Below are positions 1 to 62,881 of a stretch of 62,881 nt of DNA, piece by piece. The DNA lies in contig JAIRNY010000003.1 in assembly GCA_031257835.1 (NCBI GenBank), positions 1-62,881 on the forward strand, read 5' to 3'. Each line of letters opens with the position of its first letter. The first letter of the stretch is position 1. The notes beneath the pieces are model-generated. The model did no database searches, was not told the DNA's origin, and saw only the letters and a program-made list of their open reading frames with translations. A program made the position numbers and the translations under genes. The DNA is from Candidatus Endomicrobiellum cryptotermitis. Lineage in GTDB: Bacteria; Elusimicrobiota; Endomicrobiia; Endomicrobiales; Endomicrobiaceae.

Positions 1-2
1 CA

Positions 3-593
3 ATATTAATAAATGCAATGGTTATATTTATTATATGGGCTAAAGGAGCAAGGCATAAAGAGCAAAAAGAAGTTATGGAAGTAGAGTTTTTGTCAGCATC
101 AGGAAAAGAAGGAGAAGAACAAGAAGCAGAGGAAGTCGAGCCGGAGCCCGAAGTTAAGCCAGAGCCGGAGCCAAAAGTGCCAGGGAAAGTGTTTACAGTG
201 CCAATAGAGGAACAAGCTTCTGAGCCGGAGCCCGAATCAGCATCAACAGATAAAGATGAAGTTGGTAAAGGAAGTAAGAGTCAAGATGAAATAGCTTATG
301 AAGCGCAAAAATTTAAATACGAGGCATATGCAAAGCAGGTACACCAAAAGTTAAGAAGATATCTTCCATGGTTAAAAAAGACATTTGGAAAAGGATATGC
401 AGTAGTTAAATTTGCAGTACATAGAGATGGGAGTACTTCGCATGTTTCGATTTTAGAGTCTAGTGGGAATAAAGATTTTGAAAAAGAAGTTATGAAGCTA
501 GTAGAAGAAGAGACATTTGATAATCTTCCTATAGATTACGAGAGGAACATTTTAGTAACGGCCTTTGAGTTTAGGATAGGAGCAAATAATTAA
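3..593 (+). CDS. tonB: TonB-family energy transducer (5' end cut by window)
   Basis: The protein links the proton-motive force sensed by ExbBD to outer-membrane receptors. The first visible residues are hydrophobic (end of an N-terminal membrane anchor); the frame stays open to the window edge, so the true start may lie upstream of the first ATG at position 18. An acidic Glu/Pro-rich linker follows (repeated EPEPE and KPEPEP stretches, about residues 25-75), as expected for a periplasm-spanning TonB. The last 90 residues read as a TonB C-terminal domain (YAVVKFAVHRDGS, then VSILESSGNKDFEKEV). exbB and exbD follow within 20 bases, which supports the call. Which receptor it serves is not visible. 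Confidence 0.85.
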   Translation: MLINAMVIFIIWAKGARHKEQKEVMEVEFLSASGKEGEEQEAEEVEPEPEVKPEPEPKVPGKVFTVPIEEQASEPEPESASTDKDEVGKGSKSQDEIAYEAQKFKYEAYAKQVHQKLRRYLPWLKKTFGKGYAVVKFAVHRDGSTSHVSILESSGNKDFEKEVMKLVEEETFDNLPIDYERNILVTAFEFRIGANN

Positions 594-610
594 AAATAAA
601 GGGGAAATAA

Positions 611-1246
611 ATGTTTGAAGGGAAAAGTATTATAGAGATACTGAATATGGGAGGGTGGACATTATATATATTGTTAGGATGTTCTATATTGTCTATAACT
701 ATTATATGCTATAAGGTATTTGAATTTTGGAGTAAGTCAAGAGTTACAAGAGCAGAATTTATAAAAAAAATAAGTAGCTATGTAAAAGAAGGGAAGCTAG
801 ATGAAGCAATAGATTATTGTGATAGAGTGAACTCACCAATGGCAACAGTATCAAAAGTAGGTATAGTTGCTTTTAGGGAAAGAGGAGAAAGAAGTAGTGA
901 AGAAGCTATGGACAGGGAAACAATGATTCAGACAGTACAGTTAGAAACATTTACAACAATATTAGCTACGCTTGGAAGTATGACAGTTTATATAGGGTTG
1001 TTTGGTACAGTGTTAGGTATTATAAGTGCATTTCATGATATATCTGCAGTAGGAGCAGGAGGTATAACAGTAATTATAGGAGGAGTTTCAGAAGCTTTAA
1101 TGGCAACGGCAGCAGGTTTAAGTGTTGCAGTACCAGCTTCTGCAGCTTATAATTTTATTGCAAAAAAGATAGATAAATTTGTTATACAAATGGAGTATTG
1201 TATATCTGCTTTAGAAGAAGTTTTATTTAAATCAAGGAGTAAGTAA
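611..1246 (+). CDS. exbB: ExbB/TolQ/MotA-family proton channel subunit
   Basis: This is the inner-membrane proton-channel partner of ExbD that energises TonB. The 211 residues show three hydrophobic segments, at about 14-34, 115-140 and 155-180. The last two carry the conserved small-residue pattern of the family (GLFGTVLGIISAF and GVSEALMATAAGLSVAVP). A short GGGG ribosome-binding site precedes the ATG. It sits between tonB and exbD and its stop directly abuts exbD, so the three are very likely one transcript. A TolQ role is possible by sequence alone, but the adjacent TonB with a Glu/Pro linker favours ExbB. Confidence 0.9.
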   Translation: MFEGKSIIEILNMGGWTLYILLGCSILSITIICYKVFEFWSKSRVTRAEFIKKISSYVKEGKLDEAIDYCDRVNSPMATVSKVGIVAFRERGERSSEEAMDRETMIQTVQLETFTTILATLGSMTVYIGLFGTVLGIISAFHDISAVGAGGITVIIGGVSEALMATAAGLSVAVPASAAYNFIAKKIDKFVIQMEYCISALEEVLFKSRSK

Positions 1247-1660
1247 ATGAGAGCGCATATAAAAAAGAACAAAGTAAAAACAGATATTAATATTGCACCT
1301 TTTACTGATGTTATCTTAGTGCTTTTAATTATATTTATGATCTCGACTCCAGCTTTAATGCAACCAGGAATAACAGTAAATCTTCCAAAGACAAAGATTA
1401 CAGATGCCACAGAAACTTCGAATATGGAAGTTTTAATATCTAGAGAAGGTAATATATACATAGATAATAAACAAACTGAATTAGAGAATGTAGAAAGTGT
1501 TGTAAAGGAGTGGATAGTTTCTAACCCTAACCAATCTGTAGTTATAAAGGGAGATGAAAAAGTCCCTTATAATCTTGTCATACAGTTTATGGATAGAGCA
1601 AAAAGAGCTGGTGCAGCAAAGTTTGCTCTTGCTGTAGATAATGCAAATACAGAGAAATAA
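1247..1660 (+). CDS. exbD: ExbD/TolR-family biopolymer transport protein
   Basis: This is the small accessory subunit of the proton channel: one N-terminal membrane helix and a periplasmic domain. In 137 residues the signature TDINIAPFTDVILVLLIIFM appears at about 12-31. It contains the transmembrane aspartate (D21) that is needed for proton transfer in this family. The remainder is a periplasmic domain beginning near LMQPGITVNLPK. The start codon follows the exbB stop without a gap, so translational coupling is likely. About 130 bases without a gene follow before the heat-shock promoter. Confidence 0.92.
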   Translation: MRAHIKKNKVKTDINIAPFTDVILVLLIIFMISTPALMQPGITVNLPKTKITDATETSNMEVLISREGNIYIDNKQTELENVESVVKEWIVSNPNQSVVIKGDEKVPYNLVIQFMDRAKRAGAAKFALAVDNANTEK

Positions 1661-1793
1661 TTTTGTTCGCATAATACGTTGTTATCAAATAAATAACCAA
1701 TATTGCTATGCGGTGCGGTTTTGTAGTATTAAAACATCAAAATTTAACTAATCTTTAGATAATCAATTTAAAACAAAAAATATAAAAGAGTAG

Positions 1794-1822
1794 TTGACAT
1801 ATTAAAGTGTTAGTGTTACAAT
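1794..1822 (+). promoter_or_regulatory. Heat-shock operon promoter (sigma-70 type)
   Basis: A perfect TTGACA -35 box (1794-1799) is followed by a 17-base spacer and TACAAT as the -10 box (1817-1822). It lies directly upstream of the CIRCE operator and 65 bases before hrcA, so it should drive hrcA-grpE-dnaK and perhaps dnaJ. Confidence 0.85.
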
Positions 1823-1823
1823 A

Positions 1824-1850
1824 TTAGCACTTTGACAACTCGAGTGCTAA
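1824..1850 (+). promoter_or_regulatory. CIRCE operator (HrcA binding site)
   Basis: The inverted repeat TTAGCACTT-N9-GAGTGCTAA differs from consensus CIRCE (TTAGCACTC-N9-GAGTGCTAA) at one base in the left arm. It starts two bases after the -10 box, so bound HrcA would block initiation. The neighbouring hrcA gene encodes the cognate repressor, which makes autoregulation of the whole operon very likely. Confidence 0.95.
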
Positions 1851-1886
1851 GATTCGGCTATTATTAACCACTTTAAAAAGGATAAT

Positions 1887-2924
1887 ATGCGACAGATAGC
1901 ATTAGAAGTTTTAAAAGAGAGAAAGAGCAAAATATTGAGTACTGTTATATATCACTACATTAAAACAGGAAAGCCAGTAGGTTCTAATGCTCTAATAGAG
2001 GAATATAACATTTCTTTTTCTCCTGCTGCGGTAAGAAATTTGATGGCAGCCCTTGAGGAAGAAGGGTTTCTTTCACATCCTCACACTTCTGCAGGTAGGA
2101 TACCTACAGATAAAGGCTATAGAGCTTATGTGGATAGTCTTGTTAAGTTGCAAAATTTTGCCATAGAAGAGGAAGAAAGGTTAAAAAAAGAGTATGAGCA
2201 AAAACATAATGAGACAGAAGTAATTCTTTCTGAAACTTCTCATATTTTGTCATGTCTTTCACAATATACTGGTTTTGTTATGACACCTAAAACTCAATAT
2301 GATGTTATAAAGAATGTAGAGTTTGTACAAATTTCACAAGAAGAACTTTTAGTTGTGATACTTACTCAAAGCGGTATAATAAAACATAAAAGAGTTGAAG
2401 CTTCTCTAACACAAGGGCAAATTAATAAGTTACGTACTTTTTTAAATGATAAACTAAGAGGCGTGTCAATAGCACAAGCAAGTAAAAAAATAGTTGCAGG
2501 AATAAAAAATTTTAAGCAAAACGAAACTGCAATTTTAGCTGCTGCTGAAAAAGTTAGTGACATTTTTTATAATATACAAGACGATGTTTATATAGATGGG
2601 ACATCTAATGTTGTTGCGGTTGAGGATTTTAATGATTTTGGTCCTATAAAGTCTCTTATACGTTTTAATGAAGATAAAGAAAAGTTTATAAAGCTAATAA
2701 ATAAAGATTTTAGTAGTAGTGGAATTAATGTAAAGATAGGTTCAGAAAATACTTTAGCAGAACTTAAAGATTTAAGTGTTGTAACAACTGTTTATAAAAG
2801 GGACGAATACGTAGTAGGCATTTTAGGGATTATAGGGCCCAAACGTATGGAATATGAAAAGATGATGTCTCTTGTTAGTAAAGTGTCTGAGATACTAAAT
2901 GATTTTTTTAAAAATAAAAAATAA
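1887..2924 (+). CDS. hrcA: Heat-inducible transcription repressor HrcA
   Basis: HrcA is a winged-helix repressor that binds CIRCE and is kept active by GroEL. The 345-residue length is typical. The N-terminal DNA-binding domain is seen in YHYIKTGKPVGSNALIEEY and SPAAVRNLMAALEEEGFLSHPHTSAGRIPTDKGY (about 24-75). The C-terminal segment with VGILGIIGPKRMEYEKM is also characteristic. The start is the ATG eight bases after an AAAAAGGA ribosome-binding site. It is the first gene of hrcA-grpE-dnaK-dnaJ, and its own binding site lies just upstream. Confidence 0.97.
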   Translation: MRQIALEVLKERKSKILSTVIYHYIKTGKPVGSNALIEEYNISFSPAAVRNLMAALEEEGFLSHPHTSAGRIPTDKGYRAYVDSLVKLQNFAIEEEERLKKEYEQKHNETEVILSETSHILSCLSQYTGFVMTPKTQYDVIKNVEFVQISQEELLVVILTQSGIIKHKRVEASLTQGQINKLRTFLNDKLRGVSIAQASKKIVAGIKNFKQNETAILAAAEKVSDIFYNIQDDVYIDGTSNVVAVEDFNDFGPIKSLIRFNEDKEKFIKLINKDFSSSGINVKIGSENTLAELKDLSVVTTVYKRDEYVVGILGIIGPKRMEYEKMMSLVSKVSEILNDFFKNKK

Positions 2925-2939
2925 TAGGGAGGTTCTATT

Positions 2940-3506
2940 TTGGATAGTCAAAAACAGGAAAAGTTGGTTGATAAAGAACAAGAAAAAACTGATTATACTC
3001 AACTCCGAGATGAAAAAATTCTTGAACTTGAAATTTTAAAACAGTCTGTTAAAGAGCAAAAAGACTTAGCGCAAAATTATTATGATCAGCTTGTAAGATT
3101 AAAGGCAGATTTTGAAAATTATAGAAGGCGATCAGAGAAAGAAAAAAATGATTATTTAGATTGGGGTAAAGAAAAAATTCTTGTTAAACAAATTGATATA
3201 GCTGATGTTTTGCAACAAGCTTTAAACAGTGCAAAAGCAGGAAACAATATAGAAGGTGTAGTTGTTGGCTTAGAGATGATAAATAAAGAGTTTTCAAAAA
3301 TGTTAAAGGACGAAGGTGTAGAAGAAATTGTTTGTGAAAAGTTTGATCCAAATATATGCGAAGCTTTAGATAGTGTCGAAAGTGAACAAGAGGATGGCAA
3401 AGTTTTAGCAGTTTATCAAAAAGGCTATAAAATGAATGGTAAACTTATAAGAACAGCAAAGGTAAAAGTAGCAAAAAGTAATAAAAAAGAGAAGCAAAAA
3501 GATTAA
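2940..3506 (+). CDS. grpE: Nucleotide exchange factor GrpE
   Basis: GrpE releases ADP from DnaK during the chaperone cycle. The 188 residues begin with a charged coiled-coil region (about 10-60). The conserved LVRLKADFENYRRRSEKEK block and the C-terminal beta-domain ending near VLAVYQKGYKMNGKLIRTAKVKVAK follow. The chosen start is a TTG at 2940, because a strong GGGAGG ribosome-binding site lies 7 bases before it and no ATG is near. It is 15 bases after hrcA and 57 bases before dnaK. Confidence 0.95.
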   Translation: MDSQKQEKLVDKEQEKTDYTQLRDEKILELEILKQSVKEQKDLAQNYYDQLVRLKADFENYRRRSEKEKNDYLDWGKEKILVKQIDIADVLQQALNSAKAGNNIEGVVVGLEMINKEFSKMLKDEGVEEIVCEKFDPNICEALDSVESEQEDGKVLAVYQKGYKMNGKLIRTAKVKVAKSNKKEKQKD

Positions 3507-3563
3507 ATTAGTTTAAAGAAATTTAAATTGTCAAAAAATAAACATTTAATATAGGGGGAATAT

Positions 3564-5438
3564 ATGGCAAAAATTATTGGTATTGATTTAGGGACATCAA
3601 ACTCTGCTGCGGCTGTAATGGAAGGTGGAAAAACTACTCTTATACCTTCTGCTGAAGGTACAACTTTAGGAGGTAAAGCGTTTCCTTCTTATGTAGCTTT
3701 TACAAAAGATGGACAACTTTTGGTTGGAGAGCCAGCAAGGAGACAAGCAGTAACAAATCCTGAAGGTACAATTAGTACTTTTAAAAGGAAAATGGGTACA
3801 GATTACAAGTATACTGTAAACGGTAAAGACTTTACACCTCAACAACTTTCAGCATTTATTTTGCAGAAAATTAAAAAGGATGCAGAAGCTTATCTAGGAG
3901 AACCTATAAGTAAAGCTGTTATAACAGTACCTGCATATTTTAATGATAACCAAAGACAAGCTACAAAAGATGCTGGTGCAATAGCAGGTCTTGACGTTGT
4001 AAGGCTTGTAAACGAGCCTACAGCTGCATCTCTTGCTTATGGGATAGATAAGGTTGGTAAAGAGCAAAAAATATTGGTTTTTGATCTTGGCGGCGGTACT
4101 TTAGATGTAACTATTATGGAAATGGGTGCTGAAGGTACTTTTGAAGTGCTTTCAACTTCTGGAGACACTCAACTTGGTGGAACCGATATGGACAATGCTT
4201 TAATAGACTATATAGCAGAAGATTTTAAAAAGACAAACGGAATAGATTTGCGTAATGATAAAATGGCAATGCAACGTTTAAAAGAAGCTTCAGAAAAGGC
4301 TAAAATAGAGCTATCAAATGTTTTGGAAACGGATATAAATCTTCCATTTATTACAGCAGATGCTGCAGGTCCTAAACATTTAACAATGAAGTTTACAAGA
4401 GCAACGCTTGAAAATTTAGTAAGACCTATAGTAGAAAGATGTAAAGAGTCTATAGACCAAGCTTTGAAAGATGCAAAACTTAATGCAGATACAGTTACAA
4501 AGATAATTTTAGTTGGTGGGCCTACAAGGATGCCTATTGTTCAAAAATTTGTTGAGGATTATGTTGGTAAAAAAGTAGAACGTGGCATAGATCCTATGGA
4601 ATGTGTATGTTTTGGTGCAGCGGTGCAAGCTGCTGTACTTACAGGAGACGTAAAAGATATTCTTCTTTTAGATGTTACACCTTTAACTTTAGGTTTAGAG
4701 ACAATGGGAGGTGTAAAAACACCTTTAATAGATAGAAATACGACAGTTCCTGCAAAGCGTTCTCAAATATTTTCAACAGCTGCAGACAACCAGTCAAGTG
4801 TTGAGATCAACGTTTTGCAAGGCGAAAGGCCGATGGCGCAAGATAACTTATCTCTTGGTAGATTTATGTTAGACGGTATACCACCTGCGCCAAGAGGGGT
4901 CCCTCAAATAGAAGTTACTTTTGATATAGACGCTAACGGTATTTTGCACGTATCTGCAAAAGATAAAGGGACTGGAAAAGAACAGTCTATTAAAATATCT
5001 TCTTCAACAAAACTTTCAAAAGAAGATATAAATAAATATGTAAAAGAAGCAGAACAGTACGCTTCTGAAGATTCTAAACGTAAAGAGGAAATAGAAGTAA
5101 GAAACGAAGCAGACAACCTAGTTTACTCAGTAGAGAAAAGTTTAAAAGATCATGGTGATAAAGTTTCAGCAGATGAAAAACTTGCTATAGAACAGGCTTT
5201 GTCAGCTTCAAAAGATGCGCTTAAAGGTAATGATATTGCAACAATTAAGTCTACAAAAGAAGCTTTGATGACTGCTTCTCATAAACTTGCAGAGGCTGTA
5301 TACAAAGCTTCTCAAGGGCAAAGCTCTCAAGAAGGTGCTCAGGGAGCTTCGCAACCTTCTGGCCAAAGGGCAGATCAGTCAGGACAAAGTGCTCAAGATA
5401 ATGTAGTTGATGCAGAAGTTATTGACGATAAAAAATAA
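3564..5438 (+). CDS. dnaK: Molecular chaperone DnaK (Hsp70)
   Basis: This is the ATP-dependent Hsp70 chaperone, which works with DnaJ and GrpE. The 624-residue protein starts with the phosphate-binding motif [18 protein letters not shown]. It then has [17 protein letters not shown] and [15 protein letters not shown], all diagnostic of the ATPase domain. The substrate-binding domain follows ([17 protein letters not shown]). The tail is rich in Gln, Ser and Gly and ends with DAEVIDDKK, the usual bacterial DnaK terminus. GGGGGAA precedes the ATG. There is no second CIRCE before it, so expression should come from the hrcA promoter. Confidence 0.99.
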
Positions 5439-5461
5439 TAAATAAGTGCTTGTTTTTGTAA

Positions 5462-5506
5462 CTAACCGACCTGCTTATAATGTTTAATTTTAAGCGGGTT
5501 GGTTAT
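5462..5506 (+). terminator. Hairpin between dnaK and dnaJ
   Basis: A 16-base stem (left arm 5462-5477, right arm 5491-5506, with G-T pairs at two positions and a mismatch at the end) encloses a 13-base loop rich in T. No clear T-run follows, so it may be an attenuator or an RNA-stability element that lowers dnaJ relative to dnaK, not a full terminator. Confidence 0.55.
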
Positions 5507-5666
5507 AAGATAATATGTAATTAGTGTATAGATTTGTATCTTTTATTTCAAAATAAACTTTTAGTAGCGTGTGGGAAACTAGTTGTTTTTGTTGTGTTTT
5601 AATAATGAAATTGAAAACAAATTACTTTTTAACAGTAATTTTTTAATATTTAAGGAATATAAAAAA

Positions 5667-6815
5667 ATGAAACGTGATTATTATGAAATGCTTGGAATTG
5701 CAAAATCTGCTAGTAAAGATGAAATAAAGTCAGCTTATAGAAAACTTGCTTTAAAATATCATCCTGACAAAAATCCAGGGAATAAAGAAGCTGAAGAAAA
5801 ATTTAAAGAAATAAATGAAGCTTATGAAATTTTATCTGATGATAGTAAAAAGCAACAGTACGATACGTTTGGCCACGATGCTGCTGGAGGTAATTCTTTT
5901 AATGGAGAAAATCCGTTTGGTGGTGGAAGTTATTCTTATAGTACTGGCGATTTTTCAAATATGGGCGACATTTTTGGTGATATATTTGGTGACATTTTTG
6001 GTGGAAGTTCTTCTAACCGTAAAAAAGGTAGATCTTCGCAAAGACGAGGAGAAGATTTACGTTACGATATAGAAGTTTCGTATTTAGATGCAATGAAAGG
6101 GGCCGAAATTTCTATAGATATACCAAAAAAAGAGACATGTTCTAAATGTCATGGTACAGGCAGTAAGGATAATTCTGCTCCTAAACAGTGCCCTCAGTGT
6201 AAAGGTGCAGGGCAAGTTAGATACTCTCAAGGTTTTTTTTCGTTTAGCCAAGAATGCCCTCATTGTAAGGGTAAAGGTACAATAATTAGTAATCCTTGTC
6301 CGGATTGTAGAGGGGAGGGTATTGTAAGGACTAGAAAAACAATTAAAGTTAGGGTACCTCAAGGTGTGCAGGAAGGTACTTCCTTAAAAGTTACAGGATC
6401 TGGAAACGCTGGTGTAAATGGCGCTCCTCCAGGAGATCTTTATGTTGTTATACATATGAAGCAAACACCAGGCTTTAAAAGAAATGGAGATGATTTGTAT
6501 ACAGAAGTTTCTATTTCTTTTCCTAAAGCGGCAGTGGGTTCAGAAATTGATGTGCCTGTTTTAGAAGGGCATGTAAAAGTAAAAGTACCTCAAGGTACGC
6601 AGTCTGGCAAAACTTTAAGAATTAGAGAACAAGGCTTTCCAATGCTTGGCAGGAGAACAAGAGGCGACTTGTATGTTAAAATAAATGTAACTGTTCCTAC
6701 ATCTTTAACAGACCATCAAAAACGTGCTTTGTTTGAATATGCAAAAACTATAGGCGAAATTCCGCAGGATGCTAAATATCAAAGTGACAACTTTTTTAAA
6801 AAGATATTTCGATAA
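5667..6815 (+). CDS. dnaJ: Chaperone protein DnaJ
   Basis: This is the DnaK co-chaperone that stimulates ATP hydrolysis and delivers substrates. The reading frame is open for 28 codons further upstream, but the ATG at 5667 begins [10 protein letters not shown], the normal J-domain start, giving 382 residues. The HPD motif is at 32-34. A Gly/Phe-rich linker follows (about 75-120), with several GDIFGDIFG repeats. Four zinc repeats are present ([32 protein letters not shown]). The 228-base gap after dnaK holds a hairpin, so dnaJ may be partly uncoupled from the operon. Confidence 0.97.
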
Positions 6816-6863
6816 ATTAACATGTTATCTAAAGTTTGACAATGCATAAAAAGGAAGTGTTGT

Positions 6864-6995
6864 ATGCGAACAACTTTAGATTTGCCAGAACAATTAATAA
6901 ATAAAGCTATGGCTTTAACGCATATTTCTACAAAAACAGAAGTAATAAAAATTGCTTTAGAAAATCTCATAGAAAGGGAAAAATTAAAAAATTGA
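6864..6995 (+). CDS. vapB: VapB-type antitoxin (short)
   Basis: This is a 43-residue ORF preceded by AAAAGGAAG. The sequence MRTTLDLPEQLINKAMALTH, with TKTEVIKIALENLIERE following, is typical of the VapB antitoxin family (the DUF2191-like ribbon-helix-helix type). It is shorter than the usual 60-70 residues: the N-terminal DNA-binding half is complete, but little remains of the C-terminal toxin-binding tail. The neighbouring vapC is broken, so the protein may now be only a DNA-binding repressor or a relic. Confidence 0.75.
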   Translation: MRTTLDLPEQLINKAMALTHISTKTEVIKIALENLIEREKLKN

Positions 6996-7050
6996 CAAAT
7001 TATTTTGGGAAAGTGTCTTTAGATATAGATTTAAATAAAATAAGAATGCG

Positions 7051-7397
7051 ATGAATAATATACTGATTGACTCGTCAGTTTGGATAGAATATTTCAGAGG
7101 AAGCGAGAATTTCTTATTTGTTAATGATTTAATTATTAGCAATGTTTTATGTACGAATGAATTAATATTAACAGAATTGTCGCCGTTTATTTTATACAAA
7201 AAAGAGGCTGCTTTAAATGATTTGTTGTGTAATATAAAAACCTTGAAATGAAAATCAACTGGGAGCAATTGCGCTCTTTCCAATTAATTAATATAAGAAA
7301 TGGTAACAATACAAAATGTACGTTGTTGTCTTTTGATAAACACTTTAAAATCATTGCAAAGTTCTTGGCATTAGAGATTTATAATTATTTGATGTAA
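7051..7397 (+). pseudogene. vapC: VapC-type PIN-domain toxin, degraded
   Basis: The first 66 codons read MNNILIDSSVWIEYFRGSEN and continue as a PIN ribonuclease N-terminus, with the first catalytic aspartate at residue 7. The frame then stops at 7251. In another frame, 7254-7397 continues with INWEQLRSFQLINIRNGN and then TLLSFDKHFKIIAK, the normal PIN C-terminus. The stretch between these two parts, which should hold the central acidic residues, is missing by roughly 20 codons. A frameshift plus an internal deletion therefore make this a pseudogene. Confidence 0.8.
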
Positions 7398-7418
7398 TTT
7401 CTAGAAATTACTATTTTT
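7394..7418 (+). terminator. Palindromic hairpin with T-run after vapC
   Basis: A perfect 18-base palindrome (7394-7411; GTAATTT, CTAG loop, AAATTAC) overlaps the stop of the vapC remnant and is followed by TATTTTT. It could terminate the toxin-antitoxin transcript before thrC. AT-rich stems of this kind are weak, so the call is tentative. Confidence 0.45.
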
Positions 7419-7480
7419 GTTACAATTGTATATAGTTAATAAAAAGCTAAAGTCTACTTAAGTAAGAGGTATGTTTAAAA

Positions 7481-8545
7481 ATGATATATAAGGGTTTAAT
7501 TGAAAAGTATAAAAAGTATTTGCCAGTGGACGAAAAAACTCCAATTATATCTCTTTATGAAGGAAACACACCGTTAATACAAGCAAGAAATTTGTCTAAA
7601 GAAATTGAGTTTAAAGGCGATATATATTTTAAGTTTGAGGGGTTAAACCCAACTGCTTCCTTTAAAGATAGAGGGATGACAATGGCTGTATCTAAAGCTG
7701 TTGAAAGTGGCAGTAAAGCTATTATTTGTGCTTCTACTGGTAACACTTCTGCATCTGCGGCTGCATATGCAGCTAGAGCTGGTATAAAATGTGTAGTTTT
7801 AATACCAGAAGGCAAAATAGCTTTAGGTAAACTTTCTCAAGCTCTTATGCACGGAGCTGAAGTCTTAGAAATAGATGGAAACTTTGATACAGCTTTAAAC
7901 CTTGTCAAAAAATTAAGTGATAGTTATCCTATTACTTTAGTTAATTCCGTAAATCCTTTTAGAATAGAAGGACAAAAAACAGCTTCTTATGAAATATGTG
8001 AAAGTTTAGATAGGGCTCCGCAATATCAGTTTATGCCTGTAGGCAATGCTGGCAATATCACAGCTTATTGGAAAGGCTATAAAGAGTTAAATAATGAAAA
8101 TCCTAAAAAATATGTTCTTCCTAAAATGATGGGCTTTCAAGCTGCAGGTGCTGCTCCCATAGTTGAAGGCCACCCTATTTTAAAGCCAGAAACAGTAGCT
8201 ACAGCCATAAGGATAGGTAATCCCGCTTCTTGGAAAACTGCAGAGTTTGCTCGCAATGAGTCTGGAGGTGTAATCGACAAAGTTACTGATGAAGAAATTT
8301 TGTTTGCTTATAAACTTCTAGCTAAGACTGAAGGCATTTTTTGCGAGCCAGCTTCAGCAGCGTCTATAGCTGGACTTGTAAAGTATGTAAGACAGGGCTA
8401 TTTTAAAAGTGTTCAAAATGCGCAAGTTGTATGTGTACTCACAGGCCACGGTTTAAAAGATCCTGACAATGCAATTATTAATGCTAAAAAACCAAAAAAA
8501 GTTAAAGCAGATATAAACGAAGTTGTAAAGATAATAGGATTTTAA
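7481..8545 (+). CDS. thrC: Threonine synthase
   Basis: This PLP enzyme converts O-phosphohomoserine to threonine. The 354-residue protein resembles the short bacterial ThrC class. It has ISLYEGNTPLIQARNL, the PLP-lysine motif NPTASFKDRGMTMA (K62) and the phosphate-binding ASTGNTSASAAAYAARAG. FCEPASAASIAGLVKY and a glycine-rich VCVLTGHGLKDPD occur near the end. No other threonine-pathway gene is adjacent. cinA follows after 4 bases, so the two are likely co-transcribed. Confidence 0.95.
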   Translation: MIYKGLIEKYKKYLPVDEKTPIISLYEGNTPLIQARNLSKEIEFKGDIYFKFEGLNPTASFKDRGMTMAVSKAVESGSKAIICASTGNTSASAAAYAARAGIKCVVLIPEGKIALGKLSQALMHGAEVLEIDGNFDTALNLVKKLSDSYPITLVNSVNPFRIEGQKTASYEICESLDRAPQYQFMPVGNAGNITAYWKGYKELNNENPKKYVLPKMMGFQAAGAAPIVEGHPILKPETVATAIRIGNPASWKTAEFARNESGGVIDKVTDEEILFAYKLLAKTEGIFCEPASAASIAGLVKYVRQGYFKSVQNAQVVCVLTGHGLKDPDNAIINAKKPKKVKADINEVVKIIGF

Positions 8546-8549
8546 TTTT

Positions 8550-9815
8550 GTGAAAATTGAACTTATTTGTACAGGCAGCGAACTTTTAACTGGTACAATA
8601 AATACTAATGCTGGTTTTATTGGCTCTAAACTTTACAATATAGGGCAAGAATTATATTTTGTTACAGATGTCAGTGATAAAAAAGAAGATTTAAAAAATG
8701 TTTTAAATAACGCTATATCTCGGAGTGACGTTATTATAGTTACGGGTGGCCTTGGTCCTACATTTGATGACATAACTGTTGAAACTGTATCAGAGTGTTT
8801 AAAGATACCTGTATATAGCGATGAAAAAATTTTACAAAGTATAAAAGATTATTTTTTTAAAAAAAGAAAAACATTTCCTGAAATTAACAAAAAACAAGCC
8901 AATATTATTAAATCTGCAAAAATTTTAGAAAATAGGTTTGGAACAGCGCCTGGACAAATGCTACACTTTGATTTTAAATATAAAGATAAAAGTGTTAGGA
9001 AAACATTGTTTTTGCTTCCTGGCCCTCCAAGAGAGATGACACCTATTTTTAATGAAAATGTTGAACCGTTTTTAAAAAGTTATTCTATAGGCATAAAAAA
9101 AAGCGTTTCTATAAACGTGTTTGGGATTGCAGAGTCTGAAGTTGAAGAACTTATAAAACCTGTTATAGAAACTGCAAGGTTTGGTTATAATGACACAGTA
9201 AAATTTGGCATTTTAGCAAATGATTCTGTTATAAAAATTAAATTTTCTGTTTCAGGCCAAGATGAAATTTTTGTAGATGAGACAATAAATAAATTAAAGC
9301 TGGGTTTTGCTAATATTTTGAAAGACAATATTTTTGGTTTTGGTGATGACACTTTATCGTCTGTGGTTGGGAAACTATTAATTGGAAGGAAAAAAACTAT
9401 TTCGCTTGCAGAGTCTTGTACAGGTGGTAAAATATCTTCTATAATTACTGATATTGCAGGTAGTTCTTTATATTTAAAAAATTCTATAGTTGTTTATTCT
9501 AACGAGTCAAAAATAAAGTTGTTAGGTGTAAAAGAAAGTACTATTAATAGTTTTGGAGCTGTAAGCGAACAAACTACTAAAGAAATGGTAGAATGTATCT
9601 TAAAACTTTCAAGTACAGATTATGCGTTGTCAGTGACAGGTATTGCAGGCCCTGGTGGCGCTACAAGAGATAAACCAGTAGGACTTGTCTACATTGGTTT
9701 TGCTGATAAGAAAAAGACAGAAGTTTTTAAATTTTTGTTTAGTGGAGTAAGAGAACAGATAAGGAAATGTGCTGTAAACGCAAGCTTAGATTTAATTAGA
9801 AGACGTTTAGTATAA
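8550..9815 (+). CDS. cinA: CinA-like protein (competence/damage-inducible, NMN deamidase domain)
   Basis: This two-domain protein has an N-terminal MoaB/MogA-like domain (IELICTGSELLTGTINTNAG, then VTGGLGPTFDDITVE and LLPGPPREMTPIF). The C-terminal domain is PncC-type (LAESCTGGKISSIITDIAGSS and SVTGIAGPGGA). PncC domains convert NMN to nicotinate mononucleotide in pyridine-nucleotide salvage. The 421-residue length is usual for the full-length family. The start is GTG at 8550, four bases after thrC; no better ATG precedes the conserved KIELICTG. Confidence 0.93.
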   Translation: MKIELICTGSELLTGTINTNAGFIGSKLYNIGQELYFVTDVSDKKEDLKNVLNNAISRSDVIIVTGGLGPTFDDITVETVSECLKIPVYSDEKILQSIKDYFFKKRKTFPEINKKQANIIKSAKILENRFGTAPGQMLHFDFKYKDKSVRKTLFLLPGPPREMTPIFNENVEPFLKSYSIGIKKSVSINVFGIAESEVEELIKPVIETARFGYNDTVKFGILANDSVIKIKFSVSGQDEIFVDETINKLKLGFANILKDNIFGFGDDTLSSVVGKLLIGRKKTISLAESCTGGKISSIITDIAGSSLYLKNSIVVYSNESKIKLLGVKESTINSFGAVSEQTTKEMVECILKLSSTDYALSVTGIAGPGGATRDKPVGLVYIGFADKKKTEVFKFLFSGVREQIRKCAVNASLDLIRRRLV

Positions 9816-9841
9816 CAAACAGTTACAAAAGTAGGGGCTAG

Positions 9842-10302
9842 ATGGTTAAAGAAACTTCTTGTGGGGCTGTAATATGTAAAATAGAAAATGCTAATCCTGT
9901 ATTTTACTTGTAAAATCTGTTAAAAGTGGCGGCTGGGGTTTCCCTAAAGGGCATATGGAAAAAGGAGAGACAGAAAAAGAAACTGCTGGTAGAGAAATTT
10001 TTGAAGAAACAGGAATAAAACAGCTTAAATTTGACGATAATTTTAGGCAAGAAGAGGTTTATATAATAGACAATGAAGAAACAACAAAATTAGGATACAA
10101 AATAGAAAAACGTGTGGTATATTTTTTTGCTTTGTCATCATCTGGTAATGAAATTTTAGAATATGATAAAAAAGAAATATCTGAAAGTAGATGGGTAATT
10201 TTTCAAAAAGCAAAAGAGTTGCTTTTGTTTCATAATTCAAAGGAAATTTTAAGTTTAGCTTATAAAAAAATTATAGAGAAGGGGGGAGGTAAATATGAGT
10301 AA
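9842..10302 (+). pseudogene. Nudix hydrolase with a one-base frameshift
   Basis: Translation from the ATG at 9842 (ribosome-binding site GTAGGGG) gives MVKETSCGAVICKIENANP and stops at 9911. One base out of frame, the protein continues as ILLVKSVKSGGWGFPKGHME and then a full Nudix box from that glycine (G-x5-E-x7-RE-I-x-EE-x-G-I) through the stop at 10302. The break lies near 9899-9905 beside a TTTT run. An internal ATG at 9955 could yield a shorter protein, but it would lose the first glycine of the Nudix box and the substrate-side strand. The end overlaps the next gene by 8 bases. It was probably an NTP or dinucleotide hydrolase. Confidence 0.8.
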
Positions 10303-11005
10303 TCCACTTTTAAAAGACAGTGTTTTTAGTTCTCCAATAAGAAGTAATGATGTTATGACAGTTGCGGGCACAATAAATAAAAGTATAATTCTTTGGGTGC
10401 TGCTTATTGCTAGTGCGTTTTATTCTTTGACACATCCAAACATAATAATGCCTTTACTTGTGACTTTGTTAATTGCTGGCTTTGTTATAGCAATGGTGTC
10501 TATTTTTAAAAAAGAGGCAACACCTTTTGTATCACCACTTTATGCAATATGTGAAGGTTTAATTTTAGGCACAATATCTTTATTTTTTGAAAAATCTTAT
10601 CCTGGTGTTGTAGTAAATGCAATCCTATTAACCATGTGCGTTTTATTTTGTATGCTTGCAGCTTATAAGACTGGTATGCTAAGAGCTACACGAAGATTTC
10701 AGAAAGTTGTAGTTTTTTCAACGCTTGCTATTTGTTTAGTGTACATTATAGATTTACTTTTAAACCTTTTTGGTGCAAGTAGTTTTTCGTATATTCACAA
10801 TTCTTCAGGACTTGGAATAATTATTAGTTTAGTTATAGTTGCAGTTGCTGCTTTCAACCTCATTATAGATTTTGATTTGATAGAGCAAGGTTCACAACAA
10901 GGTTCTCCTAAATATATGGAATGGTATAGTGCTTTGGCTCTAATGGTAACGTTAGTGTGGCTTTATCTTGAATGTTTAAGACTTTTAGGTAAAATAAAGG
11001 ATTAA
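10295..11005 (+). CDS. Bax inhibitor-1/YccA-like multi-span membrane protein
   Basis: The 236 residues contain about seven hydrophobic segments, starting near residue 30 (SIILWVLLIASAFYSL) and ending with LALMVTLVWLYLECLRLLG. The N-terminal NPLLKDSVFSS and the segment GLILGTISLFFE match bacterial BaxI_1-type proteins of the Bax inhibitor-1 superfamily. Their bacterial role is unclear; relatives are proposed to leak calcium or protons. A GGGGGAGG ribosome-binding site lies inside the end of the Nudix remnant. Its stop overlaps the start of engB by one base, so it is part of that transcript. Confidence 0.85.
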   Translation: MSNPLLKDSVFSSPIRSNDVMTVAGTINKSIILWVLLIASAFYSLTHPNIIMPLLVTLLIAGFVIAMVSIFKKEATPFVSPLYAICEGLILGTISLFFEKSYPGVVVNAILLTMCVLFCMLAAYKTGMLRATRRFQKVVVFSTLAICLVYIIDLLLNLFGASSFSYIHNSSGLGIIISLVIVAVAAFNLIIDFDLIEQGSQQGSPKYMEWYSALALMVTLVWLYLECLRLLGKIKD

Positions 11006-11592
11006 TGTTATTAGATAAAACAGTTTTTTTTATGGCAACTTCTGATGCAACAACTTTACCTCAAAGTATTGCAGAAGTTGTTTTTGTTGGTAGATCTAAC
11101 GTAGGTAAAAGCAGTGTTATAAACGCTTTATGTTCTAGGAAAAATCTTGCCAGAACTTCAAAAACTCCTGGCAGGACAAGGAGTATAAATGTTTACAGTA
11201 TTGTCATAAAAAAATGGCTTATAGATTTACCGGGTTATGGTTTTGCAAAAGTAAGTTTTAAAGAAAAAGAACTTTGGAATAAAATGATAGAAGAATGTAT
11301 AGTTCAAAGGAAAAACAAAAAAACAGTCTATGTTATTATAGATGGTCTTGTAGGACCTACAGAACTAGATTTTAATATGGTTTGTTGGTTAAAAGAACAT
11401 AAAGTACCTTTTAAAATAATTGTAAACAAATGTGATAAGGTGCCAAACATAATTTCTCAAGAAGAGATAAAAAGTAAGACAACAGAGCTTTTTAAAATAG
11501 ATTCAGAAAATGTGTTTACAATAAGTGCGAAAAAAAGAAATGGCTTTGATAATCTTCAATTGGACATAATAAAATTTTTAGGTATAAAATAA
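11005..11592 (+). CDS. engB: Ribosome biogenesis GTPase EngB (YsxC/YihA)
   Basis: EngB is an essential GTPase of large ribosomal subunit assembly. The 195 residues carry the G1 loop GRSNVGKSS (29-37), a G2 threonine in KTPGRTRSINVY, G3 in DLPGYGFAKV and G4 in IVNKCDKVP. G5 is FTISAKKRNGFDNL. The start ATG overlaps the previous stop (TTAATG arrangement), indicating translational coupling. Confidence 0.95.
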   Translation: MLLDKTVFFMATSDATTLPQSIAEVVFVGRSNVGKSSVINALCSRKNLARTSKTPGRTRSINVYSIVIKKWLIDLPGYGFAKVSFKEKELWNKMIEECIVQRKNKKTVYVIIDGLVGPTELDFNMVCWLKEHKVPFKIIVNKCDKVPNIISQEEIKSKTTELFKIDSENVFTISAKKRNGFDNLQLDIIKFLGIK

Positions 11593-11603
11593 AGGATAAA
11601 AGT

Positions 11604-12080
11604 ATGTCTAATCGTCCATCTTGGGACAATTATTTTGTAAAGCTTGCTTGGCTTGTAGCAGAAAGATCAACCTGTGTGCGCCATCATGTTGGCGCTGTTA
11701 TTGTAAAGGATAAAAGGATTCTTACAACTGGTTATAATGGAGCAGCTACTTCTGTAAAAGATTGTTTAGAGATGGGTTGTTTGAGAAATGAGCTAAAAAT
11801 TCCTTCAGGGCAAAGGCACGAAATATGTAGAGCAATACATGCTGAGCAGAATGCTATTATTCAAGGCGGTTATAATGGTATAAACATAAAAGATGCTACA
11901 CTTTATTGCACACATTCTCCTTGTGTTTTGTGTGCAAAAATGATAGTAAATACTGGTATTAAAAGAGTAGTTGCAGATATTGAGTACTCTGACAACACGT
12001 TTAAAGCTCTTTTTTTAGAGGCAAATATAAAATTTTTCACATTACATCTTGAAAATTTAATAATAGCTCAAGTTACGTGA
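11604..12080 (+). CDS. Deoxycytidylate deaminase (ComEB-like)
   Basis: This zinc enzyme deaminates dCMP to dUMP for thymidylate synthesis. The 158-residue protein opens with RPSWDNYFVKLAWLVAERST. It contains VGAVIVKDKRILTTGYNGA and the zinc ligands in AIHAEQNAIIQGG (HAE) and SPCVLCAKMIV (PCxxC). A further Cys/His-rich insert (LEMGC, then RHEIC) is usual for dCMP deaminases of the ComEB type. The start follows AAAGGA. It is 11 bases after engB. Confidence 0.92.
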   Translation: MSNRPSWDNYFVKLAWLVAERSTCVRHHVGAVIVKDKRILTTGYNGAATSVKDCLEMGCLRNELKIPSGQRHEICRAIHAEQNAIIQGGYNGINIKDATLYCTHSPCVLCAKMIVNTGIKRVVADIEYSDNTFKALFLEANIKFFTLHLENLIIAQVT

Positions 12081-12106
12081 GCTATAAAATAAAGGGTGGA
12101 GGGCTT

Positions 12107-12563
12107 ATGAAAAAAGTTTTGTTAGCTTTATGCGGTGTTTTTTTCTTGTGTAGTCTAGAGTACCTCTAGTATCCTTTTCAGCATACAAAGATATGGATAA
12201 AGGTGATGCTAAGGCAGTAGAAAAGTTGATAAAGGATAAATCTAATTATGTAGCCAAATTAGATGCTTTATTAACTAAGTATGAATCTGCAGGAGAAAAA
12301 GATAAAGAGTCCATAAAAAAGGAGATAAAAAATTAGTAAAGTCTAATTTAGATAAAAATGCAGCTTTTAAACAAGCTATAATAGAGCAAAAGAAAAAGAT
12401 AATAGAAAAACTTGAAAAAGAACTTGCTGATGTTAAAGCTGACAAGGATAAGTATATAGATGATAAAGTAGATTTTCTTGTAAGCCTTGAAGGTATAGCA
12501 AAAACACACGATAAAGCTTTGATAAATATTGAGAAAAAACCTAAAACTGAACAACATAAATAA
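12107..12563 (+). pseudogene. Secreted small coiled-coil protein, two frameshifts
   Basis: A good ribosome-binding site (GGTGGAGGG) precedes MKKVLLALCGVFFLCS, a signal-peptide start that stops at 12168-12170. The next frame continues as VPLVSFSAYKDMDKGDAKAV and a Lys/Glu-rich helix, then breaks again near 12331-12336 in an A-run. A third segment, LVKSNLDKNAAFKQAIIEQK, runs to the stop at 12563. Joining the three pieces gives a coherent protein of about 150 residues that would be exported and almost wholly coiled coil. I do not recognise a named family. Both breaks are single-base events. Confidence 0.65.
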
Positions 12564-12574
12564 ATTAAAGAAAA

Positions 12575-12610
12575 AGAAGACATCATTTATAAATGATGTC
12601 CTCTTTTTTA
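12575..12610 (+). terminator. Bidirectional Rho-independent terminator
   Basis: The perfect 22-base inverted repeat GACATCATTTAT/AAATGATGTC (12579-12600) is flanked by AAAAAGAA on the left and CTCTTTTTTA on the right. It therefore has a T-run on both strands. It sits between two convergent genes (the coiled-coil remnant and the porin) and would serve both. Confidence 0.85.
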
Positions 12611-12623
12611 TAGTCAAAAATAC

Positions 12624-13802
12624 TTAAAAGCTCATTCTTGCTCTTATACCTGTAACAACTGTATTATCTTTTAATACTGCATTCCCACCTTTAGGATCAA
12701 TGAAATACTGAACAGCTGGTGTAATTGCAAAATTTTTGTTTATACCAAAATTATAGTATAATTCCACTTCTGTTTCAGCTCCATCTTTATAGTTAGGATT
12801 TACGTATTCTTTATAGTCTTTAGAGCCATACATTTGCCCTATTGCAAAACCCGTGATATCTGTTGGTCTAGACCAAATATTTCCAGAAACTTGAACTCCA
12901 GCATGCCAAGACATAGATAATGGTTGTGTTAGTTCTGTTGGTGTTATCTGAGAAGAAGTTGATTTAAGTACTGAAGCAGAAGAATCTTTATAAGAAACTC
13001 TTCCAAAAATGCCTACGTTGTCGTTAACTTCATGGTCTACACTGATACCAAAACCACAAATACCTGATTTTTTATTTATATCTTTTAAAGAAAAATGATT
13101 TCTGTTATTGCTCCAAACATAAGCAAGTAGATTACAAAATTTATAAGGGGAATATTTAAGTTGTAGCGCATTAACTCCACTAGAATCTACATGATCTATA
13201 TCATGTGAAAAATAAGCATATGTAATTTTGAAGTTTTCAACTATATTATAATCTAATGCTAAAGCTAAACGTTGGGGAGGGGTTTCTATTATTTTATCTC
13301 CACTAAAAATTGAAGTTATAAATTTAGAATTGCTGTCGTCAGAATATTTATTCCCGGCAAAGAGTGAATTAAAACTTAGTTTTCCAAAAGCTATAGTGAG
13401 TTTATCGTCAAATATAGATTGTTGATAATATAATTTTGTAACTTTAGCAAGTGTATCTGTTGCGTCATTTAAAGTAGGGTCAGATACGGCATCATTAACT
13501 ACAGCATATGTTTGTACTTTATCATTAAGCCCTTTACCTCTACCACCTTGAAATTGAACTAGAACTTTACTATTGTGTTCAAAATTTTTCTCTAATGTTA
13601 AATCGAAAAGATATACACCTGCAGAAGCTCCTTCCACATCATTTTGTATATTTTCTTTAGGAGTATCTTGGAGAACGAAAGTTCCACCACCTTTAACTTT
13701 GATGCCAAATTGTTCTGCTACTGAGTCTGCTGAAAACATTTTGGCAGGGACAACTAAAGTAAAAACAATAATTAACAGTGCTAATTTTATAAAGCCTTTC
13801 AA
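12624..13802 (-). CDS. OprB-like carbohydrate-type porin
   Basis: This is an outer-membrane beta-barrel. The 392-residue protein has a signal peptide (hydrophobic stretch about 6-20, likely cleavage after FSA near 25). Alternating amphipathic strands and short polar loops follow, and the chain ends in the aromatic C-terminus RARMSF. The end segment, ETEVELYYNFGINKNFAITP then AVQYFIDPKGG, resembles OprB-family sugar porins. The start is TTG, seven bases after a GGAGG ribosome-binding site (read on the minus strand). A decayed relative with the same C-terminal pattern occurs at 53405-54241. The transported substrate is unknown. Confidence 0.8.
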   Translation of the reverse strand: MKGFIKLALLIIVFTLVVPAKMFSADSVAEQFGIKVKGGGTFVLQDTPKENIQNDVEGASAGVYLFDLTLEKNFEHNSKVLVQFQGGRGKGLNDKVQTYAVVNDAVSDPTLNDATDTLAKVTKLYYQQSIFDDKLTIAFGKLSFNSLFAGNKYSDDSNSKFITSIFSGDKIIETPPQRLALALDYNIVENFKITYAYFSHDIDHVDSSGVNALQLKYSPYKFCNLLAYVWSNNRNHFSLKDINKKSGICGFGISVDHEVNDNVGIFGRVSYKDSSASVLKSTSSQITPTELTQPLSMSWHAGVQVSGNIWSRPTDITGFAIGQMYGSKDYKEYVNPNYKDGAETEVELYYNFGINKNFAITPAVQYFIDPKGGNAVLKDNTVVTGIRARMSF

Positions 13803-14162
13803 TTTATAACCTCCTTTTAAAATCTTTTAAAATGATATTTAGATACGTAACTTGACTTGGCAATTATTTTAACATTATAGAATACAAAAAAACAATAGAG
13901 TAATTGTGAAAAAAAGTAAAATTTATCTAGAATCTGACTTGACCATTTGAGGTTTCCAACCTAATTTTTATGTGTAAATCCCTCGTTTTCCCTTAAACCC
14001 GGTCAACTCGGTAGTATTCAATATTAAAAGTTTATAGCTCATAGACCGCTCTTTGAGATAGCATTGTAAAGATACTAGATATATAATATATCTAAAATTG
14101 ATTTATAAAGTTTAACGTTAAAATTATGTTATAATCTTATTTTGAGATTGTGTTTCAAAATA
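13803..14162. other. Intergenic region with no gene seen
   Basis: No convincing ORF, tRNA or known RNA is visible. It holds the porin promoter region and an interrupted inverted repeat with ends GACTTGACC (near 13936) and GGTCAACTC (near 14021) about 80 bases apart. A lone TATAAT occurs at 14130-14135. The remainder is AT-rich sequence without recognisable signals. Confidence 0.5.
13874..13879 (-). promoter_or_regulatory. Probable -10 box for the porin gene
   Basis: On the minus strand TATAAT lies 72-77 bases upstream of the porin start codon. No convincing -35 hexamer is present at 16-18 bases, although a T-rich tract precedes it. It is the best promoter candidate in this gap. Confidence 0.4.
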
Positions 14163-14190
14163 TTGAGTTATAGCATGCATGAGTTATAAT
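14163..14190 (+). promoter_or_regulatory. Promoter candidate for the rpsB operon
   Basis: TTGAGT (14163-14168) and a perfect TATAAT (14185-14190) are 16 bases apart. Transcription from here would make a leader of roughly 215 bases before rpsB. A second TATAAT at 14130-14135 lacks a good -35 box. Confidence 0.6.
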
Positions 14191-14269
14191 GTATGTATAG
14201 GCAATATATAAACTTGAAAAGTGTTTTGAGTTTTTGATAAGATCTTTAAGATTTTTATAGATGTTTTAA

Positions 14270-14400
14270 TGAGCACACAGCTGGATTTGCTAAAAGTTCC
14301 CTAAATTTTAGGGTTTTAGAGACTTAAAGCTGTGGAAGCCGTAAGGCGAATGAGAAACATAAACGTCTTAAAACGGAACTGCTAAGTTGCAGTAAAAACA
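14270..14400 (+). promoter_or_regulatory. Structured 5' leader of rpsB
   Basis: Several stems are visible. CACAGCT (14276-14282) pairs with AGCTGTG (14328-14334) and closes an inner hairpin CTAAAA...CCCTAAA/TTTAGGG...TTTTAG (14290-14319). A GCC-GTAA-GGC hairpin with a GNRA-type tetraloop follows (14338-14347), then ACTGC/GCAGT (14378-14393) just before the AAGGAG site. Leaders of rpsB in other bacteria bind S2 for feedback control. This one may do the same, but I do not recognise an established RNA family in it. Confidence 0.5.
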
Positions 14401-14414
14401 AAGGAGACAGTAGC

Positions 14415-15200
14415 ATGGCAACCATTACAATGAAAGCTTTATTAGAAGCAGGTGTCCATTTTGGGCACCAAACAAGAAGATGGAACCCAAAAATGGCGAA
14501 GTTTATTTTTGGTACTAGGAACAAAATACATATTATAGATCTTCAAAAAACGTTAAAAGAATTAAAAAAAAATTATAAAGTTGTAAGAGATTTTGTTGCA
14601 GAAGGTAAAGATATAATATTTGTAGGCACAAAAAAACAAGCCCAAACGCCAATTAAGGAAGATTCTCTTCGTTGTGGAGCATATTTTGTTTCTAATAGAT
14701 GGTTAGGAGGAACTCTAACAAATTTTGAAACATCGAAAAAATCTATTGCACGGTATAAAGAAATAGAAAAAATGAAAGAAGAAGGTATATTTAAGCTTCT
14801 TTCGAAAAAAGAGCAATCTAAAATTGAAAAAGAAAGAGTAAGACTAGAGAAATCTTTAGAAGGTTTAAAGAATATGTCTGCTCTACCAGGTCTTATGTTT
14901 GTAGTAGATCCGCATGAGGAGTCAACAGCGGTTTTAGAAGCAAGAAAACTAAACATACCTGTTGTTGCAATTTGTGACACCAATTGTGATCCAGATTTAG
15001 TTGATTTCCCAATTCCAGGAAATGACGATGCTATAAGAGCTGTAAAACTGTTTTGTTCTATTATTGCAGATGCAGTTTTAGAAGGTAAAGGTATTACAGA
15101 AAAAAAAGATGAAGTGCAATCGACATCTAATTCTCCTACAAAAGAGGTAAAGGAAGAAGTTGTAGCGTCAGAAAATGTTGTTCAAGGAGAAGTAGAATAA
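14415..15200 (+). CDS. rpsB: 30S ribosomal protein S2
   Basis: This is a small-subunit protein located near the head/body junction. The 261 residues show the S2 signatures [20 protein letters not shown] at the N-terminus, [10 protein letters not shown], and later [20 protein letters not shown] and [19 protein letters not shown]. The acidic tail after residue 235 is lineage-specific. An AAGGAG site lies 8 bases before the ATG. It begins a long co-directional run (rpsB-tsf-pyrH-frr-ferredoxin-uppS-cdsA-dxr-rseP) and its stop overlaps the tsf start. Confidence 0.98.
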
Positions 15201-15796
15201 TGTTAACAGAACTTATAACAAAATTGAGAGAAATGACTGGTTCAGGTATAATGGATTGTAGAAATGCACTTAAAGAGTTTCCTAACGATATAGAAAAAGC
15301 TTGCCAATGGCTTAGAGAAAAAGGTATGGCGTCTGCTGTTAAGAAAGCAGGTAGAGCTGCAAAGCAAGGTTTAGTGTATTCTTATATACATGGCAATGGT
15401 AGCCTTGGAGTTTTAGTTGAAGTTAACTGTGAAACAGATTTTGTTGCAAAAACAGAAGATTTTCAATCTTTAGTTAAAGAAATTGCAATGCAGGTTGCTG
15501 CAGTTGCCCCTACTTATGTTGCTAAAGAGCAAGTGCCTACAAGTATTATTGAAGCTGAAAAGGAAATTTATAAAGCTCAACTTAAAGAAGAAGGCAAACC
15601 TGAAAAAGTTTGGGATAAAATAATTGAAGGTAAAATTGAAAAGTTTTATGGACAAATATGTTTATATGATCAAATTTATATAAGAGATACCTCAGGAAAA
15701 GAAACAATTAGAGATTTAGTTACAAAAGCAATAGCAAAAATTGGGGAAAATATTATAATAAAAAGGTTTGCAAGATTTAAACTTGGAGAAGACTAA
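15200..15796 (+). CDS. tsf: Elongation factor Ts
   Basis: EF-Ts is the guanine nucleotide exchange factor for EF-Tu. The 198-residue form matches the short EF-Ts of many bacteria. The N-terminal UBA-like domain contains LREMTGSGIMDCRNALKE and KACQWLREKGMASAVKKAGR. The core has VLVEVNCETDFVAKTEDFQ, the best-conserved EF-Ts motif. The ATG overlaps the rpsB stop by one base. Confidence 0.97.
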   Translation: MLTELITKLREMTGSGIMDCRNALKEFPNDIEKACQWLREKGMASAVKKAGRAAKQGLVYSYIHGNGSLGVLVEVNCETDFVAKTEDFQSLVKEIAMQVAAVAPTYVAKEQVPTSIIEAEKEIYKAQLKEEGKPEKVWDKIIEGKIEKFYGQICLYDQIYIRDTSGKETIRDLVTKAIAKIGENIIIKRFARFKLGED

Positions 15797-15798
15797 AT

Positions 15799-16494
15799 AT
15801 GTGCTCAAAAAGAGTACTTTTAAAACTTTCTGGGGAATCGTTTTCTATGGGGCAGTCTCCTGTTAGCCAAGATTGCATTTTAAGGACTGTAGAGGAAATA
15901 AAACTGGCACTTTCTATCGGTGTGGAGCTTTCTATAGTTGTTGGAGCGGGTAATATTTGGAGAGGTGAAGGTAAATTTATAGAAAGAGTTACTGCAGATA
16001 AGATGGGGATGCTTGCTACAGTTATGAATGCTTTAGCTTTAAACGAGGCATTATTAAAAGCAAAAATAAAATCTGTAGTTTTGTCTGCAAGTGGTGTAAG
16101 CGGTTTTGTAGAGACTTTTAATAGAGAAAAAGCTATAAGCTATATTGAGTCTGGACACGTGGTTATCTTTGCAGGGGGTATAGGAATTCCGTTCTTTACT
16201 ACAGATACTACTGCAGCTTTAAGAGCTGCTGAAATAAAAGCAAATGTATTGCTAAAAGCTACGCAAGTAGATGGTGTTTATAGTGCGGATCCAAAAAAAA
16301 ATAAAGACGTAGTAAAATATGTTTCTTTGACTTTTAAAGAAGCGTTAGATAAACAGTTGAAAGTTATGGAGAGCGAAGCGTTTTCCTTGTGTAGTCGAAC
16401 AAATATTTCTATTGTTGTTTTTAATTTTTATAAAGATGGAAATTTAAAAAAAGTTTTAAATGGTGAAAAGATAGGTACGATAGTGGAGGCTTAA
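15799..16494 (+). CDS. pyrH: Uridylate kinase
   Basis: PyrH phosphorylates UMP to UDP. The 231-residue protein belongs to the amino-acid-kinase fold. Diagnostic segments are VLLKLSGESFSMG at the start, VVGAGNIWRGEG, ADKMGMLATVMNALAL and FAGGIGIPFFTTDTTAALRA, followed by LLKATQVDGVYSADP. It starts two bases after tsf and ends one base before frr, the classical rpsB-tsf-pyrH-frr order. Confidence 0.97.
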   Translation: MCSKRVLLKLSGESFSMGQSPVSQDCILRTVEEIKLALSIGVELSIVVGAGNIWRGEGKFIERVTADKMGMLATVMNALALNEALLKAKIKSVVLSASGVSGFVETFNREKAISYIESGHVVIFAGGIGIPFFTTDTTAALRAAEIKANVLLKATQVDGVYSADPKKNKDVVKYVSLTFKEALDKQLKVMESEAFSLCSRTNISIVVFNFYKDGNLKKVLNGEKIGTIVEA

Positions 16495-16495
16495 A

Positions 16496-17059
16496 ATGCA
16501 AGTTCAAAGTTTTTTTTCGGCGTCACAAGAAGCCATGAAAAAAACTATAGATAGGTTAAAATGTGAGTTGTCTGCTGTACGAACAGGAAGAGCAAGTAGT
16601 ACTGTTATAGAAAACATTAAAATTGAAAGTTACGGTACTATTATGGTGGCTATTAACCAAGTTGCTAGTGTCAGTGTGCCTGACGCAAAAACAATAGAGG
16701 TAAGACCTTGGGATATTTCTCAGCTTGGTGTTATAGAAAAATCCATTCTTAAAGCAGATATAGGGATGACACCAATCAATGATGGCAAGCTTATACGTGT
16801 TAAAGTTCCTCCTTTAACAGAAGAGAGAAGAAAAGAAATAGCAAAATCTATTGGTAGAATGGCAGAAGATTTTAGAGTAACTGTAAGAAATGAGAGAAGA
16901 ACTTTATTTGAAAATATAAAAAAGCTTGAAAAAGATAAAATTATAACAGAAGATGACAGAAAAAAGTTTGAAGTTGAAGCTCAAAAGATAACTGACAATT
17001 TTGTAAAGTTGATAGACGAGCTAATAGCGTCAAAAGAAAAAGAAGTTATGCAAATATAA
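16496..17059 (+). CDS. frr: Ribosome recycling factor
   Basis: RRF splits post-termination ribosomes together with EF-G. The 187 residues contain LSAVRTGRASSTVIENIKIE near the N-terminus. IEVRPWDISQLGVIEKSIL, the conserved middle loop, and VKVPPLTEERRKEIAKSIG follow. Helices of the long three-helix bundle are evident. It is preceded by TGGAGG and separated from pyrH by one base. Confidence 0.97.
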   Translation: MQVQSFFSASQEAMKKTIDRLKCELSAVRTGRASSTVIENIKIESYGTIMVAINQVASVSVPDAKTIEVRPWDISQLGVIEKSILKADIGMTPINDGKLIRVKVPPLTEERRKEIAKSIGRMAEDFRVTVRNERRTLFENIKKLEKDKIITEDDRKKFEVEAQKITDNFVKLIDELIASKEKEVMQI

Positions 17060-17084
17060 ATAAAAAAATAGGAGGAAACAGTAA

Positions 17085-17258
17085 ATGGCATATCAAATTG
17101 ATGCAAGTGTGTGTGTAGGCTGTGGAGCTTGTACAGGTAATTGTCCAGTTGCTGCGATAGAACCTAGAGACAACAAGTATGTAATAAATCTAGACATTTG
17201 TGTAGGCTGTGGAGTCTGTGAGTCTATTTGCCCACTAAACGCAATTTCACAACAATAA
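17085..17258 (+). CDS. 2[4Fe-4S] ferredoxin
   Basis: This 57-residue ORF has a strong AGGAGGAAA ribosome-binding site. Two full cluster motifs are seen: CVGCGACTGNCPV and CVGCGVCESICPL (CxxCxxCxxxCP twice), the pattern of clostridial-type 2[4Fe-4S] ferredoxins. Such proteins carry low-potential electrons, for example from pyruvate:ferredoxin oxidoreductase (porGDAB at 59375-62588) or to IspG (22521-23603). It sits between frr and uppS, an unusual place that suggests co-expression with isoprenoid and envelope genes. Confidence 0.93.
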   Translation: MAYQIDASVCVGCGACTGNCPVAAIEPRDNKYVINLDICVGCGVCESICPLNAISQQ

Positions 17259-17260
17259 GG

Positions 17261-17959
17261 ATGACCTTGATACCCGTACATGTAGCTATTATAATGGATG
17301 GGAATGGTAGATGGGCAAAGAAAAGATCTTTACCCAGAACTTTTGGACATAAACAAGGGGTCAAAGCCATAAAAAAAATTGTTAAGGCTGCAAGTAGTCT
17401 TGGAATTAAGGTTTTGACTCTTTATGCTTTTTCAACAGAAAATTGGAAACGCCCAAAGAGCGAAATAAAAACTTTGATGGTTTTACTTAATTTTTTTTTA
17501 TCTAAAGAAGTTGACGAGCTAAATAAAGAAGGTGTTAAACTAAGAGTGTTAGGGGACTTGTCAAGATTTTCAGAAGATATAAAAATAGAAATAAAAAAAG
17601 CCTGTGATCTTACTTGTAATAATACAGGATTAAATCTGAACATAGCTTTAAATTATGGAGCAAGACAAGAAATTTTACAGGCTTTTGAAAAGATGTTAAA
17701 GCAAGGTATAAAGAAGCCTACAGAAGCCATTTTATCTTCTTTTTTATATACTGCAGGGCAACCTGATCCTGATTTACTTATTCGTACTTCGGGTGAGTTT
17801 AGAATATCAAATTTTCTTCTTTGGCAAATTGCGTATTCTGAAATTTATATAGTAGATAAACTTTGGCCTGATTTTAGTGAAAAGGATTTGGAAAGAGCAA
17901 TAATAAACTTCCAAAGTAGACAAAGACGCTTTGGTGGAGTTGTATTAGAAAAACAGTAA
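17261..17959 (+). CDS. uppS: Isoprenyl (undecaprenyl-type) diphosphate synthase
   Basis: This cis-prenyltransferase makes the lipid carrier for peptidoglycan and other polymers. The 232 residues start at the ATG two bases after the ferredoxin stop. An in-frame extension to 17228 would overlap ferredoxin and adds nothing conserved. Motifs are HVAIIMDGNGRWAKKR (catalytic Asp 13), LTLYAFSTENWKRPKSE and PDLLIRTSGEFRISNFLLWQ, followed by AYSEIYIVDKLWPDF. Next genes are cdsA, dxr and rseP, a common order in bacteria. Confidence 0.95.
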   Translation: MTLIPVHVAIIMDGNGRWAKKRSLPRTFGHKQGVKAIKKIVKAASSLGIKVLTLYAFSTENWKRPKSEIKTLMVLLNFFLSKEVDELNKEGVKLRVLGDLSRFSEDIKIEIKKACDLTCNNTGLNLNIALNYGARQEILQAFEKMLKQGIKKPTEAILSSFLYTAGQPDPDLLIRTSGEFRISNFLLWQIAYSEIYIVDKLWPDFSEKDLERAIINFQSRQRRFGGVVLEKQ

Positions 17960-18006
17960 AAGATAACTGCAATTGTCTAATGCAATATTTAAATTTGGAG
18001 ACTCCA

Positions 18007-18804
18007 ATGTTATTAACTAGAATATTGACGGCAATTGTAGGTATCCCTATTGTATTTTTATGTATATTTTTAGGTAATATGCCGTTTTATTTAATGATGT
18101 TTGTGGTATCTTTTTTTTGTGTTTATGAATATTTAAACATTTCAAAAAAATATAATCCTCATGTACTAATTTCGCTTGTGATGGCAGTTTTGTTTTTTGT
18201 ATTTTTACAATTCTTTAATAATTCCCCTGTAAACAAAGTATCTTTTTCTGCTATTGTAATATTATTAGTACTTTTTGTTAAAGAAATTTTTGGAGAAAAC
18301 CCTAAGTTTGCTGCTGAAAGGGTTGCAGTTTCATTTTTAGGAGCGTTTTTTATACCGCTTTCTTTAATACATATGGTGTATTTACGTAATTTAGATAGTG
18401 GTATGGAAATAACATTTTTTATTTTCCTTGTAGTTTGGGTGTTAGACACAGCAGCTTATGCTTTTGGTTTTATGTTTGGGAAACACAAACTTGCTCAGCA
18501 TATAAGTCCTAAAAAGACACTGGAAGGTGCTATAGCTGGAGTTATTTGTGGGTTATTGACAGCTGTGATAAGTAGAACAGTGTTCATGAGCGATATTTTA
18601 AGTATGCGCGATTCTATAGTGCTTGGGTTTATAATTCCTATTGTTGGCCAATTTTCAGACTTAGCAGAATCTCTTATAAAAAGAGATGGGGATATAAAAG
18701 ACTCTGGTAAAACAATTCCAGGCCATGGCGGATTTCTTGATAGGTTTGATTCTTATATTTTTGCTGCACCTGCTGTATACTATGTTTTAAAGTTTTTAGA
18801 ATGA
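18007..18804 (+). CDS. cdsA: Phosphatidate cytidylyltransferase
   Basis: CdsA makes CDP-diacylglycerol from phosphatidic acid and CTP in the inner membrane. The product is about 265 residues from the ATG at 18007, chosen because TTGGAG lies just upstream; the frame extends nine codons further. Multiple hydrophobic segments fill the first two thirds. The C-terminal signature runs from SLIKRDGD to PGHGGFLDRFDS, with the conserved Lys-Arg, Lys-Asp and His-Gly-Gly. The stop overlaps dxr by four bases (ATGA). Confidence 0.93.
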   Translation: MLLTRILTAIVGIPIVFLCIFLGNMPFYLMMFVVSFFCVYEYLNISKKYNPHVLISLVMAVLFFVFLQFFNNSPVNKVSFSAIVILLVLFVKEIFGENPKFAAERVAVSFLGAFFIPLSLIHMVYLRNLDSGMEITFFIFLVVWVLDTAAYAFGFMFGKHKLAQHISPKKTLEGAIAGVICGLLTAVISRTVFMSDILSMRDSIVLGFIIPIVGQFSDLAESLIKRDGDIKDSGKTIPGHGGFLDRFDSYIFAAPAVYYVLKFLE

Positions 18805-19964
18805 AAAGAATAACAATTTTAGGTTCATCAGGCTCTATAGGGACTCAAACTCTTGACGCTATTTCTTTAATGAAAGGAATGGTCAAAGTAGATGGTCTTG
18901 CTGTTGGCAAAAATATAAAATTATTGAAACATCAAATTAAAAAATTTAAACCAAAAGCTGTTTCTATAAGTAGTGCTTTAGAGGCTGTAAAGTTAAAAAA
19001 ATGGTGTAAAATAAATAACATAAATGTTAAAGTTTATAGTGGAAGAGAGGGACTAATAAAGCTTGCTACAATGTCTAGTATTAGTTTAGTAGTTGCTGCA
19101 GTTGTTGGTACAGCTGGGCTAGGTTCAACAATTGCTGCTATTAGAGCAAAGAAAGATATAGCTATTGCAAATAAAGAAACGCTTGTAATGGCAGGCGATT
19201 ATATAATGAAACTTGCTTCTAAGCTAAATGTTAAAGTTCTTCCAGTTGACAGTGAACATTCGGCTATTTTCCAATGTTGTAATGGTGAAAAAAAATCTCA
19301 AATAAAAAAAATAATACTTACTGCTTCAGGAGGTCCTTTTTATAAATATGTTGGCGATTTATCTAAAATAACTGTTAGTCAAGCATTAAATCATCCTACT
19401 TGGAAAATGGGAAAAAAGATTACTATAGATAGCGCTACTCTTATGAATAAGGGGTTGGAAGCTATAGAAGCGTCAGTTCTTTTTGGTATTCCTATAGAAA
19501 AGGTTGAAATTGTTATACATCCTCAATCTGTAGTACATTCTATGGTAGAGTATTTGGACGGGTTTGTTATAGCTCAACTTTCAAACCCAGATATGAGACT
19601 TCCAATACAATATGCTTTAACGTACCCAGAAAGGATTTGTTCTAAGATAAAACCTTTAAATCTTTGTGAAATTGGCAAATTAGAGTTTTATAAACCTGAT
19701 TTTAATAAGTTCCCGTGTTTAAGTCTTGCATATTTTTCTGCAAAGAAAGGATACACAATGCCTGCGGTTATGAGTGCGGCAAACGAAGTCTGTGTGGATG
19801 CATTTTTAAGTGGAAATATAAAGTTTACAGATATTTCAAAAATTGTTAAAAAGGCTATACTATCGCATAAAATTTTAAAAAATAAGTCTGTAGATACGTT
19901 TATCAAAGCGGACGCTTGGTCCAGAGGCTACGTTAGCAATTTAATAAAAAAGGGAATATTATGA
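18801..19964 (+). CDS. dxr: 1-deoxy-D-xylulose 5-phosphate reductoisomerase
   Basis: Dxr catalyses the first committed step of the DXP isoprenoid pathway (DXP to MEP, using NADPH and a divalent metal). The 387-residue protein opens with ITILGSSGSIGTQTLDAI, the NADPH loop. It has AIANKETLVMAGD, the metal and substrate segment LPVDSEHSAIFQC, TIDSATLMNKGLEAIEAS and HPQSVVHSMVEYLDG. ispG lies about 2.5 kb downstream, so two enzymes of the pathway are in the window. It overlaps cdsA and rseP by four bases on each side. Confidence 0.97.
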   Translation: MKRITILGSSGSIGTQTLDAISLMKGMVKVDGLAVGKNIKLLKHQIKKFKPKAVSISSALEAVKLKKWCKINNINVKVYSGREGLIKLATMSSISLVVAAVVGTAGLGSTIAAIRAKKDIAIANKETLVMAGDYIMKLASKLNVKVLPVDSEHSAIFQCCNGEKKSQIKKIILTASGGPFYKYVGDLSKITVSQALNHPTWKMGKKITIDSATLMNKGLEAIEASVLFGIPIEKVEIVIHPQSVVHSMVEYLDGFVIAQLSNPDMRLPIQYALTYPERICSKIKPLNLCEIGKLEFYKPDFNKFPCLSLAYFSAKKGYTMPAVMSAANEVCVDAFLSGNIKFTDISKIVKKAILSHKILKNKSVDTFIKADAWSRGYVSNLIKKGIL

Positions 19965-21013
19965 TTGTCCTTGAGATTTTAGGAATTATAGTAGGTTTTG
20001 GTTTTTTAATTTTTATACATGAGTTAGGACATTTTATTGCAGCTAAAATGTGTAAAGTAAAAGTGTTAGCCTTTGCGTTAGGTTTTGGGCCTGACATAGT
20101 AAAAGCTAAACATAATGGAACAAAATACGCAATAAAAGCTTTTCCTTTAGGTGGTTTTGTTTTGATGGCTGGAGAAAATCCTAAAGAAGCTAAAGGTGAA
20201 ATTGGCGAGTATTTATCGTTAATATGGTATAAAAAAATATTTATAGCTTTTTTAGGACCTTTTTGTAATTATTTACTTGCTATAATTTTGTTCGCTTTTA
20301 TTTTTAATATTTGTGGAACGTCAACAATATCTAACAGTTCTAAAATTGGTGATGTTTTAAAGAATTGTCCTGCAGAATATGCAGGGCTTGTTCCTGGAGA
20401 TAAAATAATATCTATAGATGGAAAAAGTGTAAATACTTGGGACGATTTGTCTGAAAATTTAAAAAGTAAAGCAGATAGAGAAACTTATTTTGTTATAGAA
20501 AGAGGCTCATATTCTTTTAATGTAAATATGCTTGTGTCAAAAAATCCTGTAACCGGAACAGGAGTTATAGGAATAACTCCTTATGTTATATATGAAGCTG
20601 CAAATTTTTTTAAGTCTGTGTATTTAGGTTCTAAACTTGTAATTGTTCATACTGTTATGACTGTAAAATATCTCTATAACAAAATAGTTTCTTTTGAAAA
20701 ACTTGAACTTTCTGGTCCTATAGGGATTATGAGTATTATGGCTGATGCTACAAAATCTGGTATTGATGAGTACTTAAAATTACTTGGTATTATATCTGTA
20801 GCTCTTGGACTCTTTAATCTTTTTCCTATACCCATGGTAGATGGTGGTATGATAGTATTATTTTTTATTGAAGGAATAATAAAAAAACAAATAAGCACAA
20901 AAGTTGTACAAATTTATAACACTATAGGCTTGTTATTTATTTTGCTTATTTTTATTTTTGCCACTTACAGTGATCTCTTGAGGTTAGGTATAGGAAAGTT
21001 GTTCGGCAAATAG
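19961..21013 (+). CDS. rseP: Site-2 metalloprotease RseP
   Basis: This inner-membrane zinc protease performs regulated intramembrane cleavage, typically of anti-sigma factors. The 350-residue protein has the zinc motif HELGH (H20-H24) in the first membrane helix. One PDZ-like domain lies around residues 110-190 (CPAEYAGLVPGDKIISIDGK). The second metal-binding motif is NLFPIPMVDGG, followed by the last membrane segments. A single PDZ domain is usual for shorter homologues. No anti-sigma factor substrate is visible in the window. Confidence 0.93.
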   Translation: MIVLEILGIIVGFGFLIFIHELGHFIAAKMCKVKVLAFALGFGPDIVKAKHNGTKYAIKAFPLGGFVLMAGENPKEAKGEIGEYLSLIWYKKIFIAFLGPFCNYLLAIILFAFIFNICGTSTISNSSKIGDVLKNCPAEYAGLVPGDKIISIDGKSVNTWDDLSENLKSKADRETYFVIERGSYSFNVNMLVSKNPVTGTGVIGITPYVIYEAANFFKSVYLGSKLVIVHTVMTVKYLYNKIVSFEKLELSGPIGIMSIMADATKSGIDEYLKLLGIISVALGLFNLFPIPMVDGGMIVLFFIEGIIKKQISTKVVQIYNTIGLLFILLIFIFATYSDLLRLGIGKLFGK

Positions 21014-21030
21014 TTTCTGTATTTGAAAGG

Positions 21031-21798
21031 ATGAAAATGTTAGATTCTTATAAGGACAGAAATCAAGAAGTCGATGAATTAAAAAAAGAAATAGACCAGT
21101 ATCGTCCATTTAGCAAGGATTTAGTAAATAACTTGCAAGAATATTACCGTATAGGGTTTGTTTACACCAGCAATGCTATTGAAGGTAATTCTTTAACGGA
21201 ATCTGAGACGAAAATTGTTATTGAGGATGGCTTAACAATCGGCGGAAAATCTATTAGAGATCATAATGAAGCTTTGGGCCATAGTGATGCATATACTTTA
21301 CTTGAAGAGCTTGCTTCTAATAAGTATATAACAGAGTCAGACATTCTTCAATTACATAGATTATTTTATATTAGAATAGATGAAAGTAAAGCAGGTAAAT
21401 ATAGAAGAGAGCAAGTTTTTATTTCAGGTACAGATTATTTACCTCCAAAATATAGTGATGTTCCAAAACTTATGCAAGAGTTTGTTGATTCAATGTCTTA
21501 TTTAAAAAAATCATTACATCCTATACGCTACGCAGCAAGACTTCATAAAGAGATTGCAACGATTCACCCTTTTAGTGATGGGAACGGAAGAACGTCAAGA
21601 CTTGTTATGAATCTTGCCTTGCTACAAGCCGGTTATCCTATTGCTATTATTGCACCTGTGTTAAGGAACGACTATATATCTGCTATAAGATTAGCTAACA
21701 AAGACAATGTGGAACCTTTTTATAATTTTATATCGAATATAGAATATGAAAACGCGAGAGATTATATTAGATTGTTAAAACATTATAATGCGAAATAA
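21031..21798 (+). CDS. Fic-family protein (probable AMP-transferase)
   Basis: Fic enzymes modify target hydroxyls, usually by AMPylation. The 255 residues contain the active-site motif HPFSDGNGRTSR (catalytic H179). Upstream, TSNAIEGN (about 46-53) fits the inhibitory-helix motif (S/T)xxxE(G/N), so the enzyme is predicted to be self-inhibited and to carry its own control. The gene looks intact, unlike the toxin-antitoxin pair that follows it. A GGATG context precedes the start; an in-frame ATG two codons on is an alternative. Its target is unknown. Confidence 0.88.
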   Translation: MKMLDSYKDRNQEVDELKKEIDQYRPFSKDLVNNLQEYYRIGFVYTSNAIEGNSLTESETKIVIEDGLTIGGKSIRDHNEALGHSDAYTLLEELASNKYITESDILQLHRLFYIRIDESKAGKYRREQVFISGTDYLPPKYSDVPKLMQEFVDSMSYLKKSLHPIRYAARLHKEIATIHPFSDGNGRTSRLVMNLALLQAGYPIAIIAPVLRNDYISAIRLANKDNVEPFYNFISNIEYENARDYIRLLKHYNAK

Positions 21799-21875
21799 TT
21801 CTATAATAAAGTCAGGTTTTGTTGACTAGGTATTCTTTGTTTAGTACCTTATTTGTACTGATAAGGAGATATAAT

Positions 21876-22147
21876 ATGAATCTCAATTTGAAAGAAGAAG
21901 TAAAACCAATTTCCTATGTCAAAACAAATGCAGCCGAAATGTTAGATTATATAAATGATAAGAAAAATCCTGTTATTATTACTCAGCATGGCCAAGCGCG
22001 AGGTATTTTTTAGATGTAGGATCTTATCAAACTATGGTTAATGCTTTATCCATCATGAAGTTAATTCAAATATCTGCTGACAGAGGTGTTCACGAGGGGA
22101 AAAAGTATGCTAATAAGTATATTTTTTCTGAATTAAGAAAAGGATGA
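21876..22147 (+). pseudogene. Phd/YefM-type antitoxin, one-base frameshift
   Basis: Preceded by AAGGAG, the ORF starts MNLNLKEEVKPISYVKTNAA and continues to IITQHGQARGIF, then stops at 22011. One base out of frame the protein resumes as LDVGSYQTMVNALSIMKLIQ and ends at 22147. The joined sequence is a typical Phd/YefM antitoxin of about 90 residues. The break lies in a run of six T at about 22005-22010. The stop overlaps the ATG of the following parE remnant, the usual antitoxin-toxin arrangement. Confidence 0.8.
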
Positions 22148-22497
22148 TTGAAAAATACATAATAAAATGGACACAACCTGCTCGTAATGATTTGTTTGAT
22201 TTTGTTAAATATATATAGCTGTTGATAATGAAAGTACAGCGTTAAAATTTTTATATAAAGTAGAACAGACAGTTGCTAAACTTGATGTTGCTCCAAGACG
22301 TGGGAGGAGCTCTCCAGAAGAGGATAGTTCCAGAATTGGAGAAATATGAGTAACTATGTATATCGTCAGATTATAGTTCATCCTTTAAGATTATATGCAC
22401 AATAGAAAAGAATGTTGTGTATATAATGACATCAATTGATGAAAGAAGGAATATAGAAGATGTTTTAATTAAAAAAATTTTAGATTTTAATGTTTAG
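22144..22497 (+). pseudogene. ParE/RelE-type toxin, multiple frameshifts
   Basis: The start MIEKYIIKWTQPARNDLFDF is a normal ParE/RelE N-terminus but ends in a stop at 22216-22218. Later pieces in other frames read AVDNESTALKFLYKVEQTVA, KLDVAPRRGR, VPELEKYE, NYVYRQIIVHPF and TIEKNVVYIMTSIDERRNIE, in the correct order. At least three frame changes and a small insertion near 22310 are needed, so the toxin is dead. The antitoxin upstream is broken as well, which fits loss of the whole module. Confidence 0.8.
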
Positions 22498-22520
22498 TTT
22501 ACATAATGGAATAGTTCTAT

Positions 22521-23603
22521 ATGAAGTTTTATAAAAGAAATCAAACAAAAAAGATAAATGTAGGTAATGTTACAATAGGAGGCGGCTCTCCTATTGCAGT
22601 TCAGTCTATGACAAATACAGATACTAGAGACTGGAAAACTACAGTAAAGCAAATAAAACAGCTAGAGGAAGTGGGCTGTGAAATTGTAAGAGTTTCTCTT
22701 GCAACTATAGAAGCTGCAGAAAATGTAAGTAAAATAAAAAAGCATATAAAAATACCTTTAGTTGCAGATATTCACTTTGATCATAAAATAGCAATTGAAG
22801 CTGTAAAACAAGGAATAGATAAACTAAGGATTAACCCTGGTAATATTGGTTCTAAAGAAAATGTTGAATCTGTTGTAAAAGAAGCAAAAAACGCGTGTAT
22901 TCCTATACGTATAGGAGTTAATGCAGGTTCGTTGAAAATAGTTCATAATTTTGTTTATAACGTATCTAAAGCAGAAGCCTTAACTAATGCAGCTATGGAA
23001 CATGTTCAAATTTTAGAAAATTTAAATTTTGAAGATATTGTTGTATCTTTAAAAGCGTCAAATATAGATACGAGTGTGCAGGCGTATAAACTTTTTGCTT
23101 CAAAAAGAAACTATCCTCTACATTTAGGAATAACGGAGGCAGGCTCTCTTTTTAATGGCACTGTAAAATCTTGTGCAGGTCTTGGAATAATGCTAAACGA
23201 TGGTATAGGAGACACTTTAAGAGTATCTCTTACGGCAAGTCCTATAGAGGAGGTAAAAGTTGCGTACTCTCTTTTACAGGCTATGCATTTGCGTAGTACT
23301 GGTCTAGAAATTATTTCTTGCCCGACATGCGCAAGATGTAAGGTAGACTTAATAAATATTGTTTGCGAATTTGAAAAAAAAGCTGCTTTAATACAAGATT
23401 TGAAAAAGGTTAAAAAACCTATAAAAGTTGCTTTGATGGGCTGTGTTGTTAATGGGCCTGGGGAAGCAGAAGACGCTGATTTTGGTATAGCTGGTGGTAA
23501 TGATGAGGGAATACTATTTAAAAATGGGCAAATTATAGGAAAAGTAAAGCCTGATAAATGGGTTTCTAAACTAATTGCTATGTTAAAGACTTGTTTGTCT
23601 TAA
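22521..23603 (+). CDS. ispG: 4-hydroxy-3-methylbut-2-enyl diphosphate synthase
   Basis: IspG reduces MEcPP to HMBPP in the DXP pathway with a [4Fe-4S] cluster and needs ferredoxin or flavodoxin. The 360-residue form is the usual short bacterial type. Seen are VGNVTIGGGSPIAVQSMTNT, CEIVRVSLATIEAA and LVADIHFDHKIAIEAVKQG, with IRIGVNAGSL further on. The cluster ligands are in ISCPTCARCKVDL and MGCVVNGPGEAEDADFGIAG. A possible electron donor is the ferredoxin at 17085. greA follows after 10 bases. Confidence 0.96.
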   Translation: MKFYKRNQTKKINVGNVTIGGGSPIAVQSMTNTDTRDWKTTVKQIKQLEEVGCEIVRVSLATIEAAENVSKIKKHIKIPLVADIHFDHKIAIEAVKQGIDKLRINPGNIGSKENVESVVKEAKNACIPIRIGVNAGSLKIVHNFVYNVSKAEALTNAAMEHVQILENLNFEDIVVSLKASNIDTSVQAYKLFASKRNYPLHLGITEAGSLFNGTVKSCAGLGIMLNDGIGDTLRVSLTASPIEEVKVAYSLLQAMHLRSTGLEIISCPTCARCKVDLINIVCEFEKKAALIQDLKKVKKPIKVALMGCVVNGPGEAEDADFGIAGGNDEGILFKNGQIIGKVKPDKWVSKLIAMLKTCLS

Positions 23604-23613
23604 GGAGTAAAAA

Positions 23614-24078
23614 ATGGCAGAAATTTATTTAACAAGAGATGGTAGGGAAAAATTAATTAAAGAGTTACAAGAGTTACAAAAAAGAAAACCGTCAATTCAA
23701 GATGAGATTGCTAAAGCAAGAGAACACGGTGACTTAAGAGAAAACGCAGAGTATCAGGCTGCAAAAGAAACCCTTACTAACCTTATGCGCAGAATTATGG
23801 ACCTTGACTCTAAAATAGCTAGTGCAAAAATTATAGAAGAACAAAATATAGATCCAGACAAGATTTTTATTGGTGTTACAATAACAATCCAAGACGAAGA
23901 TGGCGATAATTATGAATATAGAGTGGTAGACTTAGAAGAAGCTGATGTGTCTGCAAGTAAGATATCTGTACAATCTCCTCTTGTACAAGGGTTGCTTGGC
24001 CATAAAGTGGGCGAGACAGTTGATGTAGAATTGCCAGCAGGTAAAGCTAAATTTAAAATATTAAAGATTTCAAGATAA
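23614..24078 (+). CDS. greA: Transcription elongation factor GreA
   Basis: GreA rescues backtracked RNA polymerase by stimulating transcript cleavage. The 154 residues show the N-terminal coiled coil with IAKAREHGDLRENAEYQAAK, which carries the conserved acidic tip. The C-terminal FKBP-like domain ends GHKVGETVDVELPAGKAKFK. An AAGGAG site precedes the ATG. It sits between ispG and proS. Confidence 0.96.
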   Translation: MAEIYLTRDGREKLIKELQELQKRKPSIQDEIAKAREHGDLRENAEYQAAKETLTNLMRRIMDLDSKIASAKIIEEQNIDPDKIFIGVTITIQDEDGDNYEYRVVDLEEADVSASKISVQSPLVQGLLGHKVGETVDVELPAGKAKFKILKISR

Positions 24079-24096
24079 ATTTTCTAAGAGGAAAGT

Positions 24097-25806
24097 ATGT
24101 TGTTTTCTAAAATGTTGATCCCTACATTAAAAGAAGCTCCGCAAGATGCTGATATAGTATCTGCAAAGTTAATGATAAGAGCTGGTATGGTACGCAAATT
24201 AATGTCTGGGTTTTATGAGTTTTTGCCTTTAGGTCTTAAAGCTTTAAGAAAAGTAGAAAATATTATAAGGGAAGAAATGAACAAAGCCGGTGGACAAGAA
24301 ATAGTATTACCTTTGTTATTTCCTAAAGATTTATGGCTTCAGACAGGCAGATGGAACGTTTATGGTAAAGAACTTTTTAGAATTAAAGATAGAAAAGACT
24401 CTGAATTTTGCCTTGCCCCGACTGCAGAAGAAGCAGTTACTGACTTAGCTAGAAAAGAAGTTAAATCTTATAAACAATTGCCGTTTATGTTATACCAGTT
24501 TGGCACTAAATTTAGAGATGAAATTCGCCCGCGTTTTGGGGTTATGCGTTCTAGAGAATTTTTGATGAAAGATGCATACTCTTTCCATACAGATGAGGCG
24601 GATTTGGATGTATATTACAAACAAATGTATGATGCCTACATTAATATTTGTAAAAGGTGCGGGTTTAAATTTAGGTCTGTTGAGGCTGCTTCTGGTGCAA
24701 TAGGCGGGTCGCAGTCTTGCGAATTTATGGTGCTTGCAGATACAGGTGAGGAAGAAATTGCTTGGTGTAACTGTGGTTATGGAGCAAATAGTGAGAAAGC
24801 AGAAAGTTTAGTTGCAGTTTCTGATCAAAAGGAAGAACCTTTTGCTATGCAAGAAGTTTTGACGCCTGAAGTTTGCGCTGTAAGTGATGTGTCAAAATTT
24901 TTAAATTTGCCTTATGAAAAATTTATAAAAACTATGGTTTATTTAGCAGACGGATCTCCAATAGTTGTTTTAGTAAGAGGAGACTATGATGTAAACGAGA
25001 TAAAACTTCAAAGTTTGCTTGGGGTAAACGAAATTGCGCTTGCTGATGAGCAAACCATAAATTTTGTAACGAAATCCCCTAAAGGATTTGCTGGGCCTGT
25101 AGGTATTAAAGATGTAAAGATAATAGCGGACATATCTGTAGTAGAAATTCCAAATGCTGTCTTAGGGGCAAACAAAAAAGATTTTCATATAAAGAATGTG
25201 AACTATAAAAGAGATTATAGTGCTGATATAGTAGCAGATATTAGAAAAGTAAAAAAAGGTGATATCTGCCCAAAATGTAAAAAAGAAAATTTAAAGTTTT
25301 CTAGAGGAATAGAAATAGGTCACATATTCAAGCTTGGAACAAAATATTCTAAGTTCTTAAATGCTGCTTATTTAGATGTAAATGGAAAGGAAAATCTTAT
25401 TGTTATGGGTTGTTATGGGATAGGTGTTACAAGAATACTTGCTGCTACAATAGAGCAGTCTCACGATGATAACGGTATAATCTGGCCAGACAATATTGCT
25501 CCTTTTGAAGTTGTTATTGTGCCAATAAATTATGCTCATAAACACACAAAAGAAATAACAAATAAAATTTATAGAGAATTGTCAGCTAAAGGATTAGATG
25601 TTTTAATTGATGACAGAGATGAGAGAGCTGGTGTTAAGTTTAAAGATGCAGATTTAATAGGTATACCTTACAGAATAACAATAGGAGAAAAGAGTTTGTT
25701 AAATAATGCCGTAGAGCTTAAGTCTAGAGCTGCTGATAAAAATGCAATTAAACTTTTAAGTCCACAAGATGTAATAAATGAAATATTGAAAATATATAAT
25801 AAATAA
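24097..25806 (+). CDS. proS: Prolyl-tRNA synthetase
   Basis: This class II synthetase charges tRNA-Pro. The 569-residue length and the editing insertion mark the bacterial type. Motif 1 is around VENIIREEMNKAGGQEIVLP. Motif 2 includes FRDEIRPRFGVMRSREFLMK. The YbaK-like editing domain spans roughly 230-380. Motif 3 is in GCYGIGVTRILAA, and the anticodon-binding domain (FEVVIVPINY, DVLIDDRDERAGVKFKDADL) ends the protein. GAGGAAA precedes the start. Confidence 0.97.
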   Translation: MLFSKMLIPTLKEAPQDADIVSAKLMIRAGMVRKLMSGFYEFLPLGLKALRKVENIIREEMNKAGGQEIVLPLLFPKDLWLQTGRWNVYGKELFRIKDRKDSEFCLAPTAEEAVTDLARKEVKSYKQLPFMLYQFGTKFRDEIRPRFGVMRSREFLMKDAYSFHTDEADLDVYYKQMYDAYINICKRCGFKFRSVEAASGAIGGSQSCEFMVLADTGEEEIAWCNCGYGANSEKAESLVAVSDQKEEPFAMQEVLTPEVCAVSDVSKFLNLPYEKFIKTMVYLADGSPIVVLVRGDYDVNEIKLQSLLGVNEIALADEQTINFVTKSPKGFAGPVGIKDVKIIADISVVEIPNAVLGANKKDFHIKNVNYKRDYSADIVADIRKVKKGDICPKCKKENLKFSRGIEIGHIFKLGTKYSKFLNAAYLDVNGKENLIVMGCYGIGVTRILAATIEQSHDDNGIIWPDNIAPFEVVIVPINYAHKHTKEITNKIYRELSAKGLDVLIDDRDERAGVKFKDADLIGIPYRITIGEKSLLNNAVELKSRAADKNAIKLLSPQDVINEILKIYNK

Positions 25807-25833
25807 TCATGTTTTTATAAAGGAACTCTTAAT

Positions 25834-27252
25834 ATGAAAGATTTTTTTAAATTAAAAGAAAACAATACAACAGTATCTACAGAAATAGTGGCGGGTCTTA
25901 CAACATTTTTTACAATGGCATATGTTATTTTTGTAAATCCTGCTATCTTATCTTTAAATCCTGGAATGTCGTGGAACAGCGTCTTTGTAGCTACAATTTT
26001 ATCTTCAGCTGTTGGAACTATGATAATGGCTTTTTTTGCCAATGTTCCTTTTGCGTTAGCTCCAGGCCTGGGGGCTAGTGCTTTTTTTACTTTTGTTTTG
26101 TGTAAACAGATGGGCTTTGTGTGGCAAGAAGCACTTGCTATAGTCGTTATATGTGGTTTTTTTATTGTTTTAATAACAGTAACAAAGTTGAGAAAGATTA
26201 TCGTTGAGGCAATTCCTGACTTCCTTAAAGATTCCATAAGTTGCGGTATAGGTTTATTTATAGCATATATTGGTTTTAAAAATGCATCTTTTTTAAAATT
26301 TTTATCTGATGCCGGGAGTTATGCTTTGTTGGATAATGGAAGTGTGGTTTCGAATAGTCAAACAGTACCATCTTTGGTTTTGTTTAATAACCCTCACGCA
26401 TTGCTTGGCTTTATTGGACTAGTGGTAATGGTAATACTTTTTGTAAAAAGAGTTAAAGGAGCAATTTTTTTAGGAATATTGATTTCTATTCTTTTTAGCA
26501 TTCCGTTAGGTCTTGTTGACGTTTCTAAAATAAAATTTTTTGATTTTCATTCTATCATGTCAATTAAAGATGTTTCTTTTTGTGCATTTAGCTCTAATGG
26601 TATGGGCATGCTTTTTTCTGATATAAATAAAGCAACCCTTACTTTTACAGCACTATTTGCGTTATTACTCTCTCTAACTTTTGACACTATAGGTACATTT
26701 ATAGGAGCAGGTAGAATTAGTGGTATTTTTGATACTAAAAAAGAAGCTCAATTGACTTGTCAAAAAGGGGTTTCGTCAAAGTTCGAAAGGGCTTTTTTCG
26801 CTGACGGTGTGGCATCTTGTATAGGCGGCATATTTGGTACAAGTAGTGTTACAACTTATGTAGAAAGTGCTTCTGGTATTTCTGCAGGTGGTAAAACTGG
26901 CCTTACATCTTTTGTTGTAGCTATGCTGTTTTTATTGTGCCTACCTTTTTCTTCGTTGTTTAGTATAGTTCCTCCAGAAGCTACAGCACCTGCTTTAGTT
27001 ATAGTAGGTGTGCTTATGATGTCTTCTTGTTTAAGAATTAAATGGACAGATTATCAAGAAGCAATTCCTGCTTTTTTCACGTTAAGTATTATGACTTTTG
27101 CCTTTAATATAAGTTATGGGATAGCTGCAGGATTTATATTTCATTGTATAGTAAAGCTAGCTCAAAAAAAAGTAAAAGACATACACCCAATTTTGGCAGG
27201 CACTTCATTATTGTTTGTAATTAACTTCATTATAATGGCTATTGGAGGATAG
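25834..27252 (+). CDS. AzgA-type purine permease (NCS2 superfamily)
   Basis: The 472-residue protein has about 12 hydrophobic segments and is predicted to import purine bases with protons. The N-terminal TEIVAGLTTFFTMAYVIFVN is highly characteristic of the AzgA group of adenine/guanine/hypoxanthine permeases. FALAPGLGASAFFTFVLC follows, and later FDTIGTFIGAGRISG and FGTSSVTTYVESASGISAGG. Base salvage would suit an intracellular or biofilm life. It lies between proS and lpd with 27 and 3 base gaps. Confidence 0.9.
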   Translation: MKDFFKLKENNTTVSTEIVAGLTTFFTMAYVIFVNPAILSLNPGMSWNSVFVATILSSAVGTMIMAFFANVPFALAPGLGASAFFTFVLCKQMGFVWQEALAIVVICGFFIVLITVTKLRKIIVEAIPDFLKDSISCGIGLFIAYIGFKNASFLKFLSDAGSYALLDNGSVVSNSQTVPSLVLFNNPHALLGFIGLVVMVILFVKRVKGAIFLGILISILFSIPLGLVDVSKIKFFDFHSIMSIKDVSFCAFSSNGMGMLFSDINKATLTFTALFALLLSLTFDTIGTFIGAGRISGIFDTKKEAQLTCQKGVSSKFERAFFADGVASCIGGIFGTSSVTTYVESASGISAGGKTGLTSFVVAMLFLLCLPFSSLFSIVPPEATAPALVIVGVLMMSSCLRIKWTDYQEAIPAFFTLSIMTFAFNISYGIAAGFIFHCIVKLAQKKVKDIHPILAGTSLLFVINFIIMAIGG

Positions 27253-27255
27253 TTA

Positions 27256-28596
27256 ATGAACTCAAATGGATATGATGTAGCTGTAATAGGTTCAGGCCCT
27301 GGAGGATTTACTTGTGCAGTTAGGGCAGCTCAACTTGGAGCAAAAATTGTATTAATAGAGAAAACTTTCATAGGGGGCACTTGTTTAAACTGTGGTTGCA
27401 TACCTACAAAATTTTTGTGGCAAACCTTAAAAATAAAACAAGAAATACAAAAATCTAACGTGTATGGACTAAAGGCTAGTTTAGAGTCTGTAGTTTTTTC
27501 TGACATTATTGAAAAGAAAAACAAAAACATTTTGAATTTAAGAAAAGGTGTAGAGTCAATACTTTGTTCTTATAATGTGGACATTGTTAAAGGGGAAGCT
27601 TTATTTAAAGACACAAATACTTTAACAGTTTCAACTGAAGATAAAATAATAGAAATTTTTGCAAGTAAAATTATTATAGCAACAGGAACAAAACCTAAGG
27701 AAATAAAAGATTTTAAGTTTTACAGCAACAAAATAATTAGTTCAACAGATATCTTGAATCTTAGAACTATTCCAGAAAGTATGCTTATAGTTGGTGGTGG
27801 TGCTACAGGTATAGAGATGGCTACTATTTTTTCAGGGTTTGGCAGTCAGGTATCTTTGGCGGAATGCCAAACCTGTTTGTTTGAAAAAGAAGATATAGAA
27901 TTGTCTTTAGAAGTGCAAAAAAATCTGTCTAGAGAAGGTGTAGAAATAATGACAGGATGTAAAACTGCACTCAACGATATCAATAAATATGAAAAAGTGT
28001 TAATTGTTACTGGCAGAGCGCCAAATAACAAATTAGGTTTAGAAAATGTAAAAGTTGAAACTGATAAAGACGGTTTTATTAAGACAGACAATTTTTGCAA
28101 AACAAATGTAGATAACATTTATGCAGTTGGTGATATAAATGGGAAAAATTTACTTGCCTATACAGCCCAAAATGAAGGTAAAGTCGTTGCAGAAAATATA
28201 GTTAGTGGTAACTTTAAAATAGTAGAAAATGATATTATCCCTCAAGTTGTTTTTTCTATGCCTCAGACAGCTTGGGTAAAAGTAAAAAACTTTTCAAGTT
28301 ATAAAAATTTATCTTTTGGCAAGTTTTTGTTTGCAGCAAACAGTAGAGCTTTTATAGAAAACAATCGAGCAGGGTTTGTTAAATGTGCTGTAGATATTTT
28401 AACTAAAAGGCCTCTTGCTTTTTGGATTGTAGGTGCTTGTAGCGACGAACTTATTCATACAGCTTGCCAAATTTTAAAGAATGGTGGCATTGATATAAAA
28501 AGGGAAATGTTTTTTCATCCATCTCTTAGCGAAGGACTGTTAAACGCTTATGAAGATGCTTTAGGGGTATGTACAGAAACTGTAAAAAAAGTTTAA
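27256..28596 (+). CDS. lpdA: Dihydrolipoyl dehydrogenase (E3/L-protein)
   Basis: This FAD enzyme reoxidises dihydrolipoamide with NAD. The 446 residues hold the FAD motif VIGSGPGGFTCAVRAAQLGA and the redox disulfide in GGTCLNCGCIPTKFLW. The NAD motif is VGGGATGIEMATIFSGFG, followed by NIYAVGDINGKNLLAYTAQN. The C-terminal interface contains the active-site histidine in FFHPSLSEGLL. gcvT starts 11 bases downstream, so the likely role here is the L-protein of the glycine cleavage system; no 2-oxoacid dehydrogenase genes are in the window. Confidence 0.93.
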   Translation: MNSNGYDVAVIGSGPGGFTCAVRAAQLGAKIVLIEKTFIGGTCLNCGCIPTKFLWQTLKIKQEIQKSNVYGLKASLESVVFSDIIEKKNKNILNLRKGVESILCSYNVDIVKGEALFKDTNTLTVSTEDKIIEIFASKIIIATGTKPKEIKDFKFYSNKIISSTDILNLRTIPESMLIVGGGATGIEMATIFSGFGSQVSLAECQTCLFEKEDIELSLEVQKNLSREGVEIMTGCKTALNDINKYEKVLIVTGRAPNNKLGLENVKVETDKDGFIKTDNFCKTNVDNIYAVGDINGKNLLAYTAQNEGKVVAENIVSGNFKIVENDIIPQVVFSMPQTAWVKVKNFSSYKNLSFGKFLFAANSRAFIENNRAGFVKCAVDILTKRPLAFWIVGACSDELIHTACQILKNGGIDIKREMFFHPSLSEGLLNAYEDALGVCTETVKKV

Positions 28597-28607
28597 AAGG
28601 ACATTTT

Positions 28608-29693
28608 ATGAAACAGACTCCGCTATATAGTTTCCATAAAGAACTTGGCGCAAAATTTGTAGAGTTTAGTGGTTGGAGTATGCCTATACAATACTCTTCT
28701 ATTATAGAAGAGCATAATGCAGTCAGAACAAATGTTGGTGTTTTTGATACTTCTCATATGGGCACATTTATAGTTAGTGGTAAAGATTCTGAAAAGTTTA
28801 TAAGCAGTGTAACCCTTGGGAATATTGTAGGTTTATCAGACAATAAGGCAAGATATTCAATGATATTAAATGAATATGGCTGCGTTAAAGATGATGTCAT
28901 TATTTATAATATTGGCGATAAATATATGATAGTTGTCAACGCAGGAAACTTAAACAAAGATTTTGATTGGCTAAACGATCATAAAGTTGGCGATGTTCAG
29001 ATAGACGATATTAGTAATGAAATTTGTCTTATTGCTTTGCAAGGGCCAAAAGCAGAAAAAGTTTTAAAATGTTTAACTGAGACTGATATAGAGGGTCTAA
29101 AATATTTTACAATTTCAAAATTAAAATTAAAGTTTAAGACTACAGAAATAACTTTTTGTTATGTTGCAAGGACAGGATACACCGGAGAAGACGGATTTGA
29201 AATTTTTATTTCAAAAGGACAAGCAGAAAGTCTGTTTAAAAAACTTATAGATATGTCAGTAAAACCTTGTGGTCTTGGCTGTAGAGATACCTTAAGACTA
29301 GAAGCGTGCATGCCTTTACATGGACATGAAATTAGCGAAGATATTAATCCTCTTGAAGCAGGATTTCAAAAAACAATAAATTGGGACAACAATTTTATTG
29401 GCAAAAAAACACTTTTACAAATAAAAGACAACCCTTTAAGAAAGTTAGTAGCTTTTGAATGTTTATCAGGTATAGCTAGAAATTCTAACGATGTTGTTTT
29501 ATACGGTAAAAAAATAGGTTATGTAACAAGTGGATCGTTTTCTCCAACACTTAAAAAAGCTATAGGGCTAGCTTTGATAGATTCTAATGTACCTTCAGAA
29601 GAGTTAGAAGTGGTACTGTATAATAATAGTAGTAGAAAAATAAAAATTGTGCCACAACCTTTTTATAAAAAATCTGTAATAAACAAAATATAA
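28608..29693 (+). CDS. gcvT: Aminomethyltransferase (glycine cleavage T-protein)
   Basis: The T-protein transfers the methylene unit from aminomethyl-lipoyl H-protein to tetrahydrofolate. The 361-residue protein begins at the ATG after AAAAGGAC; the frame extends into lpd but without conserved residues. Seen are TPLYSFHKELGAKFVEFSGW, VGVFDTSHMGTFIVSG, GYTGEDGFEIFI and a C-terminal GYVTSGSFSPTLKKAIGLAL. gcvP and gcvH are not in the window, so either they are elsewhere or the pathway is incomplete. Confidence 0.95.
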   Translation: MKQTPLYSFHKELGAKFVEFSGWSMPIQYSSIIEEHNAVRTNVGVFDTSHMGTFIVSGKDSEKFISSVTLGNIVGLSDNKARYSMILNEYGCVKDDVIIYNIGDKYMIVVNAGNLNKDFDWLNDHKVGDVQIDDISNEICLIALQGPKAEKVLKCLTETDIEGLKYFTISKLKLKFKTTEITFCYVARTGYTGEDGFEIFISKGQAESLFKKLIDMSVKPCGLGCRDTLRLEACMPLHGHEISEDINPLEAGFQKTINWDNNFIGKKTLLQIKDNPLRKLVAFECLSGIARNSNDVVLYGKKIGYVTSGSFSPTLKKAIGLALIDSNVPSEELEVVLYNNSSRKIKIVPQPFYKKSVINKI

Positions 29694-29723
29694 AATTAGT
29701 GTTATAAATTATAAAAGGACAAG

Positions 29724-30428
29724 ATGAATAAGTTAATTTTACTTTTAGGTTTGTTTTGTGCTACAGTAGCATATTCAGTTGAACAAATGGTTGAAATTTC
29801 TGTAGAAATTTCAGAAATAAATGAAGATAAAAGAAAAGAGTTAGGAATACAATGGCCTAGCGTAATTTCTGTTGAAGAAAACAGTATCCCAGCTATAGTA
29901 GAGTCGGGAGCTTTTCTTAGAAAAACTAATTTTTTGGCTACTCTTAAAGCTTTAGAAACTAATGGAGCTGCAAAAGTTTTATCAAAACCTAAACTTATTA
30001 CAAAATCTGCTACTAGTGCTAATTTTATGGTTGGTGGAGAATTCCCTATAGTTTTAACAGGTGTTGGCACATCCTCTGTTAAATGGAAAAAGTATGGGAT
30101 TATGATGAACATCACTCCTACAATTTTAACCAATAATAAAATAGATATTGTGATTGATACAGAACTTTCGAGGATAGATAATTCTGTTAACGTTGCAGGT
30201 TACCCTATTATTGCAACAAGACAAGCTTCTTCTCATTTGCAAATAAAAAATGGACAAACAATAATTTTTGCAGGACTTTTAGAAACTTCAAAAGATAAAC
30301 GTATAAAAGGTATTCCTTTGCTATGTGATATTCCGTTGTTAGGAGCACTCTTTAGCACAGTAAATTACATTGATAGACAAACAAATATTTTAATTTTTGT
30401 TACTACAAACCTAATTAAAAATGAATAA
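29724..30428 (+). CDS. Short secretin-domain protein (CpaC/GspD-like)
   Basis: Secretins form large outer-membrane channels for pili or protein export. The 234 residues consist of a signal peptide (about 1-18) followed almost directly by the secretin beta-domain. Motifs are VEISVEISEINEDKRKELGI, AKVLSKPKLITKSATSANFM, VGGEFPIVL, NGQTIIFAGLLETSKDKRIK and GIPLLCDIPLLGALFSTVNY. The N0/N1 or BON periplasmic domains of normal secretins (usually above 400 residues in total) are absent. It is followed at once by three TadE/TadG-like genes with overlaps, so a Flp/Tad-type pilus role is the likeliest. Confidence 0.85.
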   Translation: MNKLILLLGLFCATVAYSVEQMVEISVEISEINEDKRKELGIQWPSVISVEENSIPAIVESGAFLRKTNFLATLKALETNGAAKVLSKPKLITKSATSANFMVGGEFPIVLTGVGTSSVKWKKYGIMMNITPTILTNNKIDIVIDTELSRIDNSVNVAGYPIIATRQASSHLQIKNGQTIIFAGLLETSKDKRIKGIPLLCDIPLLGALFSTVNYIDRQTNILIFVTTNLIKNE

Positions 30429-30612
30429 ATTTAAAGGACAAACTTTATTGGAATTTATTCTCGTTTTTACTGTACTTCTGATGGTAACTTCAGGAGCACT
30501 GTCTTTATATAAAAATTTTTGGAAATCTAAATATAATAAAGTTTCCATGTTTTCAGGACTATCAGCAAGCGCTTTAAAAGTTCCAAAATATAAAGTTAGC
30601 TATGTTAAATGA
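30421..30612 (+). CDS. Small TadE/pseudopilin-like protein
   Basis: This 63-residue ORF overlaps the secretin end by 8 bases. It begins MNKFKGQTLLEFILVFTVLL, a short basic start, then a GQTLLEF motif and one hydrophobic helix. This fits TadE-type or prepilin N-termini, where a prepilin peptidase can cut after the glycine. The remainder is short and basic. Its stop overlaps the next start (ATGA). The role is probably a minor pilin or pseudopilin; no family is certain. Confidence 0.65.
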   Translation: MNKFKGQTLLEFILVFTVLLMVTSGALSLYKNFWKSKYNKVSMFSGLSASALKVPKYKVSYVK

Positions 30613-31211
30613 AATTTGACAAAGGGCAATCTCTATTAGAAGCACTGTTTGTTATTGTTTTTACAACGGTTATAATGTTTGCTTTTTTGCAAGTATGTAT
30701 TATAACTGTTGACGATATCATTGCAAATGAAGCAGCATTTGTTTCTGCTAGGTCTGCATCTGTGACAAAAAGTAAATTTAGACTTAAAGAAGCACAAGAT
30801 AGAGCTAAGTCTTATATATTGTTCTTTTACCCTCTGGCAATATTTTCAAATAGTAAGGTTAACCCTTCTCATTTTGTTTTTGTAAAAAGAAATGATTTCC
30901 AAGAAAATCTTTCTGCTTTTAGTATAGAAGATACAAAAGATCAAACATGGTGTGAAGATTTTTCAGATAATAAAAACTTTATAACTTTTTGGAAAGGGAA
31001 AAAGAAAACAAAAGATTATTCTGGCAAAGAGTTGTGTAAACAAACAGTAAAAATTTATTATTTTACACGCGTTTTGTTTGGTAGTTTAGTTGCTAAAGGT
31101 AGTAGTATTAAAAATAGAAGATACCAATCTGCAAGAAATAGAGTTATCCCATCACCAGATGAATCTTATTATTTTAAAGCATTTCCGGGAGCAAAAAAAT
31201 TTGAGAAATAA
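30609..31211 (+). CDS. TadE-like membrane-anchored protein
   Basis: This 200-residue protein starts MKFDKGQSLLEALFVIVFTT. It shares the KGQ(S/T)LLE motif and single N-terminal helix with the previous gene. The rest is soluble, contains two cysteines near the middle (TWCEDF, KELCKQTV) and should be extracytoplasmic. It overlaps both neighbours by a few bases, so the set is translated as one unit. TadE/TadF-like pseudopilin is the best guess. Confidence 0.65.
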   Translation: MKFDKGQSLLEALFVIVFTTVIMFAFLQVCIITVDDIIANEAAFVSARSASVTKSKFRLKEAQDRAKSYILFFYPLAIFSNSKVNPSHFVFVKRNDFQENLSAFSIEDTKDQTWCEDFSDNKNFITFWKGKKKTKDYSGKELCKQTVKIYYFTRVLFGSLVAKGSSIKNRRYQSARNRVIPSPDESYYFKAFPGAKKFEK

Positions 31212-32313
31212 ATTTTTAAAAAATAATAAAGGACAAACTTTATATTACTTTTTAATTTTTACACTAGTTCTGGTTATTAGCTGGGCTATGATGTTAAACA
31301 TTGCATGTCTTATAAGAAATAGAATGGAAATGCAAAACGAAGCAGATTGTATGGCTTTATCTTTAGCTACTTATAAAGCTAGGGTCCTAAACTTTTTAGC
31401 TAAAACAAATTATATGATAGGCGCTGTTTTATCTTTAAGTACAAATCCAAGAATAATACAGTTGTCATCTTACTCGTCAGACAAAGTAGGGGGGTGGCCT
31501 GCTATTATGAACCCTAGCTGCGAAAATCCAAGTTCAGATGTTTTGCACGATGTGATTAATACAAAGAGAAACAATGGTGTTGAAAGGGTTAAACAAATAG
31601 TTGAAATGTTACAAAAAGCTCAAGATATTTCTATAAAAAGTTATTTAGCATATCATTATAGTATGCTGATGAATAAAAAATATAATGTTTTTCTTATCCC
31701 TCTAACCCCTGCAAAGAATTTAGGGTTAAAACGCAATTTGAAAGGCATACAATATTATGCTACAAGAAATTACTGTTACTACATAGATCTTACGACTCAT
31801 CTTCATTTATTATTAAGAAGCAGATATAAAAAAAGTAAATATTCTTGGTTTGTGCAAGGAGACAAATTTCACGAACAAAAAGTTAAAGCTATTTTAAGAC
31901 ACAAAAGGGCAAGCAGAAAACCTCTATTTGCAAAATTCTTAAACATATATTTCCCGGAAATTATAGTCTATTCTGCTGCAGCTCCATATAATGTAAAAGG
32001 GACAATGTTCCCTAAAAAAGAGAGTTCTTTTACAGGTTCTACAAAGTTGACATCTGCTTTGGTAGAAGCGTTATCTGCTATGCAATTTGCTTTAATGTCA
32101 AAAGCTTTAGTGCAAGCAGCAGCTTTTCCGCAAGCAGGTCCTTTTGTAGCTTTGGCAGAAGCTGGTTTGTTTATAAATTATGCTGAAAGTAAAAGAGAAA
32201 GTATAAAACTACTAACTAATAAAGATAATCCAATAGATGCCTACTTTAGTGCAAAATGTGGTGGTTGGTCTGCTCATTTAGTTCCGTATGATAATGTTTA
32301 TGCTGAGAATTAA
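31201..32313 (+). CDS. TadG-like membrane-anchored protein
   Basis: The reading frame is open from 31090, but the TTG at 31201 gives LRNKFLKNNKGQTLYYFLIF, again the KGQTL motif followed by a membrane helix. This matches the two genes before it, so 370 residues are likely. NRMEMQNEADCMALSLATYK after the helix resembles TadG, in which the helix is followed by a surface-exposed domain. The remainder is not recognised and ends with LVPYDNVYAEN. The gene ends the secretin cluster; no TadA-type ATPase, TadB/C or Flp pilin follows. Confidence 0.6.
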   Translation: MRNKFLKNNKGQTLYYFLIFTLVLVISWAMMLNIACLIRNRMEMQNEADCMALSLATYKARVLNFLAKTNYMIGAVLSLSTNPRIIQLSSYSSDKVGGWPAIMNPSCENPSSDVLHDVINTKRNNGVERVKQIVEMLQKAQDISIKSYLAYHYSMLMNKKYNVFLIPLTPAKNLGLKRNLKGIQYYATRNYCYYIDLTTHLHLLLRSRYKKSKYSWFVQGDKFHEQKVKAILRHKRASRKPLFAKFLNIYFPEIIVYSAAAPYNVKGTMFPKKESSFTGSTKLTSALVEALSAMQFALMSKALVQAAAFPQAGPFVALAEAGLFINYAESKRESIKLLTNKDNPIDAYFSAKCGGWSAHLVPYDNVYAEN

Positions 32314-32363
32314 CCTTTAGCTTATTGTCATAATCTGACATATTTTAAGATTATGTATTTGAT

Positions 32364-32391
32364 TTGACATTGTTTATAGTTTTTTTATACT
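32364..32391 (+). promoter_or_regulatory. Promoter of tRNA-Thr (and perhaps the kinase genes)
   Basis: A perfect TTGACA (32364-32369), a 16-base spacer and TATACT (32386-32391) lie 24 bases before the tRNA-Thr 5' end. Because the histidine kinase starts 42 bases after the tRNA without a terminator between, readthrough into the kinase operon is possible. Confidence 0.8.
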
Positions 32392-32414
32392 ATGTTGCAG
32401 TATCGGCTATAATT

Positions 32415-32487
32415 GCCGATGTAGCTCAGCTGGTAGAGCAGCGGTTTTGTAAACCGCAGGTCGTAGGTTCAAATCCTATCATCGGCT
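32415..32487 (+). tRNA. tRNA-Thr (anticodon TGT)
   Basis: This 73-base cloverleaf starts GCCGATG and pairs with CATCGGC, discriminator T. The D arm is GCTCAGCTGGTAGAGC. The anticodon stem GCGGT/ACCGC encloses TTTGTAA, giving TGT. The T arm contains GTTCAAATC. CCA is not encoded. A longer reading frame runs through it but is not coding here. Confidence 0.97.
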
Positions 32488-32528
32488 TTTGCAAGTTTTT
32501 TAGAAAATATTATTTAAAAGAAGTTATC

Positions 32529-34067
32529 ATGAAAATGAGGTTTAGTTTAAGAGCAGAGCTTGTTGCGTTGGTTACTGCGGTCGTTTTCTTCGTTGTTGTG
32601 GTTTTTTCTTATTTTTTTATCTGTACGTATAAATCCTCTTCTATGCAATCCCTACAATTACATACTAAAAGACAAGCTTATAGACTTGCTGATTCGGTTG
32701 TTAGTGGCATTTTTGTAGGCAGAAATGATATTGTACAGAATTACGTTGACAATATAAGACGAGAAAGCGACATTGTGTGTGTTGAAGTTTATAATAAAGA
32801 TTTTGACAAGCTTGCCAATTATCAAGTTTTGGGTATGCAAGGTGAAAGTTTTTTAGATAGTCGCAAAATGACTGAAAATGTTGATGTTCTTTTTGCAAAG
32901 CAAAAGTCGATAGAACATTTTTATAAGTATAAAGGAAAAATTAGTGCTTTCGAGTTTATATCTCCAGTGATTTTTTATAAGCAAGGAAATATAGCTGGTG
33001 AAGTTATAGGTTTTGTAAGAGTTATTGCGTCTTTAGACAGCATTGACGAGAAGTTAGCAAAAATAATTAAGAGTATTGTTTCTTTGGCAGTTTCTCTTGT
33101 TCTTATAAGTATCTTGCTATCTGTTAGGGTAGCAAGAATATTTCTTGCCCCAATAAATAAAGTTGTTAGTGTTATTAGACAAATAGCAGACGGCGACTTG
33201 TCTGCCAAAGTCCCTATAGTTAAAACAGTAGAATTAAGAATTTTAGCTGTAGCAGTTAATGTAATGTGTAGGCAGTTAAAGAAAGTTTTAGACGTGTTAG
33301 AAAAAGAAAAAAAGAATTTATTGGATACTAAAAAAAAATTAGAGCAGAAAAATCAATTACTCAAAAATTTAATTTCAAAAGAACGGTACGAGCATCTAAA
33401 ATTAATGAGAAAAGAGGTTTTTTATACAATAGGTAAGTTTGCTGGTTCTTTAGCACACGAAATTAAAAACCCTTTAGCAAGCTTAAAAAATAGTATTTAT
33501 TTTATTTCAAAAGCAGAAAATTTTAAAAATGAAAACTCAAAAATAATGTTTAGTATGCTTGAAGATAGTATAACAAGAATAAATAACGTTTTGATAGAAC
33601 TTTTAGATTATTCTGAAGTGAGTAAGATAAATAGAACTCAACGTTATGTGGATGAATTAATTAAGAAAGTTATCGAAACTACTAGAGTTCCAAGCAATAT
33701 AAGCTTGAAAATGGATTTAAAACATGTTGCTGTTTTAGTTGATAATGATAATTTTAAGAAGGTAATAAGTCACTTGTTTGCAAATGCTGTAGCTGCAATG
33801 CCGTCTGGCGGTGAGATTTTTATTGGTGTAGGCAAAGTAGGCAATAAGTTAGAATTAAAAATAAAGGATACAGGCTGTGGTATTGACGATGGCACAATAA
33901 AAAATATTTATGAGCCTTTATATACAACAAAACTGAAAGGAATAGGTTTAGGCTTAGCGGTAGTAAAAAAAATTGTAGAATTACATGAAGGTATAATTTT
34001 TGTGAACAGTAAAATTAATGTAGGTACAGAATTTATTATACATATACCATATATTTTAGAGTATTAA
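32529..34067 (+). CDS. Membrane sensor histidine kinase
   Basis: The product is 512 residues from the ATG at 32529; an upstream extension would run through tRNA-Thr and is rejected. The domains are: membrane helix at about 9-33, extracytoplasmic sensor of about 145 residues, second helix about 181-200, HAMP (200-250) and a coiled coil. HisKA follows with SLAHEIKNPLASLKN (phospho-acceptor H310), then HATPase_c with NAVAAMPSGG, DTGCGIDD and GIGLGLAVVKKI. The signal is unknown. A response regulator follows after 13 bases, the expected partner. Confidence 0.92.
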   Translation: MKMRFSLRAELVALVTAVVFFVVVVFSYFFICTYKSSSMQSLQLHTKRQAYRLADSVVSGIFVGRNDIVQNYVDNIRRESDIVCVEVYNKDFDKLANYQVLGMQGESFLDSRKMTENVDVLFAKQKSIEHFYKYKGKISAFEFISPVIFYKQGNIAGEVIGFVRVIASLDSIDEKLAKIIKSIVSLAVSLVLISILLSVRVARIFLAPINKVVSVIRQIADGDLSAKVPIVKTVELRILAVAVNVMCRQLKKVLDVLEKEKKNLLDTKKKLEQKNQLLKNLISKERYEHLKLMRKEVFYTIGKFAGSLAHEIKNPLASLKNSIYFISKAENFKNENSKIMFSMLEDSITRINNVLIELLDYSEVSKINRTQRYVDELIKKVIETTRVPSNISLKMDLKHVAVLVDNDNFKKVISHLFANAVAAMPSGGEIFIGVGKVGNKLELKIKDTGCGIDDGTIKNIYEPLYTTKLKGIGLGLAVVKKIVELHEGIIFVNSKINVGTEFIIHIPYILEY

Positions 34068-34080
34068 GGAGAAAATAGAA

Positions 34081-34446
34081 GTGCAAAATAAGTCTAATAT
34101 ATTGCTTGTAGATGATGAATACTCAGTTAGTTTTTCATTGATCAATATTTTAGTGATGGAACATTATAAAGTTACATCATCAAATAATGGTAAAGATGCT
34201 ATAGAAACTGTAAAAAATAGTAATTTTGGTATGGCTTTTTTTGATATAAGATTGCCAGATATGACTGGTGTTGAACTACTGAGAGCAGTTAGGGACTTTA
34301 ATAGTAGCTTAATTATTATTATGATGACAGCGTATGCAAAGAATAATCTTATAGAAGAGGCATTACAAGAAGGTGCAGTTACATGTTTGAGAAAACCTTT
34401 TGAAATTTCAGAAGTGTTAGGCCTTGTAAAGAAATTAATTAAGTAA
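34081..34446 (+). CDS. Single-domain response regulator (CheY-like)
   Basis: This 121-residue receiver domain has no output domain. Start is GTG with a GGAG site upstream. Conserved acidic pair DD (11-12), phospho-acceptor D55 in FFDIRLPD, T83 in MMTAYA and K105 in LRKPFE are all present, so phosphotransfer should work. Without a DNA-binding domain it must act by protein contact or in a relay between the two adjacent kinases. Its stop codon lies inside a 23-base inverted repeat. Confidence 0.9.
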   Translation: MQNKSNILLVDDEYSVSFSLINILVMEHYKVTSSNNGKDAIETVKNSNFGMAFFDIRLPDMTGVELLRAVRDFNSSLIIIMMTAYAKNNLIEEALQEGAVTCLRKPFEISEVLGLVKKLIK

Positions 34447-34483
34447 CAAAATCACTTTTCAAAGTGATTTTGTTACTTAATTA
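34436..34483 (+). terminator. Long perfect inverted repeat over the regulator stop codon
   Basis: Two perfectly complementary arms of 23 bases (34436-34458 and 34461-34483) are separated by only TC. The left arm includes the stop codon of the response regulator. A T-run follows only after 10 bases (34494-34501), so it may be a terminator or an mRNA-processing or stability element reducing expression of the downstream kinase. As duplex DNA it would also be a symmetric protein-binding site. Confidence 0.7.
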
Positions 34484-34519
34484 GCTAATAATATTTTTTT
34501 TGGCTATGGAGGCTGATAC

Positions 34520-35182
34520 ATGGAAAAAATAAATCAAGAAATCTTTTCTGCTATAAATAAATTTTCTTCTTTTGTATCTCATGAATTAAAAAATTCTATT
34601 ACAGTTATAAAAAATACAGCATATTATTTAGAAAATTCTGTAAAAAATTATAGTAAAGATCAGAAAGAAATGTTTGTATTTTTAAATAAAGAAATAGATA
34701 AAACTTATTTAAAAATAGTTTCGCTGTTAGATAATACTAGAGTTAATTATTTGGACAGCCAAGTTGTTGATATTGGGGAATTTTTGTGTAAAGTTCTGGT
34801 AAAGAAAGAAGATAAAAAGTTTAAATTTAATATAAATGTAAAGGGAGATATCAAAGTACGTATAGATAAGAATAGATTTAAACAGGCAATATTAATTATA
34901 ATTGATAACGCCAAAGGTGCAATGCCTGGAGGTGGAGATATTTCAATTGAGGTATATTCTTTAAAAACTGAAGCTATTATAGAAATAGAAGATTATGGTT
35001 GTGGTATGAGTAAAGAAACTTTGAAAAAGTGTTTTAATCCCTTATTTACTACTAAAATGTTCCAATTAGGAATGTCTCTTGCTGTTGCAAAGCAGATAAT
35101 TTTAATGTTAGGTGGAAAAATAAAAGCAACATCTTTAATTAATAAAGGGTCAAAATTTGTAATAGAGTTGCCTAAACTATGA
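34520..35182 (+). CDS. Cytosolic histidine kinase with altered ATP lid
   Basis: The 220-residue protein has no membrane segment. The HisKA motif is FVSHELKNSITVIKN (H21), and the N-box is IIDNAKGAMPGGG, followed by DYGCGMSKE (G1-like). Where the first kinase has GIGLGLAVVKK, this protein has QLGMSLAVAKQ, so a glycine of the G2 lid is replaced. It may be a weak or phosphatase-type kinase. Start follows TGGAGG. The last four bases overlap smpB. Confidence 0.85.
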   Translation: MEKINQEIFSAINKFSSFVSHELKNSITVIKNTAYYLENSVKNYSKDQKEMFVFLNKEIDKTYLKIVSLLDNTRVNYLDSQVVDIGEFLCKVLVKKEDKKFKFNINVKGDIKVRIDKNRFKQAILIIIDNAKGAMPGGGDISIEVYSLKTEAIIEIEDYGCGMSKETLKKCFNPLFTTKMFQLGMSLAVAKQIILMLGGKIKATSLINKGSKFVIELPKL

Positions 35183-35625
35183 AAAAATTATTTGCAAATA
35201 ATAAGAAAGCATATTATGATTACAATATCCTTGAAAAGTTAGAAGTTGGACTTATATTGTCTGGCCATGAAGTTAAATCTATAAGATGTTCAAATGTAAG
35301 TTTAGCAGACAGTATAGTTAGGTTTTTTAATGGGGAAGCTTTTGTTGAGAATATGTTTGTTTCTCCTTATGAGCAAATATCAACGCATATTATAGATTAT
35401 GATGCTAAAAGAAAACGTAAACTTTTAATGCATAGATTAGAAATAAAGAAAATGTATTCTAGAGTTAGAGAGAAGGGTCTTACCGTTATACCTTTAGAAG
35501 TGTATATGGAAAATAAAGGTAAAATTAAGCTTCTTATTGGTCTTGGTAAGGGTAAAAAATCTTATGATAAAAAAGAACTTATAAAGAAAAAAGATATTGC
35601 TCGTGAAATGGCAAGAGAATATTGA
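35179..35625 (+). CDS. smpB: SsrA-binding protein SmpB
   Basis: SmpB binds tmRNA and delivers it to stalled ribosomes. The 148 residues contain LFANNKKAYYDYNILEKLEV, GLILSGHEVKSIR, YDAKRKRKLLMHRLEI and KGLTVIPLEVYMENKGKIKL. The basic tail GKGKKSYDKKELIKKKDIAR is also diagnostic. The tmRNA gene is not in the window. The start overlaps the kinase stop. Confidence 0.97.
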   Translation: MKKLFANNKKAYYDYNILEKLEVGLILSGHEVKSIRCSNVSLADSIVRFFNGEAFVENMFVSPYEQISTHIIDYDAKRKRKLLMHRLEIKKMYSRVREKGLTVIPLEVYMENKGKIKLLIGLGKGKKSYDKKELIKKKDIAREMAREY

Positions 35626-35663
35626 TTATTTAATTTAAATGTTTGTCCTCATTATCCTTAGCT

Positions 35664-38600
35664 ATGAATACATCACAAATAACTTTAGTGCAGTCGTCTG
35701 CAGGTTCAGGAAAAACTTATAATCTTGCAAAAAGATATTTATATCTTTTATTGAGTTCCAATAATAATATAGATATAAAGAATGTAATTTCTGTTACGTT
35801 TACTAATAAAGCTGCTGTTGAAATGAAATATAGAATTCTAAGCTATCTTAAAATGGCGGCTTTGTCGCAAAATACTGGTATTTTTTTTGCTGATTTAAAC
35901 CTTTCGCGTGAAGAGATATCAAAAAGAAGTTTTTGTATAATAGAAAACATTTTAGAACATTATGATAGTTTTAATATAAGTACTTTAGATAGTTTTAAAA
36001 ATCACATCTTGAAATCTTGTGCCATAAATATAGATATTTCCCCTAATTTTAGTATCGAACAAGACTATAGCAAAAATCTTAAGTTTGCTTTAGAATCATT
36101 TCTGCATAAATCAAATAATTCAGAAAATCTTAGAAATGTTATTTTAGAATATCTAACTCAATATTTAACAAATGATATAGGCTGGTTTGCAAAAGACAAT
36201 ATTTATAAGGAAATAGAAAAAGTATTTAAAAAGTCTGGAAATATTGGTAAAGAGATCAAGTTTTTAAAAAATAATAATTTTGGTAAAGAATTTTATTTAA
36301 GAATAGATCTTATAATGAACAAAATTAAAGATATTTCTAAAAAATTAGTAAGTTTACAAGTTAATAGTCCTTTTGTTAAAGCTGTTGATAAAATTTTGTT
36401 AGAAGGGCCAAAAGTGTTTTTTTCTATGAACATCCCTGCTAAGTTTGCTTGTGAAAATTTAGAATATAAAAAGAGTGCGGAAATATCTTTAGAAGCTAAT
36501 TTTCTTTGGAAAGAAATTCATAAAAGCATAAAAGACTTATGTAATTTTTATATGCAAAATTATTATCAAATTTATTCTTATATATATTATGAGGTGGCAA
36601 GAGAATTTGACATTAAATCTAAAAAAGATGCAATAGTATTTTTAAATGAGATTAACAAGAAAACAATTAAATTTTTTAAAAATAACAATGTTACTATTCC
36701 AGAAGTATATTATAGGTTGTCTGAAAGATATAAACATTTTTTAATAGACGAGTTTCAAGATACGAGTTTTGTGCAGTGGATCGGCTTTAAAAGGTTTTTA
36801 GAGGAGAGTTTGGCTGCTGGAGGTACATTATATTATGTTGGCGATATTAAACAGGCTATATATTCTTTTAGAGGTGCAAATCCTGGACTTTTTTATATGG
36901 TACCTAAAGACTTTCCAGCTAGTTCAGTAAAAAAACAATATTTAGAGACAAATTTCAGAAGCTCAAAAGAAATTGTCTCTTTCAATAATGAAATTTTTTC
37001 TTTAGATAATTTACAAAAGTTTTTAAATATTGTTTACAAAGATATTGATGTTGAAGCAGATTTTGAAGGATTGTTAAACACATATAAGTTTTCTTGTCAA
37101 AAAGTAGTGGATGATAAAAAAGATGGTTATGTTGAAATAGATTTAATAGACAAAGATTGTCAAGACGTCAAAGAAGAAACAAAACAAAAGTTTATCAAAT
37201 GTATTTTTGAATTATTAGGCAGGTTTGATGCAAAAGATATAGCGGTTTTGTGCAGATCTAACGATGAAATAGTCAATGTTAGTTCTTGGCTTTTAGAAAA
37301 AAATATAGAAGTAGAATCCTCTCAAACGTTAAACATTCAAAACAGCAATGTCATAAAACAAATAATTTCTTTTTTTGTTTTCATAAACTCGCCAATTGAC
37401 GCTTTAGCGTTTTCTTCTTTTATTACGGGAGATGTTTTTAGCAAAATATCTAATATTAGTTCAATAGAGCTAGAACTGTTTATTTTTAAAAATAATAAAG
37501 AAAATAAGTCAGGTTTTTTATATAAACTTTTTAAAGATACATATGAAGTTGTGTGGAATGAGTATTTTGAATATTTTTTTGTAAAGGCTGGATTTGTTCC
37601 TGTTTATGAACTTGTTCTTTTGATTTTAGAAAAATTTAAAATTTTAGAAAATTATCCAGATTCTAAAGCTTTTATTATGTGCTTGCTTGAACTTGTCAAA
37701 GATTTTGAATCGCAAAAGTCTGGACTGGGAAACTTCTTAGAATATTTTTATAGTTTATCTAACCAAGAAGATTGCCTCTATATAAAGAATGCTTTTGGTA
37801 ATGGAATAAAAGTTATGACTGTGCACAAATCTAAAGGATTACAATTTCCGGTTGTGGTTATTCCATTTTTAAAACTTGCTGCAAATAATATAGATAAACC
37901 TTACTTTGACGATTCTAAAGAAGAAATAGAACTTCTTAACATATCAAAGAATATTACTAAATTTTCGTCTAAAGCCAAAAAAATTTATTATAAAGAAAAA
38001 CTAGATAGTTTAATGTCTGAGATTAACATATTATATGTTTCGATGACAAGAGCAGAATATGAAATTTATGCAATAGCTCCTCCCAAAGCTGGAGCTTCAA
38101 ACAACTTATCTTTTATACTTTTTGATAATACTAATTTCAAGAAAGGGAATAAACAAAAGTATAATATTGAACCAATAAAAAATAATTATGTTTATGACAC
38201 TTTTAAAAGTGGGTATAAAGGTATTTCAACCAACCTTATAAATAAAAAAAATACAATAGATGTAAATGATATAAAAAAGAAAGGTATAATTTTGCATTAT
38301 TGTCTTTCAAAAATTGAAAATTTAAATAATAGCAGCTTAAATGCTGCCATAAATAAAGTTTTGTTAATTGCTAAAAGAAAGTTTCCTTTTGACGATTTAA
38401 GTTTTTTAAAAGGAAGATTGGAAAAAATATTTTCTTCTAAACATATTTTGGAATTATTTAGTTGTAAAGGGCTTGTTTATAATGAGAAGGAAATTGTAAG
38501 TTCTCTAGGCACAATTTTTAGAGTAGATAAGTTGATAGAGTCTGATAGCCAAATTTTCATTATAGATTTTAAAAGTTCAGATTATAATTTTCAAAAAGAT

Positions 38601-38708
38601 AAAGAACAACTATTAAACTATGCTTGTTTAATAAAAGAAATTTACTCAAATAAAATTATAAATTCTTATATTATAAATATGGAAACTGCAACATTGACAC
38701 AAATTTGA
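35664..38708 (+). CDS. addA: AddA-like UvrD-family helicase/nuclease
   Basis: This is the helicase-nuclease subunit of a RecBCD/AddAB-type double-strand break repair enzyme. The 1014-residue product is taken from the ATG at 35664, giving MNTSQITLVQSSAGSGKTYN with the Walker A motif. Other UvrD motifs are VTFTNKAAVEMKYRIL, FLIDEFQDTSFVQW, YYVGDIKQAIYSFRGANPGL and LETNFRSSKEIV, with VMTVHKSKGLQFPVVVIPF later and LYVSMTRAEYEIYA. A C-terminal PD-(D/E)XK nuclease is suggested by IFIIDFKSSDY. It forms a pair with the next gene. Confidence 0.88.
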   Translation: MNTSQITLVQSSAGSGKTYNLAKRYLYLLLSSNNNIDIKNVISVTFTNKAAVEMKYRILSYLKMAALSQNTGIFFADLNLSREEISKRSFCIIENILEHYDSFNISTLDSFKNHILKSCAINIDISPNFSIEQDYSKNLKFALESFLHKSNNSENLRNVILEYLTQYLTNDIGWFAKDNIYKEIEKVFKKSGNIGKEIKFLKNNNFGKEFYLRIDLIMNKIKDISKKLVSLQVNSPFVKAVDKILLEGPKVFFSMNIPAKFACENLEYKKSAEISLEANFLWKEIHKSIKDLCNFYMQNYYQIYSYIYYEVAREFDIKSKKDAIVFLNEINKKTIKFFKNNNVTIPEVYYRLSERYKHFLIDEFQDTSFVQWIGFKRFLEESLAAGGTLYYVGDIKQAIYSFRGANPGLFYMVPKDFPASSVKKQYLETNFRSSKEIVSFNNEIFSLDNLQKFLNIVYKDIDVEADFEGLLNTYKFSCQKVVDDKKDGYVEIDLIDKDCQDVKEETKQKFIKCIFELLGRFDAKDIAVLCRSNDEIVNVSSWLLEKNIEVESSQTLNIQNSNVIKQIISFFVFINSPIDALAFSSFITGDVFSKISNISSIELELFIFKNNKENKSGFLYKLFKDTYEVVWNEYFEYFFVKAGFVPVYELVLLILEKFKILENYPDSKAFIMCLLELVKDFESQKSGLGNFLEYFYSLSNQEDCLYIKNAFGNGIKVMTVHKSKGLQFPVVVIPFLKLAANNIDKPYFDDSKEEIELLNISKNITKFSSKAKKIYYKEKLDSLMSEINILYVSMTRAEYEIYAIAPPKAGASNNLSFILFDNTNFKKGNKQKYNIEPIKNNYVYDTFKSGYKGISTNLINKKNTIDVNDIKKKGIILHYCLSKIENLNNSSLNAAINKVLLIAKRKFPFDDLSFLKGRLEKIFSSKHILELFSCKGLVYNEKEIVSSLGTIFRVDKLIESDSQIFIIDFKSSDYNFQKDKEQLLNYACLIKEIYSNKIINSYIINMETATLTQI

Positions 38709-38732
38709 AGTTTGTTTAAGTAAGGAAATAAA

Positions 38733-41525
38733 ATGTCACAAATAATTAATATTGATACTTGTGAAAATATTATTAATTTTACGGCTAATTACGTTGCTGC
38801 CTCTTCAAATAAGCTTGTTTTAATTAGTGGTGGCAAAAGACCTTTTTTATTTATAAAAAAACAGTTAGCAAACATTAAACGAGCTGCGTTTTTCTCTCCA
38901 GAATGTTATACTAACGATGAGTTTATTGAATCTACAATTTTCGATAATACAAACTTTACAAAAATTTCTGATTTGGAAGCTGCTTTTATTATTTTTGAAA
39001 TAATAAAAAAATATTTTCCTTACCTTCTAAAAGATAAACTTTCTTTTGTATCTTTTGTCGATTGGTCTTTTGAAATTTTATATTTTATAGAACAATTAGA
39101 TTTGGAAATGGTTTCAGGAGATAAACTTAAAACAATAAAAGCAAATGCTGAGATTGGGTATGATGTTCCTGAAAGTATCAATGAGCTTTTAAAGAATATC
39201 TTTCAAATAAGAGAAGTATTTCATGAGACTTTAGATAAAACGTTAAAAATTACTAAAGGGTATGGTTTTTTAAAAGCAACTTCTTTTAGAGCCAGCATTT
39301 TATCAAAAAGGTTTGATGAAATAATATTAATTACACCTTTTTATTTATACAAAACTGAACTAGAGATTTTTAAAAAACTATACAATGCATCTAACCTTAG
39401 CATATTTACACAAGGTGATCCTAAAAAGTATAGTATCTTAGAAAATTTGTATAGACAGTTTGGGCAAAATATTGTAAGTGGAAAAACTAAAAAAAATGAT
39501 TATAAATTAAATATATACTCTGCTTTTGATGATCAGTCTCAAGGAGCTTTACTTAAAAACCTTATTTGTCAATATTCTGACAAACAACTGGATAAGACGA
39601 TAGTAATTGTTCCTGATTGCCAAATTTTACAAGCAGTTGTATGTGAGGTTTCTAGCGTTACAGATAAATACAATATTGCTGCGGGCTACCCTATTTTTAA
39701 AACTGCTGTATATTCTTTACTTGACACTGTTATTGAAGCACAACTTTCTAAAAAAGGCAACTATTATTATTCTAAAGATGTAATAAAAACGCTTACTAAT
39801 CCTCTATTTAAAAATATGAGATTTTTTCAAGATAGTTCTATGTCTAGAATTGTTGTTCATAAAATAGAAAAAGCTTTAGAACAGTCTTCAGGTAGTAGTT
39901 TAAGTGGAAAAACGTTTGTATCTTTTCAAGAAATATTAAACGATACAGATTTAATAAAAGAAATCAGTTTTTCTGTAACTAAAGTTTTAGGGCAAGTTTC
40001 TAATAAAAATATTGTAAGCATATTAAGTGAAATATGGATAACTTTTTTTTCTTCTTGGGAAAATGTGGACACTTTATATTTACTTTCTGATGCTATTTCT
40101 GCGTTTTTAGAGAAAGTTTATCGTTTAAGTGCTACTAGTAGCTATCCATTAAATGTAGAAACTATAGATGTTTTAATCTCTCTATCAAAAGAAATAAAAT
40201 TTGGCGATTTATGTAAAGTGAAATTTGACAAACAAGAACTATTTACTCTTTTTAGAAAAATCATTAAAGATAAGAAAGTTGTTTTGCCAGGATCTCCATT
40301 AAAATCTTTACAAATTTTAGGTCTTTTAGAATCTAGAAATCTTTCTTTCGAAAATGTTTTTATTGTAGGGATGAAAGATTCTTCGTTCCCTGCAATAAAG
40401 AGAGAAATGTCTCTTATTCCAAAAGATATAATGTACACTTTGGGGATTGAAATTAGAAAAAAGGAATATGAAATACAGAAATATCATTTTAATAAAATTA
40501 TATCTGGCGCTAAAAATGTAAACCTTATTTACCCTGATAATGATAAAGACGAAAGAAGTAGGTTTATAGAATCTATCATTTGGGAAAAGCAACTTGCGCA
40601 AAAAGATATTAACGCTATAAATGTGTCTAAGTTTGTTTTACCAAAATTTTCTCTAACACAATCTTTGAAAAAAAAATATAGGAAAACTAAAGAAATCAAA
40701 GAATATCTTGCAAAGCTACCTTATACTTACACTAAAATAGATACTTATTTAAATTGTAGATTAAAATTTTATTTTATGTATGTGCTACTTTTAGATAATA
40801 ATAAAGAAGTTGGACAAGAAATTAATGCAAGTAGTGTAGGTAACTTCATACACGACTTTTTAAAAGAGACTTTCTATGAGGGTTTAACTTCAGAAGATAT
40901 TGAGGGCACAACTTTTGAAAAATATTTTTTAGATACTTTAAAGAATAAATTTAATGACTGTGCATTTTTTAAATTTAGAGAAGATGCATTTATGATACAA
41001 GAAGTGTTGGTACATAGAATGAAAATGTTTTTGCATAATGAAAAATCTCGTCAATATAAAATTTTTGCTTGTGAAAAAAGCTATACTTCAGATATTGTTT
41101 TAAAATCAAATAATATTTATACCTTAGAAAGTAGAATAGACAGAATAGATGAGTTTGGCAATAACTTTAGTATATTTGATTATAAAACTGGAAATGTAAA
41201 AGCTAATATTGTTAGTAGGAGATACTTTGAAAATTTAAAAATATTTAATAGGCAAGATATAAAAAAAGCTGTCAGTTCGCTACAACTTCCAATGTATAAG
41301 TACATATTTGAAAAGTCTACAGGTCTTAAAAGTTTTACTTGTGGGATTTATGATATAAAGAAAGCTTATATTAATTTATTTTCTCAAGAAGATGAAATTT
41401 ATGAAAAATGTTTAGACATTATTAAGTTTTTAATTGACGAAATTAACCAAGAAGATTATTTTGAATTTGATAAAAACGATAGTACAAATTGTAAAACTTG
41501 TAAATATTTTTATATTTGTAGATAG
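38733..41525 (+). CDS. addB: AddB-like PD-(D/E)XK exonuclease
   Basis: This is the partner of AddA. The 930-residue protein has a large divergent helicase-like region; a Walker A lysine motif is not evident near the N-terminus (VLISGGKRPFLFIKKQ). The segment VFIVGMKDSSFPAIKREMSL is typical of AddB/RecC-like proteins. The C-terminal nuclease has SIFDYKTGNVKAN. Four cysteines in YLNCRLKF and NCKTCKYFYIC are placed as in the iron-sulfur nuclease of AddB. It follows AddA by 24 bases. Confidence 0.85.
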   Translation: MSQIINIDTCENIINFTANYVAASSNKLVLISGGKRPFLFIKKQLANIKRAAFFSPECYTNDEFIESTIFDNTNFTKISDLEAAFIIFEIIKKYFPYLLKDKLSFVSFVDWSFEILYFIEQLDLEMVSGDKLKTIKANAEIGYDVPESINELLKNIFQIREVFHETLDKTLKITKGYGFLKATSFRASILSKRFDEIILITPFYLYKTELEIFKKLYNASNLSIFTQGDPKKYSILENLYRQFGQNIVSGKTKKNDYKLNIYSAFDDQSQGALLKNLICQYSDKQLDKTIVIVPDCQILQAVVCEVSSVTDKYNIAAGYPIFKTAVYSLLDTVIEAQLSKKGNYYYSKDVIKTLTNPLFKNMRFFQDSSMSRIVVHKIEKALEQSSGSSLSGKTFVSFQEILNDTDLIKEISFSVTKVLGQVSNKNIVSILSEIWITFFSSWENVDTLYLLSDAISAFLEKVYRLSATSSYPLNVETIDVLISLSKEIKFGDLCKVKFDKQELFTLFRKIIKDKKVVLPGSPLKSLQILGLLESRNLSFENVFIVGMKDSSFPAIKREMSLIPKDIMYTLGIEIRKKEYEIQKYHFNKIISGAKNVNLIYPDNDKDERSRFIESIIWEKQLAQKDINAINVSKFVLPKFSLTQSLKKKYRKTKEIKEYLAKLPYTYTKIDTYLNCRLKFYFMYVLLLDNNKEVGQEINASSVGNFIHDFLKETFYEGLTSEDIEGTTFEKYFLDTLKNKFNDCAFFKFREDAFMIQEVLVHRMKMFLHNEKSRQYKIFACEKSYTSDIVLKSNNIYTLESRIDRIDEFGNNFSIFDYKTGNVKANIVSRRYFENLKIFNRQDIKKAVSSLQLPMYKYIFEKSTGLKSFTCGIYDIKKAYINLFSQEDEIYEKCLDIIKFLIDEINQEDYFEFDKNDSTNCKTCKYFYICR

Positions 41526-41550
41526 AAAAATAGATTTCTTCCCTATTTTT
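41526..41550 (+). terminator. Possible weak terminator after addB
   Basis: AAAAATAG (41526-41533) pairs with CTATTTTT (41543-41550) and a T-rich stretch continues. The stem is AT-rich and short. The following 200 bases to 41752 hold no gene I can recognise. Confidence 0.4.
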
Positions 41551-41752
41551 TTATTCTCTTAAGTATATTAATTCTTATTTGATTAATTAGAATTTCCTTA
41601 ATAATCAAGATTGATATTTATGCAAAAATGGTAGTACTTTACCAGATTTGCATAAAGTATTTATATTTATTAAAATAATTTAGAATTAGATTTATTCACA
41701 ATGGATTTAAAATAACAAGTCAAACACTTATTTTGATTAAGAGGTAACTACA

Positions 41753-42961
41753 ATGTATAAAGACAGAACGCTCAAAAATACTGTTTTAGTAGCTGAAAAA
41801 AGCTTTAAGGTTATCTTAATCACAGGCATGAGGCAAACTGGAAAAACAACCTTTTTAAATAATATTTCTCAGAAAAATAGAGGATACGTGACCTTAGACG
41901 ACCCAAAAAATCTTTTGCTGGCAAAAAAAGAACCTGAGATGTTCTTTCAAAGGTTTCCGCCTCCTGTTTTTATAGATGAAGTTCAATATGCCCCCGAATT
42001 ATTTCCATATATTAAAATGCTAGTTGATTCTTCTGATAAAACAGGTCAAATTTTTATGACAGGATCTCAACAATATTCGATGATGAAAAATGTTACAGAA
42101 AGTTTGGCAGGCAGAGTTGCAATAATTGACATGCTTGGATTTTCTATTTATGAAAGAGAAAATAAAGGGCTATTGCAAAAGCCCTTTTTGCCAAATATTA
42201 GGTCAAAAGAAATCTTAAAACATAACCTTATAGCTGATACTTATAAGATTATTTGGAGAGGGATGTATCCTCAAATAGTGAATAAACCTTCTTTAAATTG
42301 GGAACTTTTCTATAGTTCATACTTAAAAAGTTATTTAGAAAGAGATGTTAAACAACTTTCTAATATCATAAACGAAAGTCATTTTTTAAAATTTTTGAGC
42401 ATTGTTGCGGCTCGTACAGCTCAAGAATTAAATATTGCAGAAATAGCAAAAAGTTCTGAAATTACGGTACAAACTGCTAACAATTGGCTCTCAGTTTTAG
42501 AAGCTTCTGGGGTTATTTTTCTATTAAAACCGTATTATAAAAATATTACAAAACGATTTGTAAAACGACCAAAAATATATTTTACAGATACAGGGTTATG
42601 CTCATATTTAACTGAATGGTCTAGTGCTGAAACTCTTGAAAAAGGAGCAATGAGCGGAACAATTTTTGAAACTTTTGTAGTAAATGAAATTGTTAAATCT
42701 TATAAACATAATGGCAAAAATCAAACCTTTTACTACTACAGAGATTCTAATCAAGTAGAAATTGACTTGTTAATTTCCCAAAATGGGTTATTTTACCCTA
42801 TAGAAATAAAAAAGACTACTAATCCCAGGAAGGAAGATATAAAAGCTTTTGACATATTATCGCAATTTGAAAAAATAGGATATGGTTCTTTGATTTGCTT
42901 AACAAGTCAAATTTATCCTCTTACTAAAACAGCAAATGCCATTTCCATTTGGAATATATGA
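41753..42961 (+). CDS. AAA_14/DUF4143-type ATPase
   Basis: The 402-residue protein has a Walker A motif in ILITGMRQTGKTTFLNNISQ and the segment PVFIDEVQYAPELFPYIKML. A sensor-like FMTGSQQYSMM also occurs. The C-terminal half carries the DUF4143 signature (YLKSYLERDVKQLSNI, YFTDTGLCSYLTEW, SGTIFETFVVNEIVKSY, then EIDLLI and YPIEIKKTT, a nuclease-like core). Such genes are common accessory genes in anaerobes and often move between genomes. Their role is not established. The gene is intact and isolated. Confidence 0.9.
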   Translation: MYKDRTLKNTVLVAEKSFKVILITGMRQTGKTTFLNNISQKNRGYVTLDDPKNLLLAKKEPEMFFQRFPPPVFIDEVQYAPELFPYIKMLVDSSDKTGQIFMTGSQQYSMMKNVTESLAGRVAIIDMLGFSIYERENKGLLQKPFLPNIRSKEILKHNLIADTYKIIWRGMYPQIVNKPSLNWELFYSSYLKSYLERDVKQLSNIINESHFLKFLSIVAARTAQELNIAEIAKSSEITVQTANNWLSVLEASGVIFLLKPYYKNITKRFVKRPKIYFTDTGLCSYLTEWSSAETLEKGAMSGTIFETFVVNEIVKSYKHNGKNQTFYYYRDSNQVEIDLLISQNGLFYPIEIKKTTNPRKEDIKAFDILSQFEKIGYGSLICLTSQIYPLTKTANAISIWNI

Positions 42962-43058
42962 CTATCGTTAAAATTTTAATATTTTGAAATATACAACAAT
43001 TGTAACCAATTTTTATACAAATCCTCCTGTTAAATGGAAAATGGTGACATATACAAAA

Positions 43059-44303
43059 TTATAATTTTTGTGAAATGTTGTTTATAGCTTTTATCCTTTC
43101 TAAAACTGGTGGATGAGAATATTCTAAAAATACTTTAAATTTGTTAGGGTAAAGATTAGAAAGGTTATCCACTGATAATTTTTTTAGTGCAATGATCATA
43201 TCTTGAGGATGCTGATATGTTGTTGCTGCATAAGCATCGGCCTCAATTTCGTGTTTCCTAGAAAAATAACTACTTATAACAGAAAGTATTAAAGAAATTG
43301 GGGAGTACAAAAATGCAAAAAATATCATTCCTGCATATATTGGTTGGGAGGTTAATAAAAATGCTTTATACAGCCAGACCTTATTGACGAAAACAGATAA
43401 AATGTACAACATTAAACCTGTAGAAGCAAAAGAAAAAATCATGTGTTTTATTATATGCCCTAACTTAAAATGTCCCATTTCGTGTGCTAGAATGCTGGTA
43501 AGTTCTTCTACAGTGTGTTTTTGTATAAGCGTGTCAAACAGGACTATTCTACGATATTTCCCAAATCCTGTAAAAAAAGCGTTTGATTTATTTGAACGTT
43601 TTGAGTTGTCCATTTTGAAAAGACCTTTCATTTTGAAATTTTCTTTTTTTGCATATGTTTCAATGGAAGTCTTTAATTGGCCATCTTGTAACGGAGTATA
43701 CTTGTTAAATAGTGGCATTATGGCCACAGGAGCTATAAAAGTTAAAAAAAGTTGAAAAATGATGACTGTTATAAATGCATAAATCCAAGCTAAGTTTGAT
43801 GCATTTGTAAAGAACCATAGTATTAGAGAAAACATTATGGAAAATATTGATAGGGTTATAACTTGCGATTTTATCCAATCGGATATAAAGGTTTTTAAGC
43901 TCATTCTGTTAAAACCAAATTTTTCTTCTATAACAAATATAGAATAAAGAGAGAGAGGTATTTTAATAATTTCAGAAGCTAAAAATAGAAAATTTGCAAA
44001 GATTAACCCTGTTATGATATTACCAAAACCAAAAGATATGACTACATTGTTTATGTAGTTAAACCCACCTAGAACTATAAAAATTATTTGAATAATTAAA
44101 GTAATTGATGAAGAAATTAAAGAAAAGTTGGTATTTGCTTTAAGATATCTTTGAGATTTATCATATTTTTCTTTATCGAAATAATTTGTAAACTCTTTTG
44201 GTATATCGTTTGTTATATTTTTGACATTTAACAAATCTGCAACTGTTTGGATAATATAAACGAAAACTATAAAAGATAAAATTAAATAGGTGTAAATATT
44301 CAT
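43059..44303 (-). CDS. Ste24-type M48 metalloprotease
   Basis: This is a membrane zinc peptidase of the CAAX prenyl protease 1 family. The 414 residues from the ATG at 44303 follow a GGAGAAAA site; the open frame extends 13 codons more. Several hydrophobic segments flank the zinc motif LAHEMGHFKLGH, with the third ligand in KHEIEADAYAA. SNKSNAFFTGFGKYRRIVLF before the zinc site is typical of Ste24. In bacteria these proteases are thought to handle membrane protein quality control. It runs opposite to its neighbours. Confidence 0.9.
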   Translation of the reverse strand: MNIYTYLILSFIVFVYIIQTVADLLNVKNITNDIPKEFTNYFDKEKYDKSQRYLKANTNFSLISSSITLIIQIIFIVLGGFNYINNVVISFGFGNIITGLIFANFLFLASEIIKIPLSLYSIFVIEEKFGFNRMSLKTFISDWIKSQVITLSIFSIMFSLILWFFTNASNLAWIYAFITVIIFQLFLTFIAPVAIMPLFNKYTPLQDGQLKTSIETYAKKENFKMKGLFKMDNSKRSNKSNAFFTGFGKYRRIVLFDTLIQKHTVEELTSILAHEMGHFKLGHIIKHMIFSFASTGLMLYILSVFVNKVWLYKAFLLTSQPIYAGMIFFAFLYSPISLILSVISSYFSRKHEIEADAYAATTYQHPQDMIIALKKLSVDNLSNLYPNKFKVFLEYSHPPVLERIKAINNISQKL

Positions 44304-44379
44304 CGTTTTTCTCCAAAAGTTAATTTGTTTGTATTGTAGCATTTTTATATAATTAAATACATGCGGATTGGGAGATTAC

Positions 44380-44766
44380 ATGGATTTTAATAAGTTAGAG
44401 TTTTTTCATATAGGTATACCTGTAAAAAAAGATCAAATAACTGATAAGTCAAAATATGCTCTCATTGTATAAGATGTACACACAAGATGGTATAATTCTT
44501 TAGGACTTCATATACACTATCATGCTTTTGTGAAGGGCCTAGGATTAGAGAAAACATGCACATTGTTTTAAAGTTAAAGATATAGAAAAGGCTCTCTAGA
44601 AGGCCACGAAATAGTAATGCCACTTTATGAGCCGTTGAAAGGTTATAGGTGTGCAATGATATTAGTAAATGATGTGTTGATAGAGTTAGGAGAAACGAGT
44701 TTGTCTGAAAAACAAATATGGAATGAAACTTTAAATAACGGTATTTTGTATAAAAATGAAAAATAA
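44380..44766 (+). pseudogene. VOC/glyoxalase-like protein, frameshifted
   Basis: The start MDFNKLEFFHIGIPVKKDQI fits a vicinal-oxygen-chelate protein. A stop comes at 44471-44473. Next pieces read TRWYNSLGLHIHYHAF, then ENMHIVFKVKDIEKAL, EGHEIVMPLYEPLKGYRCAM and ILVNDVLIELGET, ending at 44766. Parts of the central strand are lost. At least three frame changes are required. The end overlaps the tmk start in another frame. The original substrate cannot be inferred. Confidence 0.7.
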
Positions 44767-45394
44767 AAATCCTTTTATAACTATTGAAGGTGGAGAAGGG
44801 GCTGGAAAAACTACACAATCACTGCTTTTAAAGAAGTATTTGGAACAAAAAGGGTATAGTGTTGTACTAACTAGAGAGCCAGGTGGAACTGTTCTTGCAG
44901 AATCTATTAGAAATATAATTTTAGACCCAAAATCAAATCTTACTTCAGAAGCAGAGTTGTTTTTATATGAAGCTGCAAGAGCTCAACATGTACAAGAGTT
45001 TATTATACCTTCTCTAAAAAAAGGGATGGTTGTTATTTGCGATAGATTTACAGATGCTACTGTAGCGTATCAAGGATATGCAAGAAAATTAAATATTTCT
45101 CTAATAAATAAGCTTAACAGTGCTGCTTCTTTTGGAATTAAGCCAACAATAACTATATATTTAGATATTAATCCTCTAAAAGGGTTAAATAAGGCTAAAT
45201 ATTTAAATAAAGAATTTTATGGTCTGCAAGGGGATAGGATTGAAAGAGAGTCTTTAAAGTTTCACGAAGATGTAAGAAAAGGATATTTAGAGCAAGCAAA
45301 AAAGTATCCTAACAGAATTAAGATAGTTAAAACTCAAAATTCGCCAGAGCAGACGTATAAATTGATAAAAAAAAATATAGATGCGATTTTATAA
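44756..45394 (+). CDS. tmk: Thymidylate kinase
   Basis: Tmk phosphorylates dTMP to dTDP. The 212 residues include the P-loop FITIEGGEGAGKTTQSLLLK. VVLTREPGGTVLAESIRNII, the DRY-like ICDRFTDATVAYQGYAR and TIYLDINPLKGLNKAK are also present. A putative LID segment containing DRIERESLKFHEDVRKGYL follows. It overlaps a dead VOC gene at the start and holB by one base at the end. Confidence 0.96.
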   Translation: MKNKNPFITIEGGEGAGKTTQSLLLKKYLEQKGYSVVLTREPGGTVLAESIRNIILDPKSNLTSEAELFLYEAARAQHVQEFIIPSLKKGMVVICDRFTDATVAYQGYARKLNISLINKLNSAASFGIKPTITIYLDINPLKGLNKAKYLNKEFYGLQGDRIERESLKFHEDVRKGYLEQAKKYPNRIKIVKTQNSPEQTYKLIKKNIDAIL

Positions 45395-46350
45395 TGTTTG
45401 ATAATATTTTAGGACAAAAAAAAGTAAAGCAAGTACTTAAAGAGCAAATGAAAAATAATAAAATTGCTCACGCTTATATTTTTATGGGACAAGATGGCGT
45501 TGGCAGTCGTTTAATGGCACAAGAGTTTGCAAAAACAATAAACTGTACAGTAAATGATTTTATGACTACAGATGTTGGTGCTTGTGGTAAATGTGTATCT
45601 TGTCATAAAATATCAAAAGGTGTTAATCCAGACCTACACTTTATAGATTTTATAAAACAAGCAGAACTTCAAGATGAAGATATAGAAAAACAGAAAGTAT
45701 TAAAAATAGAAACATTAAGATATATGCAAAAAGAAATTGCAACAAAAATTCACGAATCAAAATGGAAAGTTTTTGTAGTTGACCCAGCTGAAAAAATGAA
45801 CGTTGCAGCAGCAAATTCTTTGCTTAAAACGCTTGAAGAACCCCCAGAAAATACGGTTATAATTTTAATTGCAAAGCATAAAGAAACTATACCTAAAACG
45901 ATAGTATCGCGTTCACAAGTGTTGTTTTTCTCTCCGCTAGAGCAAAAAGAAATAAGTTCTTGGCTTATGTTAAACAAGTCTTTAAATTTTGACTGTGCAA
46001 GTGAAATTGCTAATCTTAGTGAAGGTTCTTTAAGTAATGCACTAAAACTTTTAGAAGAAAATCAAAAAGAAAGTTCGTCTTTGTGGCAAAAACTAAAAAC
46101 TGAAAATCTTACCATTGTAAATATTTTAGAAATTTCAAAAGAAGCTGCTAAAGCTGGTGCTTTAGAATGTGTAGATAGTATGATTGCTCAAGCGAAAAAA
46201 GATTTTAGAGTTTTGCCACGAGAAACTTTAAAGTCTTTAGATTTGTTAAATAAGTGTAGAGTTTTAATATTAAAGAATGTAAACACGCAAATAGTTTTAG
46301 ATAATTTGTTTTTGGACTTGCATTATTTAAATAAAAAAAGTAGTAGTTAA
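45394..46350 (+). CDS. holB: DNA polymerase III delta' subunit
   Basis: This is part of the clamp-loader complex. The 318-residue AAA+ protein has IAHAYIFMGQDGVGSRLMAQ, where the P-loop lysine is replaced, as usual for the non-hydrolysing delta' subunit. It has a zinc module (CGKCVSCHKISKG), VVDPAEKMNVAAANSLLKTL and TIVSRSQVLFF. The gamma/tau subunit gene (dnaX) lies at 57011. Its place between tmk and ricT is a common arrangement. Confidence 0.93.
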   Translation: MFDNILGQKKVKQVLKEQMKNNKIAHAYIFMGQDGVGSRLMAQEFAKTINCTVNDFMTTDVGACGKCVSCHKISKGVNPDLHFIDFIKQAELQDEDIEKQKVLKIETLRYMQKEIATKIHESKWKVFVVDPAEKMNVAAANSLLKTLEEPPENTVIILIAKHKETIPKTIVSRSQVLFFSPLEQKEISSWLMLNKSLNFDCASEIANLSEGSLSNALKLLEENQKESSSLWQKLKTENLTIVNILEISKEAAKAGALECVDSMIAQAKKDFRVLPRETLKSLDLLNKCRVLILKNVNTQIVLDNLFLDLHYLNKKSSS

Positions 46351-46361
46351 TGGAGATTATT

Positions 46362-47171
46362 ATGCCAGTGGTTGTAGCAATAATGGTTAGAAGAATAAAA
46401 GATAAAATATATGCAGATGCAGGTAAAATTAATTTAAAACTAAATGATAAAATTATAGTTGAAACAGAGCATGGTGTTGAGCATGGAGTTGTGTATGAAA
46501 TAGTTAAAGATTTTATAAAAGGGAAAGACTCTTTAGGTAAAGTTTTAAGGAAAGTGGCAGATGATGATAAAAGAAAATTAGCTGACAATCAAAGAAGAAA
46601 TTTGAGAGCTCAAGTTACAGTATCACAAAAAATTAGAGAGCATAAATTAGATATGAAGCTTACTTGTGTTTCTTACACTTTTGACCGTTCAAAACTTTTC
46701 GTTTACTATACATCTGAAATAAGAGTTGATTTTAGGGGATTGGTTAAAGATTTAGGACATGTTTTAAAAACAAGAATACAAATGGTTCAAATAGGGGTTA
46801 GAGATGAGTCTAAAATGGTAGGTGGTATAGGCACTTGTGGGCAAGTGCTGTGCTGTAAGAACTTTTTAAAAGATTTTAATTCTGTAACAATAGATATGGC
46901 TAAAGAACAAAACTTATCTTTAAACACGTCTAAACTCTCTGGACTTTGTGGTAGACTTATGTGTTGTATAGCTTATGAAAATGACACTTATAAAAATATT
47001 AAAAAGAAATTGCCAGAATTAGGTTCAATTGTTTTTGCTCCGGAGGGAAAAGGGAAACTAGTTGCAATTGACTGCATAAAAGAACGCGTTAGTGTGGATT
47101 TTGGTGACAAGTTTTTTAAAATATTTAAAATTGAGCAAATTAAAGATGCTGATGGTAATGAGAGCAAATGA
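46362..47171 (+). CDS. ricT: PSP1/YaaT (RicT) family protein
   Basis: RicT homologues work in RNA processing or phosphorelay control in Bacillus and carry iron-sulfur cysteines. About 269 residues from the ATG at 46362, which follows GGAG; an ATG at 46350 overlaps the holB stop. VYYTSEIRVDFRGLVKDLGH, TRIQMVQIGVRDESKMVGGI, GTCGQVLCCKNFL and LSGLCGRLMCCIAYE are diagnostic, including the paired cysteines. The stop overlaps metG by four bases. Confidence 0.93.
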   Translation: MPVVVAIMVRRIKDKIYADAGKINLKLNDKIIVETEHGVEHGVVYEIVKDFIKGKDSLGKVLRKVADDDKRKLADNQRRNLRAQVTVSQKIREHKLDMKLTCVSYTFDRSKLFVYYTSEIRVDFRGLVKDLGHVLKTRIQMVQIGVRDESKMVGGIGTCGQVLCCKNFLKDFNSVTIDMAKEQNLSLNTSKLSGLCGRLMCCIAYENDTYKNIKKKLPELGSIVFAPEGKGKLVAIDCIKERVSVDFGDKFFKIFKIEQIKDADGNESK

Positions 47172-48703
47172 AATTTTATATTACAACCCCAATTTATTAT
47201 GTTAACGATGTCCCTCATATAGGGCATTCCTATACTACAATTGCAGCAGATGTTTTAGCAAGATGGAAACGTTTAAATAATTATGATGTGTTTTTTCTTA
47301 CTGGGACAGATGAACATGGAGCAAAAATTGCTAAAGCAGCAAAAGAAAAAGGTGTTTTGCCTCAAGACCTTTGCAGTGAAATGAGCGCAAAGTTTAAAGA
47401 AGCTTGGCAACTTTTAAATATCTCTTATACAGACTTTATTAGAACAACTAAACCTCGACACGTTAAATCTGTAGAAAACATAGTACAGACATTATTTGAT
47501 AAGCAGCTAATATTTAAGAAAAAATATGAAGGTTTCTATTGTATAGGATGTGAAAGATTTTATACCGCTAAGGACTTAGATGAAAATGGCTGTTGCTTGC
47601 TACATAAAACAAAACCTGTTTTACAAGCTGAAGAGAATTATTTTTTTAAACTTTCTACATTTGGGGACGAACTTTTAAAAAGGATAACAGATCCAACTCA
47701 TAAAGAATATATACAAATTCAACCAGAAGGACGAAAAAATGAGATTATAGGCAAATTAGAACTTGGCTTAGAAGATATAAGTATTTCAAGAACTGCTATA
47801 GATTGGGGTATACCTTTACCTTTTGATAAAAGTCAAACTGTGTATGTGTGGGTTGACGCTTTAATAAACTACTTGACAGGGATAGGATTTCCTAATGAGG
47901 AGTTTAAAAAGTATTGGCCAGCAGATGTACACTTGATGGCTAAAGATATTTTATGGTTTCATAGTGTAATATGGCCGGCTATTTTAGTAGGAGCAGAGTT
48001 AGAACTTCCTAAAAAAATATATTCGCATGGTTTTTTTACTTTAAACGGTGATAAAATGTCTAAATCTTTAGGCAATGTTATTTCTCCAGAAGAACTGGTT
48101 AATAAATATGGAGTAGATTCTACCAGATACCTTATAGTTACACTTATTCCTTTTGGTCCAGATGGAGACATTTCCTGGGAAGGACTGACTTTAAAATATA
48201 ACACAGACTTGGCTAACAATCTTGGAAACTTACTTTCTAGAACACTTAAAATGGCAGAAAAAAATTTTAATAATACTGTTCCACCACAAACAGAACCTAA
48301 TTTGTGTCTTGTTAAACAATTAAATGACATTTTAAAAGAAAATTTTGTTTATAATATGGAAAATATTCAACTTCATAAAGCTTCTGAAAACATACAAAGT
48401 GCAATTACTTTTATAAATAAGCAAATAGAACAAGAGGCCCCTTGGAAACTTGCAAAAATAGATAAAGATAAATTGGCTTCTTGTATTTATTCTTATTTAC
48501 AGGCTATTGACATTATTGCAATGTACTTGTTGTGTTTTATGCCAGAAATTGCACAAAAAATATGGCTTTCTACAGGCGCAAGTGGTAATATAGAAGAAAC
48601 AGCAAAAAAATATTTTGCTGACTTTAATATTCCAGATGATGGTTTTTCTGTTGCAAGCTCAAAACTCAAAAACCAGACAATACTATTTCCTAGAATATCT
48701 TAA
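47168..48703 (+). CDS. metG: Methionyl-tRNA synthetase
   Basis: This class I synthetase charges tRNA-Met. The 511-residue form has the HIGH-like YYVNDVPHIGHSYTTIAADV and FFLTGTDEHGAKIAKAA. A zinc-binding insertion carries cysteines in FYCIGCERFYTAKDL and NGCCLLHKTK, and the catalytic loop is GDKMSKSLGNVISP. No C-terminal tRNA-binding (EMAP-like) domain is attached. It starts inside the end of ricT (ATGA overlap). Confidence 0.97.
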   Translation: MKFYITTPIYYVNDVPHIGHSYTTIAADVLARWKRLNNYDVFFLTGTDEHGAKIAKAAKEKGVLPQDLCSEMSAKFKEAWQLLNISYTDFIRTTKPRHVKSVENIVQTLFDKQLIFKKKYEGFYCIGCERFYTAKDLDENGCCLLHKTKPVLQAEENYFFKLSTFGDELLKRITDPTHKEYIQIQPEGRKNEIIGKLELGLEDISISRTAIDWGIPLPFDKSQTVYVWVDALINYLTGIGFPNEEFKKYWPADVHLMAKDILWFHSVIWPAILVGAELELPKKIYSHGFFTLNGDKMSKSLGNVISPEELVNKYGVDSTRYLIVTLIPFGPDGDISWEGLTLKYNTDLANNLGNLLSRTLKMAEKNFNNTVPPQTEPNLCLVKQLNDILKENFVYNMENIQLHKASENIQSAITFINKQIEQEAPWKLAKIDKDKLASCIYSYLQAIDIIAMYLLCFMPEIAQKIWLSTGASGNIEETAKKYFADFNIPDDGFSVASSKLKNQTILFPRIS

Positions 48704-48722
48704 ATATTTAAAAGAGAATGAA

Positions 48723-49493
48723 ATGACGATAGATACACATGCACACATTACAGATATAAAATTTGACAACGATAGGAAAGATGTTATAGAAAAGGCCTTT
48801 AATTCAGGGTTAAGTAAATTAATAGAAGTTTCGTGTCAAATGTGTTATTGGGATAAATCTCTAGAACTTATAAAACAAAATGATATTTTTGCGTCTTTTG
48901 GCATTCATCCTGCCGATGTTTTAAAATATGTTAAAAGTGACTATGAAAAATTAGAAATTTTAATTCAAAATGAAAAATGTGTAGCTGTTGGTGAAACAGG
49001 CTTAGACTACCATTATGACAATTCTAAAAAAAATATTGATGCTCAAAAAGAATCTTTAGAAGTTCAGCTTGATCTCGCAAAAAAGTATGGTAAGCCAGTT
49101 ATAATACATTGTAGAGACGCTTATGATGGCATAATTGAATTTATAAAGAAGCAGTCTTTTATACCTAAAGGTGTGATTCATTGTTTTTCTGGCACTTTGG
49201 AGCAAGCAAAAATTTTTGTTGATCTGGGCTTTTATATTGGTATTGATGGACCAGTTACTTACAAAAAATCTGATATTTTAAAAAAAGTTGTTAAGAACAT
49301 AGAAATAGGTAAACTGTTACTAGAAACAGATTGTCCGTATCTTGCTCCACAAAAATATAGGGGAACTCGCAATGAACCTTCTTATATAATAGAGATTGTA
49401 AAAGAAATTGCAAGTATAAAGAATATGGATGTAGACAAGGTAGAAAAAATAACAACTCAAAATGCTTTAAGTTTGTTTAAGGGAATTAAATGA
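48723..49493 (+). CDS. tatD: TatD-family metal-dependent hydrolase
   Basis: TatD enzymes are metal-dependent DNases. The product is 256 residues from the ATG at 48723 (MTIDTHAHITDIKFDNDRKD). The reading frame extends back into metG, but no conserved residues precede. Metal ligands are visible in THAHITD, AVGETGLDYHYD, PVIIHCRDAYD, GVIHCFSG and LLETDCPYLAP. It follows metG by 19 bases, a frequent pairing, and overlaps the radical SAM gene by four bases. Confidence 0.95.
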   Translation: MTIDTHAHITDIKFDNDRKDVIEKAFNSGLSKLIEVSCQMCYWDKSLELIKQNDIFASFGIHPADVLKYVKSDYEKLEILIQNEKCVAVGETGLDYHYDNSKKNIDAQKESLEVQLDLAKKYGKPVIIHCRDAYDGIIEFIKKQSFIPKGVIHCFSGTLEQAKIFVDLGFYIGIDGPVTYKKSDILKKVVKNIEIGKLLLETDCPYLAPQKYRGTRNEPSYIIEIVKEIASIKNMDVDKVEKITTQNALSLFKGIK

Positions 49494-50092
49494 ATAAAAT
49501 ATCTTATGTTTTTGAAGATAAATTATACTTGAATATAACAAATAAATGTATGATGTCTTGCCCTTATTGCATAAAGCATAAATGGGAAAATACATTTTAT
49601 GCTAATGATTTGAAGTTAAATAAAGAGCCTAATGTAAAAGAAATTATAAGTTCAATTGATGATCCTAAAAAATATAACGAAATAATTTTTTGTGGGTATG
49701 GAGACTGTTTAGTTAAGCCAGATATTGTAAAAGAAGTTGTAAAATGGTTGAAAGGTCAAGGAGTAAGTGTAAGGATCAATACTGCAGGACTTGCAAACTA
49801 TTATCACGGTAAAAATATTTTAAAGGATTTAGAAGGTTTAGTTGATGTTATTTCAATAAGTTTAAATGGATCTAACCCTAAAGAACATAATGATATAAAT
49901 AAACCAATGTTTAAAGAAAAATCTTTTGATGAAATATTAAATTTTATTTTGGAAGCCAAAAAGTATGTGCCAGAAGTTATTATAACTGCTATAAGATTTC
50001 CTAATTTTGATATCTCAAAAGTGGAAGAAATAGCAAAAAAACTTGGCGTTAAGTTTAGAGCGCGCTCTTACTTAAACGAAAATGAAAGATAA
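49490..50092 (+). CDS. TatD-associated radical SAM protein
   Basis: The 200 residues have the radical SAM cluster motif CMMSCPYCIKH (CxxxCxxC) near residue 20. IIFCGYGDCLVKPDIVKEVV and VRINTAGLANYYHGKN, typical of the AdoMet-binding barrel, follow. Radical SAM proteins of this size next to tatD occur in many bacteria, but the reaction is unknown. It overlaps tatD and the next gene (by 11 bases), so co-translation is expected. Confidence 0.88.
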   Translation: MNKISYVFEDKLYLNITNKCMMSCPYCIKHKWENTFYANDLKLNKEPNVKEIISSIDDPKKYNEIIFCGYGDCLVKPDIVKEVVKWLKGQGVSVRINTAGLANYYHGKNILKDLEGLVDVISISLNGSNPKEHNDINKPMFKEKSFDEILNFILEAKKYVPEVIITAIRFPNFDISKVEEIAKKLGVKFRARSYLNENER

Positions 50093-50915
50093 ATCTATTT
50101 TAAAAATTTTGAATCTTAGTTTTGTGGCACTACTTTTTTTTGTGCTACAAAAATTTTTGTTTACAGTTTTTTTGTATAGACAAAAAGCTTATATAAAGGT
50201 AGACAATAAAATTTACCAAGTTGTTCCTTATAAAAGCATACCATTGAAAGATATTTTAGCTAAAAACAATATTGTACTTAACAAAGATGATATAATTTGT
50301 TACAATGTAGAAAGACCAATTAAACCTCTCTTAAAAATAAAAATTGTTCGTGTTACAAAAGAGCAAAAACAAGTAAAAGAAAAAATACCATTTAGACTGA
50401 TTTGGAAAAGACAGTACAATTCAAACTTAAGAAATGTCGAATTGCAAAAAGGTGTGCAAAAAAACATTAAAAAGACAATAAATCAAGTTTTTTATGATAA
50501 TATTTTTCATAATGAAGAAATTGTAGATGAGAAAATTTTGTCAAAAGAATATTATCGAGTGGTATTGTTATCTTCATCTAATAATATAGAAAAAATTTAT
50601 GATTTACCTAAAGTGAAAAGAATTGAAGCTATAGCAACTGCGTACTATCCAGGCGATCCTCTTGCTTGGGGAGATGGTACTGTAACAGTTTTAGGCCAAA
50701 AAATGCAAAGAGGAATAGTAGCAGTTGACCCTAAAGTAATACCTTTAAAAACGAGACTTTTTATATCTGGGTATGGGTATGGGTATGCTGGAGATACAGG
50801 GAATCTTATAAAAGGTAAACGTATAGATTTAGGCGTAAACAATGAAAAAGAAGAAAAAGCTTGGATGTTTAGGAAAGTCACAGTATATATACTTGAAGAG
50901 TCAACGAGTTATTGA
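50082..50915 (+). CDS. Membrane-anchored 3D-domain protein (YabE/RpfB-like)
   Basis: The 277-residue protein has an N-terminal membrane segment (LSFVALLFFVLQKFLFTVFL, about 12-31) and a DUF348-like repeat with DILAKNNIVLNKDDIICYNV. A G5-like region follows. The C-terminal 3D domain contains three conserved aspartates: DPLAWGDGTVTV, GIVAVDPKVIP and GYAGDTGN...KRIDLGVNN. 3D domains resemble the MltA lytic transglycosylase core, so a peptidoglycan-cleaving role is likely. A GGGTAT triplet repeat codes for GYGYGYAG. Confidence 0.85.
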   Translation: MKDKSILKILNLSFVALLFFVLQKFLFTVFLYRQKAYIKVDNKIYQVVPYKSIPLKDILAKNNIVLNKDDIICYNVERPIKPLLKIKIVRVTKEQKQVKEKIPFRLIWKRQYNSNLRNVELQKGVQKNIKKTINQVFYDNIFHNEEIVDEKILSKEYYRVVLLSSSNNIEKIYDLPKVKRIEAIATAYYPGDPLAWGDGTVTVLGQKMQRGIVAVDPKVIPLKTRLFISGYGYGYAGDTGNLIKGKRIDLGVNNEKEEKAWMFRKVTVYILEESTSY

Positions 50916-50935
50916 TATTTTGTCTGTATTTTATG

Positions 50936-51020
50936 TGCCGAGGATGGGACTTGAACCCACACGTCGCCAAAGCGACTCGAGATTTTGAGTCTCGCGTGTC
51001 TGCCATTCCACCACCTCGGC
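50936..51020 (-). tRNA. tRNA-Leu (anticodon CAA)
   Basis: This 85-base class II tRNA on the minus strand has acceptor GCCGAGG/CCTCGGC and discriminator A. The anticodon stem CGAGA/TCTCG holds CTCAAAA, anticodon CAA. The long variable arm (GTCGC/GCGAC) is leucine-like. The T arm has GTTCAAGTC. CCA is not encoded. Confidence 0.95.
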
Positions 51021-51171
51021 TTTAAAAAAACGTTTGTTTTAGCAAGTCTGCTTATTCTATAAATAAAATAGTTTGTAAGTCAAATTTTTTAAGACGATAT
51101 AGGTGTGGTAATTAAAATTCAAACATATATATAATAGATTTACAGTCACTTGACATAGAAACAGTTAATTT

Positions 51172-51510
51172 GGTCTAGTTTAGAATCTTATTGGAGTTAC
51201 CTCAAAGAGTGGAATATGAGCAATAAACATTTAATATTTCAAAAGGGGTCTGTCTAAAAAATTCTAATGCCTATAATTAATTGCTGTGAATTTTTTGACA
51301 ATTCAAGACAAACACGCAGGGTTTATCGTGTGATAAACACAAGTTTTTTAACGCAGTAGTGTCGAAAAAGGCATAGTAAGGATATGCGCTAAGGTTTTTA
51401 TACAGACCCCTTTCATTGTTTGAAGCAAATTCATTTTTGCTAGTTTGCTAATTTGATTAAATGTTTATTTGCGATGCTCGAGTAACGTAGATAAGAGTCT
51501 AAACTAGACC
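51172..51510 (-). repeat. Nested inverted-repeat element, copy A
   Basis: This 339-base non-coding element has imperfect outer ends. GGTCTAGTTTAGAATCTTAT at the left matches the reverse complement of the right end (GGTCTAGTTTAGACTCTTAT), continuing weakly into GTTAC. Inside is a second element (51246-51409) with its own inverted ends. Read on the minus strand it aligns with copies B and C, but lacks about 25 bases that both of them have before the inner element. No ORF of useful size is present. Confidence 0.85.
51246..51409 (-). mobile_element. Inner MITE-like element, copy A
   Basis: This 164-base element has ends GGGTCTGTCTAAAAA and TTTTTATACAGACCC, which are inverted repeats with one mismatch in 15. 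The interior is nearly identical to that of copy B over long stretches (for example TATCCTTACTATGCCTTTTT on the minus strand). It cannot encode a transposase, so it would be moved in trans. A clear target duplication is not visible. Confidence 0.75.
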
Positions 51511-51530
51511 GACATCAGGGTAATTGCAAA

Positions 51531-51692
51531 ATGTTTCAGAATTTGATAATAATCAGTATTTTTATTTTAGCAGTTGTGTTTTTAATAAAGCGTATAACAA
51601 AAGGTAATTGTAACTGTTGTAAAAAAAATAAAAAAGATTCTAGTTGCCAAAGTAATTGTTTAAAAAATAATTGCAGGAGATATTTTCTATAA
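51531..51692 (+). CDS. FeoB-associated Cys-rich membrane protein-like
   Basis: This is a 53-residue ORF: a hydrophobic helix (MFQNLIIISIFILAVVFLIK) followed by a basic, cysteine-rich tail with seven Cys (GNCNCCKKNKKD, SSCQSNCLKNNC). This layout matches small FeoB-associated proteins, which usually sit next to feoB. No feoA or feoB is present here. A clear ribosome-binding site is not visible (TCAGGGTAA 9-17 bases upstream at best), and it begins only 20 bases after the repeat end, so expression is doubtful. Confidence 0.55.
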   Translation: MFQNLIIISIFILAVVFLIKRITKGNCNCCKKNKKDSSCQSNCLKNNCRRYFL

Positions 51693-53416
51693 AGCGTTTA
51701 TTTTCGTCTTGCATTTTGTTATCTTTTATCGTCAGTCTGTATCGTCCCACTTTTGTAAATGCTTGCACAACAATGATTGTTACAAAAGGTGCAACTTACA
51801 GATGGAAGTACTTTTGTAACCCATAGTGACGACGATGACTTGTCAGATCAAAGTATTATTTATGTCCCGGCTAAAGATTGGCCAAAAAGCGCAAAAAGAC
51901 CAGTTCATGGCACTGCAGTAGCAAATGGAGACCTACCAAGATTTAAAGATTTTTTCGAGCCTCGTTTAGTGGACCCTTCTCGTTCTCCAGATTATGCTAA
52001 TCCGAAATATCCAAAATCAATCCTAGAGGTTATATTCCTCAGGTGCCGTGCCGTGCATATTTAGATGGTAATTACGGTATAGTAAATGACTATGGCCTTA
52101 TGTTTGGAGAATGCACAGATAGTACAAAAGTTACAAATAATCCAGAACCTAGGAAACGCATATTTTATTCTTCAGAACTTTCCATAGTAGCACTTGAACG
52201 TTGTCATACAGCTAGAGAAGCCATACAACTTATAGGCGAACTTATAGAAACGTACGGATATTAGGTATGGTACGGGAGAGACTCTCCCTGTAGCAGACTC
52301 TCAAGAAGCTTGGGTTATAGAAATGGCTCCTTCCCCAGAAGGAACTGGTGGGCTTTGGGTAGCTCAACGTGTGCCAGATGGAGAATTTTTTGTTGCAGCT
52401 AATGAGTTTAGAATAAGAGACATAGTAGCAGGTAATCCAGACCAAATGTATGGCAAAACTCTTTTTGATGTTGTAGAGCGTACAGGTATTCGTAGTCCTA
52501 AAAATAAAAAGAAACCAATGGATTGGTTGACAACTGTAAGTAAAGGAGAGTATAGCCATCCATACTATTCTTTACGCAGAGTTTGGAGAGCTTTTTCTTT
52601 AGTGGCGCCTTCTTTAAAACTTTCACCTTGGGTACAAGATGGTACAACAAGAGCTTACCCGTTTTCTGTTAGACCGGACACAAAGTTAGATCTTTCTGAC
52701 ATAAAAAAGATTTACAGAGATCATTATGAAGGTACGGAGTTTGATTTAACAAAAGGTGTTGCTGCTGGTCCGTTTGGATGTCCCAACAGATATTTAGGTC
52801 CTAAAGATCCTAGCGGAGATGTAGGAAATCCTGATATTAAACTTGAAGGTGCTTGGGGAAGACCAATATCTATGTTTTATACAGGTTACGTTTTCCTTTA
52901 AATGTAGTTTCTTTGATAGCTTTAAACACTCCAGCAGGGTCTGTTTTTGTGCCACTTGCAATAGCTAAAACTCCTATATATTAATGCAAATCCTAAAAAG
53001 TATGATCCTAACTCTGCGTGGTGGACATATAATTTAATTGGCGAATATTCAAATATTAAGTATAGCTATATGATAAAAGACATACAAAAAAGAGCTGCTA
53101 ATTATGAAAAAAGTTCTGAAAAGCTGGTAGAAGATTTAACTTACAAATTACAAAGTTTAGCGAAAACAAATAGCAAAAAAGCTATAGATGAATTTTCAAA
53201 AGCTTTAAACTGGAATGCTGAAGAAGTTCGTAAAGACTGGTAAAACTTTTTTGTTGAACTACGTATTAAATATAATCAAAGTTTTATAAATTCTCAAAAT
53301 AAAATGGCACAAAAAGTTGGTTATAGTCAGGACTGGCTAAAGTATACAAATTATAAACAGGGTCCTACTACATATAAAAAAAATAAAAAGAGAAGTGGAG
53401 AAAAATGGTTAAATTG
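51690..53416 (+). pseudogene. Secreted C69-family dipeptidase, degraded
   Basis: The pieces read in order as a family C69 (U34) dipeptidase: signal peptide and KRLFSSCILLSFIVSLYRPT, then NACTTMIVTKGAT with the nucleophile cysteine. DGSTFVTHSDDDDLSDQSII, NPRGYIPQVP, YLDGNYGIVNDYGLMFGECT, IFYSSELSIVALERCHTARE and GGLWVAQRVPDGEFFVAANE follow, then NSAWWTYNLIGEY. Frame changes are seen near 51797 (an extra T), 52019, 52262 (an extra TAGG) and 52895; a stop is at 53241. The start codon is also lost or unclear (ATA where ATG is expected). Confidence 0.85.
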
Positions 53417-54241
53417 AAGGTAATAATTGTAAGTTTGTTATTTTTTTGTTTGTGACACCAAAACAGAGCTTGGCAGCAACTGATAATGTTTGGTCTAGTT
53501 TAGGGTTAGATGTTAACGGTTAGCTAGACTTTATTGTACAAGGTAGCCCTAGATGTAATATTGCCAGTGGGACAACAAAAAAATTTCAAGAAATGGCAGA
53601 GGGAAGTTTTTTGGGAGATTTGTACATAATTAAGTATGTTAGTGAAGATTCTTTGATACGTACACATTTTAGAGTAACAAAAGGCATAGGTGTAAATGAT
53701 AAATTTTTACTATACAGTTCTTTAAATTCTTGTGTAGGTACAGTTAGTAATTCGACAAATGGTTTCCCTGAATTAGTTGAAGTTCTTTGGGAACAAAACC
53801 TGAACCTGTTTAACAAAAAATTGACGATAGATTTTGGAAAGATTTTCAAAATGAATATGCGCAAGGGTTGGGGTTTAATATAGACCAAGTATTAAGTAAA
53901 ACTGTTATATTGTTTGGCATATTAGGATACCAAAATAGTAACAGTCCTTATATTGTTAACAATACTTACTGTAACAAATCTTGGAGCGCAGGGCTTCAAT
54001 TAAATGGAAATGGCTGGAGTAGATTAAAAAATGTGTTGGACAAAATTTTGTAGAAAAGTATTCATATAAAACGCCTGAAACGCAAACAGAGGTTTATTAT
54101 AAGTATGTGTTGAATAATTCTTTACATATAAGTCCAATTATTCAATATGTAGACTGCCCTTATTCAGATCTTTTTAATAATGAAACGACAACAACAAAAA
54201 ATATTTTTATGTTTAGTGTTAGGACAAATATAACGTTTTAA
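53405..54241 (+). pseudogene. OprB-like porin, degraded
   Basis: A start MVKLKVIIVSLLFFCL stops at 53452-53454. Pieces further on include EDSLIRTHFRVTKGIGVNDK, NMRKGWGLI and SAGLQLNGNGWSRL. The end reads TPETQTEVYYKYVLNNSLHI, SPIIQYVDCPY and FMFSVRTNITF. The final strand pattern (TEVYYKY, PIIQY, terminal Phe) is like that of the intact porin at 12624-13802. Several stops and frame shifts exclude a functional product. It overlaps the end of the dipeptidase remnant. Confidence 0.75.
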
Positions 54242-54322
54242 AAAGGTATAAACTTTATTAAACAATTTGGTAGTTTCTAACTCTAGATTATGGAGATATT
54301 TGTGCTTTGTAGTTAATTAGTA

Positions 54323-54393
54323 TGGAGCTAGCGGGAATTGAACCCGCATCTTATCGTTGCGAACGATACGTTCTCCCGTTTAACTATAGCCCC
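54323..54393 (-). tRNA. tRNA-Ala (anticodon CGC)
   Basis: This is a 71-base cloverleaf on the minus strand. Acceptor GGGGCTA pairs with TAGCTCC and includes the G3-T70 wobble pair that identifies alanine tRNA. Anticodon stem TATCG/CGATA holds TTCGCAA, giving CGC. The T arm GCGGG/CCCGC has TTCAATT. CCA is not encoded. It seems intact although the genes around it are dead. Confidence 0.93.
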
Positions 54394-54478
54394 CCATATT
54401 TAAGACAATAATTATACCAATATTTTTGTGATTAACTCAAATAAATTTGTTGTGGGAGAAACTACTAGGAGATTAAGT

Positions 54479-55672
54479 ATGTATAAAGTTAAAAAATTGT
54501 TTTCAAAAATTTTTGTAATTTTGTCTTTGTTAATTATTCCATTTACAACTAATCATATTGTTGGTTCTCAGCAGCAAACAAAACAAAACCCTATTACTAG
54601 TGAGTTTATCAAAATTTTAAATAAAAATCCTGAAGTTAAAGATTTGATGGTTAAATCTATAGAATTAGCTAGGAAAGTCAATCCAGACATAAAAATTAAC
54701 CCAGCTCAAACGTTAGAAGATTGGTACATCTACATAGACTTGTCTTTAAAAGCAATGCCTTGGAAAGATTTACGTAAAGAATATTTCCCTGGAGTATTTG
54801 AAGGTCTTGATCAGGGGTTAGATTATTTTTATTTTATCTTAGATCAACCTTTACAAGAACTCAAGGGTAAAGGGCTTTATTATAATAGTTTACAATACTA
54901 TGAACCTATACGTTCTTGGATAATTAAGTATGTAAAACAATATGGTACGCACCTAAGTACTAAAAAGTCATGGAACTTAAATTATTATGATGCAATATAC
55001 AACGACTCTCATTTTGGTTTAAAAGATCATGATTGGTATGAAGATCCTAACAATTGGCGTACATTTAACGACTTTTTTTCAAGGAAACTAAAATCCCCAG
55101 ATGCGCGTCCTATTGCAGATAAAGATAAGGTAGTATATATTACTACATACCTAACCTGTTAGGCGAAAAAGAAGATAGCCCTTATAGAGAAACATTTGAT
55201 GGAGGTTATTTAACGCACACTTTCCTTAATGTGCAAGATTATCATCGTTTTCATTTTCCAGTTAGCGGTGTTGTAAGAGAAGTGCGTATAATAGCTCAAG
55301 ATGATGCCGCTGGTGGAATTACAACCTGGGACCCAAAGTTAAAAAAGTATGTTCTTGATAGTAGTGTTCCTGGTTGGCAATCGATAGAAACTAGAGGACT
55401 TGTTATCTTAGAAACAAAAGATTATGGAACAGTTGCACTACTTCCTGTAGGAATGTCCCAAGTAAGTTCAGTTAATTTTGAAGATAATGTTAAAATCGGA
55501 CAACATTTTTCTAAAGGAGACCCGTTAGGATATTTCTTATTTGGAGGTTCAGACTTTATTATGCTTTTCCAAAAAGATTCGGGATTTGAAATGACTGCAC
55601 CAAAAGAACAAAGATGGCAAATATAAACATATTCTCATTGGCAAAAAATACGGTACATTAATCAAAAAGTAA
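54479..55672 (+). pseudogene. Secreted phosphatidylserine decarboxylase-like protein, degraded
   Basis: A good AGGAG site precedes MYKVKKLFSKIFVILSLLII, a signal peptide. The family segments WRTFNDFFSRKLKSPDARPI, VQDYHRFHFPVSGVVREVRI and KGDPLGYFLFGGSDFIMLFQ are clear. The frame shifts at about 55135-55145, and the region that should hold the SPAD-type segment with the catalytic aspartate is missing. A second shift near 55620 hides the end (YKHILIGKKYGTLIKK). The processing motif is GGSD where GGST or GSS is usual. Export is unusual for this family, which normally faces the cytosol. Confidence 0.85.
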
Positions 55673-55725
55673 AAAGTCACGAAAATTTTACACACAAAAC
55701 GTTGTTTTAGAGTTATACTATACAT

Positions 55726-56327
55726 ATGAGGAAAATGAAAATATCTTCATGTTTAGTATTAACAGTTTTAAGTTTAACTTTTGTTTCTTCTAAAAATAAC
55801 TCTTCAGGTGGTAATGTAGCGGATGTAGTAGTTAGAAACGATAAATTTGTAAATCAAGAATCTTCGTCTACAAATGATTTGCAAAGGTTTTATTCAGCTC
55901 AAACTTCTTTACAACTGTCTGCTGTTGAGTCTGAACTTTCAAACGGCAAAAAACTAGCCATTGGATTTGGTATATTTTTCCTCAAATTTATGGACTTGTT
56001 GTTAACCCTAGCCCAACTAACAAATATTACAGCATAAAGACTAGACAAGAAGCTATAGCTTATCTTAACGATGAGTTTTTGTCTAGCAACTTGAAAAAAC
56101 ATGTAACTTTGGTAAGGCGTCACAGTAAAACAAGAACTCTGGGACAAATTTTTGATGGAGATGTTGTAAAATTTGTATCTTCAATGACTTTGTTTGCTCA
56201 GATAGCACAAGAAGAAAGTTGTTTTTCTGGATTTGAAAATGTCTTTTTAGAAACTTTAACAGATTTTAAAGCAGCTCAAGACTCTGCCACTTTAAAGTTG
56301 ATGAAACAAGATTCTTTTAATAAATAG
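55726..56327 (+). pseudogene. DUF1810 protein with N-terminal signal, frameshifted
   Basis: An export signal (MRKMKISSCLVLTVLSLTFV) and a Ser/Asn-rich linker precede DLQRFYSAQTSLQLSAVESE, the start of DUF1810. One frame change near 55960-55970 separates this from YIFPQIYGLVVNPSPTNKYY, SIKTRQEAIAYLNDEF, GQIFDGDVVKFVSSMTLFAQ and the end LKLMKQDSFNK. Only one break is needed to restore the whole protein, so the inactivation may be recent. The role of DUF1810 is unknown; relatives normally lack a signal peptide. Confidence 0.78.
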
Positions 56328-56405
56328 CTAAACATTTAATAAAATTGTGAAAAACTAAAACAAGTTTTTCTGTTATCTTTATACCTGATCTGTAAAGGTT
56401 AGTCT

Positions 56406-56779
56406 GATCTAGTTTAGAAATTTATCTACGTTACAATAGTGATCCACTAAGGTAGCAATCGCAACAAACATTTAAGCAAATAGCAAACTCGCAAAATGAA
56501 AAGACAAGAACGGCTTAAATGAATTTTGCTTCATACAATGAACTGGGTCTGTCTAAAAACCTTAGTGCATATCCTTACTATGCCTTTTTCGACACTACTG
56601 CGTTAAAAAACTTGTGTTTATGACACGATAAACCCTACGTTTTTTGCCTTGAATTGTCAAAAAATTCACAGCAATTATAGGCATTAGAATTTTTTAGACA
56701 GACCACTTTTGAAATATTAAATGTTTATTGCTCATAAGCTGCTCTTTTAGGTAATTCCGGTAAGGTACTAAAATAGGTC
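56406..56779 (+). repeat. Nested inverted-repeat element, copy B
   Basis: This 374-base element lies in the opposite orientation to copy A. Its outer left end GATCTAGTTTAGA pairs imperfectly with the right end CTAAAATAGGTC. It shares with copy C the stretch from the left end to TTTTGCTTCA-ACAATGAA and contains the inner element at 56545-56704. It separates the dead DUF1810 gene from dnaX. The right outer end is more degraded than in copy A. Confidence 0.8.
56545..56704 (+). mobile_element. Inner MITE-like element, copy B
   Basis: This 160-base element has ends GGGTCTGTCTAAAAA and TTTTTTAGACAGACC. It starts after AATGAACT, whereas copy C reads AATGAA at the window edge, so the insertion site within the outer element appears to be the same. 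No ORF. The long interior match with copy A suggests recent or conserved duplication. Confidence 0.75.
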
Positions 56780-57010
56780 AACCTCAATCAAACTAAACTT
56801 AAAATTTTATAGTACATTTAACTCGCCTATCAAAAATCTGATACTCCTTTTTATAAGAAAACATGGAGTTTATTTATAAAAAGGCTGTTTTAGAAAAACC
56901 ATAAAGATTAAGTTAGGTAGTATTTTATCGTATTGCACAAACCATTTAAAAAAAGCATTATATTTGCTAAACTTACTCTAAATAAAAATATAAAAATAAA
57001 GGATTTTTTT

Positions 57011-58642
57011 ATGTCTTACCTTGTTTTAGCTAGGAAATTTAGACCTCAAACTTTTGGCGATGTGATAGGGCAGGAACATATTTTACAGACTCTTAAAAAT
57101 GCAATTTCTGAAAATCGTATAGCTCACGCTTATTTGTTTAGCGGTCCTAGAGGTTGCGGTAAGACAACTATGGCAAGAATTTTTGCTAAAGCTTTAAATT
57201 GTAAGAACAGGACTTTTGCGCGGCCTTGTGGAGAATGCGAAAATTGTATTGAAATTTCAAGGAGTTCAAGTATTGATGTGTTGGAAATAGATGGTGCATC
57301 AAATAATGGTATAGATGAAATAAGAACTTTACGTGATAATGTAAAATTTGCTAGCGCAAACTCAAAATATAAAATTTATATTATAGATGAAGCTCACCAA
57401 ATAACCACGCAAGCTTTTAACGCTTTACTTAAAACGCTTGAAGAGCCTCCAGAGCACGTTGTTTTTATTTTAGCTACTACAGAACAACACAAAATTCCTG
57501 TTACAATTCTTTCAAGATGTCAGCAGTATAGGTTTAAGCTTATATCTACAGAGCAAATGGTTAAGTCGATAAAAAATATTGCACAAAAAGAAGATTTTGA
57601 AATTGATGATGATGCTTTAAGTATAGTTACCACTGCTTCAGGTGGTTCTATGAGAGATGCTTTAAGTCTTTTAGATCAAGCTATATCGTCATGTTCTGGC
57701 AAGATAACTGGAGAATATGTAAGAGGGTTATTAGGACTTCTTCCAAAAGATATTATTTCTTCTGTTACAGGAAATATTGCTAAAGGTCAAGTGCAGTCTA
57801 TTTTGAAAACTGTAAAAGAAATTACAGAACAAGGCTATAATATTTTACAGTTTGCAAGAGACTTACGTAACCATTTAAGGCAAGTTATGGTTTATTCTAT
57901 CAATCCTGAAATTGCAGAAATTTCTTCTGAAGATAAAAAAATTTTTGAAGTACAAAAAAGTTTGTTTTCCGTATCTTGCCATGTGCGTATGAGCAATCTT
58001 TTGTCAAGAGCGTTAGATGAAATGCGTTGGAATGACGATCCCAGAATGGTTTTAGAATTGTACCTTTTAAAAATGGCAGAGCCTTACTATAATGTTGGCG
58101 AACTTCTAACAAAAATAAACGATTTAGAAAAAAGTATAAATGGGGGTTATGTAAGTGCAAATTATTCTATAAAGGAAGATTCTGCAGTAAGCAAAAAAAA
58201 ATCTATAGATGAAGTCACTTCTTCTGTAGATTTAATAAGTGTTTGGGCAGAAATTGTTGATGAAATAACAAAAAAGCATCCTCTTACAGCGCAACCGTTA
58301 AAAAAAGTTTTTATAAAAATATTAGGAGACGCTTCTATACAGCTTTCTGCTTTTGGACAATTTGATTATGAAGGACTTTTAGAGTTTAGAGAGCAAATAT
58401 CTAAACTGTTTAGCCGTAAAACAGGTTTTGATGTAGCAATTAAAATTATTATTGCAAAAGATGAGCAAGCTTATAATTTAAGAAAAGAAGGAAAAGAAGA
58501 AATAGTTGTTGCTCAAGAAGAGTCTTTAAAAACTAGAGATTATGTTGTAAAAGAGGACTTTCAAGAAACATCTAAAACTGCAATACCAAAACACATACAA
58601 GACATAGCAAAAAAATTTGGTTCTATAGCTAAAAAAATTTAA
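57011..58642 (+). CDS. dnaX: DNA polymerase III gamma/tau subunit
   Basis: DnaX is the ATPase of the clamp loader. The product is 543 residues from the ATG at 57011 (SYLVLARKFRPQTFGDVIGQ); an extension to 56933 has no conserved residues. The P-loop is FSGPRGCGKTTMARIFAKAL and the zinc module has CKNRTFARPCGECENC. IIDEAHQITTQAFNALLKTL, EEPPEHVVFILATTE and SGGSMRDALSLLDQA are typical. The C-terminal half would be the tau extension. recR follows, the common dnaX-recR order. Confidence 0.96.
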   Translation: MSYLVLARKFRPQTFGDVIGQEHILQTLKNAISENRIAHAYLFSGPRGCGKTTMARIFAKALNCKNRTFARPCGECENCIEISRSSSIDVLEIDGASNNGIDEIRTLRDNVKFASANSKYKIYIIDEAHQITTQAFNALLKTLEEPPEHVVFILATTEQHKIPVTILSRCQQYRFKLISTEQMVKSIKNIAQKEDFEIDDDALSIVTTASGGSMRDALSLLDQAISSCSGKITGEYVRGLLGLLPKDIISSVTGNIAKGQVQSILKTVKEITEQGYNILQFARDLRNHLRQVMVYSINPEIAEISSEDKKIFEVQKSLFSVSCHVRMSNLLSRALDEMRWNDDPRMVLELYLLKMAEPYYNVGELLTKINDLEKSINGGYVSANYSIKEDSAVSKKKSIDEVTSSVDLISVWAEIVDEITKKHPLTAQPLKKVFIKILGDASIQLSAFGQFDYEGLLEFREQISKLFSRKTGFDVAIKIIIAKDEQAYNLRKEGKEEIVVAQEESLKTRDYVVKEDFQETSKTAIPKHIQDIAKKFGSIAKKI

Positions 58643-58657
58643 GGACATTAAAATAAG

Positions 58658-59254
58658 ATGAACAGACCTGCGTCAGTGGAAAGGCTGATTGAAGTGATAA
58701 AAAAAATGCCAAGTGTAGGCCCTAAAATGGCTGAACGTTTAAGTTACTATATACTTAAAATGCCTGAAGATGAAGTTGGCCAACTTTTAACCGTTATACA
58801 AAAAGCTAGGCAAATAATAAAAAGTTGTAGCTTTTGTTATAATCTGAGTGAACAAGATCCTTGCCCGATATGTTCTGATATTTCAAGAGAAAAACATATA
58901 CTGTGTGTTGTAGAAACTCCTCAAGATTTAATGGCAGTTAGTAAAGTTAAAGAATATAAAGGCCTTTACTTTGTTTTGGGTGGAGCTCTGTCTCCGCTAG
59001 AAGCTATAGGCCCAAATGATATAAGAATTGACAAGTTAATAAAAAGACTAAAAAATGGCAGTATTAGCGAGGTAATAGTTGCTACAGATACAGATTCTAA
59101 AGGTGAAATAACTGCCGTATATATTGCTGAGATTATAAAAAAGTTAAATATAAAAGTTACAAGACTCGGTTATGGACTCCCTGTAGGTGGAGATATTGAA
59201 TATGCCGACGAAGTAACCATTTCTCGTGCAATCGTAGGTCGTAAAGAGATGTAA
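58658..59254 (+). CDS. recR: Recombination protein RecR
   Basis: RecR acts with RecF/RecO at gaps and stalled forks. The 198 residues show the helix-hairpin-helix region LIEVIKKMPSVGPKMAERLS and the zinc finger CSFCYNLSEQDPCPIC. The Toprim domain follows with CVVETPQDLMAVSKVKEYKG, YFVLGGALSPLEAIGP and RLGYGLPVGGDIEYADEVTI. It starts 15 bases after dnaX. Confidence 0.97.
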   Translation: MNRPASVERLIEVIKKMPSVGPKMAERLSYYILKMPEDEVGQLLTVIQKARQIIKSCSFCYNLSEQDPCPICSDISREKHILCVVETPQDLMAVSKVKEYKGLYFVLGGALSPLEAIGPNDIRIDKLIKRLKNGSISEVIVATDTDSKGEITAVYIAEIIKKLNIKVTRLGYGLPVGGDIEYADEVTISRAIVGRKEM

Positions 59255-59374
59255 TAGGCGCTTTACTACCAATATATTTATTATATTTACTGTTATCCTA
59301 GGACAATTGTGATATCTTTAAATAAAGGTTAATTGTTTTTTTGAGTGTTCTATAAATTTAAAACAAGGAGTAAA

Positions 59375-59959
59375 ATGATGTCGGCAAAAATGATTGAAGT
59401 TCGTTGGCATGGTCGTGGAGGGCAAGGCGCAAAAACAGCTGCGCTTTTATTTGCAGAAACCGTTATGGCAACCGGCAAGTATATTCAAGCTTTTCCTGAA
59501 TATGGACCAGAAAGAATGGGCGCTCCAGTACAATCTTTTAATAGAATAAGTGAGGACCCCATAACAATTCACTCAGGTATTACAAGTCCTAATTATGTAG
59601 TTATTTTAGATCCGTCCCTTATGGAATCTGTTCCAGTCACAGACGGGATTGGCCAAAATGGCAAGATTATAGTAAACACTTCTTTTTCATCAAAAGAGAT
59701 AGCGTCTCAACTGAATATAAAAGAAGCGCAAGTATATGTTGTTAATGCAAGTCAAATAGCGCAAGAAACTATTGGTAAAAATATACCTAACACGCCAATG
59801 CTTGGGGCTTTAGTTAAAGTTATTGGTACCTTAGACATCAACAGAGTTTTAGAAGATACAAAAACAAAACTTACTGCCAAGTTTAGACATAAACCGGAAG
59901 TTATTGACGGCAATATTGCTTCTATAAAACGTGCTTATGATGAGGCTAAAAATCAATAA
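59375..59959 (+). CDS. porG: Pyruvate:ferredoxin oxidoreductase, gamma subunit
   Basis: This is the first gene of a four-subunit 2-oxoacid:ferredoxin oxidoreductase. The product is 194 residues from the ATG at 59375, which follows AAGGAG; the open frame goes 10 codons further. VRWHGRGGQGAKTAALLFAE, AFPEYGPERMGAPVQSFNRI and NTPMLGALVKV are characteristic of gamma subunits. The order gamma-delta-alpha-beta is the usual one for the four-subunit POR/VOR class. Pyruvate is the likely substrate, though other 2-oxoacids cannot be excluded. Confidence 0.94.
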   Translation: MMSAKMIEVRWHGRGGQGAKTAALLFAETVMATGKYIQAFPEYGPERMGAPVQSFNRISEDPITIHSGITSPNYVVILDPSLMESVPVTDGIGQNGKIIVNTSFSSKEIASQLNIKEAQVYVVNASQIAQETIGKNIPNTPMLGALVKVIGTLDINRVLEDTKTKLTAKFRHKPEVIDGNIASIKRAYDEAKNQ

Positions 59960-60009
59960 TTAAAAATTGTTTAACTAACATAAGTTTTTTAACTCTTGGA
60001 GGAACCAAA

Positions 60010-60324
60010 GTGAAAAAAGAAGAAAATAGAAAATTAACAGTTCAAGAACTTCCTGTTGGCGATATTGTTGAAGCTGGCACAGCTGTGAACTTTCATACTG
60101 GAAGTTGGCGTTCACAAAGGCCTGTTTGGGATAAAGATAAGTGTATTCATTGTTTAACTTGCTGGATTTCTTGTCCGGACAATTCTATAAAAATAGCCCC
60201 GGATGAAAAGAAAACTACAGTTGTTAGAGGGATAGATTATGACCACTGTAAAGGTTGTGGTATTTGTGCAAGTGAATGTCCAGTAAAAATTAGGGCAATT
60301 ACAATGGAGCAAGAAAGGAAATAA
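60010..60324 (+). CDS. porD: Pyruvate:ferredoxin oxidoreductase, delta subunit
   Basis: This 104-residue ferredoxin-like subunit starts at GTG after TTGGAGGAA. Two [4Fe-4S] motifs are CIHCLTCWISCPDNS and CKGCGICASECPVKI. The N-terminal part has TGSWRSQRPVWDKDKCIHC, a typical delta-subunit approach to the first cluster. It passes electrons from the TPP-bearing beta subunit to free ferredoxin, possibly that encoded at 17085. Confidence 0.94.
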   Translation: MKKEENRKLTVQELPVGDIVEAGTAVNFHTGSWRSQRPVWDKDKCIHCLTCWISCPDNSIKIAPDEKKTTVVRGIDYDHCKGCGICASECPVKIRAITMEQERK

Positions 60325-60368
60325 TTTATAAGAGTCTAAACTTTAAAACTCGGTTAAGGGGTCAATAA

Positions 60369-61574
60369 ATGATAAAGACAGTATATTCTAAAGGTAAACT
60401 TGTTGCAAAGACTGGCAACGAAGTTATGGCTGAAGCAATGCGTCAAATAGAACCAGACGTTGTAGCTGCATACCCTATAACTCCTGCAACAGAAATTGTA
60501 CAGATTTTTTCACAGTTTGTTGCAGATGGAGTTGTAAAAAGTAAATATATTGCAGTAGAAAGTGAACATTCGGCAATGTCAGCTACAATAGCTGCTTGTG
60601 CTGCAGGCGCTAGAGCAATGACAGGGACATCTTCTCAAGGTCTTTGTCTTATGTGGGAAATGCTTTATATTGCTTCTGGTCTTAGACTTCCTATAGTTAT
60701 GGCAGAAGTCAACAGAGCTATCTCTGCTCCAATTAACATTCACGCAGACCAGTCTGATACTATGGGAGCAAGAGATTCTGGTTGGATTCAAATTTATTCA
60801 GAAAATTCTCAAGAAGCTTATGACAATATGATACAAGCTGTAAAGATAGCAGAAAAAGCAAAACTTCCAACAATGGTAACTACAGATGGGTTTATTATTT
60901 CTCACTGTATGGAAGTGGTAGAACTTTATCCGGATCAAGATGTAAAAGTGTTTCTTGGTGAGTATAAGCCAGAAAGATATCTTTTAGACACAAAAAAACC
61001 TTACACTTTAGGTTCTCTAGATTTACAAGATTATTATTTTGAACATAGGTACCAAGTTGCTCAAGCTATGCGAGACGCAAAAAACATAATTTTAGACGTT
61101 GCAAAAGATTTTGAGCAGGTTTTTGGTCGCAAGTATGACCTCTACGAAAAATATCAGCTTGAGGATGCAGAAATTGCAATGGTTGCGATAGGTTCTGCAG
61201 CTGGCACTGCGAAAGTAGTAGTAGATGAGCTTAGAGCTAAAGGAGTAAAAGCTGGTATTTTAAAAATAAGAGTGTTTAGACCTTTCCCTCTAGAGCAAAT
61301 AACAAAAGACTTAGCGCACGTTAAAGCTATTGCAGTTATGGATAGGGCAGATTCATGTTCAGGAGCGTATGCGCCATTATATTTAGATGTTGTTTCGTCT
61401 TTATATTCAGCTGGAATTGTAACTTCTAAAGTGGAAAATTATGTTTACGGTCTTGGAGGTAGAGAAATTAATACAGAACATATAACGCAAATTTATGATC
61501 ACCTAGGAAAGATTGCTTCTGGGTTGCAAAAACCTTCAAGCCAAGTGGAATATGTAAATGTAAGAAAAAAATAA
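60369..61574 (+). CDS. porA: Pyruvate:ferredoxin oxidoreductase, alpha subunit
   Basis: The 401 residues carry the pyrimidine-binding half of the TPP site. GNEVMAEAMRQIEPDVVAAY, PITPATEIVQIFSQFVADG, VESEHSAMSATIAACAAGAR and TGTSSQGLCLMWEMLYIASG are the hallmark segments. The C-terminal domain includes AIMDRADSCSGAYAPLYLDV (with the initial A as V in the protein context VMDR). It is 44 bases after porD with GGGGTC upstream of the ATG. Confidence 0.94.
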   Translation: MIKTVYSKGKLVAKTGNEVMAEAMRQIEPDVVAAYPITPATEIVQIFSQFVADGVVKSKYIAVESEHSAMSATIAACAAGARAMTGTSSQGLCLMWEMLYIASGLRLPIVMAEVNRAISAPINIHADQSDTMGARDSGWIQIYSENSQEAYDNMIQAVKIAEKAKLPTMVTTDGFIISHCMEVVELYPDQDVKVFLGEYKPERYLLDTKKPYTLGSLDLQDYYFEHRYQVAQAMRDAKNIILDVAKDFEQVFGRKYDLYEKYQLEDAEIAMVAIGSAAGTAKVVVDELRAKGVKAGILKIRVFRPFPLEQITKDLAHVKAIAVMDRADSCSGAYAPLYLDVVSSLYSAGIVTSKVENYVYGLGGREINTEHITQIYDHLGKIASGLQKPSSQVEYVNVRKK

Positions 61575-61649
61575 AATACAAAACAGTGTAAAAAAAGATA
61601 AAGATTTTAAATTGGACTTTAACTTTTCTAAAATCTTTAGGAGAATAAA

Positions 61650-62588
61650 ATGGCAAATTTAAAAGAGTTAAGCAAAAATCAAGAACGATTGACAGGTGGT
61701 CATCGTCTTTGCGCAGGGTGTGGCGCAGGTATAGTTGCAAGACAAGCTATGATATCTGCTGGAAATACTCCAGTTGTTGTTACAAGTGCTACAGGTTGTT
61801 TAGAAGTTTCTACAACGATTTTTCCTTACACTTCTTGGAAAACTTCATTTTTTCATAGTGCTTTTGAAAATTCTGCTGCAACATGTAGCGGAATAGAAAG
61901 TGCCTATAGAAGTTTAAAAGAACAAGGGAAAATTACAGAAGATATTAGATTTATAGCTTTTGGCGGTGATGGCGGAACTTATGATATAGGTTTACAATCT
62001 TTGTCGGGCGCTATGGAAAGAGGCCATAGGATGCTTTACATATGTTATAACAATGAAGCATATATGAATACAGGAATTCAAAGGTCAGGCGCTACACCTA
62101 AAGGTGCTTACACTACTACCGCTCCTGCAGGCAAAATTCATCCTGGTGGTAAAGAGCAAAACAAAAAAGATTTAACAGAAATAATGATAGCTCACAATAT
62201 ACCTTATGTTGCTCAAGCTTACGTTGGGAACTGGAATGATTTTGTAACAAAAGTACAAAAAGCTTTATCTGTTGAGGGTCCGTCTTTTATAAATATTCTT
62301 ACACCTTGCAGGCTTGGTTGGAACTATAAACCGGAAGACACAATGATATTAGCTAGACTCGCTGTTGAAACTTGTATATGGCCATCTTTTGAAGTTGAAA
62401 ATGGTGTGTATAAAATAAATGTTATGCCAAAAGAAAAAAAGCCTGTTTCTGAGTTTTTAAACCTTCAAGGTAGATTTAGACATTTATTTAAACCTGAAAA
62501 TGCTCATATATTAGAATCAATCCAATCAGATGTGGATTTTAGGTGGGAACGCTTACAATGTAGAGCTTCAGAAAGTTGTAATATTTAG
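61650..62588 (+). CDS. porB: Pyruvate:ferredoxin oxidoreductase, beta subunit
   Basis: The 312 residues bind TPP and one [4Fe-4S] cluster. RLCAGCGAGIVARQ provides two cluster cysteines, with others at TSATGCLEVS and in the C-terminal part. The TPP/magnesium motif is FGGDGGTYDIGLQSLSGAME, then CYNNEAYMNTGIQRSGATPK and NILTPCRLGWNYKPEDT. It closes the porGDAB operon. AGGAG precedes the start. Confidence 0.95.
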   Translation: MANLKELSKNQERLTGGHRLCAGCGAGIVARQAMISAGNTPVVVTSATGCLEVSTTIFPYTSWKTSFFHSAFENSAATCSGIESAYRSLKEQGKITEDIRFIAFGGDGGTYDIGLQSLSGAMERGHRMLYICYNNEAYMNTGIQRSGATPKGAYTTTAPAGKIHPGGKEQNKKDLTEIMIAHNIPYVAQAYVGNWNDFVTKVQKALSVEGPSFINILTPCRLGWNYKPEDTMILARLAVETCIWPSFEVENGVYKINVMPKEKKPVSEFLNLQGRFRHLFKPENAHILESIQSDVDFRWERLQCRASESCNI

Positions 62589-62595
62589 TTGTTAT

Positions 62596-62638
62596 GATCC
62601 TAAACATAATAAAACTGTTAGAAATTTATTATAGGATC
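62596..62638 (+). terminator. Hairpin after porB
   Basis: GATCCTA and ATAATAAA on the left pair with TTTATTAT and TAGGATC on the right, with a three-base bulge and an 11-base loop. No T-run follows directly, so it may protect the 3' end or act with Rho. Confidence 0.45.
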
Positions 62639-62742
62639 TAGCTTAACTAGTTTTAAGAGAAAAGAAGAATTTTGTTTATAAAATAGTTTGTAGAGCCAAT
62701 TTGTAGAGCCAAATGGTTAAGTGAGTGCAGATGGTGTGGTTT

Positions 62743-62881
62743 GATCTAGTTTAAAACCTTATCTACGTTACTAGAGTGTCTGACTCGGAGAGCAATCGCA
62801 AATAAACATTTAATCAAATTAGCAAACTCGCAAAATGATAAGACAAGAAAGACTTAAATGTATTTTGCTTCAAACAATGAA
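62743..62881 (+). repeat. Nested inverted-repeat element, copy C (cut by window end)
   Basis: It starts GATCTAGTTTAAAACCTTAT and continues with CTACGTTAC, GCAATCGCAA and GCAAACTCGCAAAATGA, matching copy B in the same orientation, up to CAAACAATGAA at the last base. The inner element would start just beyond the window. The gap 62639-62742 has no gene; it holds a 13-base tandem repeat (TTTGTAGAGCCAA at 62687 and 62700). Confidence 0.8.

Follow-up and report, generated by a model that had tools for sequence, protein, structure and literature searches.

Two nested families of non-coding repeats in Candidatus Endomicrobiellum, with cores probably flipped and exchanged at shared sites

Two separate repeat families, an outer core that forms an imperfect palindrome of approximately 200 bp and an inner MITE nested within it, were identified in the window, a stretch of 62,881 bases that comprises the entire contig C13 of the source genome (G000). 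Both families are new, of a known kind and display an unusual evolutionary pattern. The explanation we consider probable is that they are non-autonomous and non-coding, that the inner element became nested once, that the forms with and without it both multiplied, and that cores were flipped and exchanged in place. Candidatus Endomicrobiellum (Elusimicrobiota) is an endosymbiont of termite-gut flagellates. The source genome is a draft of 1.05 Mb in 28 contigs with 87 % completeness, and all genomes utilized here were draft MAGs.

Three copies of the elements had been described in an earlier note on this sequence. Copies A and B, the latter on the opposite strand, were recovered as described, and copy C does begin at 62743 and end at the inner insertion point, which is also the end of the contig. 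The features of the window are:

51107 to 51113, plus strand: left-hand GGTAATT, putative target-site duplication of site A, single in the empty sites of genomes G031 and G020, two in G000 and G017
51114 to 51171, plus strand: left 'X' arm, 58 nt, outside the outer ends first proposed; missing in the empty G031 and G020 sites, present in G017
51172 to 51510, plus strand: copy A, outer core (imperfect palindrome) enclosing the inner element
51246 to 51409, plus strand: inner MITE of copy A, 164 nt, ends GGGTCTGTCTAAAAA / TTTTTATACAGACCC
51511 to 51518, plus strand: right arm, 'Y' remnant GACATCAG, of the unit at A, from empty-site comparison
51519 to 51525, plus strand: right-hand GGTAATT of the same putative duplication
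56406 to 56776, minus strand: copy B, outer core and inner element; the right-hand end, in window orientation, is degenerate
56545 to 56704, minus strand: inner MITE of copy B, 160 nt
62743 to 62881, minus strand: copy C, partial outer core reaching the inner insertion point, ended by the contig end
14019 to 14060, minus strand: separate 42-nt piece from the left arm of the outer (BLAST, outer positions 29-70, 90 % identity)

The ends of copy A pair over 29 nt with 83 % complementarity, and the inner inverted pair lies at 51242-51260/51395-51413 in copy A and at 56546-56559/56691-56704 in copy B. Both copies are intergenic. Copy C is incomplete because contig C13 breaks there; this end and that of contig C12 overlap exactly over 119 nt, which is the signature of an assembly-graph fork at k=119, the assembly k-mer length read from the contig names. 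Other contigs of G000 with ends inside these elements were C4, C8, C12, C20, C25 and C27. Whole-genome matches to the elements reach E=1e-96 to 1e-50, and chance is therefore ruled out for the repeats.

Separate searches with the outer and inner sequences revealed that outer-only, inner-only and composite copies all occur in G000. Approximately 40 outer-bearing places were present across its 1.05 Mb, in keeping with the high copy number anticipated from the window, and approximately 15 of these carried the inner element. The inner-free outers comprised eight full-length copies with a clean, uninterrupted site and two further copies with internal deletions, whilst two copies were inner only. 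Roughly 30 more inner-free outers with the intact, uninterrupted site were found across three relatives (G017, G023 and G031). Only the stretches around matches were read, and the site tables are therefore incomplete. The clean outer-only copies show that the nesting suspected from the window holds, and a single composite element is ruled out by the occurrence of outer-only and inner-only copies. Elsewhere in the genus, the inner element was detected in nine other genomes and the outer in three of these nine, the relatives named above; G020 displayed about 15 inner matches without any outer. When the inner element was searched for exactly, with both of its ends intact, Candidatus Endomicrobiellum cubanum and Ca. 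E. incisitermitis were also represented among the contigs identified.

Its parent element aside, the inner element behaves as an ordinary MITE. It is 160-164 nt long, has no coding capacity, occupies many intergenic places and carries terminal inverted repeats of 14-15 bp with GGGTCTGTCTAAAAA at both ends. Allowing up to two mismatches, this end pattern yielded 34 matches in G000, compared with four for a reversed control pattern. An exact 4-bp target duplication flanked 6 of 18 solo inner elements (0.9 expected, P=5e-5), and these duplications were AT-rich (AAAT, ATTT, TAAA, TTAT). The folding z-score was approximately -4 against shuffled sequence. MITEs derived from insertion sequences, such as the IS982-derived MITE of Cardinium (PMC9769881), are similarly short, non-coding and equipped with terminal inverted repeats and a target duplication, and the Cardinium element is also multi-copy in a host-restricted endosymbiont. 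In contrast, the inner element has other ends, is a passenger inside another repeat and was found without a parent IS. A DDE_Tnp_1 family scan found no such gene in G000, G017, G023, G031 or G009, and an exact-end scan of 40 genus genomes yielded, among the loci read, no ends that faced each other at the spacing of an IS; with these two scans, a parent transposase or full-length IS was found for neither the inner nor the outer element. Spaced matches to the terminal inverted repeats in G033, G013, G010 and G020 were considered as a possible full-length IS and rejected, as they were mostly wrong-facing and flanked ordinary genes. In a tree of inner copies, the inner elements of A and B were sisters, and one solo inner clustered with nested copies. 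A solo inner in G020 (L258) lies in the intergenic region upstream of dnaX like composite B, but at a different position.

The outer core has GGTCTAGTTTAGA ends, terminal inverted repeats of about 20 nt and a folding z-score of approximately -7 against shuffled sequence. Covariation was weak, at 5 of 61 pairs with a covariation term of -0.39, and therefore we make no claim of a selected RNA structure; of the Rfam models, only three tRNAs matched in the window, and the outer matched no Rfam family. GGTCTAG, the core end given in the earlier note, does not mark the end of the unit inserted at A, where empty sites show a larger unit. No direct repeats were found at the GGTCTAG boundaries, and a target-site duplication directly outside these ends was thus rejected. 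G031 and G020 have an empty site A containing one GGTAATT, and the true insertion in G000 spans 51114-51518 (X arm, core and a few right-hand bases) with GGTAATT on both sides, as is also the case in G017. For X arm, core and Y together, a clean empty site with a single target is seen at A, other sites being less clear. The 7-bp duplication is clear at A alone and only suggestive at C2:12575, where the repeat TAAATGT was read from the flanks at matching places, and at C2:8279. Since these other loci are less clear than A, a duplication of 7-9 bp serves as a working value. X arms at other loci are similar in sequence with a small hairpin inside, and in the loci checked they always adjoin outer cores. 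Core-free X arms were considered as target sites, of which these loci provided no example. At the insertion point, the empty site A of G031 (L214) contains an additional repeat of 18 nt, AATATACATAATATACAT, which is not in G020.

Copy B is not present upstream of dnaX in G017 and G031, and sits in a segment of about 600 bp unique to G000; the C2:8279 site is empty in G031 and G020. The empty sites for A, B and C2:8279 indicate that new sites were gained over time, and the sister relationship of the inner elements of B and A suggests that copy B may represent recent local spread.

Flanks of the elements were compared between genomes, and a site occupied in at least two species was regarded as shared (n=22). 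Flanks of shared sites were approximately 88-98 % identical, with the same boundaries. By hand tallies in which many sites are partial, core orientation was mixed at 13 of the 22, and at about 15 the species differed in whether they carried the inner element. Tandem copy number also differed between species at shared sites. Site A contains outer and inner elements in G000 and an inverted, outer-only copy in G017, and the X arm occupies the same side in these two genomes. Similarly, C4:111092 is outer-only in four species, with G000 and G023 sharing one orientation and G017 and G031 the opposite one, and the X arm keeps its side whilst the core flips. With a fixed X arm and a flipped core, whole-unit reinsertion cannot account for either of these sites. 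The branching of G000, G017 and G031 by dnaX had a support of 0.28.

Pure transposition, whereby each species independently received whole units at common hot spots in random orientation, is therefore an unlikely account of the shared sites. It predicts the random orientation and the variable inner content, and inverted cores at shared sites were no more alike than unrelated copies (mean excess in identity 0.001, n=10). Set against this, both species at site A have the same GGTAATT repeats around a core that alone is inverted, the fixed arm recurs at C4:111092, and every X arm in the checked loci adjoins a core. The solo inner located upstream of a gene for a ychF-like GTPase, found at the same site and in the same orientation in three species (L010, L147 and L165), is a control for vertical inheritance, and it is no more than 88-90 % identical among them. 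Because this control is equally diverged, identity cannot separate replacement from vertical descent, and judging replacement by identity alone was dropped; we propose replacement because inner presence or absence differs, not because of identity. Loss of the inner element by excision is unsupported, given the uninterrupted site in nearly all outer-only copies. From these comparisons we infer recombination or conversion in place through the inverted arms of the core, with enzyme and route to be read as conditional.

It is improbable that the core is turned between its GGTCTAGTTTAGA ends by a recombinase dedicated to this task, which would make the cores invertible switches. Terminal inverted repeats of about 20 nt, near-random orientation and fixed flanks would all fit such an enzyme, but the tyrosine recombinases of G000, G023, G031 and G020 were XerC/XerD-like only, and flipping by itself cannot gain or lose the inner element. 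We likewise give little credence to a broader version, in which the outer core is a dispersed invertible cassette and a recombinase or unusually active recombination flips and swaps this core at dozens of fixed sites with the inner element as cargo. Were this so, the expression of neighbouring genes would possibly be changed.

The same relative place of the inner element, first noticed in A and B, extends throughout the composites. In G000, G017, G023 and G031 the inner lies between outer positions ~74 and ~79 and on one strand in approximately 42 of 42 places. Inner-free outers read CAAATTAGCA uninterrupted, with an excision scar missing in nearly all, whilst the composite junction reads CAAAAG[inner]NATTCA. 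Almost every composite has AAAG at its left junction, and in none of those does AAAG recur on the right. From one site, one orientation and no fresh duplication we infer that the inner element inserted once, before the G000 lineage separated from its three relatives. The earlier note had offered two options, a composite moving as one unit or a single insertion after which the pair multiplied, and the single site and orientation fit the latter. Its picture of multiplication needs widening, however, as jumps to new sites alone do not suffice and exchange and flipping at occupied sites also took part.

Repeated site-specific insertion, with the inner element targeting a hot spot in the palindromic outer and composites arising many times, appears very unlikely. 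IS1397-like elements target REP palindromes, and repeated insertion would account for the differing presence of the inner at shared sites. It is opposed by the single orientation of the composites and by an insertion point that is off the palindrome centre. Furthermore, no AAAG-junction composite has a matching 4-bp duplication, unlike the solo copies, and AAAG[inner]NATTCA departs from the empty AAATTAGCA in a shared, already decayed way. Also very unlikely is an assembly artefact in which misjoined repeats of short-read MAGs give false flips and swaps: several contig ends do fall inside the elements, with exact 119-nt overlaps, but copies away from contig ends share at most 69 identical consecutive bases, fewer than k=119, making misassembly unlikely, and the pattern recurs across four separately assembled genomes. 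Strain mixtures could add to the pattern.

Under the preferred explanation of a single nesting followed by exchange in place, an inner MITE of about 160 bp would have entered one copy of the palindromic outer before the lineages split, and its ancestral 4-bp duplication would have decayed after insertion. The composite would then have multiplied alongside the older outer-only form, both versions spreading and gaining sites. At occupied sites, the pattern is one of cores flipped, and of inner-carrying and inner-free versions exchanged, whilst the flanking arm stays. A plausible route is homologous or template-switch recombination across the inverted arms of the core, with other copies as donors. 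RecA was intact in all six genomes examined.

A precedent for the composites is provided by ERIC, longer copies of which carry an internal insertion at a fixed place. Like the outer, the ERIC, Correia (NEMIS) and RUP elements are imperfect palindromes of 100-200 bp, intergenic and present in tens of copies (PMC2229807, PMC10969869). The outer is unrelated to them in sequence and phylum, and the comparisons here show, in contrast, that the insert belongs to a mobile family of its own and that cores lie inverted between species at shared sites. The Rickettsia palindromic elements, likewise repeated palindromes from an intracellular bacterium, are inserted within genes and in frame (PMC2229807), whereas copies A and B lie between genes. 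In chloroplast hairpin inversions (trnH-psbA), a segment between short inverted repeats likewise flips repeatedly in place, but these are single-copy organelle loci without dispersed-copy exchange or a nested mobile element (PMC2903610). A survey published in 2024 looked for transposases and CRISPRs in the group and reported transposons in over half of the genomes, and passages of its main text make no mention of repeats of either kind (PMC11257099). The present data trace a nested, non-autonomous element through several species of a lineage whose mobile repeats, as far as those passages go, have hardly been described. Shared sites whose contents are flipped or exchanged allow jumping to be told apart from recombination, a distinction seldom available for palindromic repeats in bacteria. 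Such sites also account for the breaks of these draft genomes at composites.

At four loci (L140 at G031:C17:1659-2328, L141, L143 and L130), two to four outer cores follow one another in tandem, all facing the same way. The spacers between them are related, 22-100 nt long (e.g. AACCAAACTATTTCGCAGATATT in G023) and link an X-arm start with a Y-arm end. Repeated coding-like flanks occur beside several cores (L119, L062, L140 and 62640-62742 of the window), for example with a peptide like LREEKDFVYKVSVYRDKWLGQYAEGKAIS. The outer left arm reads open as ESYRSYLKERxMSNKHLILQIS, so that in-frame fusions with it may be possible. Just downstream of copy A, a peptidase C69-like gene (51700-52901) appears split into two reading frames, 51777-52064 and 52323-52901, and its G017 orthologue reads through at least 170 codons.
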